The position numbers and the translations under genes were made by a program. DNA of 35,762 bases from IMG/VR virus record IMGVR_UViG_3300021600_000013, positions 1 through 35,762 of that record; one strand, written 5' to 3'. The DNA is from a virus. Under the pieces are notes generated by a model that was not told where the DNA came from, made no database searches, and saw only the letters and a program-made list of their open reading frames with translations. Position 1 is the stretch's first letter, and the number at the start of each line of letters is the position of its first letter. Positions 1-35,762 of this stretch are shown here, one piece after another.

Positions 1-163
1 TGGCATCATTTGCCGCTTTGATGGACTCTGCACTCATATCGTATGAGAGCTTGTCTTCGATGATTCTTGGTGCACCTTCAATCATGCCTTGTGCGCGAAG
101 CACCTCGGTAGAATTAAGCGACTTGTAGAACTCGGAAATGTTCTCTATATTTGCTGCGTTCAT
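1..163 (-). CDS. Coiled-coil early protein, N-terminal part, cut by the window edge
   Basis: The first 54 codons of a minus-strand gene starting at ATG 163 run off the left edge. The sequence is nearly identical to the start of the complete 218-residue gene at 34524-35180, and bases 1-127 match 35018-35144 exactly. The few differences lie near the start codon. It follows the SSB-like gene at 224-856, the same order as at the other end of the window. It is either the second allele of one locus in a circular genome or a true paralogue. No enzymatic motif is visible; the full-length copy is mostly helical and charged. Confidence 0.8.
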   Translation of the reverse strand, partial: MNAANIENISEFYKSLNSTEVLRAQGMIEGAPRIIEDKLSYDMSAESIKAANDA

Positions 164-190
164 AGTGATTTATAAGATTAATTCTTAATG

Positions 191-218
191 AAGGGCGGCT
201 GATTACCGCCCTTTTTTT
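191..218 (+). terminator. GC hairpin followed by a T-run, reading on the plus strand
   Basis: Stem GGGCGG (193-198) and CCGCCC (206-211) enclose a 7-base loop, followed by seven Ts on the plus strand. This is a canonical intrinsic terminator for plus-strand transcription, although both flanking genes are on the minus strand. Read on the minus strand, the A-run comes first and the stem is followed by TTCATT, a poor U-tract. The other end of the window has the same structure (35206-35232) with a changed loop and a compensatory pair. It may stop antisense RNA, act weakly in both directions, or structure the RNA between two early genes. Confidence 0.6.
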
Positions 219-223
219 ATTTG

Positions 224-856
224 TTAAAATGGGAAGCCGTCCTCGAAATCATTTTCTTCAGATACCACTGAGCCAACTACTACTCTCGTAATCGGCTTGC
301 TGATTCTCGCAATCCACTCATCGCTCATCTTGATCTTGTCTTGGATAAACTCTGGCAGCTGACTGAACACAGCCTCGTCATGTTCTTCGGTGTTGTAGCA
401 CAATGCATTGTTAAATGCAGGAGGGCATACCATTCCTTTTGGAAGCGGACTCATGCCGATGATGTTGGCATAGGTAGCATCGCCTTTCTCAATGTGAGTA
501 ATGTTTACGATGCAAGGTCTTCCAAGTAGTGTAAAGATGTCGAATTCTCCTGCAATCTCGTTGCTCATCTTCTTGCCTGCCCAAGCTTCGATGTCTCTGC
601 GGAGTACAGCTTTCTCATTCATGCTAAGATTGTAAATGCTTCGAGCATAGAATGGCTTGAGGCCTTCGCCTTTCTCGAATTCGTAAGTCTCGGTGGGCAG
701 TTCAAAGATAAACTGCACTTTGCGTTTTTTGCCAGGGAACTGTCCTGTTTGCATTGTAGTTCCGAGGTCAATAATTTGGTAACATCTTGCAGGATACGCT
801 CCTTCTGGAGCTATCTGACGGGAGGTGTTATTCCCTGAGGGTGCTTTTAAAGCCAT
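224..856 (-). CDS. Probable single-stranded DNA-binding protein (SSB-like, acidic tail)
   Basis: A 210-residue protein with an APEGxYPARCYQIIDLG-type N-terminus followed by alternating beta-strand-like segments (KVQFIFELP, then FDIFTLLGRPCIVNITH), consistent with an OB-fold core. It ends in an acidic, Phe-tipped tail, DFEDGFPF, which resembles the SSB C-terminal tip that recruits replication partners. The inferred role is coating ssDNA during phage replication or recombination. The gene at the right edge (35238-35762) is a close homologue whose core differs little. Only the linker before the tail has diverged strongly (ITRVVVGSVVSEEN here, APVASAPASVEAE there). Its stop is followed by the hairpin at 191-218. 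The family is not identified beyond SSB-like, so the function is inferred. Confidence 0.65.
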   Translation of the reverse strand: MALKAPSGNNTSRQIAPEGAYPARCYQIIDLGTTMQTGQFPGKKRKVQFIFELPTETYEFEKGEGLKPFYARSIYNLSMNEKAVLRRDIEAWAGKKMSNEIAGEFDIFTLLGRPCIVNITHIEKGDATYANIIGMSPLPKGMVCPPAFNNALCYNTEEHDEAVFSQLPEFIQDKIKMSDEWIARISKPITRVVVGSVVSEENDFEDGFPF

Positions 857-859
857 TGT

Positions 860-1129
860 TTATTTAGTTAATTGATTGAATGATTCTTGAGTAATGCGGA
901 GCTCGTAGTTGAACTCATGCTCTGTTGATGGGTGATAAGTGCGGACCGATTCATGAAGGCCCTGTGTCATCTCCTTTGAGTATTGGCGAACAAGTACAAG
1001 TGATCCTTTGTCACATCGCTTAAAGAAGCCTTGATGGCAATCATCTTGCACCACTGTTAACATGATGCCGCTAAGATGATCGTAATTAAAAAACTGCGTG
1101 TTGTCGAATGATTTAAAATAAGTGTTCAT
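860..1129 (-). CDS. Hypothetical protein, 89 residues, first gene of the early block
   Basis: An 89-residue soluble protein with no recognised domain. It begins MNTYFKSFDNTQFFNYDHL and is rich in aromatic, His and Gln residues. There is no signal peptide or membrane segment. It ends 3 bases before the SSB-like gene, so the two are probably cotranscribed. It starts about 31 nt downstream of the expected start site of a TACATTTG promoter-like box. If the genome is circular, this is the first gene of the early operon, a position often held by small host-takeover proteins; that role is only a guess from location. Confidence 0.65.
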   Translation of the reverse strand: MNTYFKSFDNTQFFNYDHLSGIMLTVVQDDCHQGFFKRCDKGSLVLVRQYSKEMTQGLHESVRTYHPSTEHEFNYELRITQESFNQLTK

Positions 1130-1154
1130 AGTGAATGAGTAAATGAGTAAATGA

Positions 1155-1243
1155 TTGATAGGGCAAATGTATATCTTTAGTTGATACCATTACACACTAT
1201 CAAGACTATTTGCGCATAATTATCCTAATGCGTTCACTATCAA
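1155..1243. promoter_or_regulatory. Cluster of TTGATA/TATCAA motifs around the early promoter
   Basis: Four copies of one 6-base word lie in about 90 bp of non-coding DNA: TTGATA at 1155 and 1181 on the plus strand, and its complement within two copies of CACTATCAA at 1195-1203 and 1235-1243, exactly 40 bp apart. They flank the TACATTTG box at 1164-1171. A small inverted repeat, TGCGTT (1229-1234) and AACGCA (1242-1247), overlaps the last copy. The layout resembles an operator for an early-gene regulator, but no binding protein is identified, and the motif is short enough for part of this to be chance. Confidence 0.35.
1164..1171 (-). promoter_or_regulatory. Bacteroidota-type -7 box TACATTTG, early promoter
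   Basis: On the minus strand TACATTTG matches the Bacteroidota housekeeping -7 consensus TAnnTTTG. It lies in the 119-bp gap between the lysis genes and the 89-residue early gene, 34 nt upstream of its ATG. No clear TTTG/TTG -33 element stands at the usual 19-21 nt spacing, so this is a single-box prediction. Confidence 0.5.
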
Positions 1244-1248
1244 CGCAA

Positions 1249-1896
1249 TTATTTTGCAGCACTAACTGCGACCACCCCAATAAGTACCCCAACACCGACC
1301 TTAAATGCAGTTGTCTGATGCCACTTCTTGTCTTGCTTGATGTAAATATTACTCATGCCGGTGATTGCCACATTCGGATTGTCGACTCTCATGCGGACCA
1401 CTGTGTCCTTCTTCTTCAGCAACCTATTTACGAAGCCAGTGCGCATGGTATCACCAACAGCATACGTGAACTTGGCAGGGATAGAGATGCTGTCGAGCTG
1501 CAACCATCCCAAGCGATTAATCATGCCGCCAATTGTGTACCACTCGGTGGTCTTAAGGAATGGTTTTGGCAGTTGTATGTAGGGCTTGCCTTGAATCATC
1601 ACTGTATCGCCCAATTTAATCTGCGTTTTGATCACTGTCCTGGTCTCAATCTTAACCACCTCAACAGCGTTCTTGACTTTGACTTCTAACTCCGCAATCT
1701 GTTGCGCCTGTTTTGCCGCATCGGAGTTCGCCTGCGCTATTACTTTGCGCTGTGAGGCGATAAGTATTGAATCCTCGTACATCGTGTGCTTAAGGCGATA
1801 ATCAGACTGCACCCCATCGGAGTTGCATTTAATTAGCACTAATAGGATTGCAATAAATGCCGCAAGTATTATCAATTCAAATCGTACAGATGCCAT
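1249..1896 (-). CDS. Membrane-anchored coiled-coil protein, spanin/Rz-like lysis accessory
   Basis: A 215-residue protein with an N-terminal hydrophobic segment (about residues 6-24) followed by a charged helical region rich in Ala, Gln, Glu and Lys (about 45-90), then a globular part. It ends in a second hydrophobic stretch, FKVGVGVLIGVVAVSA. The N-in anchor plus periplasmic coiled coil fits inner-membrane spanins (Rz), and the gene is the last of the lysis block after endolysin and holin-like genes. No lipobox-bearing outer-membrane partner is visible inside or next to it. A C-terminal hydrophobic segment is unusual for Rz and could make it a one-piece spanin. The role is inferred from topology and position. 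Confidence 0.5.
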   Translation of the reverse strand: MASVRFELIILAAFIAILLVLIKCNSDGVQSDYRLKHTMYEDSILIASQRKVIAQANSDAAKQAQQIAELEVKVKNAVEVVKIETRTVIKTQIKLGDTVMIQGKPYIQLPKPFLKTTEWYTIGGMINRLGWLQLDSISIPAKFTYAVGDTMRTGFVNRLLKKKDTVVRMRVDNPNVAITGMSNIYIKQDKKWHQTTAFKVGVGVLIGVVAVSAAK

Positions 1897-2059
1897 CTTT
1901 TATAAGTTTTATAAGTGTTTGCGATGATTCCCAAAATAATCGTTTATCCTTGAGCTCTGCTTGCAATATTTGCAGGGCCACACATACTGGCATGCCACGC
2001 TCAATCACATACCAAGCGGCAACATTAACAAGTCTGATATCCGCCTCCTGGTCAGTCAT
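1877..2059 (-). CDS. Hypothetical 60-residue protein coupled to the kinase-like gene
   Basis: Sixty residues, mostly helical, no membrane segment. Its ATG overlaps the stop of the PAS-HisKA gene as ATGA (2059-2056), implying translational coupling. It overlaps the start of the spanin-like gene by 20 bp. It contains ADIRLVNVAAWYVIERG and a Lys/Asp-rich C-terminus. I do not recognise a family. Its position makes it the natural partner of the upstream PAS-HisKA protein, but no receiver-domain acidic pocket is present in so short a chain. Confidence 0.6.
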   Translation of the reverse strand: MTDQEADIRLVNVAAWYVIERGMPVCVALQILQAELKDKRLFWESSQTLIKLIKDGICTI

Positions 2060-2622
2060 AACTCGCGAGCTGCTTTCTTAATTAGCACCTTGATTGCATC
2101 ATCAAGCTTGACAACCGATGTATGAATCATCTTAAGGAGGTCACGCTTTTCGTTGTCATTTGACATAGGGTGGTTAAGCATCAACTGCACAAGCCCAGAT
2201 ATATTGGTGAGTGGTTGACGGATCTCATGGCTGAGCATAAATCGAAACTCTTCGAGCAGCAACTTCTGCCGCTCATAGTTATGCGAGTTGATGGATGTTA
2301 CATCTACTAACTGGATTCCGACAAAGTGCAATGTCTCTTCAATTGCAAAGCAGTTCCAGATATTATATCTGTCAATGGTATTCTTAAGCCGAGTGCGAGC
2401 ATACACACGCGATGGCTCAGGCGAATGCAATCGAGCCAGTTGAACTGCCTTAATGAAATCTTCTTGATCACCTTCAATGCTTATTATGTCACTTATTTTG
2501 CTTGGCTTAATGTGGCTTGAGTAATTCTTAAACAGCTCATTGCTTGACACAATAAGCCCATGCTCATCAGTAACCACATAGAAGAGGTCAATGGAATTCT
2601 CTAAGATGAAGAGCGAAGACAT
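2056..2622 (-). CDS. PAS-HisKA protein: sensor histidine kinase fragment without ATPase domain
   Basis: The product has a PAS-like sensor module (starting about LENSIDLFYVVTDEHG, ending FVGIQLVDVTSI) followed by a HisKA dimerisation and phospho-acceptor helix pair. The H-box is FMLSHEIRQPLTNIS, where the canonical kinase motif is F-x-SHE-x-RTPLt. The acceptor His is residue 150 counting from an upstream in-frame ATG at 2676, or 132 from the start chosen here. The chain stops about 56 residues after this His, so the HATPase_c domain (N, G1 and G2 boxes) is absent and no neighbour supplies it. I chose ATG 2622 because the 2676 start would overlap the upstream gene by 76 bp. It sits inside the lysis cassette. 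It could dimerise with, or take phosphate from, host kinases; it cannot autophosphorylate alone. Confidence 0.8.
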   Translation of the reverse strand: MSSLFILENSIDLFYVVTDEHGLIVSSNELFKNYSSHIKPSKISDIISIEGDQEDFIKAVQLARLHSPEPSRVYARTRLKNTIDRYNIWNCFAIEETLHFVGIQLVDVTSINSHNYERQKLLLEEFRFMLSHEIRQPLTNISGLVQLMLNHPMSNDNEKRDLLKMIHTSVVKLDDAIKVLIKKAAREL

Positions 2623-3083
2623 TGATTGAGTTCGCTGCAAAGGTTTGACCAAGCTGACATCGAGCTCCATGCCCATTGAGCCGTGAGGTATATTGTAAAA
2701 GTCAACAGCATGCCCATGATTGGAGCATCCATTGTCGGCTTATATTCTGCAAACTCAGTGCGAGGCTTAATGATAATCTTATGCTCTGGCTTAGGAGAAA
2801 GCAAGAATGCAGATGTTGTCGGTGTAATTGAATCGCTTGCGTAGATTTGTTGCATCGGCTGTGGCTCTGGCACTATGTCTGTTGGTGGCATCTCGTAAGT
2901 TTGCCCCCATTGATTAGTGCAATAGTTCTTCCCAAAGATAGTAAATTTCTCCATTGACTGATAAATCACTTGCGGCTTAACCTCAATGCGATGATGATGC
3001 GTATGGAGCTTGCAGCCAATACCCACCACGCAACCATCATCGAGGGTTGTGAGCACTTGTACTGAGTCTTTGCCGTCATCCAT
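2601..3083 (-). CDS. Hypothetical lysis-region protein with C-terminal membrane segment
   Basis: About 160 residues from the ATG at 3083, which overlaps the end of the holin-like gene (ATGGATGA, stop at 3078-3076); an upstream ATG at 3140 would overlap that gene by 65 bp. The N-terminal half is soluble and has a His cluster (HTHHHR). The middle is rich in Pro and Thr. The C-terminal part has a hydrophobic segment around MGMLLTFTIYLTAQWAW. That suits a membrane-tethered protein between holin and spanin functions, but no family is recognised. It overlaps the PAS-HisKA gene by 22 bp. Confidence 0.6.
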   Translation of the reverse strand: MDDGKDSVQVLTTLDDGCVVGIGCKLHTHHHRIEVKPQVIYQSMEKFTIFGKNYCTNQWGQTYEMPPTDIVPEPQPMQQIYASDSITPTTSAFLLSPKPEHKIIIKPRTEFAEYKPTMDAPIMGMLLTFTIYLTAQWAWSSMSAWSNLCSELNQCLRSSS

Positions 3084-3276
3084 TGTCACTGCTTTTAGGT
3101 ATGTATCCTGCGGCCACCATTGCGGCCACAATTGCTGCAAGTGTCTCTGTTGTAATCTGCTTGAAAATTAAAGCAAAGACTGATCCGAGTATAACAAGTG
3201 AGCCAATGGTTGGCCTCCAGTACTTGAGAAGTATATCAAGCACTTGTTTGAACTTGCTAACTGGTTTCCTTGTCAT
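3076..3276 (-). CDS. Small holin-like membrane protein
   Basis: Sixty-six residues: a basic N-terminus (MTRKPVSKFKQ), a strongly hydrophobic segment around IGSLVILGSVFALIF, then a second, weaker Ala-rich segment around TLAAIVAAMVAAGYI, and a short polar tail. Size, topology and the position just downstream of the lysozyme gene fit a class II/III holin. Holins have little sequence conservation, so the call rests on topology and context. The start overlaps a 33- or 51-residue small ORF by 20 bp. Confidence 0.6.
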   Translation of the reverse strand: MTRKPVSKFKQVLDILLKYWRPTIGSLVILGSVFALIFKQITTETLAAIVAAMVAAGYIPKSSDNG

Positions 3277-3412
3277 TGCCCCACATGTGATTAAAAACGT
3301 AAGATGATTTTAATTTCTCAACAAACTGCTCAAAGGTAAGGTCCATCTCGTCAAGCATGACAAATGGCTCTGTCTTATGCCTTTTAAGGTATGCCTTATA
3401 CAACTGCTGCAA
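3257..3412 (-). CDS. Small ORF between lysozyme and holin-like genes
   Basis: An open frame ends at the TAG at 3257-3259. From ATG 3358 it gives 33 residues (MLDEMDLTFEQFVEKLKSSY...); from TTG 3412 it gives 51 residues and would overlap the lysozyme stop. The upstream extension KAYLKRHKTEPFV reads like a natural helical lead-in, so the longer form with a TTG start is plausible. It fills an otherwise empty gap of about 120 bp in a genome with almost no gaps. The product is amphipathic and soluble, with unknown function. Confidence 0.45.
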   Translation of the reverse strand: MQQLYKAYLKRHKTEPFVMLDEMDLTFEQFVEKLKSSYVFNHMWGNDKETS

Positions 3413-3851
3413 AATAAAGTTGCGCCTCTTTCTTGCGCCTTCTTACAAGTCCTGTTAATACCTCGCCGCCTGCTCTGTTCCACTTAGCAAACTCAGCTGC
3501 AATTCTCGGATCGTTAGCGTTGGCTTTCACAAACCTTAAGAGCTGCGACTTGGCAAGGTTGCCTGCGCCCAGGTTATATGTAAAGCTTACAAGCGCATCA
3601 AACTGGTTAGCGTTGACCGGTGTGCCGTTTAGCAATCCCGTCACGCTACCCTCGAACTCCTTAAGGTGGTCGACAAGCATCTGACTTGCTTGCGTGTTAG
3701 TGATTGTCTGACCGAGCTTTACCTTAGTGCCGTCATGGTAGTAGGTTGCACCGTAGCCAATGGTCGGCACTCCTGCGCTGCATAGGTAGGAAGTCAAGCG
3801 CAAGCCCTCAAACTCCTGTATGAGTCGAATGCCGTTGTTAGAGCACTTCAT
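3396..3851 (-). CDS. Endolysin, GH24 lysozyme with Glu/Cys/Thr triad
   Basis: A T4-type lysozyme (peptidoglycan muramidase) of about 151 residues from ATG 3851, chosen because the longer ATG at 3890 overlaps the previous gene by 53 bp. The active-site segment is EFEGLRLTSYLCSAGVPTIG. The catalytic Glu is E15 (E11 in T4). The Asp of the E-8-D-5-T signature is replaced by Cys (C24), and the Thr is T30. Cys is known at this site in some GH24 endolysins and is tolerated in T4 lysozyme, so activity is expected. The later conserved parts are present (NQFDALVSFTYNLGAG and the C-terminal GLVRRRKKEAQLY). There is no signal peptide or SAR anchor, so export would rely on the holin-like protein. Confidence 0.9.
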   Translation of the reverse strand: MKCSNNGIRLIQEFEGLRLTSYLCSAGVPTIGYGATYYHDGTKVKLGQTITNTQASQMLVDHLKEFEGSVTGLLNGTPVNANQFDALVSFTYNLGAGNLAKSQLLRFVKANANDPRIAAEFAKWNRAGGEVLTGLVRRRKKEAQLYFAAVV

Positions 3852-4335
3852 ACTGAAAAAAAGCGTGGCAACTTCCTGATGCTGTAACAAGTGAGGTAAC
3901 TTCTGAACCCATTACAATTCTCCCTTGTGTAGTACTGTTATTTCTTACTGCACCATTAAATTGCTTAGTAATATTACTTGAAGATAAAGAGCCAGAAGGA
4001 GGATTTGATGATGATGTTGAAAAAGGTAAAGTGAAATTAAATGAACCAACATTAATTGATGAAAAATCAACTTCAAGATTTAAAGTAATAGAGCAATTTA
4101 CAATATTGCCAACCCTTGAATAAATTGCTGAATTTAATGTAGCTGCTATAATTGCATCAGTAAAATCACTAAATGTCGGTGTCCATGTTCCGCTACTTAG
4201 AATGTTGCCAAGTTCAATCTGCTTCGATGTACCTTGCGGAGATTGAGTGGTGTCAGAGACATCCACGATATACAATAAGTCTGCACTTACTGGTGCAGTT
4301 AATATTCCTAAGTCTGTAATTTTTACTCCTGCCAT
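3838..4335 (-). CDS. Tail-tip or fibre-associated protein
   Basis: A 165-residue protein starting MAGVKITDLGILTAPVSADLLYIVD, a lead-in typical of phage and prophage fibre or receptor-binding chains. A Ser/Asn/Thr-rich beta region follows (GTWTPTFSDFTDAI, then LPFSTSSSNPPSGSLSSSN). There are no helices or membrane segments. It sits just downstream of the long fibre gene and just before the endolysin. Bases about 3900-4160 are visibly more AT-rich than neighbouring genes, a sign of recent exchange of the receptor-facing part. An accessory fibre or adhesin tip is the likely role. Confidence 0.6.
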   Translation of the reverse strand: MAGVKITDLGILTAPVSADLLYIVDVSDTTQSPQGTSKQIELGNILSSGTWTPTFSDFTDAIIAATLNSAIYSRVGNIVNCSITLNLEVDFSSINVGSFNFTLPFSTSSSNPPSGSLSSSNITKQFNGAVRNNSTTQGRIVMGSEVTSLVTASGSCHAFFQYEVL

Positions 4336-4339
4336 TTGT

Positions 4340-4558
4340 TTAGTTGTTTAGTATGTATGTAACCGCCTCAGCTGAGGTCGAGAATGTGATGCCATTAATT
4401 GTAAACTCTGCAATGTTAATAAGTAGCACCCCGACAATAGTGCCAAGATGTAAGGAGTTGTCATCAACCACCTCGCATGATTCTACATTGGATGCAACCA
4501 CACCAATTGATTGTGAATAGAAGGTCACATAGCCGCCTTCAAGAGTTATCTCTGTCAT
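4340..4558 (-). CDS. Hypothetical 72-residue beta-rich protein
   Basis: Seventy-two residues, predicted mostly beta (ITLEGGYVTFYSQSIG, HLGTIVGVLLINIAEFTI), acidic, without Cys clusters or a clear membrane segment. Its start overlaps the stop of the 1140-residue fibre gene by 4 bp and it precedes the second fibre-associated gene. It is probably part of the adhesion module, perhaps a small fibre subunit or fibre-assembly helper. No family is recognised. Confidence 0.6.
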   Translation of the reverse strand: MTEITLEGGYVTFYSQSIGVVASNVESCEVVDDNSLHLGTIVGVLLINIAEFTINGITFSTSAEAVTYILNN

Positions 4559-7500
4559 AGTTTTTCGATTAAGTACATTGAACCATAGTTTGTATCTAAA
4601 GCACTTGCATTTTGAAGTGCAAAAACAATATAATTTGCATTAGTCCAATTGAGTGCTATTGTTGAAAAATCACCAGTATTAACAATGTCAGTTAATACAC
4701 TAAATGCTGTCGTTGCAGTTTCAGTATTGTTAGTTGATGACTTTATTACTAAATGCCTTTGAATCTGAGCAAATCTTGATACGGCTAAACTACTAAATGC
4801 ACCAAGAAGCAAAGGTGTTCCACTTAAATCAGCAGTTGCATTTGAGTATATTCTTAATGTTTGCGCTCCATTAGTCAATAATTTTTTAGTTCGATATGTA
4901 ATCCTAATAATATCACCTGCTGTGAAAGTATTTGCAGATATTAGTTGCGTATAAACTACCGTATTTAGTATGCTTAAAAAACTTACTGAGTCTGTTGTTG
5001 ACTTATAAATTAATCCAGCACCACTTGCATACTGCGGAATGTTTAATGTCGCACCCGTCAATGTTGCAGCACCACTTGTTCCAGTAGTGGTTAAGGTAAT
5101 TGCATTCTGCTTAGCATTCCAAGTCGCAGCACTTGTGATTCGAGCATCTGCCAGTGTACCACTCCATCCTGCCGTTATTGATGCAGCTTGAAGTAGTGCC
5201 GTTGTAGGAGTGCCACCAAGTGTAAGTGTCACATTGGTATCATCAACCTTAGTAAGTGCCGCAGGAGTGATGGCTGCCTGCTTGCCGTTGAATGTAGTCC
5301 AATCAGCAGAGGTTAAAAATCCTTTAGCACTTGCACTTGCTGCTTGACCATTAGTATAGTCGATGCTTACTAATCCTGCCGTTGCGTTAAAGTCAGCAGC
5401 AGTAAATGCAGCAGCACCTTTCGTTGTACCATCAGCAGCTGCATCTGCAATGCTAATAGCAGGAGTTGCTCCACCGCTTGATGCAATAGGAGCAGTGCCT
5501 GTTACCGATGTGATTGTGCCACTTCCTTTTGAATTAAATGTAGTCCAATCAGCACTACTTAACGCACCTCTTTTCGATGCTGATGCAGTTGGAAGGTTGA
5601 ATGTGTGCGTATCTGTTGCAGATGATATTGCAAAGTCAGTACCGCTTGTTCCAACTGCGAGCAGCTGAGTCTGAACAGTGAGCCCATTTAGCGAAGTCAA
5701 GCCAGTGGAGAAAGTGGTAATGACTTGGCAAAGGTGATTGTCTTCTGTGTGCAGTGTTATTGTCTTGCTGCTGTGTATCACGTATACTCGTATCGCAAGT
5801 CTATCAGCTGCAAGTAGCACTGTGCTTGGAACTGAAACAGCCGTTGTGTAAAGGTCAACCGCAGTGCCATTGGTAATGAACTCAGGATTTGCAGAGTTTG
5901 ATGCAAGCAATGTCAATGTTCCTGCGCTAAGTTTGTAAAGCTCAATATAGAATCTTGGCGTACCTCCTGCACTTGATGAACTAAAGTACATCTCGAAGTT
6001 CCAATTTCCTGCCGGAATAGCTAATTGATTAGGTACACTCGCATCAGTGATAAAAGACTGAATATATCCATCGGCATTGATAGTAAAATCTGTTCCTGCT
6101 CCAATTACTGGAGTGCCGCTCATCTGCTTAAATGCCACACCTCCAAGTGTACCTTGAGCAACTGATCCGTTGAGGTAGTAGCTAACACTTGAACCTCCTC
6201 CGCTTGATGTAGGAAAGTTAGCAAGCTGTCCATCACCTCTTATGTACTGCGTTGCAACTCCTGCCGCTGCAACAGCCAATGTTCCGCTCGATGTCACAGG
6301 GTTGCCAGTGACAGTGAATGCAACAGGCATCGTAAGGTCAACTGATGTAACTGTGCCCGTTGGTATAGTCGGGAACAATGTCGGTGTTCCAGTGCCGTCT
6401 AAGTAATCAGCATTAGTTCCAGTGGGCACATCGAACTTTCCATTGAAGGTGCTCCAATCGGTGCTGCTCAAATATCCGTCAGTGCTGCCATCGGCTTGAG
6501 TGATGCTGATGTCGGGAGTTACACCTCCGCTTGATGCGATTGGAGCCGTTCCGCTTACTGATTCTACAATGGTTGCAGGAAGTATTGGTATAGTTGGTTT
6601 GTTAAGAATCTCACTTACTCCACTTGTTGAGTTCCAGTCACTATTGACTTGAGCATTTGGTATAGTTGGAAATGGTTGAGGTGAACCTAACCCATCTAAG
6701 TAGTCAGTTATAGTACCCGTTGGTACATTAAACTTACCATCAAAGGTGTTCCAATCAGTTTGACTAAGATAGCCATCCGTTGATGTATCTGCTTGGCTAA
6801 TGCTAATGTCAGGATTAGTACCACCACTTGATGCAATTGGAGCTGATGCAGTAACATCTTCTACAATGGTTGCTGGTAGAATTGGAATGGTAGGTTTATT
6901 AAGAATCTCACTTACACCACTTACAGAGTTCCAATCACTATTTACTTGCGCTGCTGGTATTGTTGGAAAGGGTGTTGGTGCTCCAGTGCCATCCAAGTAG
7001 TCTGCATTTGTTCCTGTCGGTACATCAAACTTGCCATTGAAAGTATCCCAATCTGCTTGGCTTAAGTAGCCATCTGTCGAGGTTGATGCTTGGCTTATGC
7101 TGATATCAGGAGTTGATCCGCCACTTGATGCAATCGGTGCTGTTCCGCTTACCGATGTCACTCCGCCACTTCCTCCTCCTGGAACATTTACCTCAACCAC
7201 TCCAGGTGATATCAGTGATGCTGTCACTCCTGCGCCTGTAAAGTTCAATGTAGTTGCGACAGGAGTAACCTCAACTCCTTCATCTTGCACCACTATCGCA
7301 CCACCCCCTGCACCAATTGCGCTCAGTGGATCTGCCGCCGTTCCGTTTCCGATGATAGTAACCCCGTCAACAGCAACCTCTGTCAAGCATGGTGTGCAAG
7401 CAGGGAGATCTGGAAGCGGAATGTCACCCGTTTGGCAGATGTCATAGCAGCCATCCTCTGTGGTTGTGATCACTTGGATATCGAAGTCCACAGATACACA

Positions 7501-7977
7501 TGCCCACTCATAGTGCGCTGTTAATGTCTTAATCTCATTAATATATCCGCTTGGAATAACCTCAAAGTTAATCACTCCAATGCTCTGCTTGAACAATGGA
7601 TCAGTGCCGCTTGTAATCTTGTAAATCCTTGAAGCAAGCCAATCCTGAGCATCCTCTGCATCGCATGGCAGATGGCTCTTGCGGACCACTGCATAAGCAG
7701 TAAGCGGAAAGCTTGTGATGTATAGCTGCTTGCATCCACTTACTTTGTATGCATCAGTCTTGACAACTGTCACCTTGCCGCGCTTAGCCCAGAACAATGT
7801 GCCCTGCTTAGCATCGAAGTTGGTAACAACCTCCGCTTGACCATTGCCGATATAATGCACCCAAGCCTTTTCGTTGCCATTAGCGTTAAGCTCGCAAAGT
7901 CCAAACTGCTTGTCGAAGATATTGGCAACCTCAATGCGCTGATTGAGCCGTTCGATTATGGTCTTAAGTAGATTCAT
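4555..7977 (-). CDS. Long tail fibre / receptor-binding protein with internal repeats
   Basis: An 1140-residue protein. Residues 1-200 form a distinct domain with spaced Cys (C28, C83, C105, then CYDIC and CTPC near 177-197), probably the virion-attachment end. From about 274 come three repeats of about 98 residues, each with GTAPIASSGGxTPDISI (or ASAPIASSGG), then DGYLSxxDWxTFNGKF, then YLDG..(P)FPTIP. Looser copies of the DW-TFN-K motif recur near 804 and 885. Residues about 595-760 form a separate beta domain, and the C-terminus (about 980-1140) looks like a receptor-binding tip. Such GYLS-DW-TFN-K repeats are common in fibres of Bacteroidota phages. Its size and position between connectors and lysis genes support the call. 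Confidence 0.8.
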   Translation of the reverse strand: MNLLKTIIERLNQRIEVANIFDKQFGLCELNANGNEKAWVHYIGNGQAEVVTNFDAKQGTLFWAKRGKVTVVKTDAYKVSGCKQLYITSFPLTAYAVVRKSHLPCDAEDAQDWLASRIYKITSGTDPLFKQSIGVINFEVIPSGYINEIKTLTAHYEWACVSVDFDIQVITTTEDGCYDICQTGDIPLPDLPACTPCLTEVAVDGVTIIGNGTAADPLSAIGAGGGAIVVQDEGVEVTPVATTLNFTGAGVTASLISPGVVEVNVPGGGSGGVTSVSGTAPIASSGGSTPDISISQASTSTDGYLSQADWDTFNGKFDVPTGTNADYLDGTGAPTPFPTIPAAQVNSDWNSVSGVSEILNKPTIPILPATIVEDVTASAPIASSGGTNPDISISQADTSTDGYLSQTDWNTFDGKFNVPTGTITDYLDGLGSPQPFPTIPNAQVNSDWNSTSGVSEILNKPTIPILPATIVESVSGTAPIASSGGVTPDISITQADGSTDGYLSSTDWSTFNGKFDVPTGTNADYLDGTGTPTLFPTIPTGTVTSVDLTMPVAFTVTGNPVTSSGTLAVAAAGVATQYIRGDGQLANFPTSSGGGSSVSYYLNGSVAQGTLGGVAFKQMSGTPVIGAGTDFTINADGYIQSFITDASVPNQLAIPAGNWNFEMYFSSSSAGGTPRFYIELYKLSAGTLTLLASNSANPEFITNGTAVDLYTTAVSVPSTVLLAADRLAIRVYVIHSSKTITLHTEDNHLCQVITTFSTGLTSLNGLTVQTQLLAVGTSGTDFAISSATDTHTFNLPTASASKRGALSSADWTTFNSKGSGTITSVTGTAPIASSGGATPAISIADAAADGTTKGAAAFTAADFNATAGLVSIDYTNGQAASASAKGFLTSADWTTFNGKQAAITPAALTKVDDTNVTLTLGGTPTTALLQAASITAGWSGTLADARITSAATWNAKQNAITLTTTGTSGAATLTGATLNIPQYASGAGLIYKSTTDSVSFLSILNTVVYTQLISANTFTAGDIIRITYRTKKLLTNGAQTLRIYSNATADLSGTPLLLGAFSSLAVSRFAQIQRHLVIKSSTNNTETATTAFSVLTDIVNTGDFSTIALNWTNANYIVFALQNASALDTNYGSMYLIEKL
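6343..7158 (-). repeat. Three in-frame tandem repeats within the fibre gene
   Basis: Codons 274-372 (7158-6862), 373-471 (6861-6565) and 472-545 (6564-6343) encode diverged copies of the same unit of about 98 residues; the third is shorter. Copies 1 and 2 share the segment VNSDWNS(V/T)SGVSEILNKP, which copy 3 lacks. The DNA copies differ at many third positions, so the repeats are old or under protein-level selection rather than freshly duplicated. Confidence 0.85.
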
Positions 7978-8474
7978 GGTTTTGAAATCTGGTTTGATAT
8001 TTCTTCGACTAACAAGTCTGCATGTATTTGTAACATTGCATCTTGTTCCTCTTTTGTTGGCTGAAAGATTGTTCCGTATCCTTTAAAAGTTTTGTACTTT
8101 GGATTGCCGCTTGCAACTCCTTTCTCCAATCCTAATGCTTTGCCTGCTTCATCAGCTTGTAGGTAAATAAAAGAACTGAATCCTTGATTGCTAACACTTG
8201 ATTGGTCTGTTCCAAAAGAGCGTTTCAAGAATCCTGTAAGTTCCAAAGGTGGCTTTCCGTTTGCCGCTTTTATCTTTGCGTATGCTTTTGAATAGGGAAC
8301 TGTTGGAAGAAAGTTACCTGCTTGGTTTTGACCTCTGCCAGTATCAATTCCAAAGATACGAATGTACATCTCGCGCCTCATGTCAAGCACTGCCACAAAT
8401 AGCGGAGTAAAGCCTCCACTCCATTCGGAGAACAGCCCGTCAATCCTTTCGCTTATCTCCTTGGGTGTAGCCAT
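7974..8474 (-). CDS. Tail-completion / virion morphogenesis-like protein
   Basis: 166 residues from ATG 8474, which shares its A with the upstream stop (TAATG). It contains PYSKAYAKIKAANGKPPLELTGFLKRSF, close in pattern to the YA-x-K-x(n)-G-x-x-PL-x-LTG-x-L-x-x-S motif of phage virion morphogenesis (P2 gpS / Mu gpG-like) and head-tail closure proteins. There are no membrane segments or Cys. Its location between capsid and fibre genes fits a head-tail joining or tail-terminating role. The family link rests on one motif. Confidence 0.5.
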   Translation of the reverse strand: MATPKEISERIDGLFSEWSGGFTPLFVAVLDMRREMYIRIFGIDTGRGQNQAGNFLPTVPYSKAYAKIKAANGKPPLELTGFLKRSFGTDQSSVSNQGFSSFIYLQADEAGKALGLEKGVASGNPKYKTFKGYGTIFQPTKEEQDAMLQIHADLLVEEISNQISKP

Positions 8475-9511
8475 TATGGAAGTGCTGTGACGTACTTCAT
8501 ATTTCTTCTGCAATCAAAGCACGTATTGTCATCTGGCAGTCGCATGTTCTGCAACATCGCTGTTAGCTCCTCGTTGTATCTCGTTGCCGCTATGTCGCGC
8601 CCTGCAATCATTCCATCGTTAGGGTCGGATGTTGCAAAGCCAGTGTTCACGCTAACTGTTGTGTTTACTCTTTGGTTTGGGCTTATTGTTAGCCCATAGT
8701 TATAAATCTCGACAGCCGTTGCATAAGCAAGCGGCATTGCCATCAATCCTCCTATGCTGCATAGCCAAGCTTCCCTGTCGCAGTTGACATTATAAACTAA
8801 TGACATCCCTTGCGTGTACTTCTTTGCCTTCGATGATAGCACATTGAAGCCATCAGTGGTCAGCTCGATTCCGATTGCATCAACAAACGGGCAAACGTGC
8901 ACTGCTCTCAAGCTACCTCCGCAATCAGTGCAACTGCCCTTTTTAGGAATCATCTTGGTGGTGTCGTAAAGCGACTCATAGACAAAAGCTAAATCCATCT
9001 TTCTGCGATTTGCTTTAAATGTCTTTCCGATAAACTGCTCAACTGCTTCCGATTGGTAGAAGAAAGAATCAATTAACTTTAAGGTGCTCATGTCATATAC
9101 AAATATCTCCACTGGCACTGCCATCGTATAGATGTCAATCTTGAAGTTTGACAAGTAAAAGTTTAAGAAGCTTAATGTGTTAGGATCAATCGTCACTCTG
9201 ATGCCAGTGTACTTTCCTGCTCCTACTGCAAGGTCCACATTGCTTGCGTTGGTAAGCACTTGACCGATGCGCTTAGACTCCACAACAGTGTCCGCCTTCA
9301 TCATTGGACTTAAGCGGCTCAGTATATCAGTTGACATCTTGCGCCAGGCGAATGCTCGCTTTGCTTCAAAGAGCTCAACACCGGTATTGTATTGGTTTGT
9401 GATTAGCTGACCGAGCAAGGTCTGATTGATGCCTAAGTCATCGATGTAAAGCCCAGTAGTTGGCTCTGGTCTGTCGCAACCTTGTAAGCCGAGTAGAGAT
9501 TCGTAGCACAT
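8474..9511 (-). CDS. Virion structural protein, Cys-rich, downstream of capsid gene
   Basis: 345 residues, starting MCYESLLGLQGCDRPEPTTG. Cys pairs include CTDCGG (about residue 195) and CFDCRR near the C-terminus, which could bind zinc or form disulfides. The rest is mixed alpha/beta with no known catalytic motif. It follows the capsid gene behind its own terminator and promoter-like box. Position suggests a head-tail connector or decoration protein. No family is recognised. Confidence 0.55.
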   Translation of the reverse strand: MCYESLLGLQGCDRPEPTTGLYIDDLGINQTLLGQLITNQYNTGVELFEAKRAFAWRKMSTDILSRLSPMMKADTVVESKRIGQVLTNASNVDLAVGAGKYTGIRVTIDPNTLSFLNFYLSNFKIDIYTMAVPVEIFVYDMSTLKLIDSFFYQSEAVEQFIGKTFKANRRKMDLAFVYESLYDTTKMIPKKGSCTDCGGSLRAVHVCPFVDAIGIELTTDGFNVLSSKAKKYTQGMSLVYNVNCDREAWLCSIGGLMAMPLAYATAVEIYNYGLTISPNQRVNTTVSVNTGFATSDPNDGMIAGRDIAATRYNEELTAMLQNMRLPDDNTCFDCRRNMKYVTALP

Positions 9512-9529
9512 TGGCTGTCTTATTTTTCA

Positions 9530-9537
9530 CAAAGATA
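9530..9537 (-). promoter_or_regulatory. Bacteroidota-type -7 box TATCTTTG after the capsid terminator
   Basis: TATCTTTG on the minus strand matches TAnnTTTG, 18 nt upstream of the ATG at 9511 and directly downstream of the terminator at 9541-9566. It would restart transcription for the connector and fibre genes. No good -33 element is visible. Confidence 0.6.
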
Positions 9538-9540
9538 AAT

Positions 9541-9566
9541 AAAAAAGGAGAGGCTTGCACCTCTCC
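9541..9566 (-). terminator. Intrinsic terminator after the major capsid gene
   Basis: On the minus strand GGAGAGG (9566-9560), a 6-base loop and CCTCTCC (9553-9547) form a 7-bp stem followed by TTTTTT and AT-rich sequence. It lies 25 bp after the capsid stop codon. Confidence 0.85.
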
Positions 9567-9591
9567 CTTAATTCATTGCAATGTTAATTGC

Positions 9592-10635
9592 TTATGAGTT
9601 AACGATGCTTACGCAGTTAACGTAGTTAACTCCTGCAAGCTTATCAGATGCCTCATAGATGTTCGTAGGCAATGATGCAATCAGACCAGTTGTAGTTAAT
9701 ACAATTGATAAGTTTCCGCAGTCATCCTTCATTGTTAAGTCGCAAGGTACTCCTGCCGGTGTATACACTAACGTCTTAGAGTAGTTTGCGCCTGCCGTTG
9801 GAGTAACTCCTGTGTTCCAATCTGCAAGGTTGAATGACAACCACTGGATTGCTCCTGCCGTTGTTACCAATGCCTTGTTCTGAGAACCTTGAGCAGCTGC
9901 CAAACGAGAATCATAAGCGAAGCCGAAACCGTTTTGCTGACTGATAGCCAACAAATCAATTCCGAACTGAGAGCAGCATCCTGCCTTTACTGCATTGGCA
10001 TAACGCTGCATCCCTGCACCACCAAATGCAATCGGCGCACCTGGATAGTTAGCCATTGTAGTTGCTTGTAAGATGTCAGCCAAAGCGAATTCATTGATGA
10101 TGCCTGTTGATGCAATGGTTTTAATTACTAAGCAATCAGAAGTCACAGTAAAGAAATTCTCCACATCTGTTCCCCAGTTGCCGATGTCAGCAACAGCTTG
10201 AACAGCAGCAGCAGATGCAACCTTACGGTCTAACACATCCATTAAGCGCATGATTGACTCAAGCACATAACGGCTGTTCTCTTGGCAATGGCGAGCGATG
10301 TCAGCAGCATTGATCAATTGAGATGCAGTGTAAGTGTCAGTTGTTTCAACAGTGTAAGTCTGCGTTGAATCGCCATACGTGTTGTCAGATGTACAAGTTA
10401 AGATGTTGCCACCTTCCTCAACTTCCGTCTCAGGTAAACGCTGAATCCAACGAGCTTGAACTGTTTTAAGTTTTCCGTTTCCAGGTGCAACCTCAGTGCG
10501 AATCATTTTCGCGTTCTCAGGAGACAATAAGAATTCAAGGAATGGAAGCTGCTCGCGTTGACCAACCTCAATAAATAAATCACCCAAAGACATTTGTACA
10601 TTCGGGCACTCGGAAAGTATTCTTGATATAGACAT
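9592..10635 (-). CDS. Major capsid protein
   Basis: 347 residues, following the scaffold gene and flanked by its own promoter-like box upstream and a strong terminator downstream, as expected for the most abundant structural protein. It has a helical N-terminus (RILSECPNVQMSLGDLFIEVG), a Thr/Gln-rich stretch near 80-105, a central alpha/beta region and a beta-rich C-terminus (NYVNCVSIVNS). A short polar N-arm and Ala-rich helical spine (SAAAVQAVADIG) are compatible with an HK97-type fold. That fold is inferred from context and size, not a recognised signature. No maturation-protease gene is visible upstream. Confidence 0.75.
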   Translation of the reverse strand: MSISRILSECPNVQMSLGDLFIEVGQREQLPFLEFLLSPENAKMIRTEVAPGNGKLKTVQARWIQRLPETEVEEGGNILTCTSDNTYGDSTQTYTVETTDTYTASQLINAADIARHCQENSRYVLESIMRLMDVLDRKVASAAAVQAVADIGNWGTDVENFFTVTSDCLVIKTIASTGIINEFALADILQATTMANYPGAPIAFGGAGMQRYANAVKAGCCSQFGIDLLAISQQNGFGFAYDSRLAAAQGSQNKALVTTAGAIQWLSFNLADWNTGVTPTAGANYSKTLVYTPAGVPCDLTMKDDCGNLSIVLTTTGLIASLPTNIYEASDKLAGVNYVNCVSIVNS

Positions 10636-10741
10636 GATAGTCGTTTTTTATTGTAGAATTTTGTGCAACTTATTCTGAAGGCTGTTGCATTGATGCCTAC
10701 TTTTTTGCAGCTAAAGTCCTGCCGACTACCATAGAGAGTAG

Positions 10742-10749
10742 CAAAGGTA
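10742..10749 (-). promoter_or_regulatory. -7 box TACCTTTG for the capsid gene
   Basis: TACCTTTG on the minus strand matches TAnnTTTG and lies just after the terminator at 10751-10782. A TTG within the terminator loop stands 22 nt upstream, near the usual -33 spacing. The ATG of the capsid gene at 10635 is about 100 nt downstream, so the mRNA would have a long leader, in contrast to other promoters here. Confidence 0.55.
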
Positions 10750-10750
10750 A

Positions 10751-10782
10751 ATAAAAAAGCCGCACTCATAACAAGTGCGGCT
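10751..10782 (-). terminator. Intrinsic terminator after the scaffold gene
   Basis: On the minus strand AGCCGCACT (10782-10774), a 7-base loop and AGTGCGGCT (10766-10758) form a perfect 9-bp stem followed by six Ts in 10757-10751. It is 33 bp past the scaffold stop and directly upstream of the capsid promoter box. Confidence 0.9.
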
Positions 10783-10814
10783 CTAAAAACAATTAATCCC
10801 CGTACAAATATAGT

Positions 10815-11636
10815 TTATTTTGTGTAGAATCGAGGATTGATACCTTTTAATTTTCTATCCGACTGAATATCTAATTGCGGAATCGATGGATTGCGCATTG
10901 GAATCTTGCCGCCTGCATGTGGATTCTTTTGGATGATGCCTGCCTCTGTTGCCTCCTTAATAAGCACATCGCTCATTGTTAGGAATGAGCCTGCTTTCTC
11001 CTTGCTCTTAAGCCGCTCGCCTGTTGCCTTATCCTTAACCACAAATGCGCCATCTTCCTCAAGGTCGATTGCATACTTATCAGTGACCGCTGACTTAAAG
11101 CCGCGAATGGTGTACTCGTTAACACTCGGATCAAGCTTTAATGCTCCAAGCTCTTTCTCGAATGAGCTGTTAATCTTGCTCGTCTTAATGTCGGTTGCAA
11201 CTTGCACCTTGTAGGATTCAAACTGTGTCATTACATCTTGCCTTGCGCTGTCAAGCTCATTGCTCTTGCGCTCAAGTGTCTTGTATTTTTTCTCCCACTC
11301 TTGTATCAGTGCTTCATTGCCGTTGCCAGATGCGCGCTTCTCCCAATCTTCGCGCTGCGTTTCAAATGCGCTCTTTGCTTTCTCTGATGCGTTGCGAATT
11401 ACTTCCTCAACCTTCTGCCCTTTGAAGTCTTCATCGGTTAGCACGATGCCAAACGGCTCAAATGCTTTGCGTGTTGCATTGGCGATTGTGCCCGTAAGCT
11501 TTCCAATCTTGCCGCTTACTTCTTCCTGCTTAATCCAGTGCTCTTGAAATTTTTCTTTTGCCGCTTCGAGGTCGGCTGCTTCTTCGAGGTTGAGGAACTT
11601 CATCAGCTCCAGTGCTTCCTCCTGTTTGATTGCCAT
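10815..11636 (-). CDS. Capsid scaffolding protein
   Basis: 273 residues, highly charged and helical, with coiled-coil character over about residues 5-150 (LEEAADLEAAKEKFQEHW, then KKYKTLERKSNELDSARQDV) and a basic C-terminus ending KGINPRFYTK. That composition and the position directly before the capsid gene are typical of phage scaffolds, which nucleate procapsid assembly through C-terminal basic residues. The start at 11636 overlaps a possible small upstream ORF by 107 bp; an internal Met at residue 12 (11603) is an alternative start. It lacks a protease signature. Confidence 0.75.
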   Translation of the reverse strand: MAIKQEEALELMKFLNLEEAADLEAAKEKFQEHWIKQEEVSGKIGKLTGTIANATRKAFEPFGIVLTDEDFKGQKVEEVIRNASEKAKSAFETQREDWEKRASGNGNEALIQEWEKKYKTLERKSNELDSARQDVMTQFESYKVQVATDIKTSKINSSFEKELGALKLDPSVNEYTIRGFKSAVTDKYAIDLEEDGAFVVKDKATGERLKSKEKAGSFLTMSDVLIKEATEAGIIQKNPHAGGKIPMRNPSIPQLDIQSDRKLKGINPRFYTK

Positions 11637-11751
11637 AGTCTATTGTTATTGGTATTAGTTTTAATTCTCTTGCACCTCGCTTGATAAGTTCAGTAGCGAG
11701 TACATCAGAGGCACGCTTGATTGTGCCATCGCTCATGATGTAGTATGTCAT
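11530..11751 (-). CDS. Small ORF upstream of and overlapping the scaffold gene
   Basis: 73 residues from ATG 11751, or 68 from the in-frame ATG at 11736 (MSDGTIKRASDVLATELIKR). The first 40 residues look like normal protein. The C-terminal 35 (Gly/Ser/Arg-rich, RRSSRPRSGKRK) overlap the scaffold start in another frame, so either the overlap is real or the scaffold begins later. A TATCTTTG box ends 4 nt before ATG 11751, so RNA from it would be almost leaderless for that start. Function unknown; a small head protein is possible. Confidence 0.5.
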   Translation of the reverse strand: MTYYIMSDGTIKRASDVLATELIKRGARELKLIPITIDYGNQTGGSTGADEVPQPRRSSRPRSGKRKISRALD

Positions 11752-11755
11752 GAAG

Positions 11756-11763
11756 CAAAGATA
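11756..11763 (-). promoter_or_regulatory. -7 box TATCTTTG before the scaffold operon
   Basis: TATCTTTG on the minus strand ends 4 nt before the ATG at 11751. Just upstream lies AATCAAAAGTT (11777-11767), an 11-base word also present next to the same box at 27293-27300. It would drive the small ORF and the scaffold gene. Confidence 0.6.
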
Positions 11764-11775
11764 TAAAACTTTTGA

Positions 11776-12684
11776 TTATGTATAACCTTCTGACTTCGCT
11801 CTTGCAATCACACTTGGCGGAACTTTCTGCTTGATCACTGGCACAAGGAAGTGGCGGCAGTTCCAACCACCAACAAAGGTAAAGATGCTGCGTGAGTCAG
11901 TGCCATCGATGCGCCCATCCCAAGTGCCATTGCGAATGTCATTGATGCCTGCGCTGTTCTTGCCATCGCCCCATTGCTCAATCTCCTTACGATGGAAGAC
12001 AGCCCCTTCGCGATGTGCGCAGAACGGTCTTGTTGTAGGTATCTCGCCGCCCAAGTATTGGAAGTAATCAATGCCGAGTTCCTCATTGACAGTCGCCGCA
12101 TAGCTTCTGTCTGCAATGGCTTGCGCTGTGTTGGCTGTGGTGCGAACGTTGGCAAGCAGCCTGCCATCTGTGGTCTCTGTTCCCTCAATCACTCCTTGCA
12201 ATGCTTTTACCGCTTGGTTAAGTGGAGCTCTTGCCGCTACGTTGGCCGTCAGCTGCTCAAGGAATGGCTGTGTCACATTCTCCTTAAGGCCTGAGCCAAA
12301 GAACGCATTGATGGCATTCTGCTTGGAGATGGCAAGGAGTTGCCGCTGTACATTGTCTGGTTGGAATGAAGCATCAATCTTCTTAGCAATGTCATCTGTG
12401 AGCTGCACACCTTCATCGATGGAACTCAAGAAGGATTGCACAGCATCCTTGTACTCACCGCCTGCAAGTACCTTGTTGAGCTCATCGGTTATCAGTCCAA
12501 TTCTTCGAATGTTATCCTCGGTCTGTCGGATGTTGCCTGTTGCATCAACATCCATCTCCGCGAGTAGCGGGCCAAGTTTTCTCCACGCATCTCGCTGTGC
12601 CTTCTCTGCCGCCGTAACAATAGTCTCCGGCACAGTCTCAAGCATTTTAATCTTTCGCGCAACAAGTTCATCAAACGATGCCAT
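11776..12684 (-). CDS. MuF-like minor head protein
   Basis: 302 residues: a long helical N-terminal part (about 1-200), then a C-terminal domain with TTRPFCAHREGAVFHRKEIE and FTFVGGWNCRHFLVPV. These Cys/His-spaced segments match the pattern of the phage Mu gpF / SPP1 gp7 minor head family (R-P-x-C-x-x-x-x-G followed by W-N-C-R-H/C). Members bind the portal and are often packaged; some carry toxin domains, but none is evident here. The gene overlaps the end of the portal gene by 14 bp, the usual arrangement. Confidence 0.85.
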   Translation of the reverse strand: MASFDELVARKIKMLETVPETIVTAAEKAQRDAWRKLGPLLAEMDVDATGNIRQTEDNIRRIGLITDELNKVLAGGEYKDAVQSFLSSIDEGVQLTDDIAKKIDASFQPDNVQRQLLAISKQNAINAFFGSGLKENVTQPFLEQLTANVAARAPLNQAVKALQGVIEGTETTDGRLLANVRTTANTAQAIADRSYAATVNEELGIDYFQYLGGEIPTTRPFCAHREGAVFHRKEIEQWGDGKNSAGINDIRNGTWDGRIDGTDSRSIFTFVGGWNCRHFLVPVIKQKVPPSVIARAKSEGYT

Positions 12685-14578
12685 TCAATAAGGTTTGTTG
12701 TGCTTGTTGTATCGGATCAAGTGTCACTGCAATCTTTTCTGCTGCCTTGGCTCTGAGTGCTGCAATCTGTACGCTCATTGATAGGTCGAAGAATGTCGGT
12801 GCTTCTTGTGTTGGAATGTAGTCACGCATCAGCTCCATCACAAGTTGAGGTGCTGAGTTATGGAGAACATCTTGCCACTTCTCAACTGTGCCACTTGCAA
12901 GTCGAGCAAGCACATCTGCATTGCTCATAAGTAGCAACTCATCAGCGTTTACTATCAGCTCGAATAGAGCACTGCTTTCCTCGTCAGTGTAGTTGATTGC
13001 TCTGATGTAGTTGTACACGTTGCTGTATGTCACCGCAGGCGGAACTCCTGCCTTCACTCCTTCGCTGATGATAGCAAGGTAATCGCTTGGAGTACTGATG
13101 TCAAAGCTTGTTGGATAGACCAGATTAACACCGCCAAATAAATCGCCGTATCGCATCTTGCCCATTGTCACCAAGCAGAACTCATAGATGGTGAATAGCT
13201 GATCACTGATAGGCTTGATAAAAGCATATAATGCGCGGAGCTTATTTAAGCTTCCTGTTGCAGTCGATGCCTCACCGATAGTTCCACTTTCATCGCTTGA
13301 AGGTAAGTGCAGGATACGTCTTGATTTAGCCATCTGCTGCTCAATCTCTGTGCGCAGGAAGTTCAATGTCTCCATCGGAGGCGATACAAACTTCAAGTAC
13401 TCGCCGCTAAGTCCGCTGTCTCCTTCGCTCAATGATGTCTTTGGCTTGATAAGTAGCATACCCGTTGGACTAAATCGGCTCTTTACTCCGCTGCCTGAGC
13501 ATGAAGAACAAGTGCGATAGCCGCCGTTGATTGGATCGAATATCTGCCCGTCATTACACTTGTTACCTTCGCGATCAATGAACTCGCATATCTCCCCAAG
13601 TGCAACCATAAATGGGAATGCGCTTGTTGCCTTGCTCATCTGCAAGTAAGACTCATCGAGCACCACCTGGTCAAGCAATGGCACTGCCGTGATGAATGGC
13701 GATTGGAATGCAATCTCATCATTGATAAGTTGAGGTGCGCCCATCAGCTTTATGCATGGAACATATCCCAAGTTATGCTGAAAGTAAACATAAGGCTCAC
13801 TGAATGTCATGTCGCTCTTCTTGCCAGTCTGCTCAATTCGGTAGATGGCATTTTGGTCATAGAGCTCAAGCACAATGCCGCTCTCTTCCGTCTTGCTGCC
13901 CACCTTAACATGGCTGTGATCATCACTGATCACTAAGTAATACTCTCCAAACTTTTGACCTACAATGTTCTTGCAGTTGTAGTATGTTGGCATTGGGCGA
14001 AGTAACTCGTTGCCAATTACAGGCTGCTCAACTCCATCAATCTCAATCATCTCGATGTCATCTGGATAGATGGCAATGATACCATTGGCATCAACAAGCT
14101 TTAATGTTGGAAGCATGTTTTTAACAAACATCTCCAAGCTGCCAAACTTCTCAATCTCGGTATTCACATACCGCTGAAAGGTCTCCTCTGCAAAACGCTG
14201 ATCCAACTCAGGCGAGTATCTGATGCTCCAGTTCTGATCGGCGAACGCTCTGCTGATCGTTGCGCGGAAGTCCTCAAACACACTTAAGGTTGTAGCCTTA
14301 TAGTTTGCCTTGATATACAATGCCTGCGCATCCGTTTGATTGGGAGCACGCACCGATAGCAAGTGCTCAGGATAAACATCGGAGCGGCTATGCGGCAAGA
14401 TGCTATCATACATCTTGGCGGCAAAGTTGTAGCCGCTCCAATATTCTGGATACTGGCTCCCTGCTCGCTGTTTAGTGATAGGGTTGAGCGGAGTCGATGT
14501 TGTCATCTGCTCCCACCCCTTACGCTTAGCGGCAAATCGGTTTACTATTTTTTGAATGTCCTCAGATGAGAGTGCCAT
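12671..14578 (-). CDS. Portal protein with a four-Cys insertion
   Basis: 635 residues, large, directly before the MuF-like gene. It has a helical N-terminus, a wing-like beta region (about 150-290) and a C-terminal helical stem and crown (about 420-635, including RTEIEQQMAKSRRIL). Between them, residues 331-360 carry C331, C341, C357 and C360 (the last pair CSSC, followed by SGSG), a likely zinc-knuckle insertion. The dodecameric portal forms the DNA entry channel and docks terminase. The call rests on size, fold layout and synteny with MuF and the head genes. It starts 4 bp after a 36-residue Cys peptide gene. Confidence 0.8.
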   Translation of the reverse strand: MALSSEDIQKIVNRFAAKRKGWEQMTTSTPLNPITKQRAGSQYPEYWSGYNFAAKMYDSILPHSRSDVYPEHLLSVRAPNQTDAQALYIKANYKATTLSVFEDFRATISRAFADQNWSIRYSPELDQRFAEETFQRYVNTEIEKFGSLEMFVKNMLPTLKLVDANGIIAIYPDDIEMIEIDGVEQPVIGNELLRPMPTYYNCKNIVGQKFGEYYLVISDDHSHVKVGSKTEESGIVLELYDQNAIYRIEQTGKKSDMTFSEPYVYFQHNLGYVPCIKLMGAPQLINDEIAFQSPFITAVPLLDQVVLDESYLQMSKATSAFPFMVALGEICEFIDREGNKCNDGQIFDPINGGYRTCSSCSGSGVKSRFSPTGMLLIKPKTSLSEGDSGLSGEYLKFVSPPMETLNFLRTEIEQQMAKSRRILHLPSSDESGTIGEASTATGSLNKLRALYAFIKPISDQLFTIYEFCLVTMGKMRYGDLFGGVNLVYPTSFDISTPSDYLAIISEGVKAGVPPAVTYSNVYNYIRAINYTDEESSALFELIVNADELLLMSNADVLARLASGTVEKWQDVLHNSAPQLVMELMRDYIPTQEAPTFFDLSMSVQIAALRAKAAEKIAVTLDPIQQAQQTLLNGIV

Positions 14579-14581
14579 AAA

Positions 14582-14692
14582 TTAAGCAGCTTGTTTAATT
14601 GGATTTTTTGCAGTGCCGATTGTAGCTCCTGCCCAATTGCTGCCGCATTTTTTGCCGCCGCACATCTTGATTACTTTTGCTTTTGGTTTCAT
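14582..14692 (-). CDS. 36-residue Cys-motif peptide
   Basis: ATG 14692 overlaps the stop of the methyltransferase gene as ATGA, and TAA 14582 falls 4 bp before the portal start, so this ORF exactly fills the gap. The peptide is very basic, MKPKAKVIKMCGGKKCGSNW at its start, with a C-x4-C motif followed by GSNWAGATIGTAKNPIKQAA. Exact fit, coupling and good codon use argue that it is real. Possible roles are a metal-binding or nucleic-acid-binding peptide, a small virion component, or a substrate of the neighbouring enzymes. Nothing in the sequence decides between these. Confidence 0.7.
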   Translation of the reverse strand: MKPKAKVIKMCGGKKCGSNWAGATIGTAKNPIKQAA

Positions 14693-15258
14693 CGGTGTAG
14701 TATTGAGAGCCCTCGACCTTCAGTGGTGTTGAGCGTTACATTCTTATAACCAAAGTGAGCTGCATATTCTACAAGCTTTTTTGGTCCATCAAGGTGAATG
14801 GTGTCATGGTAAACAATCACACCACCTCTTGCAACAAGTTTCTCCACAAGCTTGAACTCGGGAAGTATTGCATTCCATGAATGGTCAGCGTCAACAAAGA
14901 TAAGGTCAAAATGATTCTTAGGTAGCTTACCCAATTCATCAAGTGAGTTGCCTAAGATAAAATCAATTGCCTTATTGCCTTCTGACATGTACAGCTTTGT
15001 CGCATCGGTGCGATAGTCATTGATGTCGATGCCGACATATAGCCCACCTTTTGGCAATGCCTTGATAAGATGCTGCGATGTCTCGCCCTCAAAGACTCCA
15101 ATCTCAAGCACACTGCTATACTTAGACATCTTCATCAGCGATGCCATGAAAGCACCGCATTCATCCTCGGAGTTCCAGTCATTGCGAGCAACCTCGGTGA
15201 ATGTCTCTGTTGTTACAATCTTCTTAGGTCTGCCCTTCTTTGGTTTATCGTTTTCCAT
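14689..15258 (-). CDS. Class I SAM-dependent methyltransferase
   Basis: 189 residues. An AT-hook-like start, KPKKGRPKK (6-13), leads into a Rossmann methyltransferase with motif I VLEIGVFEGETS (50-61), the motif II acidic residue in GLYVGIDIND (D78), and FDLIFVDADHSW (118-127) followed by GGVIVYHDTIH (145-155). FVDADHSW and HDTIH are typical of the Methyltransf_24 / CmcI-like family, which modifies sugars or small metabolites rather than DNA; no DPPY-type motif is present. It overlaps the glycosyltransferase gene by 14 bp. Methylation of a sugar added by that enzyme is an attractive inference. Confidence 0.85.
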   Translation of the reverse strand: MENDKPKKGRPKKIVTTETFTEVARNDWNSEDECGAFMASLMKMSKYSSVLEIGVFEGETSQHLIKALPKGGLYVGIDINDYRTDATKLYMSEGNKAIDFILGNSLDELGKLPKNHFDLIFVDADHSWNAILPEFKLVEKLVARGGVIVYHDTIHLDGPKKLVEYAAHFGYKNVTLNTTEGRGLSILHR

Positions 15259-16198
15259 CTGCGTATTTGTTTTCTGCTATTCGTGCTAATTGGTAGATGT
15301 GTCTTGAGCCGATTGCCTTGAAGTCCGCTGCAAGCATCCTATCAAGCCAGTCGATGTAGAATCTTGGTGTAAATCCTGCGCCGCCGTAGTAGCTTTGCAA
15401 GTAGTAGTTGTCTATAATCTCTTGGAAGTTCAAGCCCCTCTGCATCGAGAAGTGAATCATGCCACCCTCGCTGCCTTTGATTTTCTCGTAAGCTTTCAGC
15501 GCAGGATCAATGCCGAGTATCGCAAGTGCGACATTCATGTACAACTCATCTGGCTGCCCACCACCCCACTTCATGCGAAGGTCTTTTGGCTCAATCGTCT
15601 TATCCATGTAGAGATGGCGAGCTTGTTGGTAGAGCTCTTGTGTCTGTGAGCCCTTAACAATCCACTGCATCGAGCTGTTTATGGCAGGCATCACTGCATC
15701 CGATGGTAGGTCAAAGTGCGCCCACATCTTATCAGCATAAGCCCACTGCATCTCCTTGAAGTCGCGCCCCTTGTCAATGGTATGGTAGCCCACGCAATGG
15801 CTAATGTAATCTTTGCCAGATTGAGCAAGCTCGTCAATCATCGGCTGAATGTCTTTGAGTGCAACAGCATCCACATCGAGGTAGAGGTTGCAATCGTATG
15901 GCAAGTACTTATATAGATTTACTTTTACCTTGCCTGGATCAAGCTTCTTGTTGGTATAGATATCGGCAGGATTGATGTCTGCAAAGTGCTCGACATACTT
16001 AACAATATCCGGGCACTGTGATACAGCCTTGAGCACATCATCGAACAGTACCGTGATGCTGACATTTGGGCTGTGCTTCTTGATGCTAAATGCAAGATTG
16101 AAAGCAGCCCAATAGTATTGCACCTTACCGAACGCAAGAAGCACCACCCCTGTTGTAGGGGCAGTGCTCTGTGTGGTAGTTGTAAATTCCTCAGTCAT
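15245..16198 (-). CDS. GT-A fold glycosyltransferase
   Basis: 317 residues. A Rossmann-like start (GVVLLAFGKVQYYWAAFNLA, about 17-36) precedes the metal/nucleotide-sugar DxD motif in NLYLDVDAVAL (D108 and D110). Later conserved-looking parts are WGGGQPDELYMN (211-222) and a His in GGMIHFSMQ (about 244-252), as in GT8-like enzymes where a C-terminal His helps bind Mn. No membrane anchor is present, so it is cytosolic. It sits between tail-tube and portal genes, cotranscribed with a methyltransferase, which suggests glycosylation of a virion protein. A role on host surface sugars or DNA is less likely. Confidence 0.85.
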   Translation of the reverse strand: MTEEFTTTTQSTAPTTGVVLLAFGKVQYYWAAFNLAFSIKKHSPNVSITVLFDDVLKAVSQCPDIVKYVEHFADINPADIYTNKKLDPGKVKVNLYKYLPYDCNLYLDVDAVALKDIQPMIDELAQSGKDYISHCVGYHTIDKGRDFKEMQWAYADKMWAHFDLPSDAVMPAINSSMQWIVKGSQTQELYQQARHLYMDKTIEPKDLRMKWGGGQPDELYMNVALAILGIDPALKAYEKIKGSEGGMIHFSMQRGLNFQEIIDNYYLQSYYGGAGFTPRFYIDWLDRMLAADFKAIGSRHIYQLARIAENKYADGKR

Positions 16199-16200
16199 TA

Positions 16201-16737
16201 TCAGAATACACCTGGAGGCGCATCGTACTGGAAAGGAATGTTTTTATTTCTCCAAGAGAAAGTTCCCTCATAACGCTGCAATTCATTGTTCTGCTCTGGC
16301 AAGATAAAGCTTGCTGATGTTGTGATTCCAACTGGAGCCGTGATGTAAAGCACCTTACCCGAGTCGCACATGTAAGCAAGTATCCAAGAGATACGCTTAT
16401 TGTTTAACTCATTGTAGAAAGCGTTGTTCTCGTCAGTCACGTTTGCATCATAAAGAGTCGCTGTGCGATCTTCATTGATACGGATTGAAGTACCGCAACC
16501 GATAGGTGAATCAACTGTGATAGGTGAGCCAGCAGGAAGTGCAAAGCGAATGTCGCTGATTAGCTTAGCTGTGCCTGCGGAAAGTAAAGCATCAACCTCA
16601 ACAGCATCTGAAGGATCAACAAGCTCAGTGCCGCAAGCACCAATGATAACAGCGGAAACTCCGCCAAGTTTATATTCGTTGCAATTGACCAGGTTGTGGT
16701 CAAGCAAGGATGTGTCGCAATAGGATACACAGGCCAT
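16201..16737 (-). CDS. Major tail (tube) protein
   Basis: 178 residues, beta-rich, starting MACVSYCDTSLLDHN and carrying an IPFQYDAPPGVF C-terminus. Its size fits a tail tube subunit. A promoter-like box directly upstream suggests high expression, expected for a protein present in many copies. It sits at the end of the tail genes, before the glycosyltransferase. Three Cys lie in the first 20 residues. The family is inferred from size, composition and context. Confidence 0.55.
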   Translation of the reverse strand: MACVSYCDTSLLDHNLVNCNEYKLGGVSAVIIGACGTELVDPSDAVEVDALLSAGTAKLISDIRFALPAGSPITVDSPIGCGTSIRINEDRTATLYDANVTDENNAFYNELNNKRISWILAYMCDSGKVLYITAPVGITTSASFILPEQNNELQRYEGTFSWRNKNIPFQYDAPPGVF

Positions 16738-16813
16738 TTGTAAAAAGAGTTTGTATTGTTGTTTCGCTGTTGGATAGGTCGCGGCAATACACCTACTTGG
16801 TCTCTATGTTTGG

Positions 16814-16821
16814 CAAAGTTA
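16814..16821 (-). promoter_or_regulatory. -7 box TAACTTTG before the tail tube gene
   Basis: TAACTTTG on the minus strand matches TAnnTTTG and overlaps the stop codon of the upstream tail gene. The tube gene ATG lies 76 nt downstream across the 81-bp gap. No clear -33 element. Confidence 0.5.
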
Positions 16822-18456
16822 CAAAATAAATTCTTGATATAGGTTCACAGAATCTTCAGTTGTTAATCTTTGTAAATCCTGCGCAAGCAAAAACGGCTCG
16901 TCATTGTTGTCCAATATACTCGGCAAGCAGTCAGCATCGGTGTTGCTGCATATCGTTTTGCGCACCTTGGATGACTTAAGTGCAAGGTCAATGTTTAATG
17001 CCCCAAGCTCGTCTGCATCGTTGTAGGCAATATCTGGGAACTCTCCATCAATGGCATAGTATAGATCGCCATTCACATAGCAGTTGTCATAGTAGAAGAT
17101 TGTGCTCAAGAAGTCAAGCACGTACTCAGGCAATCTGCCAAAGGCAAACGTCCACTTCTTCTCGCGATCAACGTAGGTGGTTTGATACTTGCCGGAAGCA
17201 AAGCGGAAGTTGTTCACCTCTGTTTGATACTGAGCTCTGAACTTGCGCCCCTCCAATCGGATGCCAGGCAAGAAGGAGCTTGCACCGAATGCAAGATTAA
17301 ACTGGTCCTCTGCGTTGCAGCCTTCAATCTTATAGTACTTGCACTCGTCATTGTAATCGCCAATGGCAAGTACATCGCTGTACTGATCCCATTGGATTGA
17401 ATCGTTCTCGATGCTTATCTCCACAAGGTTGATGATGGCACCTGCAGGAGCACCGCCAAACTCACTCACCAATATTACAAGTGGGTTGTTGCCATCGGCA
17501 GTGATAAGCACTGTTTGATATCCCGTTCCACTAAACTGCACCTGGTTAGTTCCAATCTTAGCAAAGATTTTTACATTGGTGCGGCTCGCAATATACACGC
17601 TCACGTAGTACTGCAAGCCATCGCATAAGTCATTGCTTATGTTCTGAGTGATGCTACCTTGATCGCCTGCCGTTGGTAGGTCAAACTCTGCTTGACCTTC
17701 GCTCAATGTTACAGCTCCTGCTGTGGTCCATCCACTAACTCCGCCTGCATCTCTGAAGATGCCGTTGTACAAGTAACTCTGTCCGCATGTGTTGGTGCAA
17801 AAGTCCGTGATGGCAAGTCGGTAACACCCCTCGCCAAGTGCAACATCTGTCAATGCAAATGCAGTGGTGATCTTGTTGTCCTTTACAGTGTAAGTCGGTG
17901 CAACTATGTCAACCGTCTCCAGTGTCACCGCATCAACGATTCCCACCTTCATCTGATTTTCTGATGCAAGGCCATACACTTGAATGCCGTTGGTGCTTAG
18001 GCAACCTACCCAGCTCTCACTGGCAAAGCACAATGTCACGCTGTCATTGGTCATCGTTGGATTGGCAAAGTACAATGTGTAAGTGCCAGGCAATGTCAGC
18101 ACATAGGTGCTTGAGCCATTCATCCCAACTGTCAAGCTTCCCTCATCCAATGTCAACACAGTGAACTCTACTTGATACAGCTGATAGATGAAGTTGGTCC
18201 TTAGCAATTGGCAGTAGATACCTGGAACATCCAAAGCAGTTGAGCATGCTTGATTGTCAACAGGAATACCCCAAGCACTTTCGATTGTATCGTACTTGAA
18301 TAGCACTGACAAGTCGCAAGGTGTCGACTCCACTTGGAAGAATACTTGGTCGTTGAAGTCAAGCAGCTGCTTGTAGTCACCGCCGCAATCTGGGCAGTCG
18401 ACAACAGTGTTGCTTGTAAAGATGATAGGCTGATTCGGAATGGAAGTAAAGCTCAT
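16819..18456 (-). CDS. Tail structural protein with carbohydrate-binding-like domain
   Basis: 545 residues, almost entirely beta. It begins MSFTSIPNQPIIFTSNTVVD and has a CPDCGG pair near residue 20. Residues about 230-350 (NGIFRDAGGVSGWTTAGAVTLSEGQAEF cut by several Gly turns, through AGAIINLVEISIE) read like a jelly-roll carbohydrate-binding module. The C-terminal part (about 370-545) forms another beta domain. It overlaps the 674-residue tail gene by 4 bp. Probably a distal tail or baseplate protein that contacts host glycans; no catalytic residues are evident. Confidence 0.55.
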   Translation of the reverse strand: MSFTSIPNQPIIFTSNTVVDCPDCGGDYKQLLDFNDQVFFQVESTPCDLSVLFKYDTIESAWGIPVDNQACSTALDVPGIYCQLLRTNFIYQLYQVEFTVLTLDEGSLTVGMNGSSTYVLTLPGTYTLYFANPTMTNDSVTLCFASESWVGCLSTNGIQVYGLASENQMKVGIVDAVTLETVDIVAPTYTVKDNKITTAFALTDVALGEGCYRLAITDFCTNTCGQSYLYNGIFRDAGGVSGWTTAGAVTLSEGQAEFDLPTAGDQGSITQNISNDLCDGLQYYVSVYIASRTNVKIFAKIGTNQVQFSGTGYQTVLITADGNNPLVILVSEFGGAPAGAIINLVEISIENDSIQWDQYSDVLAIGDYNDECKYYKIEGCNAEDQFNLAFGASSFLPGIRLEGRKFRAQYQTEVNNFRFASGKYQTTYVDREKKWTFAFGRLPEYVLDFLSTIFYYDNCYVNGDLYYAIDGEFPDIAYNDADELGALNIDLALKSSKVRKTICSNTDADCLPSILDNNDEPFLLAQDLQRLTTEDSVNLYQEFIL

Positions 18457-20477
18457 CGAAGTATCTTGTTTGATTTAAGTTGTATGGATGCATCCTGCTT
18501 GATGATGCTCTTGATATCTACCTTATTAATGTAACCCTCAATCACTCGCAGTGGATCATCGTAGTTGCCAAACTTAATCGGCCTTGATGTGTTGTCAAGT
18601 ATTGCCTCAATCTCTTCCATGCGAAGTGGTCGGTCGAAGGAGTAATCTAAGCGGCGCACTGAGTTAGGATCAACATCAACCAATGCAGTTGGCTCGAATG
18701 GAGTACCTTGAATATAAATGTTTGTTGCTCTTGTTTGGCCGTTGTAAGTTGCAGTGTTAAGCAAGCCCTGCCCAAGAAGCCCTGCCGTATTTGTAGTGAA
18801 ATTTCCGACAATGTCAATGCGAATTAAGTCGGTGTAATTGCAAGCAATGTTGACATCAAAGTCGCAATACATATCGAACTGCCCAAGTACGCTTTGAGAC
18901 AATGCGCTGTAAGTTGTTTGTAGCAATGCCGCACTCGAGTCAAACCTCCGCACCATAACTTGAAAGTTTCTTGGTGTAAAGTTTGCCGCTCCGAGTAATA
19001 TCTTAGAAAGTGCGATGCTTCCCTTTACATTATATAATCCTGTAAATGGCACATCATAAGTCTGCCCATCGAATAAGTTATTAGGATCGTAAAACTGATT
19101 GCCAAAAGGTATATAACTTCCGTTATAAGTGCTGTAATCCAAGTTGCTCCCAAAGTCAATTTGCCAAAATGGTTCTGAACCTAAAGCATAATTCGAGTTA
19201 GCAATCACAATCGTGTCGAATGGATTGAAGCCAACAGCAAGATATTGAAACAAGCTATTTGGAAAACCGCCAAGCCAGTTCTGTGATACTTGCTCATTTA
19301 TGTAGCTTGTATTGTACACATGCCCACCGATGCCAAGTGGATCCTGGTCATCGGCAAATATCATTTCAGCAGGACCAAAGAAGTTGCAATCCACAAGCAC
19401 CATGCCCAAGTCATACTGGTCATTGTTAAAGCGGTATATGTCATCAATTACATTGGTATCGAATACTACCTCGCCGCTTAATAAGTCCATCACGTTGCCT
19501 GTATTGCATTCTCCAAGTATTCCAAAGGTCTCGTCTCTAAATCCTCTGAAGGCAATCTGTGGAAAGGTGCAACCGCCATTCCCTCCATCGCACTCCGATG
19601 GATACAAGAAAGGATCAGAGCCAAAGTTGACAGCCGCATAAAGCTGAGTCTTATCGAATGCCATCTTTATGCTTGGCTGATTGTAAAGGTTGCAGCTTTC
19701 GCCAAGCTGTTGGAAGTAGTCATAGTTCTCGATGCGGAGCAATGGTCTTCCATTAGCTTGCCTCTGAATTACCATTCCCAATCTTATCTTCTTATTCAAT
19801 GCCTCGTATAACTTATCAAAGGTCATCTGAGTCGGTGCTTGGCTTGGTGTTCTCATTGCCAAGCCGTTTGTCATCATCAACGTTTTGCCATAGCCATCAT
19901 TGTTAATCTGTCCGCTAAAGTAATCGCTTTCAAAGTCCACAAAGTTATCGCTCATGCAGCTCACAAGGAACTGAAGCGCATCATAAATCTTTATGCATCC
20001 AACAAGGTTAACAACATCGAAGTCTCCAGTGGCAGGATTAAAGAAAGAAACATCGTAAACTGGTGACGGCACAATTGGCTGCAAGTTCTTGGTAATGTCC
20101 GAGTTGCTGTAAAACGGGATGCTCTTGTTATTGTTTATCTTGGTGCTAAAGCTGTCATCGTAAATCTTAGTCTTAACCTGGCACTTATCCAAGTCAAAGC
20201 TGCACTCACTTACAATGATATATCCGTTTGCTAATCGCTTCCATGTTCCTCCGCATTCATACTGCACCTCAACATCTATAAGCGAACAGCCCCCCGTATC
20301 AACAAGATTGTCAAAGATGTATTGATACATGCCACCGACAAAAAGAAGATCATTGTCAAAGGATACAATCCTTGCATTAATTGCCGTATCGAGTGATACG
20401 CTTACACCAAACTCTTCCGCATTGGTCGGCTGCCCTCTGTCAGCTCCATCGATTAGGAACTTGATATCTACTGCCAT
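18453..20477 (-). CDS. Large tail / baseplate hub-like protein
   Basis: 674 residues directly downstream of the tape measure gene, where distal tail and tail-associated (hub) proteins normally lie. It begins MAVDIKFLIDGADRGQPTNA and has beta-rich N-terminal and central domains, including FNNDQYDLGMVLVDCNFFG. Near the C-terminus, SFDRPLRMEEIEAILDNTSRPI (cut at Leu) is followed by a short beta motif. No lysozyme or peptidase motif was found. Its start overlaps the end of the tape measure gene by 10 bp. The assignment is positional. Confidence 0.55.
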   Translation of the reverse strand: MAVDIKFLIDGADRGQPTNAEEFGVSVSLDTAINARIVSFDNDLLFVGGMYQYIFDNLVDTGGCSLIDVEVQYECGGTWKRLANGYIIVSECSFDLDKCQVKTKIYDDSFSTKINNNKSIPFYSNSDITKNLQPIVPSPVYDVSFFNPATGDFDVVNLVGCIKIYDALQFLVSCMSDNFVDFESDYFSGQINNDGYGKTLMMTNGLAMRTPSQAPTQMTFDKLYEALNKKIRLGMVIQRQANGRPLLRIENYDYFQQLGESCNLYNQPSIKMAFDKTQLYAAVNFGSDPFLYPSECDGGNGGCTFPQIAFRGFRDETFGILGECNTGNVMDLLSGEVVFDTNVIDDIYRFNNDQYDLGMVLVDCNFFGPAEMIFADDQDPLGIGGHVYNTSYINEQVSQNWLGGFPNSLFQYLAVGFNPFDTIVIANSNYALGSEPFWQIDFGSNLDYSTYNGSYIPFGNQFYDPNNLFDGQTYDVPFTGLYNVKGSIALSKILLGAANFTPRNFQVMVRRFDSSAALLQTTYSALSQSVLGQFDMYCDFDVNIACNYTDLIRIDIVGNFTTNTAGLLGQGLLNTATYNGQTRATNIYIQGTPFEPTALVDVDPNSVRRLDYSFDRPLRMEEIEAILDNTSRPIKFGNYDDPLRVIEGYINKVDIKSIIKQDASIQLKSNKILR

Positions 20478-23305
20478 GTGTATCTTGAATCTTGTTGGTT
20501 GATGTTGACCACTACGTTGCGGCCCTTTAAAGTCTTGTTGATTGTCTTCAACTCCTTCTCCATGCTCTTGCTGTTTAGCGATGCATTAACAGTCACACCT
20601 TCCTTGCCCCTTCTTCCTGCCGAGTAGCCCATCAATGCAGGACGCACATACTTCTCGTCTATCATCTTGCGGAATGCCTCTGTCGAATGATTCATTGCAT
20701 CAAGCTCGCGGCGATGCTTTGCGCTCTGCCGTCTGTTGACCATGTACTCACCTTGCTCAGCTTCAATCATCGTACCACCTTGGCTGTGTAGCTTGCCGCC
20801 AATCAATCCACCTTTTTCGAACTTAGGCAATGGCTTGGCTGCAACAGCCGCCAATTGAATACCTCCAATTACTCCTGCAATGATCTGAAATGGAATCGCT
20901 TCAGGATAACCAAGCTGTGCTCCCGTCTTTATAATTGATGATGCAGTGTCAACAGCAATGTTAAACAACGCAAGTGCTTTGTCTCGTCTTGCTTGCTTAG
21001 TCTTCTCATTTGAAATTGCTTGCTGTGTTCTTTTCTCCAACGCAACTCTCTGCCTTGCCTTATCACGATCAAGGTCTGAGCTTGCATTAATTGCATTAAG
21101 CTCCGCTTCACTTGTTGCAGTAATCTCTGCAATCCTATTCTCCGAATTTACTTTGTTTAACTCGTTAATTGAATTTAATACACTTTGCACTTGATCAGCA
21201 TATTGAAGTGCTAAATCAATTCGCTTATTCGTCTCTGTCTTTGTCTCCGCTGTAATCGATTGCTGCGTCTCTGCATTGATTAATGCAATCGCACTGGTAT
21301 CACCTTTGGCTGCATCAATTCGCTTCTGTGCATCAATCTTAATCAAAGCAATCCTGCGCTCCAAGCTACTGCCTTCTTCAATCTCCAATGTCTTAAGCTC
21401 ATTGATTTGCGTTTCAATGGCAGCCGCTGCAATGTCAGTCTTAACCTTGCCAATTGCTGTTGCATAGCGTGTTGCAATCTCGAGCTCACTAAGTCCTAAG
21501 CTATCAGCAAATGAAAGCTCGATGGCTTTCTGATTCTCCAGTGCTGCAAGCTGCTGCTGCAAGGTTGCGCCCTCCGCGGCCTTGGCTGCATTAAGCTTGT
21601 CCTTAAACAGCTTTTCATTTGCTGCTTTGTCGAGTACTGCAATATCAGCTGTTGCCTTTGCCCTAATCTCATCAATCACTGTCGCCTGTTGCTCAAGTGC
21701 TTTTATTTCTTCCTCGCTGCCTGCCTTGAACTTTGCCGCTGCAAAGGTTTTTTCAAGCTCGATAATCTTGTTATTGCTCTCGTTTAATATCTTAGACTGC
21801 GCATCCAATGAAGCAACGAATGCATCATTGGCAGCCTTATCTAAATCTTCCCTTGCCTTCTTCTGGTCCTCTGCCGCTTTCTTTGCAGCTTCAAGTGCTT
21901 TGTCGCTTGCAGCCTTTTGCTTTGTCGCACGCTGCTCGTTTACCTTCTGCTGATTCTCATCTATAAGTCCTGCCGATGCTTCAATTGCTGCCGCCTTGTC
22001 AAGCTCTGCAGTAGCTAATGTATTAATAGATGCAGCCGCTGTCTCTTTTTCTTTCTTAACTCTCTCTTTGCCTAACTGCTCTGTTTTAATATTAGTTACT
22101 TGTGATGTAATAAGTGATTCTACTAAATTACGTTTTACAGCACCAGTTGCGATTGCTGAAGCTGTAACAAGGAATGCTGTCACTTTCTCACCAACAGTCT
22201 GCACATTTTGTTGTTGCACTGTTGCCGCCTCTGCTGATAACACAGCCGACTGCGCAAATAATGCCTGAGCTGTTGCCCTTGCTGCCGTTGCTTTAATGTA
22301 TGCATCCTTCTTCGCAATGTAGTTTGCCTCAGCAACATTAAGGTCGGTAGTCTTTCCAAATGAGTTGCCAAGTGTATCATTGTATATCTGCAATGCTGCC
22401 TCCTTGCTTATCACTCCTTTCTTTGCCTGTTCAAATGCAGTACCAACCTTTGTAGTCTCTGCAGTCGCACCTTCAATAGCTTTCTTGCTATCATCAAAAG
22501 TAGCAGCCAGTGCTCTTGTTGAGACCGATGTGCCAAAGATAGCATCCTTAACCGCATCAAAGTTCTCAACAAGTGCAATCAATCCAAGAACCAATGCGCC
22601 AACTCCTGTCGCAGCAAGTGCAATCCTGAATGCTTTCATCAAGCCTGTCGATGTACCGACCACAACATTGTATGCCACCTGTGCTGCCGTTTGCACACCT
22701 GTCTTAATTGCGCTTTCTTCCTTAACCAACTTAGCAAGCTGCTCAACTCCAGTAGCAATAGCCGTTACTGCCGTTAACTTTAATATCGCCTTGTTTAAAT
22801 CTTCGTTCTCACTTCCAAACAATGCGGCCGCTCCTTGTGCTACCTGAAAGGCTGAAGCTAATCCTTGTGTCGCTCCTACTGCTGCATCGAACTTAAACGT
22901 GTCCGATGCGAGAATTTTAACCTTTGCTCTTGTGTCACCAATCTGATCCTCGAGCTTAGCCGCTGCAACAAGCAACTGGTTAAATGCCGCCGTCCCATCT
23001 TGCCCTGCAATCTCCAAGTTGGCAAGCTCTTGCTTCAATCCTCTTAGCTGCCCTGTCAAGGTCTTGCCCGACTTGCCAAGATTGTCAATTGCCTTGGCTT
23101 GGTTGTCTAATGTCTTCTTAACCTCGCCGCCACCGAATGCCGCACTGAAAGCTCCTGCGATGCTTCCAAAGAATCCTTTTACCTTCTTAGCTGAATCCTG
23201 TGCACCCTCTACTACCTTGTCATTAATCTGGTTAATCTCGTTGACTGTCGCCTTGAGACTGGATGTTTCCGCTTCATAAGCGACTTGAATAGTAGCTGTT
23301 GCCAT
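20468..23305 (-). CDS. Tape measure protein
   Basis: 945 residues, Ala/Lys/Glu-rich. Helical coiled coil covers about 30-210 and 430-780; a hydrophobic stretch around RIALAATGVGALVLGLIALV (about 225-250) and a second near FQIIAGVIGGIQLAAVAA are typical membrane-active parts. The C-terminal segment has FEKGGLIGGKLHSQGG and AEQGEYMVNRRQSAK, seen in many phage tape measures. It sets tail length and helps DNA ejection; by the usual 0.15 nm per residue rule the tail would be roughly 140 nm. Its ATG shares a base with the upstream stop (TAATG). Confidence 0.9.
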   Translation of the reverse strand: MATATIQVAYEAETSSLKATVNEINQINDKVVEGAQDSAKKVKGFFGSIAGAFSAAFGGGEVKKTLDNQAKAIDNLGKSGKTLTGQLRGLKQELANLEIAGQDGTAAFNQLLVAAAKLEDQIGDTRAKVKILASDTFKFDAAVGATQGLASAFQVAQGAAALFGSENEDLNKAILKLTAVTAIATGVEQLAKLVKEESAIKTGVQTAAQVAYNVVVGTSTGLMKAFRIALAATGVGALVLGLIALVENFDAVKDAIFGTSVSTRALAATFDDSKKAIEGATAETTKVGTAFEQAKKGVISKEAALQIYNDTLGNSFGKTTDLNVAEANYIAKKDAYIKATAARATAQALFAQSAVLSAEAATVQQQNVQTVGEKVTAFLVTASAIATGAVKRNLVESLITSQVTNIKTEQLGKERVKKEKETAAASINTLATAELDKAAAIEASAGLIDENQQKVNEQRATKQKAASDKALEAAKKAAEDQKKAREDLDKAANDAFVASLDAQSKILNESNNKIIELEKTFAAAKFKAGSEEEIKALEQQATVIDEIRAKATADIAVLDKAANEKLFKDKLNAAKAAEGATLQQQLAALENQKAIELSFADSLGLSELEIATRYATAIGKVKTDIAAAAIETQINELKTLEIEEGSSLERRIALIKIDAQKRIDAAKGDTSAIALINAETQQSITAETKTETNKRIDLALQYADQVQSVLNSINELNKVNSENRIAEITATSEAELNAINASSDLDRDKARQRVALEKRTQQAISNEKTKQARRDKALALFNIAVDTASSIIKTGAQLGYPEAIPFQIIAGVIGGIQLAAVAAKPLPKFEKGGLIGGKLHSQGGTMIEAEQGEYMVNRRQSAKHRRELDAMNHSTEAFRKMIDEKYVRPALMGYSAGRRGKEGVTVNASLNSKSMEKELKTINKTLKGRNVVVNINQQDSRYTWQ

Positions 23306-23424
23306 TACTTCTGAGCTTTGATGTTGGCCTCAAATTTACGTAAATAAAAGTCAACATCACCACTCATCATCTCATTATACTCAACTACGCTGCCACCGCT
23401 CAATATCATCACTTGCTCCCTCAT
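23305..23424 (-). CDS. Tail assembly chaperone T-like part, possible frameshift partner
   Basis: A frame ending one base into the tape measure start. ATG 23424 overlaps the upstream stop as ATGA and gives 39 residues (MREQVMILSGGSVVEYNEMM...FEANIKAQK); an upstream in-frame ATG at 23520 would give 71. The same frame is open back to about 23625 and lies at -1 relative to the upstream gene, so it could also be expressed as the tail of a fusion, as with lambda G/GT. Position directly before the tape measure gene is classical for the T segment. Acidic helical composition fits, but no sequence signature proves it. Confidence 0.55.
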   Translation of the reverse strand: MREQVMILSGGSVVEYNEMMSGDVDFYLRKFEANIKAQK

Positions 23425-24047
23425 GTAGTCGCCTGCCTTTTGCGCCCGTTGTCTCGGTGAGAACTCAAGCGGAACAAGGAGTCGCGCAGATTTCTTTGCT
23501 GCACCAGGTTGTACTCCCATAGAATCTGAAAGTCTTCGGGAGACATAGTTAACAAGGGCATCAGCGGATCGATACCCAAGCCGGAGAAAAAATCTTTCGC
23601 CCCTCCCTTGCTCAGCTGCTCGAATAACTCAAGCTTGTAGTTGTGGATGTCGCTGTTCACAATGTCTGGATTCTCGTCATCGCGGATCATCCACGTTGCT
23701 GCTATGTTAAGCAAGATGTCGCGATGTATCACTGTGTCCTGCCGCTCACGTATCACATGGATGTATGCACCTATCAGTGCCGCGTTCTTTGGATTGGTCA
23801 ACCCGGCACCCAATGCTTTCTCCATCTCGGTAAGTATCAACTCCATTTCGCCGCCACTTACTCCCGAGCTCAACCGCTCAAGCAGACTCATGCTCATGCT
23901 GAAGCGTTCAAGTGGTAGGTTGACCTCCTTTGGGAATCGGTAGTAGGTGTGCCCCTCATGCGTAAACACCTCAACGAGGTTATGCGTTGTCTTCTTACTG
24001 CCCAATAAAGAGCGCAGTCGACCTTTTAATTCTTTGATGTACTTCAT
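23421..24047 (-). CDS. Tail assembly chaperone G-like protein
   Basis: 208 residues, helical, two genes upstream of the tape measure gene. It starts MKYIKELKGRLRSLLGSKK, continues with a short beta part (EVFTHEGHTYYRFPKEVNLP), then helices with SMSLLERLSSGVSGGEMELI and SPEDFQILWEYNLVQQRNL. Codons 153-154 are TTT TTC preceded by T, a classical -1 slippery heptamer. The start overlaps the previous gene by 53 bp, so a later start is possible. The chaperone call is positional. Confidence 0.55.
   Translation of the reverse strand: MKYIKELKGRLRSLLGSKKTTHNLVEVFTHEGHTYYRFPKEVNLPLERFSMSMSLLERLSSGVSGGEMELILTEMEKALGAGLTNPKNAALIGAYIHVIRERQDTVIHRDILLNIAATWMIRDDENPDIVNSDIHNYKLELFEQLSKGGAKDFFSGLGIDPLMPLLTMSPEDFQILWEYNLVQQRNLRDSLFRLSSHRDNGRKRQATT
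23586..23592 (-). other. Slippery heptamer T TTT TTC in the tail chaperone gene
   Basis: The minus strand reads GAT TTT TTC in the frame of the 208-residue gene. A -1 slip here enters the frame of the small T-like ORF, which has no stop until 23305, giving a fusion of about 247 residues. The heptamer fits the X XXY YYZ rule. Phe-Phe pairs can give this by chance, and the T-like ORF also has its own ATGA-coupled start, so use is unproven. Confidence 0.4.
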
Positions 24048-24252
24048 GTATTGATTCTTTTACTTGTAACTCGTTAGCATTTGACATCTTTATGATTGTG
24101 TTATGGCCGTCATCAAACACGTACATGATCTCATTGACATTTACAATGATGTCAGTGTATCCCATCTCTTCCGCTGTCAACTCTTGCAGCTGCACATCAT
24201 CCGTATCCATGAACTGAATCAACTTCGTGCGCACCTGGATGAAGCCTGCCAT
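23995..24252 (-). CDS. FlbD-like small protein in the tail block
   Basis: 85 residues from ATG 24252, which follows the upstream TGA by one base; a longer frame to 24366 lies wholly in the preceding gene. The pattern FIQVRTKLIQF...DIIVNVNEIMYVFDDGHNT...IIKMSNANELQVKESIHEV resembles FlbD-type small beta proteins (strand, N-x-x-x-I, T-x-I-x-x, VKES-x-x-E-V). The phage role is unknown; a regulator or tail-assembly accessory is possible. It overlaps the chaperone gene start by 53 bp. Confidence 0.65.
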   Translation of the reverse strand: MAGFIQVRTKLIQFMDTDDVQLQELTAEEMGYTDIIVNVNEIMYVFDDGHNTIIKMSNANELQVKESIHEVHQRIKRSTALFIGQ

Positions 24253-24253
24253 G

Positions 24254-24454
24254 TCACCAGTATTCAAACGGGCACTGCGCATCCTCCACTCTGGTCTTCG
24301 CAGGCAGGAAGCAGCCGCACTCCTTGCAGGAGTTAAGTCGCTTGTCCTTATGTTGGCACAGCGCACAGATGGAACTGCGTGTCTTGCTCAGCTCGTTGTT
24401 GCGGCCCGTTGCCATAAACCACCAACCTTGAATTATTGCGCCGATGCGTGTCAT
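24254..24454 (-). CDS. Zinc-ribbon-like small protein
   Basis: 66 residues from ATG 24454, which overlaps the upstream stop as ATGA. The C-terminal half contains CALCQHKD, then CKECGCFLPAKTR and CPFEYW, giving at least five Cys in a ribbon arrangement. The N-terminus (MTRIGAIIQGWWFM) is amphipathic. CGCFLPAKTR followed by CP-x(n)-W at the end is a recurrent signature in small proteins of Bacteroidota phages and prophages. Probably binds zinc; the role in the tail block is unknown. Confidence 0.75.
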   Translation of the reverse strand: MTRIGAIIQGWWFMATGRNNELSKTRSSICALCQHKDKRLNSCKECGCFLPAKTRVEDAQCPFEYW

Positions 24455-24783
24455 GGGATTAGTATAGGATTTAGCCCAACGGATGCAGCTGAGAATGATA
24501 TACACTTGTAGGTCTCTGAGTCGATAGTTAGATCTAATCGATCGTAGCAGTTTTCGCATTGTGTTGCCCATATCGTATATCCTTGTAGTGGGTCGAGCTG
24601 CACTCCATCAATCAGAATAAATCCCCCATCACTCACAACTTCAAACTGTTGTATATTCTGTGTTGCATTGTGCTGAACCGAGATGTAGTAAGTGTCATCA
24701 GCTAAGCCAACATTGTAAACTATCTGAGTCAAGCAAGCATTGATATAACTGCCTGCATCATAACATGGTGTACATACGCTCAT
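24451..24783 (-). CDS. Structural-type protein after the large terminase
   Basis: 110 residues from ATG 24783, overlapping the terminase stop as ATGA. Beta-rich, with Cys pairs at the start (MSVCTPCYDAGSYINAC) and later (CENCYDRL). Composition resembles the beta-rich virion proteins of this genome. A small tail or neck component is plausible. No family is recognised. Confidence 0.6.
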   Translation of the reverse strand: MSVCTPCYDAGSYINACLTQIVYNVGLADDTYYISVQHNATQNIQQFEVVSDGGFILIDGVQLDPLQGYTIWATQCENCYDRLDLTIDSETYKCISFSAASVGLNPILIP

Positions 24784-26057
24784 AGGTATCGCTTTAAGAT
24801 TGCGTTGACAAAGTAACGAAAACAATCCAAGAAGTCAGCACGCTCGGATAAGATTCTTCTGTTGCTCTTGATAATGCTGCCGTTGGCATCGCACTGCACT
24901 TGCTTAGCATCGAACACAAACCCCTTGCACCTTACCGAGTTGGCTCGGATGTCAAGCTTGCGCAGTGCTGCATTGCAATCAATGCGGCTGTTGTAGTGCG
25001 TTGGATTAGCCGGTATGATGATCTGCGAGTCGGATAGGTGCAGCCGCCGCTTGATCTGAGTGTAAGCACTCGAGTTGTCACGCTGTTGCACTGTGCCACC
25101 TTTGCCCATCGCATCGCCCGTCAATCTCAACAGGCCCATCGGAATACCCATGCGCTCTACATGATCGCAGAACGCATCAACGCTTCCCTTCTCAATCTTA
25201 ATCTCGTCAACCACCACGCAGCCCCTCGGTAGCTGTTGTATGACCAATGCGCAGAGTGGGTTGATGTTGAAGTCGACTGAGATGAATATAGGTATGTTGC
25301 GATTGAGCACCACGCTATCATCGATGTGCCTATCGTCCTGCCACTCGTACAAGAACGGATTAGCAACATCATCCAAGATGTCCCAATCGCCCTCCACGAA
25401 TCTCTGGTACTGGACAGGCGGCAACTCCTTCAAGCTCTCAAGGTACTCGGCAGGGATATGTGGGTTGTCGGTTATCTTCGATGGTATGTAGCTCCACCGC
25501 TCAGGTAGGCTGTTGTCTCGGTAGCGATCATAGATGATTGACTTCACCCAGTTGTTGGCAGGGTTGCACGTTGCAAGGCAAACGATGGGCGGCTTGCCAT
25601 GCGCCTTGTTCCAACTGCCGATGCGCTCCTGTACCTTGTAGAACGTAACCTCTTGCAGCTCGTTAACCTCATCGAGCCCTGCGCCGTTGATCTCTAATCC
25701 ACGAAACCTGTTGAGGTCCTTGTCATCGTCAAAGCTTTCCGCCATGAAGATCAGCTCACTGTCGTTGTTGAACGTCACCACATTCGTGTCTCTGTTCCAA
25801 CTCTTGATGTGAGCATTGAGCCCATCGCTGAGCAGTCCAGTAAAGCTTGGGAACGTTGTACGCTTAAGGTCGGGCAAGCTCTTACGAATGATTGCCCATC
25901 GACTGCCGCCGTAGTGCAGTGCCAGATGGCTGATGGTAAGCAGGAGCCAGTAAGTCTTGCCGCCTCGAATCGCGCCACCAAAAACAATCACACGCTTCTC
26001 GCCATTAATCGCCTGGTCAAATGCAACTGTCTGTGTCTCGGTCAGCGTATAGCTCAT
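24780..26057 (-). CDS. terL: Terminase large subunit
   Basis: 425 residues. The ATPase has Walker A GGAIRGGKT (27-35), Walker B INGAGLDEV (123-131, with D129 and E130) and a coupling-type motif ATCNP near 162-165. The C-terminal RNase H-like nuclease shows SVDFNINP (D262), LTGDAMGKGG (D315) and a final acidic site in ERADFLDCFRYF. Both activities needed for headful or site-specific packaging are intact. It overlaps the small terminase gene by 4 bp and is followed by tail rather than portal genes. Confidence 0.95.
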   Translation of the reverse strand: MSYTLTETQTVAFDQAINGEKRVIVFGGAIRGGKTYWLLLTISHLALHYGGSRWAIIRKSLPDLKRTTFPSFTGLLSDGLNAHIKSWNRDTNVVTFNNDSELIFMAESFDDDKDLNRFRGLEINGAGLDEVNELQEVTFYKVQERIGSWNKAHGKPPIVCLATCNPANNWVKSIIYDRYRDNSLPERWSYIPSKITDNPHIPAEYLESLKELPPVQYQRFVEGDWDILDDVANPFLYEWQDDRHIDDSVVLNRNIPIFISVDFNINPLCALVIQQLPRGCVVVDEIKIEKGSVDAFCDHVERMGIPMGLLRLTGDAMGKGGTVQQRDNSSAYTQIKRRLHLSDSQIIIPANPTHYNSRIDCNAALRKLDIRANSVRCKGFVFDAKQVQCDANGSIIKSNRRILSERADFLDCFRYFVNAILKRYL

Positions 26058-26353
26058 TCACTCTTGGGCTCGGTGCGAATGATCACCAACGGCTCAGTAG
26101 ATGTGATGTTGGTGTCGGTGGTTTGCTTAGGCTTGCCGTATCCGTAACCAAATACGAATTCAGCTGCTTTAACATCTCCCTTCTTTGCCTTGAGTTTCAT
26201 TGCATTCAATATCGCCTCTGCATCAGTAACGCCATTATTTTCCGCACCCAATGTGTTCGCTATTATATCACTAAGCGCAGGAAGTTCTTTCTTGCGCCCT
26301 ACGTTTTTTGTATTGCCAGACTTCAACTTGCCTCCGTTTCTACCCTCTCTCAT
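26054..26353 (-). CDS. terS: Probable terminase small subunit
   Basis: 99 residues, basic N-terminus (MREGRNGGKLKSGNTKNVGRKK) followed by a helical region. AKKGDVKAAEFVFGYGYGKPKQ matches the recurring K-x-GD-x-KAAE-x-x-x-x-x-x-GKPKQ motif of DUF5681-type proteins encoded next to terminases. It overlaps terL by ATGA. Inferred to bind phage DNA and recruit the large subunit. It is short for a terminase small subunit, which usually has an HTH domain of about 60 residues plus an oligomerisation domain. Confidence 0.7.
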   Translation of the reverse strand: MREGRNGGKLKSGNTKNVGRKKELPALSDIIANTLGAENNGVTDAEAILNAMKLKAKKGDVKAAEFVFGYGYGKPKQTTDTNITSTEPLVIIRTEPKSE

Positions 26354-26373
26354 AGTACGAGATATTTACGAGA

Positions 26374-26688
26374 TTAATGATAGCTCACCAATTCCGCTCT
26401 GGAGTCGGTGTTCTCCTTGATTTTTGTTATCTGTTCCTCGTTGTTGTCAATGTGCAAATCAATGCCTAAGCTTTGAATTGTCTTCCACTTATCAGCTCCA
26501 TTTGTAAAGTACACGCGAAGTCTCGGGATGCCGAGCTCCTTTGCAATTTCGTACACCTTTGCACTCATGGTTGATTCATTGCGAGCAGTGATGATATACA
26601 CGCGATCACCATTGGCAATCTTCCTGCGAGCAAGTGCCATGCCCTGTGGTGTGTCAAGCACGCCGTCAACGTCGAATGATATCTTCAT
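26374..26688 (-). CDS. HAD-like phosphatase
   Basis: 104 residues. Motif I FDVDGVL (D6 nucleophile, D8), motif II VYIITAR (Thr), Lys in NGADKWKT, and motif III-like acidic LHIDNN. This is the minimal HAD fold without a cap, as in phage 5'-nucleotidase-like or polynucleotide phosphatase-like proteins. It may dephosphorylate nucleotides or DNA ends. It starts with ATGA overlap after a 43-residue protein. Confidence 0.8.
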   Translation of the reverse strand: MKISFDVDGVLDTPQGMALARRKIANGDRVYIITARNESTMSAKVYEIAKELGIPRLRVYFTNGADKWKTIQSLGIDLHIDNNEEQITKIKENTDSRAELVSYH

Positions 26689-26816
26689 CGTTTCTTGAAT
26701 TTAGCAGCCTCAGACAATGCGATTGCCTGAGCTTGTTGAGGTGTATATCCTTCATCAATTAGCTTCTTAATATTCATCTGGATGATAGCAGCTGAGTCTC
26801 CTTGGAATAGTGGCAT
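26685..26816 (-). CDS. Small 43-residue protein before the HAD gene
   Basis: ATG 26816 to TGA 26685 encodes MPLFQGDSAAIIQMNIKKLI followed by DEGYTPQQAQAIALSEAAKF and KKR. The helix with IKKLI-EGY-x-QQAQAIAL is a recurring short phage motif. The stop overlaps the HAD ATG as ATGA. A TATCTTTG box ends 7 nt upstream. Too short for an obvious function; it could be a small adaptor or regulator. Confidence 0.75.
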   Translation of the reverse strand: MPLFQGDSAAIIQMNIKKLIDEGYTPQQAQAIALSEAAKFKKR

Positions 26817-26820
26817 AGTT

Positions 26821-27120
26821 TTACAAAGATAGTGTTTTGCTTCGCTTGATATCATCCTCTGTGAGCTTCAATCTTACCACCTTGTTGTAGATAATTACAT
26901 CAGCATGGAAGTTCCCGTCATCATTGTCGCGCAGTGCTCCAATCAAGTATTCATTCGGCGCATCCACTTGCAAGTCTTCCGATGCCTGCATGATCTTCTG
27001 CATTGCCTTAACCTTGAATGTAACCTCAACATCTTGCACTGATCCGATTGGAGTCAGGTAACCAGTAAAGGTGTCATCCTGAATGCGCATGTATCCACTT
27101 CGCCATCTGTTAGCAGCCAT
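26821..27120 (-). CDS. Hypothetical 99-residue protein
   Basis: 99 residues, mixed alpha/beta, no Cys. MAANRWRSGYMRIQDDTFTG leads into QDVEVTFKVKAMQKIMQ and a C-terminal basic helix. The start overlaps the previous gene by 11 bp; an internal Met (27090) is an alternative. It lies in a run of small genes between replication and packaging. No family is recognised. Confidence 0.65.
   Translation of the reverse strand: MAANRWRSGYMRIQDDTFTGYLTPIGSVQDVEVTFKVKAMQKIMQASEDLQVDAPNEYLIGALRDNDDGNFHADVIIYNKVVRLKLTEDDIKRSKTLSL
26824..26831 (-). promoter_or_regulatory. -7 box TATCTTTG just before the 43-residue gene
   Basis: TATCTTTG on the minus strand ends 7 nt before ATG 26816 and overlaps the end of the 99-residue gene. 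Transcription would begin within a few bases of the start codon. It is well placed to drive HAD and terminase genes. Confidence 0.55.
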
Positions 27121-27286
27121 CGTTGATCATTATGTATTCGTTAAGTAATGCGTATATCATCTTCTTAATATCTTCCTTCTTACTCTTAGGCACTCGCAAA
27201 GTGATGTTGCACGTTTCTTCGCCGTACTTAAATGGCGGTCCTGCTCCTGCTCTTGTGCCGCCGTGCTTATTAATCTTCTGTTCCAT
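27110..27286 (-). CDS. Small basic protein, possibly ribbon-helix-helix-like
   Basis: 58 residues from ATG 27286 (MEQKINKHGGTRAGAGPPFK). The N-terminal HGGTRAGAG-P-x-K motif is typical of phage small DNA-binding proteins. It continues ETCNITLRVPKSKKEDIKKM, a strand-helix pattern like CopG/Arc ribbon-helix-helix regulators, then a helix. A good promoter sits directly upstream (TATCTTTG with TTG 20 nt before it). It could regulate the late operon. Confidence 0.7.
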   Translation of the reverse strand: MEQKINKHGGTRAGAGPPFKYGEETCNITLRVPKSKKEDIKKMIYALLNEYIMINDGC

Positions 27287-27530
27287 TAGGCGCAAAGATA
27301 GGAATTAACTTTTGATTGTGCAATTTTAATGTCTTAATCCACTTTGCGCATCTGGATAAATAGTAACTGTATACAATGCTTTCTGGATCCGCATTCATCA
27401 AGTGCAACCTGAAGCTCTCATGCGTGCGCTGTGTTGAATGATATGTCACGCAGCCATCTATAATCTTTCCCTCAATCGGATACCACTCGCACATGGTCTT
27501 GATAATCTTCTGCTCAGTGGTCAGCTCCAT
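27270..27530 (-). CDS. Hypothetical 86-residue protein
   Basis: 86 residues, mixed, aromatic-rich (MCEWYPIEGKIIDGCVTYHS, then ESIVYSYYLSRCAKWIKTL). Overlaps the VRR-NUC gene end by 17 bp and the small basic gene start by 17 bp. No family recognised; probably a soluble accessory protein. Confidence 0.6.
   Translation of the reverse strand: MELTTEQKIIKTMCEWYPIEGKIIDGCVTYHSTQRTHESFRLHLMNADPESIVYSYYLSRCAKWIKTLKLHNQKLIPIFAPNGTED
27293..27300 (-). promoter_or_regulatory. Strong-looking Bacteroidota promoter, TTG-N20-TATCTTTG
   Basis: TATCTTTG on the minus strand has TTG exactly 20 nt upstream (27323-27321), the standard -33/-7 spacing of Bacteroidota promoters. The box ends 6 nt before ATG 27286. 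An AATCAAAAGTT word lies between the elements (27317-27307), shared with the promoter at 11756-11763. It would drive the small basic gene and probably downstream packaging genes. Confidence 0.7.
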
Positions 27531-27849
27531 AGTTGATAATGTTTAGGAATTCTGCTTCACTTCTTACAATGTGATACTCATGCCCGAGTGATAGGCACAG
27601 CTTCTGGAAGGTGATCTGCTGCGGTGACTGCTTTCCGATGTCTGTCTTCCATTCAATCCAACAAGTCTTGCCGTTGGGCTTAAGGTAGCACATGTCAGCA
27701 ACACCGGCAATGACTCCCATCGCTTTATTCATTGCACCTTTGATGCCGTTGATGGAGTTGTTATTGATGGCAAATATGCGTCCTCTTAAGTCTGGGCGTG
27801 CATTCCAAAGGTTTTGGAAGGCTCTCGCTTGGGTTGCAACTTCACTCAT
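27514..27849 (-). CDS. VRR-NUC domain nuclease
   Basis: 111 residues from ATG 27849; the longer frame to 27906 would be translated from the GGACAGGGTG repeats and read Pro/Cys-rich, so it is rejected. Core motifs are GVIAGVADMCYL, GKTCWIEWKTDIGKQSPQQ and the end GHEYHIVRS. The E-x-K-x(n)-Q-x-x-F arrangement is that of VRR-NUC (PD-(D/E)XK superfamily) nucleases, which cut branched DNA or act like Holliday junction resolvases. It directly flanks the candidate origin. Confidence 0.85.
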   Translation of the reverse strand: MSEVATQARAFQNLWNARPDLRGRIFAINNNSINGIKGAMNKAMGVIAGVADMCYLKPNGKTCWIEWKTDIGKQSPQQITFQKLCLSLGHEYHIVRSEAEFLNIINYGADH

Positions 27850-27852
27850 AAG

Positions 27853-27882
27853 TGGACAGGGTGGACAGGGTGGACAGGGTGG
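27853..27882 (+). repeat. Tandem TGGACAGGGT x3
   Basis: Three perfect 10-bp copies in direct orientation, followed by TGGA. The core GGACA recurs at 27938 and in reverse orientation at 28051-28133. They lie immediately upstream of the VRR-NUC start, so they could also be protein-binding operator sites. Confidence 0.85.
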
Positions 27883-27972
27883 AAAATTGGGGGTTGTCCT
27901 TTGCAAACCTTAGGTGCTCTAGGTGTATAGGCGAAGTGGACAGGGTGCTGCTAAAAATGACCCTATTAGGGC

Positions 27973-28018
<46 letters not shown>

Positions 28019-28101
28019 CTCTGTTAATTATTAGTTTTTACCCTGTACCTTGTCCACTCCTTCTGTAAGCTTTGATGTTGTAAGGTTTGAAGCGGACAAC
28101 C

Positions 28102-30261
28102 CTAAAAGTTATAGGGTTGTCCAGGGTTGTCCACATTGTTTGGATTTTTATACACATAATACATAGTAATCTTAGAGCCACCCATTATTTTACGATCTTT
28201 TATAAATCCAAGTAAAGAAAGCATAGTTCCAATTCTGTGAGTGTTAAGGTAGTTAAACTTTGTCTCAAGCATTAAGTACTGTTGAATTTCAGTAAGTGAC
28301 ATCCACTCACCGTATGTTGTACCAGGTTGAAGCTTCTTGTGAATTAAGTCCTCCTCTGGAGTCGATAGCTTAAACATCTCTGTTGCTTGATTAAGTTTAT
28401 CAATATCTTCTTTTAGTATTGTGTACTGGACTCCATCTTGGAACATAAAATAGAGCTCTCGCCAAAGTGCTGCCTTGTCGCACTTGTTATATAGATCATG
28501 GTCAATGTCAAGAATATTAATTGGTATCTGCCTACGATTACCTGTTGCATCATTAAGTATCTGCGTTTCGTTTGTTGTTCCACAGAATACTGAAAGTCTC
28601 CTCATGTCAAGTGATACTCGGCCGTATGGCTCGCGCACGTTTATAAACTCTTTTGATGTTAACTCCTTAAGTCTCTTGTCTTCCTTCTTTGACTTTCCGC
28701 CGTACTCGTCATCAAGAATAAACCACTTCTTGCACATTAGGATTTCGTCATCCTTTCCGGCATCCATCTTGGACTCAGCAAATAAGTAGCGCAGTTCTTT
28801 TGGAAGAAGATACCGGAACCAATGTGTCTTACCCGTACCTTGCTTTTGTCCTGAGAATATTAGCACCAATGGAGAATGGATGCCATAAGCGGAAGCAACA
28901 GCTGAAATAAGCCATCGAGTGATGTACATATCGTAATTCGGTGTGTCGGACTTTACACTGCGAATAAGCAGATCAAGGTTAGGATATTTATAGTTTATAG
29001 GTTGGAATAGATCCTGCTCAAAGAATTCGTGCAAAGGGTTGTAAGTATGAATCCTGTTTGAGAATAGTATTGATGTGACCAGGTCTTTGCTTGACTCTTT
29101 AAACACTGCTTTGGAATCAAGGAAGATTGAGTTGATGTCATTATCATCAATCGGCTTTCCATCAAGCTCGATGTTGCGAGTGATTAAGTTCCTGCGCAGA
29201 TTGTACGTATTAACAAATGCAGCGATATCGGTGCTTACTGAATCGGATTTAAACTTAATATCCTTGCTTACTATCTGCTCGACTATCTCTTTTGAGTCTT
29301 CAGGACTGTATCCTCCTTGCTTTTCGAGTGTCTCGATGATGGCTTCTTTGGAAAGCCCTGCCGCCTTTTGCGATGTTGCATATCGAGCCATTGACTTGGT
29401 ATACTCGGAATATATTTCGATGCCGTTCTGCTTGGCATGGAAGTACAGTGTGCCGATGCTTGACTTCTTTGCCTTTGTCTCGTTGTGATTCTTAAGGCAG
29501 GCATCGAACTGGCTATCGCAGTCGAGTGAGTTGTACTTTGAGCTGTGCGATGAAAGGGTGTGGAAGTGATCGCGCCCTTGCTCTTGCAACTCTGAAACGA
29601 GTGCATAGCAGATGCGCACCCAATCGGAGTAGTCTTCGCATAGATTGAGCCCTTTGTCATCCATCTGCTTAATCATGGCATCGAAGTCAGTTTTAATAAA
29701 CATAACCTTTGGATGCTTCTGCTCCTTCTTTTTAGGAAGATACTTCTTGAATGTTGCTGATTTGGTATTAAGCAGCAAGAAGGGATCGTATGAAACAAAT
29801 CGAGCTCTTGAGACATCCTTGCCTGACTGGTCCACAATAAGTTGGTACTCGTTGTATAGGTATGCAGCAATGCCATGAAATGCATCGAGGTGGCGAGTGC
29901 CATCAATCTTGATAATAAGGCATAGTCCTTGGCCGCTGATGGAAATGAATGCAGCATAGATATAGGGGTTAGCACCTATGCGTTCTTTTACTGCGGCAGG
30001 ATCATCGAGGTTGTCGATGTCAATGGCTATGAATCCAGAGTGCTTGCGCAGGCAATCAACCTTGCGCTCCGAAAATGATCCGCTTGGTGTTACCAGTGGA
30101 GCGGTTTTCTTCTTAAGGTCTTTTATTTCTTTTGTTGGAGCATTGCGAACTTCGAGTGCGATGTCTTGCCACCTTCCAGATTGGACTCCTTCAAGGAAGC
30201 TGTCAATTTCGATGTCAATGTCTTGTTTGTCATGTACGTTTTTATAAGATGATATCAGCAT
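28102..30261 (-). CDS. Primase-helicase with BT4734, PriCT and VirE domains
   Basis: 719 residues. N-terminal BT4734-like / primase-type domain with FIAIDID (77-83) and FISISGQGLCLIIKI (105-119); PriCT-like middle part with YSDWVRICYALVSE (about 211-224); C-terminal VirE (virulence-associated E) superfamily helicase with Walker A GQKQGTGKT (471-479), Walker B-like KKWFILDDE (511-519) and sensor FCGTTNETQIL (559-569) followed by NRR. It should synthesise primers and unwind DNA at the phage fork. The C-terminal tail codes across part of the candidate origin repeats. It overlaps the upstream helicase gene by 20 bp. Confidence 0.9.
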   Translation of the reverse strand: MLISSYKNVHDKQDIDIEIDSFLEGVQSGRWQDIALEVRNAPTKEIKDLKKKTAPLVTPSGSFSERKVDCLRKHSGFIAIDIDNLDDPAAVKERIGANPYIYAAFISISGQGLCLIIKIDGTRHLDAFHGIAAYLYNEYQLIVDQSGKDVSRARFVSYDPFLLLNTKSATFKKYLPKKKEQKHPKVMFIKTDFDAMIKQMDDKGLNLCEDYSDWVRICYALVSELQEQGRDHFHTLSSHSSKYNSLDCDSQFDACLKNHNETKAKKSSIGTLYFHAKQNGIEIYSEYTKSMARYATSQKAAGLSKEAIIETLEKQGGYSPEDSKEIVEQIVSKDIKFKSDSVSTDIAAFVNTYNLRRNLITRNIELDGKPIDDNDINSIFLDSKAVFKESSKDLVTSILFSNRIHTYNPLHEFFEQDLFQPINYKYPNLDLLIRSVKSDTPNYDMYITRWLISAVASAYGIHSPLVLIFSGQKQGTGKTHWFRYLLPKELRYLFAESKMDAGKDDEILMCKKWFILDDEYGGKSKKEDKRLKELTSKEFINVREPYGRVSLDMRRLSVFCGTTNETQILNDATGNRRQIPINILDIDHDLYNKCDKAALWRELYFMFQDGVQYTILKEDIDKLNQATEMFKLSTPEEDLIHKKLQPGTTYGEWMSLTEIQQYLMLETKFNYLNTHRIGTMLSLLGFIKDRKIMGGSKITMYYVYKNPNNVDNPGQPYNF

Positions 30262-31744
30262 TATATATTGATTTTAGGGTTGTTTTTAATTTTTCATCGG
30301 CGAGGTTGATGTGGAAGCGGTTGTACTTTCTGTTTTTTTCCTTACACCAGAGCCTCGCAATTTCGTCATTCTTTTTTTTAATGTAGAGGTAGTTGTCTGC
30401 ATTTATTTTCTTGATGTTCTTTTTTGCAATAAGAGCAACATGTTCGATGGCTACAAATAGTGATCTGTATTCTTTGTGATGCTCATTCATCTGGATTAGC
30501 TTTTTGATGTCCACGCTATCGGTCATGAGGATAAAGTCTTCAATGCCTGCATCGAGCACTATCTTCTTGGGGAACTCATAGCCGCAAGGGAATAGCATGC
30601 CGAGGTGTTGCGCATCGCACTTCATCTTGGATGTGTGGAGCAGAGCGGCGCACTTTGGGCACTCTTTAACGGGCGCAACTCCTGCGCCTGGCTTCTTGGG
30701 ATTGTGGAAGATATCCTCCCAATTTCGGGAGGCGGCCCAGGAGCCATGTGTGAGGCAGTTAGCACCAAGGTCGATGATAGTAAACGCGAGCTTTATTGGA
30801 TGCGGACGAGCACCTCTGCCGCACATCTGAAGCCAAAGCGGCATCGATGCTGTTGCCTTGTTAACGATGACTGTCTCGATGTCGGGTTGGTCGAAGCCTG
30901 TTGTTGCGATTCCTATGTTGTTTAGTATGGCATCTGGAGTACTGGCAAACCATTGAAGTGTCTCAGCGCGATTGGTTGAGGTTGCATCGAGATGGCGCGA
31001 GTTAAAGCCCTCGGCAAGGAAGGCGGCATTGACTGCCATCGAGTGCTCGACATTGCAATTGAAGATGATAGTCTTGCGGCCGAGTGAGTTCTTCTTGTAG
31101 GCATTGATGGTTGTGTCGATGTACTTTGGCTCTTTGTACATCGCTCCCATCTGCGCTTGATCGAACTCGCCTGCTTTCATCTTGAGCTTAGCACGCTCTA
31201 TGATGTTGGATGCGGAGTAGGTCTGCTCAGGTGCAAGGAAGCCCTGCTCAATTAGTTCTGGTATGTCAATGCCGCAAACTATGTCATCGAAGTAGTTGCG
31301 CAGTGGGTTGGTCTTCTTGGCGGCAAGTGGAGTGGCTGTAAAGCCGATGATGTACTGATCCTTGAAGTGGTCAATGAGCTTAGTAAAGTTACCGATGTGG
31401 CACTCGTCAACTATCACCATGCCGATGTTGCTGAACATGGCAAGCCGCTTGTGGGCTGACTCAACCATTGCGACATACACGCGAGCAGGTGGGATGGACT
31501 TCATTCCGGCTACTACTTTCTGCACTGGTAGGTTGATTGCTTTGCTCGCTTGTGTGAGGAGTTCTTCGCGGTGAACGAGTATCAACACATCTTGCGAGGA
31601 CTTAGCGCAGTAGCGGTCACAAATCGCGGTAAAGCACACTGTCTTGCCTCCGCCCGTTGCGAGCTGAGCAACCACCTTGCGATGGGTGCGCAGCTTCGCA
31701 GCAATGTTGTTAATGAATCGCTCTTGGTAAGGTCGCAGGATCAT
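30242..31744 (-). CDS. DECH-box superfamily 2 helicase
   Basis: 500 residues. Q-motif-like start RPYQERFI, motif I ATGGGKT (29-35), Ia VHREELL, motif II DECH (113-116), motif III TATP (136-139), motif V-like GIATTGFDQPDI and motif VI QMCGRGAR (306-313), followed by a Cys cluster (C362, C365, C376, C387) suited to zinc. The layout is that of phage-type SF2 DNA helicases used in replication restart or recombination. It overlaps the primase gene. Confidence 0.92.
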   Translation of the reverse strand: MILRPYQERFINNIAAKLRTHRKVVAQLATGGGKTVCFTAICDRYCAKSSQDVLILVHREELLTQASKAINLPVQKVVAGMKSIPPARVYVAMVESAHKRLAMFSNIGMVIVDECHIGNFTKLIDHFKDQYIIGFTATPLAAKKTNPLRNYFDDIVCGIDIPELIEQGFLAPEQTYSASNIIERAKLKMKAGEFDQAQMGAMYKEPKYIDTTINAYKKNSLGRKTIIFNCNVEHSMAVNAAFLAEGFNSRHLDATSTNRAETLQWFASTPDAILNNIGIATTGFDQPDIETVIVNKATASMPLWLQMCGRGARPHPIKLAFTIIDLGANCLTHGSWAASRNWEDIFHNPKKPGAGVAPVKECPKCAALLHTSKMKCDAQHLGMLFPCGYEFPKKIVLDAGIEDFILMTDSVDIKKLIQMNEHHKEYRSLFVAIEHVALIAKKNIKKINADNYLYIKKKNDEIARLWCKEKNRKYNRFHINLADEKLKTTLKSIYNADIIL

Positions 31745-31992
31745 GAGCCGTAGGTTGAGGTGTAGTAGATTGCAGAGCTGCGATTGTAGAACTTTGGAAC
31801 TCTTGTCTGTTGGTCTGTTCTGCCATCGCGATATGCTTCTATTATCTGCTCCTTTTCGATTGCAATTGCTTCAAGAAACTTAGCTTCCAATTGTTTTTTA
31901 AATTCATCGTATCCTAATGTTCCATCAAGTAATGATTCCAATTCCCAATTTACCCACCAATTAAATTCTTGCACTGCTGTTTGCTTTTTCAT
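31741..31992 (-). CDS. Hypothetical 83-residue protein with E-K-x-QII-x-A motif
   Basis: 83 residues: MKKQTAVQEFNWWVNWELES, then EAIAIEKEQIIEAYRDGR. The A-x-x-x-EK-x-QII-x-A-(Y/F)-x-x-G pattern recurs in small proteins of Bacteroidota phage early regions. The start overlaps the previous gene by 4 bp and the stop overlaps the helicase ATG. Base composition here (31800-32280) is more AT-rich than the flanking genes. Function unknown. Confidence 0.7.
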   Translation of the reverse strand: MKKQTAVQEFNWWVNWELESLLDGTLGYDEFKKQLEAKFLEAIAIEKEQIIEAYRDGRTDQQTRVPKFYNRSSAIYYTSTYGS

Positions 31993-32267
31993 GCGTTATC
32001 CCCCCTTAATTCTTCAAATTCTTTCCAACATTTTAATCCTATATTACGACGACTTAAAAACATTTCTTTAGTTATTTGAGATGGATACATATCATCAAAA
32101 CCATATTTTAATGCGTTTCTAAGTCTAACAGAAGCATTAACCAAATCAATCCAATCTGTAACTAATAATTCATTTGATGCTTTAACTTTTTCCTTTTTTA
32201 GCAAATGTGATAAATACCTTTTATCGCTATCGTTTAAGCAATTGTGGTAAAGTGCGTATAAATCCAT
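31989..32267 (-). CDS. RNAP alpha-CTD-like HhH small protein
   Basis: 92 residues from ATG 32267 (the longer frame starting at 32333 lies in the preceding gene). The C-terminal part has ITKEMFLSRRNIGLKCWKEF, close to the x-L-x-x-RN-x-G-x-K-S-x-x-E-I motif of the RNA polymerase alpha C-terminal domain helix-hairpin-helix. That domain binds DNA and transcription factors. It may contact host RNAP or DNA as a phage regulator; a structural resemblance only is also possible. Confidence 0.65.
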   Translation of the reverse strand: MDLYALYHNCLNDSDKRYLSHLLKKEKVKASNELLVTDWIDLVNASVRLRNALKYGFDDMYPSQITKEMFLSRRNIGLKCWKEFEELRGDNA

Positions 32268-32271
32268 TTTT

Positions 32272-32529
32272 TTATTGGTATTTCTTTTTATATAGTTGCT
32301 CACCTGCGGGCTTTCCGACAGCGATGTTGCCAAGCATCATGTCCTTGGCGCATTCATTGCAGATGTCGATTAGCATCTGTTTTTCATTTGGCAGTTCTGC
32401 CTCGCAGAATATTGCTATGTGTTCGTAAACGAGTGCCATTGCCAGAGCGTATGGCTCTTGAGATTGTCGGTACTCTTGCGCTCCATTTTTGCAGAGCTGC
32501 ATAACTTTTTTCAAGGAAGTCGATGTCAT
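32272..32529 (-). CDS. Hypothetical 85-residue protein overlapping another frame
   Basis: 85 residues from ATG 32529 (MTSTSLKKVMQLCKNGAQEY, ending GEQLYKKKYQ). The frame is open upstream to 32634, with Met at 32634 and 32631. It overlaps the ORF 32384-32713 by 146 bp in a different frame. The overlap is unusually long for this compact genome. Either both are translated or one gene carries an indel at an A-run near 32515. The sequence looks like an ordinary soluble helical protein. Function unknown. Confidence 0.6.
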   Translation of the reverse strand: MTSTSLKKVMQLCKNGAQEYRQSQEPYALAMALVYEHIAIFCEAELPNEKQMLIDICNECAKDMMLGNIAVGKPAGEQLYKKKYQ

Positions 32530-32713
32530 AAATATTAGGGGATTTGTAATTGGTTTTAATTCTTCCAGGTCTGCTCCATACAATCTCGACATACTTAGTA
32601 TCCTCAGCAAGGCTAATGAATACTGTTGCATCATCGATGTGGTTGTACATCATCTTAAGATGCTTAAAGTTTGTCTCTATGTATATGAAGTTGCGATGCA
32701 GGAAGTAATACAT
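32384..32713 (-). CDS. Hypothetical protein, possible frameshifted partner of downstream ORF
   Basis: From ATG 32713: MYYFLHRNFIYIETNFKHLK, then ATVFISLAEDTKYVEIVWSR. Its N-terminal 60 residues look normal, but the C-terminal part after DFLEKSYAALQKW is Arg/Ser-rich (RAIRSGNGTRLRTHSNILRG), typical of an off-frame read. The natural continuation may be the ORF ending at 32272, reached by a +1 shift near the GAAAAAAG run. The start lies near the PD-(D/E)XK stop at 32736. Confidence 0.5.
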   Translation of the reverse strand: MYYFLHRNFIYIETNFKHLKMMYNHIDDATVFISLAEDTKYVEIVWSRPGRIKTNYKSPNIYDIDFLEKSYAALQKWSARVPTISRAIRSGNGTRLRTHSNILRGRTAK

Positions 32714-32735
32714 CACGTTGGTAAATGAATAATTC

Positions 32736-33299
32736 TCAAAGCCCTCTGTGGACCAAGAATGATCTGATGAGGTTTTCTGCTTCTTCAATTTCGGAGGGTG
32801 TATGTCGGTGGATAAAAAGTTCACCTTTGAACTTATTGGGCACTCCTATGTAGTAGAAGTTTGTCGGCAAATAGCCAGTAAGATAGCTATACCAAACGGC
32901 TTGGATATGGTTGTAGTGCTTAGTCATGTCGGAGGCAAAACTGCGGAGCGTTGTGCAGGAAGTTGTCTTGATGTCTGCATTGATTGAGTACATCGGGCAG
33001 TGCAAGTCGAGGATGCCTTTTGCTGCCACCTTGCGCCCGTCAATCTCAACCTCCTTAATGAAGGTGATCTCCTTTGCTGACTTCTCGAATATCAAGCGGA
33101 GCATTGGGTGCTTCATGATGGCATCAAAAACTTGTCGAGCATTGGGCGGCATGTCATTGGGCTCTGTCTCGAGTAGGTTGCGATGGAACTCCGCGCCGCG
33201 CTCGAGAGCACCAGCAGCATATTGGATGCTGCCAGTGTAGTGCCTCTTGATGCTTGAAGCATTGATGGCTTCGATGCTGTTATAGATGTCGCGGCTCAT
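32736..33299 (-). CDS. PD-(D/E)XK exonuclease, lambda Exo/YqaJ-like
   Basis: 187 residues from ATG 33299, which overlaps the upstream stop as ATGA (the longer ATG at 33359 lies in that gene). MSRDIYNSIEAINASSIKRH leads to GRKVAAKGILDLHCPMYSIN (cut), then ADIKTTSCTTLRSF and HYNHIQAVWYSYL. The pattern G-x-LD-x(n)-D-x-K followed by Q-x-x-W-Y is the PD-(D/E)XK core of phage recombination exonucleases. With the SSB-like protein it may form a recombination module; no Bet/Erf/RecT annealase is seen. Confidence 0.85.
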   Translation of the reverse strand: MSRDIYNSIEAINASSIKRHYTGSIQYAAGALERGAEFHRNLLETEPNDMPPNARQVFDAIMKHPMLRLIFEKSAKEITFIKEVEIDGRKVAAKGILDLHCPMYSINADIKTTSCTTLRSFASDMTKHYNHIQAVWYSYLTGYLPTNFYYIGVPNKFKGELFIHRHTPSEIEEAENLIRSFLVHRGL

Positions 33300-33514
33300 A
33301 AAAAAAGTGTAAGTTGGATGGGTTGAATTTTTGTTTCTTGGCATATCTCGCAATTGCAATTAACCAATATGTAATTCCAATTTTTTAAATCATCATTCCA
33401 CTCACAATAGCTTTGCTTGTGCTTAATAATTCGCAATCCAAAATCTTTGATTGAGCCATCTTCATTGAAAATTGTCCAACTTTTAGATAGATGTAAATAA
33501 TGAATTTTGCTCAT
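33296..33514 (-). CDS. Hypothetical 72-residue Cys-containing protein
   Basis: 72 residues: MSKIHYLHLSKSWTIFNEDG, then NWNYILVNCNCEICQETKIQ and a PIQLTLFL end. The Cys cluster (C-x-C-x-x-C) could bind zinc. Overlaps the nuclease ATG by ATGA and the upstream gene by 4 bp. AT-rich compared with neighbours. No family recognised. Confidence 0.65.
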   Translation of the reverse strand: MSKIHYLHLSKSWTIFNEDGSIKDFGLRIIKHKQSYCEWNDDLKNWNYILVNCNCEICQETKIQPIQLTLFL

Positions 33515-33726
33515 GACTCAATCTGTCTCTTGTCAAGTGGAATGAATCCAGAACCGTTGCCATGTACTACCTTGATGAAGTCAACCTCAACCTTTGCTGA
33601 GTTGACAATGACCTGGGCGATGTCTGCGATTGCTTTTGCTTTGTCGAGCTCCATGTCGCCTTCTTTTAGCATCTCGATGATTTCAAATAGATGATCCCTT
33701 AGGTCTTCGATTTTATTGCGTGCCAT
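33511..33726 (-). CDS. Small helical early protein
   Basis: 71 residues: MARNKIEDLRDHLFEIIEML, then KAKAIADIAQVIVNSAKVEV. The signature N-KIEDLRDHLFE-x-IE-x-LK and A-x-x-IA-x-x-x-IV-x-SAK-x-EV is widespread in small early proteins of unrelated tailed phages. Function is unknown; it sits between HNH endonuclease and nuclease genes. Confidence 0.75.
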   Translation of the reverse strand: MARNKIEDLRDHLFEIIEMLKEGDMELDKAKAIADIAQVIVNSAKVEVDFIKVVHGNGSGFIPLDKRQIES

Positions 33727-34304
33727 AATTTATTGAGGGTTTTAATTGTTTCGCGAATTGGTGAAGGGTACTTGGTGATGGTATTGCGCTGCATGTTTTC
33801 CACTTTCGTGATTGCTTCCAGATTATCTATCTCGAAGTTTGAGATGTTTTTATCTCGGAATGTCACTATCATGTGCGGCTCAAGCTTGCCGTAGTGCTGC
33901 TCGTAGATGTGCCGGTGTTTCAGCACCCATCGTGTGTGCTCTGCAATCTTTATGTAGGTGTATCCATCTTCATCGATGCGCTCTGAGCCGACTTCTCGGT
34001 GGTTTGGTGGCACAGTGCCCTTCTTGAATCTGGTCTCGATGCCTCCGAATGCAACGCCCTTCATGCCTTTGTTCCAAGGCTCATGTCCTTTGTAAAACTG
34101 CGTTGCTTGGTTGCCTTTTTGTAGTCGGCCGCTTGCTTCTGTTTCAAGGTACTCTGGAGTCTTATGCAGTTGCAGTGCGAAGGCTTTGGCATAGCACTGA
34201 GAGATTGATTTCCCAGTGATGAATGCCACCTCTTTTGTCGACCGATGCGGATAGTACTCAATGAGCAACTCGGTCTCTTGCATTGTCCAGTTACAGCGCA
34301 TCAT
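33699..34304 (-). CDS. HNH endonuclease
   Basis: About 201 residues from ATG 34304 (or 34301). The N-terminal half has an HTH-like repeat (WTMQETELLIEYYPHRSTKEV) with Lys/Arg-rich spacers and KGHEPWNKGMKG. The C-terminal HNH core has TRWVLKHRHIYEQHYGKLEP and VTFRDKNISNFEIDNLEAIT, giving H-H-N with a D-N-L-x-x-IT ending. It resembles phage free-standing homing-type endonucleases. It overlaps the next gene by 28 bp, so it is integrated in the operon rather than inserted. Confidence 0.9.
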   Translation of the reverse strand: MMRCNWTMQETELLIEYYPHRSTKEVAFITGKSISQCYAKAFALQLHKTPEYLETEASGRLQKGNQATQFYKGHEPWNKGMKGVAFGGIETRFKKGTVPPNHREVGSERIDEDGYTYIKIAEHTRWVLKHRHIYEQHYGKLEPHMIVTFRDKNISNFEIDNLEAITKVENMQRNTITKYPSPIRETIKTLNKLWHAIKSKT

Positions 34305-34527
34305 AATACTCGCGCCCTCCTTCATCGCCTCCAGTATTGCTTGGCTTTGGCAGCCGCTTAAACATCGATTGTTGCCCGTCATGAAAGCCGTTGGAGTAGG
34401 CTTGTATGATTGCTTCTTTTACCTTGGCTTGCGGAGTGTCATCATCGGCCTCGCGAGGATCAATGATTGCATCCATGTAGCGATTGAAATTGGCGAACTC
34501 TGCGCCTATGTTGTCGAGTGGATTCAT
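34291..34527 (-). CDS. Hypothetical 78-residue protein
   Basis: 78 residues, acidic in the middle (IIDPREADDDTPQAKVKEAI) with a helical IQAYSNGFHDGQQS stretch, no membrane segment or Cys. The start overlaps the coiled-coil gene by ATGA. A small soluble early protein of unknown function. Confidence 0.65.
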   Translation of the reverse strand: MNPLDNIGAEFANFNRYMDAIIDPREADDDTPQAKVKEAIIQAYSNGFHDGQQSMFKRLPKPSNTGGDEGGREYYDAL

Positions 34528-35180
34528 CGGATTACTTGTGTTTTTACTTCGGTTAATTGAATGCCGCGAATGGCAATAGTACGGGTGATCTCCATTGCTT
34601 TTGGAAGCTTGCGGAGTAAATCTTGAATGTCGAGCATCTCTGCATTAAGCAGTGTCATTAGCACTGTCTCCCACTCAACATCGCCAACTATCTCCGCTTT
34701 CTTGCTGATGCGAATGTTCTTGGTGTGGTCGAGCTCAAGTGTGGTTGTAGTTGTTGCATCGGTGAAGGTGGCGAAGATGCCTGACACATCGCTTGTGCTT
34801 GCTGACATCAGCGCATCGGCTGCATCCTGTGCAATCTTCGCATCTGCCTCTGCTTTCTTAGCTGCAAGCTCGTTGGAGTACTCAACCATCATCTGCTTGC
34901 GCTGCTCGATGTAAGCCTTAAGTGGAGCAGTGGCATCGCGCTCGACATCCATCACTGACTTCTTGTAGGTGTCCAGTGGAAGCGTGACCATCTTGCGATT
35001 AATCTCGATGTGCTTTATGGCATCATTTGCCGCTTTGATGGACTCTGCACTCATATCGTATGAGAGCTTGTCTTCGATGATTCTTGGTGCACCTTCAATC
35101 ATGCCTTGTGCGCGAAGCACCTCGGTAGAATTAAGCGACTTGTAAAACTCGGAAATGTATTCTATATTAGCTGCGTTCAT
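34524..35180 (-). CDS. Coiled-coil early protein, possibly recombination accessory
   Basis: 218 residues, helical and charged, with LDTYKKSVMDVERDATAPLK and QRKQMMVEYSNELAAKKAEA forming likely coiled coils (about 65-120), a Ser/Thr-rich linker (DATTTTTLELDH) and a helical C-terminus. Similar charged helical proteins accompany SSB and nuclease genes in phage early regions. The first codons are repeated, with base changes, at the left end of the window. No catalytic motif. Confidence 0.7.
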   Translation of the reverse strand: MNAANIEYISEFYKSLNSTEVLRAQGMIEGAPRIIEDKLSYDMSAESIKAANDAIKHIEINRKMVTLPLDTYKKSVMDVERDATAPLKAYIEQRKQMMVEYSNELAAKKAEADAKIAQDAADALMSASTSDVSGIFATFTDATTTTTLELDHTKNIRISKKAEIVGDVEWETVLMTLLNAEMLDIQDLLRKLPKAMEITRTIAIRGIQLTEVKTQVIR

Positions 35181-35205
35181 AGTGTTATAAGATTAGTGCA
35201 AATTT

Positions 35206-35232
35206 GGGGCGGCCTAAAACCGCCCCTTTTTT
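35206..35232 (+). terminator. Second copy of the plus-oriented GC hairpin with T-run
   Basis: GGGGCGG (35206-35212), a 7-base loop (CCTAAAA) and CCGCCCC (35220-35226), then six Ts. Compared with the copy at 191-218, the outer pair A-T has become G-C on both sides and the loop is replaced, so pairing is kept while sequence changes. It lies between the SSB-like stop (35238) and the next start (35180). Confidence 0.6.
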
Positions 35233-35237
35233 ATTTG

Positions 35238-35762
35238 TTAGAACGGGAAGCCGTCATCTTCAAACTCCGCTTCAACTGAAGCAGGAGCACTTGCCACTGG
35301 AGCAGGCTTGCTGATTCTCGCAATCCACTCATCGCTCATCTTAATCTTGTCTTGAATAAACTCGGGCAGCTGACTGAAAACAGCCTCGTCATGTTCCTCG
35401 GTGTTGTAGCACAATGCATTGTTAAATGCAGGAGGGCATACCATTCCTTTTGGCAGCGGACTCATGCCGATGATGTTGGCATAGGTAGCATCGCCTTTCT
35501 CAATGTGCGTGATGTTTACGATGCAAGGTCTTCCAAGTAGTGTAAAGATGTCAAATTCTCCTGCAATCTCGTTGCTCATCTTCTTGCCTGCCCAAGCTTC
35601 GATGTCTCTGCGGAGTACCGCTTTCTCGTTCATGCTTAGGTTGTAGATGCTTCGAGCATAGAATGGCTTGAGGCCTTCGCCTTTCTCGAATTCGTAAGTC
35701 TCGGTGGGCAGTTCAAAGATAAACTGCACTTTGCGTTTTTTGCCAGGGAACTGTCCTGTTTG
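35238..35762 (-). CDS. Second SSB-like gene copy, 5' end cut by the window edge
   Basis: Close homologue of the 224-856 gene: 175 C-terminal residues are visible, missing the first 35 or so. The core agrees in almost all residues. The linker differs (APVASAPASVEAE against ITRVVVGSVVSEEN) and the tip is EFEDDGFPF. The last 116 bases of the window match 636-751 exactly. It is either the alternate allele of one locus in a circular genome or a paralogue. Confidence 0.75.
   Translation of the reverse strand, partial: QTGQFPGKKRKVQFIFELPTETYEFEKGEGLKPFYARSIYNLSMNEKAVLRRDIEAWAGKKMSNEIAGEFDIFTLLGRPCIVNITHIEKGDATYANIIGMSPLPKGMVCPPAFNNALCYNTEEHDEAVFSQLPEFIQDKIKMSDEWIARISKPAPVASAPASVEAEFEDDGFPF

Follow-up and report, generated by a model that had tools for sequence, protein, structure and literature searches.

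PAS-containing sensor kinases of the HisKA class, such as the protein in PDB entry 3a0r, have a PAS domain followed by a DHp (HisKA) helical hairpin. In HisKA proteins, the two activities depend on different residues: the kinase step requires the acidic residue directly after the histidine (H+1), which phosphatase activity can do without, and the reverse holds for the Thr or Asn at H+4; in RapH, a single Gln suffices as the phosphatase residue (PMC3510030). In Spo0B-type phosphotransferases, the histidine acts as a carrier and the phosphate is supplied by partners (PMC11210211). Among phages, the Rap-Phr system of the Bacillus phage phi3T is predicted to inhibit Spo0F-P and ComA-P (PMC8027211). 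In the present study, we analyzed a viral DNA of 35,762 nucleotides (IMG/VR record IMGVR_UViG_3300021600_000013; hereafter the window, meaning this whole stretch), in which a gene for a PAS-DHp protein lies among the lysis genes (Table 1). The phage protein shares the order PAS then DHp, and the same H-box, with PAS-HisKA kinases, but differs from them in having no ATP-binding domain and no membrane segment, and in the Gln that replaces Thr/Asn at H+4. Spo0B and stand-alone histidine phosphotransfer proteins resemble it in the proposed working mode, that of a partner-dependent histidine carrier; a PAS sensor domain and a place in a lysis block set the phage protein apart from the Spo0B type. 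Rap-Phr of phi3T is comparable in that a phage protein is predicted to act on a host phosphorelay (PMC8027211), but it has an unrelated fold (TPR), works by another mechanism in other hosts, and is regulated by a peptide.

Table 1. Positions in the window of the PAS-DHp gene, its parts and the neighbouring lysis-block genes
Feature	Position	Strand	Basis or remark
PAS-DHp gene	2056..2622	minus	188 aa + stop; start ATG 2622-2620
PAS domain	2302..2592	minus	residues 11-107 of 188; AlphaFold2 fold and PDB PAS matches, Pfam PAS_9 weakly
DHp (HisKA) helical hairpin	2065..2286	minus	residues 113-186; Pfam HisKA, model helices, kinase matches
Codon of predicted phospho-acceptor His132	2227..2229	minus	within H-box EEFRFMLSHEIRQPLTNI
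60-aa helical protein	1877..2059	minus	start overlaps PAS-DHp stop by ATGA
DUF6549/Rz-like protein, possible spanin	1249..1896	minus	weak family matches, N-terminal hydrophobic segment
160-aa protein	2601..3083	minus	22-nt overlap with PAS-DHp start; weakly hydrophobic C-terminal stretch, hydropathy marginal
Holin-like protein, 66 aa	3076..3276	minus	one hydrophobic segment; no family match
51-aa protein	3257..3412	minus	between lysozyme and holin-like gene, variably present
Endolysin (phage lysozyme)	3396..3890	minus	Pfam and PHROG; exact start uncertain

The initial annotation had placed the gene at 2056-2676. An open reading frame of 206 codons is indeed present there on the minus strand, but its start had to be corrected. 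In almost every relative this longer frame is interrupted by stop codons located between its residues 7 and 14, and the ATG at its residue 19 (position 2622) is invariant across relatives; therefore, we take this ATG as the start. The length of the protein is exactly 188 aa at 122 of 125 loci, and 186 aa in the third of the three clades described below. The best reading is that of a soluble protein which, unlike the 3a0r-type kinases, has no membrane segment. It is probably dimeric, as would be expected of a protein forming a DHp dimer.

An AlphaFold2 monomer model made with 47 input sequences has PAS topology at residues 11-107, with pLDDT mostly 69-85, and solved PAS domains in the PDB superpose on it with Z up to 13.8 and an rmsd of 2.1 Å over 95 residues (VIA-align). 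This model supersedes an earlier one from 26 close sequences, which was too poor (pLDDT 55). When 47 diverse members were scanned with Pfam, PAS_9 matched below its cut-off, with a best E of 0.005 and in 5-6 members only. Thus, the PAS fold is clear in the predicted structure and stays below the Pfam cut-offs by sequence. Five residues of this domain (His37, Pro40, Arg72, Trp89 and Asn90) are invariant family-wide and might point to a pocket for a ligand or cofactor; the codon of His37, at window positions 2512-2514, lies in a YxSHIKP loop.

For the second half of the protein, Pfam HisKA (PF00512) matched residues 129-177 above its gathering score (37.4-37.6 bits against 26.9, E 2.4e-9 to 2.7e-9), and the domain was matched in each of 47 diverse members. 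Among solved structures, histidine kinases match residues 98-182, and the best PDB profile match is the PAS-DHp part of the sensor protein 3a0r (residues 97-181, E 6e-5). The model has helices at 113-149 and 156-186, with low confidence there (pLDDT about 50-67); the identity of this half is therefore taken from the HisKA and 3a0r profile matches despite the low-confidence model. The protein ends 56 residues past His132. All of this agrees with the initial description of a PAS-like module and an H-box with a stop about 56 residues on, and both the profile search and the monomer model that it called for gave supporting results, at the confidence noted for each half. His132, Glu133, Arg135 and Pro137 are unchanged in 128/128 sequences (127 distinct relatives and the window), so that the proposed survey of the histidine in related phages turned out in its favour. 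The residue at H+4 is Gln136 in 127 of these sequences and His in the remaining one; the Thr or Asn required by HisKA phosphatases is absent from the phage family. An invariant block, residues 122-141, lies on helix 1. In addition, an almost invariant C-terminal tail (L..KKA.R), conserved from residue 180, extends beyond the Pfam HisKA match (residues 183-186 correspond to window positions 2065-2076) and may be a specific contact or an end cap.

The profile search detected no HATPase_c domain in the PAS-DHp gene or its neighbours, as the initial annotation had claimed. The domain was also absent from the whole window and 13 related records (20-37 kb, most of them genome-length), and the same search was positive in all 14 control genomes. 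A hidden adjacent ATPase domain, the finding named beforehand as one that would speak against the claim, was not found in these records. Since the ATPase is absent, the protein, judged by its domains, is not a histidine kinase. Furthermore, no receiver domain (Response_reg, PF00072) was found in the window or the 13 related records; without a cognate receiver domain, these 14 phage records do not hold a complete two-component system.

To describe the family, IMG/VR was scanned with four different members, which gave 287, 111, 163 and 98 matching stretches in overlapping sets. The sequences form three clades: the members of the window clade are 73-97% identical, those of the second and third are 55-59% and 60-62% identical to the window protein, respectively, and identity between clades is 50-62%. 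The length is 186-188 aa throughout, and 55 of the 188 positions are invariant among the 127 distinct relatives and the window, the variable ones lying in the loop and in helix 2. The dN/dS values against the window are 0.04-0.14, which are rough ratios because dS exceeds 1 for distant pairs. Of 23 long records picked for the similarity of their terminase, the gene is found in 22. The remaining one (L229, 29 kb) has no match to the lysozyme or the DUF6549 protein of the window either, and its lack of the gene is therefore uninformative. By these measures the gene is intact and kept by selection, in line with the earlier argument that its intact retention speaks for a function. Relatives were not found among 50,697 phage or 72,556 plasmid records with annotation (best E 0.6). 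In GTDB genomes, scanned twice, nothing closer turned up than the DHp of two Mucilaginibacter proteins (41%), and a whole-length profile gave nothing at E 1e-15 in 395 Bacteroidota genomes, with the 8 best candidates per genome scored and without a positive control. The phage group that carries the gene is large, uncultured and common in IMG/VR.

The position of the gene is constant as well. The order lysozyme, holin-like, 160-aa, PAS-DHp, 60-67-aa and DUF6549 is the same in all three clades. In the window clade, the first four genes of this order are present at 80/80 loci and the small 60-aa gene at 79/80, the remaining locus being cut by a contig end; the small gene is also found at 76/76 loci of the second clade and 18/18 of the third. 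Where the flanks allow it to be seen, the second clade has the holin-like gene at 78/78 loci and the DUF6549 gene at 66/66. The 51-aa gene occurs at 39/80 close loci and at none of 79 in the second clade, and because this gene comes and goes, the constancy of the block is not simply a lack of change. In the second clade, the identity of PAS-DHp, about 56%, is close to that of the endolysin (53-55%) and the holin-like protein (58-61%) and far higher than that of the 160-aa protein, which at about 27% is fast evolving there. The endolysin is well identified (Pfam Phage_lysozyme, E 9.8e-42; PHROG endolysin, E 1.6e-55). The spanin-like label of the DUF6549 protein is weak (DUF6549 below cut-off at E 1.8e-4, PHROG Rz-like at E 0.015, and a hydrophobic N-terminal segment by hydropathy), and so is the holin-like label, which is drawn from size and position. 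Thus, the earlier placement between holin-like and spanin-like genes holds as a fixed position in three clades, but less so in the names of the flanking genes. The reported coupling to a 60-residue protein was borne out by the ATGA overlap and by the retention of that gene in all three clades. Judging from position, the PAS-DHp protein is probably made together with the lysis genes and expressed late.

One possible explanation of these features is that the protein is a sensor and phospho-acceptor that works only with host two-component proteins and is made with the lysis genes, a reading to which we give somewhat less than an even chance. His132 would receive its phosphate from a host sensor kinase, whose ATP-binding domain would act on it either in trans or within a mixed dimer; alternatively, the phosphate would flow back to it from a host response regulator. 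A host two-component pathway would then be diverted or rewired late in infection, depending on the signal to which the PAS domain responds, and envelope stress would be the natural guess for the target pathway. The host ATP-binding domain seems the best source of phosphate because the His-Glu pair is invariant and the phage has no ATPase. Transfer from kinase to histidine is favoured since Glu133 is kept and H+4 has Gln in place of Thr/Asn, and back-transfer from a response regulator is less favoured since the Glu is unnecessary for it. By the same inference, from the His-Glu pair and the missing Thr/Asn, a phospho-acceptor would be favoured over a canonical phosphatase. Among the roles put forward in the initial annotation, namely a dominant-negative partner, a phosphate sink and a sensor for lysis timing, the sequence results do not single out any one. 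A variant in which host kinases charge the histidine of the sensor, and host state together with the PAS signal gates the timing of lysis, is quite unlikely in our estimation. If host kinases are the partners, the lysis block of the phage would be directly linked to host two-component signalling.

Conservation of the H-box can also be compatible with a binding surface without phosphorylation. In histidine kinases, the helix-1 face of DHp contacts partners, and it is this face that the invariant block 122-141 covers. The phage DHp might thus be a decoy that dimerises with host two-component proteins or fills the site of a response regulator, and the lack of any phage-encoded partner in the 14 records fits this as well; a decoy, however, would tolerate changes of His132 or Glu133, none of which occurs in 128 sequences diverged to 50%, and we consider it rather unlikely. 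We hold a similarly low opinion of the possibility that the protein binds the 60-aa or the holin-like protein and releases it upon a change sensed by PAS, for instance in redox or energy state, phosphorylation being secondary or absent. The unbroken order with the lysozyme, holin-like, 60-aa and DUF6549 genes in three clades and the ATGA overlap with the 60-aa gene would suit such a timer of lysis, but neighbourhood indicates co-transcription at most, and this role alone leaves the chemistry residues of the H-box unexplained. Could Gln136 at H+4 instead position a water molecule and strip phosphate from a host regulator, as in RapH? Gln136 is nearly universal in the family (127/128), one Gln is enough in RapH (PMC3510030), and Rap-Phr of phage phi3T is predicted to inhibit Spo0F-P and ComA-P (PMC8027211). 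In HisKA phosphatases, on the other hand, this position is occupied by Thr or Asn (PMC3510030), and such activity would not need the invariant Glu133, which makes this reading improbable. These four readings, that is, host partnership, timing of lysis, decoy and phosphatase, are not fully exclusive of each other. The missing ATPase half might also suggest a functionless remnant of a captured histidine kinase. This we regard as very nearly negligible and have rejected, along with any decayed fragment, in view of the constant length, the low dN/dS and the 55 invariant positions in three clades; moreover, the gene goes with the lysis region wherever that region occurs.

The nearest DHp found in cellular genomes was the C-terminus of an ATPase-less Mucilaginibacter protein. 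Searching 198 Bacteroidota genomes and two Mucilaginibacter genomes with a DHp profile gave 49 loci that were examined. At 34 of them the protein ends 51-74 residues after the His, a set whose members are not all independent and were chosen by similarity to the query. Pfam scans of ten found receiver-PAS-HisKA, GAF-PAS-HisKA and PAS-only arrangements without HATPase_c; the DHp of L138, L311 and L126 falls short of the Pfam thresholds. In the ATPase-less group, H+4 is never Thr/Asn and H+1 is acidic (Glu) in 13/34, compared with an acidic H+1 in 14/15 and Asn or Thr at H+4 in 10/15 of the complete-looking kinases. In the phage family, the invariant Glu at H+1 goes together with a Gln at H+4, and the phage DHp is scored about equally by the profiles of both host groups (68 and 66 bits at best). 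Its domain content (PAS and HisKA, an end 56 residues past His132, no HATPase_c) fits the ATPase-less architecture, which is not unique to phage since Bacteroidota chromosomes also hold such proteins. Going by domain order, this chromosomal group is the closest in architecture to the phage protein. Bacteroidota proteins such as L138 (203 aa), L304 (327 aa) and L312 (329 aa) likewise have PAS then HisKA and no HATPase_c, end about 51-74 residues past the His and have no Thr/Asn at H+4; unlike the phage protein, they are chromosomal, several have a receiver or GAF domain, and the H+1 acid is present in 13/34 and not always. The set includes L304 (724-1704), L312 (745-1731), L300 (733-1752), L296, L308, L138, L311 and L126, all on Bacteroidota chromosomes; it also includes TPR-DHp proteins, and the acid at H+1 is often lost. 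A host ATPase-less DHp profile matched no relative in viral contigs, in a weak search with one narrow pattern. No description of the chromosomal group was found in the open papers searched; the phage gene also points to chromosomal proteins whose function is apparently undescribed.

Phage interference with a host phosphorelay is already known in another form (Rap-Phr), as are viral proteins annotated as histidine kinase or PAS. In the one library of open papers that was searched, no description was found of a phage-encoded phospho-acceptor module without its own kinase. What is new here is a HisKA sensor protein that lacks its kinase half, is encoded by a phage and has a fixed place within a lysis block. 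A Foldseek search of a viral model library returned other viral PAS and histidine-kinase proteins with modest scores. R9ZZL0 of Cellulophaga phage phi19:1 and several proteins of uncultured Caudovirales, 165-205 aa long, have PAS-like predicted folds, and some small viral PAS-fold proteins are annotated as histidine kinase; on their models, these small proteins could be further kinase-less sensors.

The primase of the window has a BT4734-like domain (PF08800), and the nearest primases from isolates are those of Flavobacterium, Cellulophaga and Nonlabens phages; therefore, the host is likely a member of Bacteroidota. In one relative (G031), the PAS-DHp gene is split over both contig ends, a sign that the genome, of about 35 kb, may be circular or terminally redundant, although the IMG/VR class is linear. 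Given a genome of about that size, many of the records are probably near complete. No Rfam matches or tRNA were found in the window. The start region of the terminase (window positions 24780-26057) is shifted in some of the relatives L201, L204, L210, L241 and L270: either the match changes frame, from residues 1-31 to a second stretch that begins at residue 25 or 31 and runs to 425 (an extra 41 nt), or the frame has 13 extra codons. In addition, the gene at window positions 14689-15258, which is surrounded by virion genes, encodes an O-methyltransferase domain (Methyltransf_24, E 4e-17).
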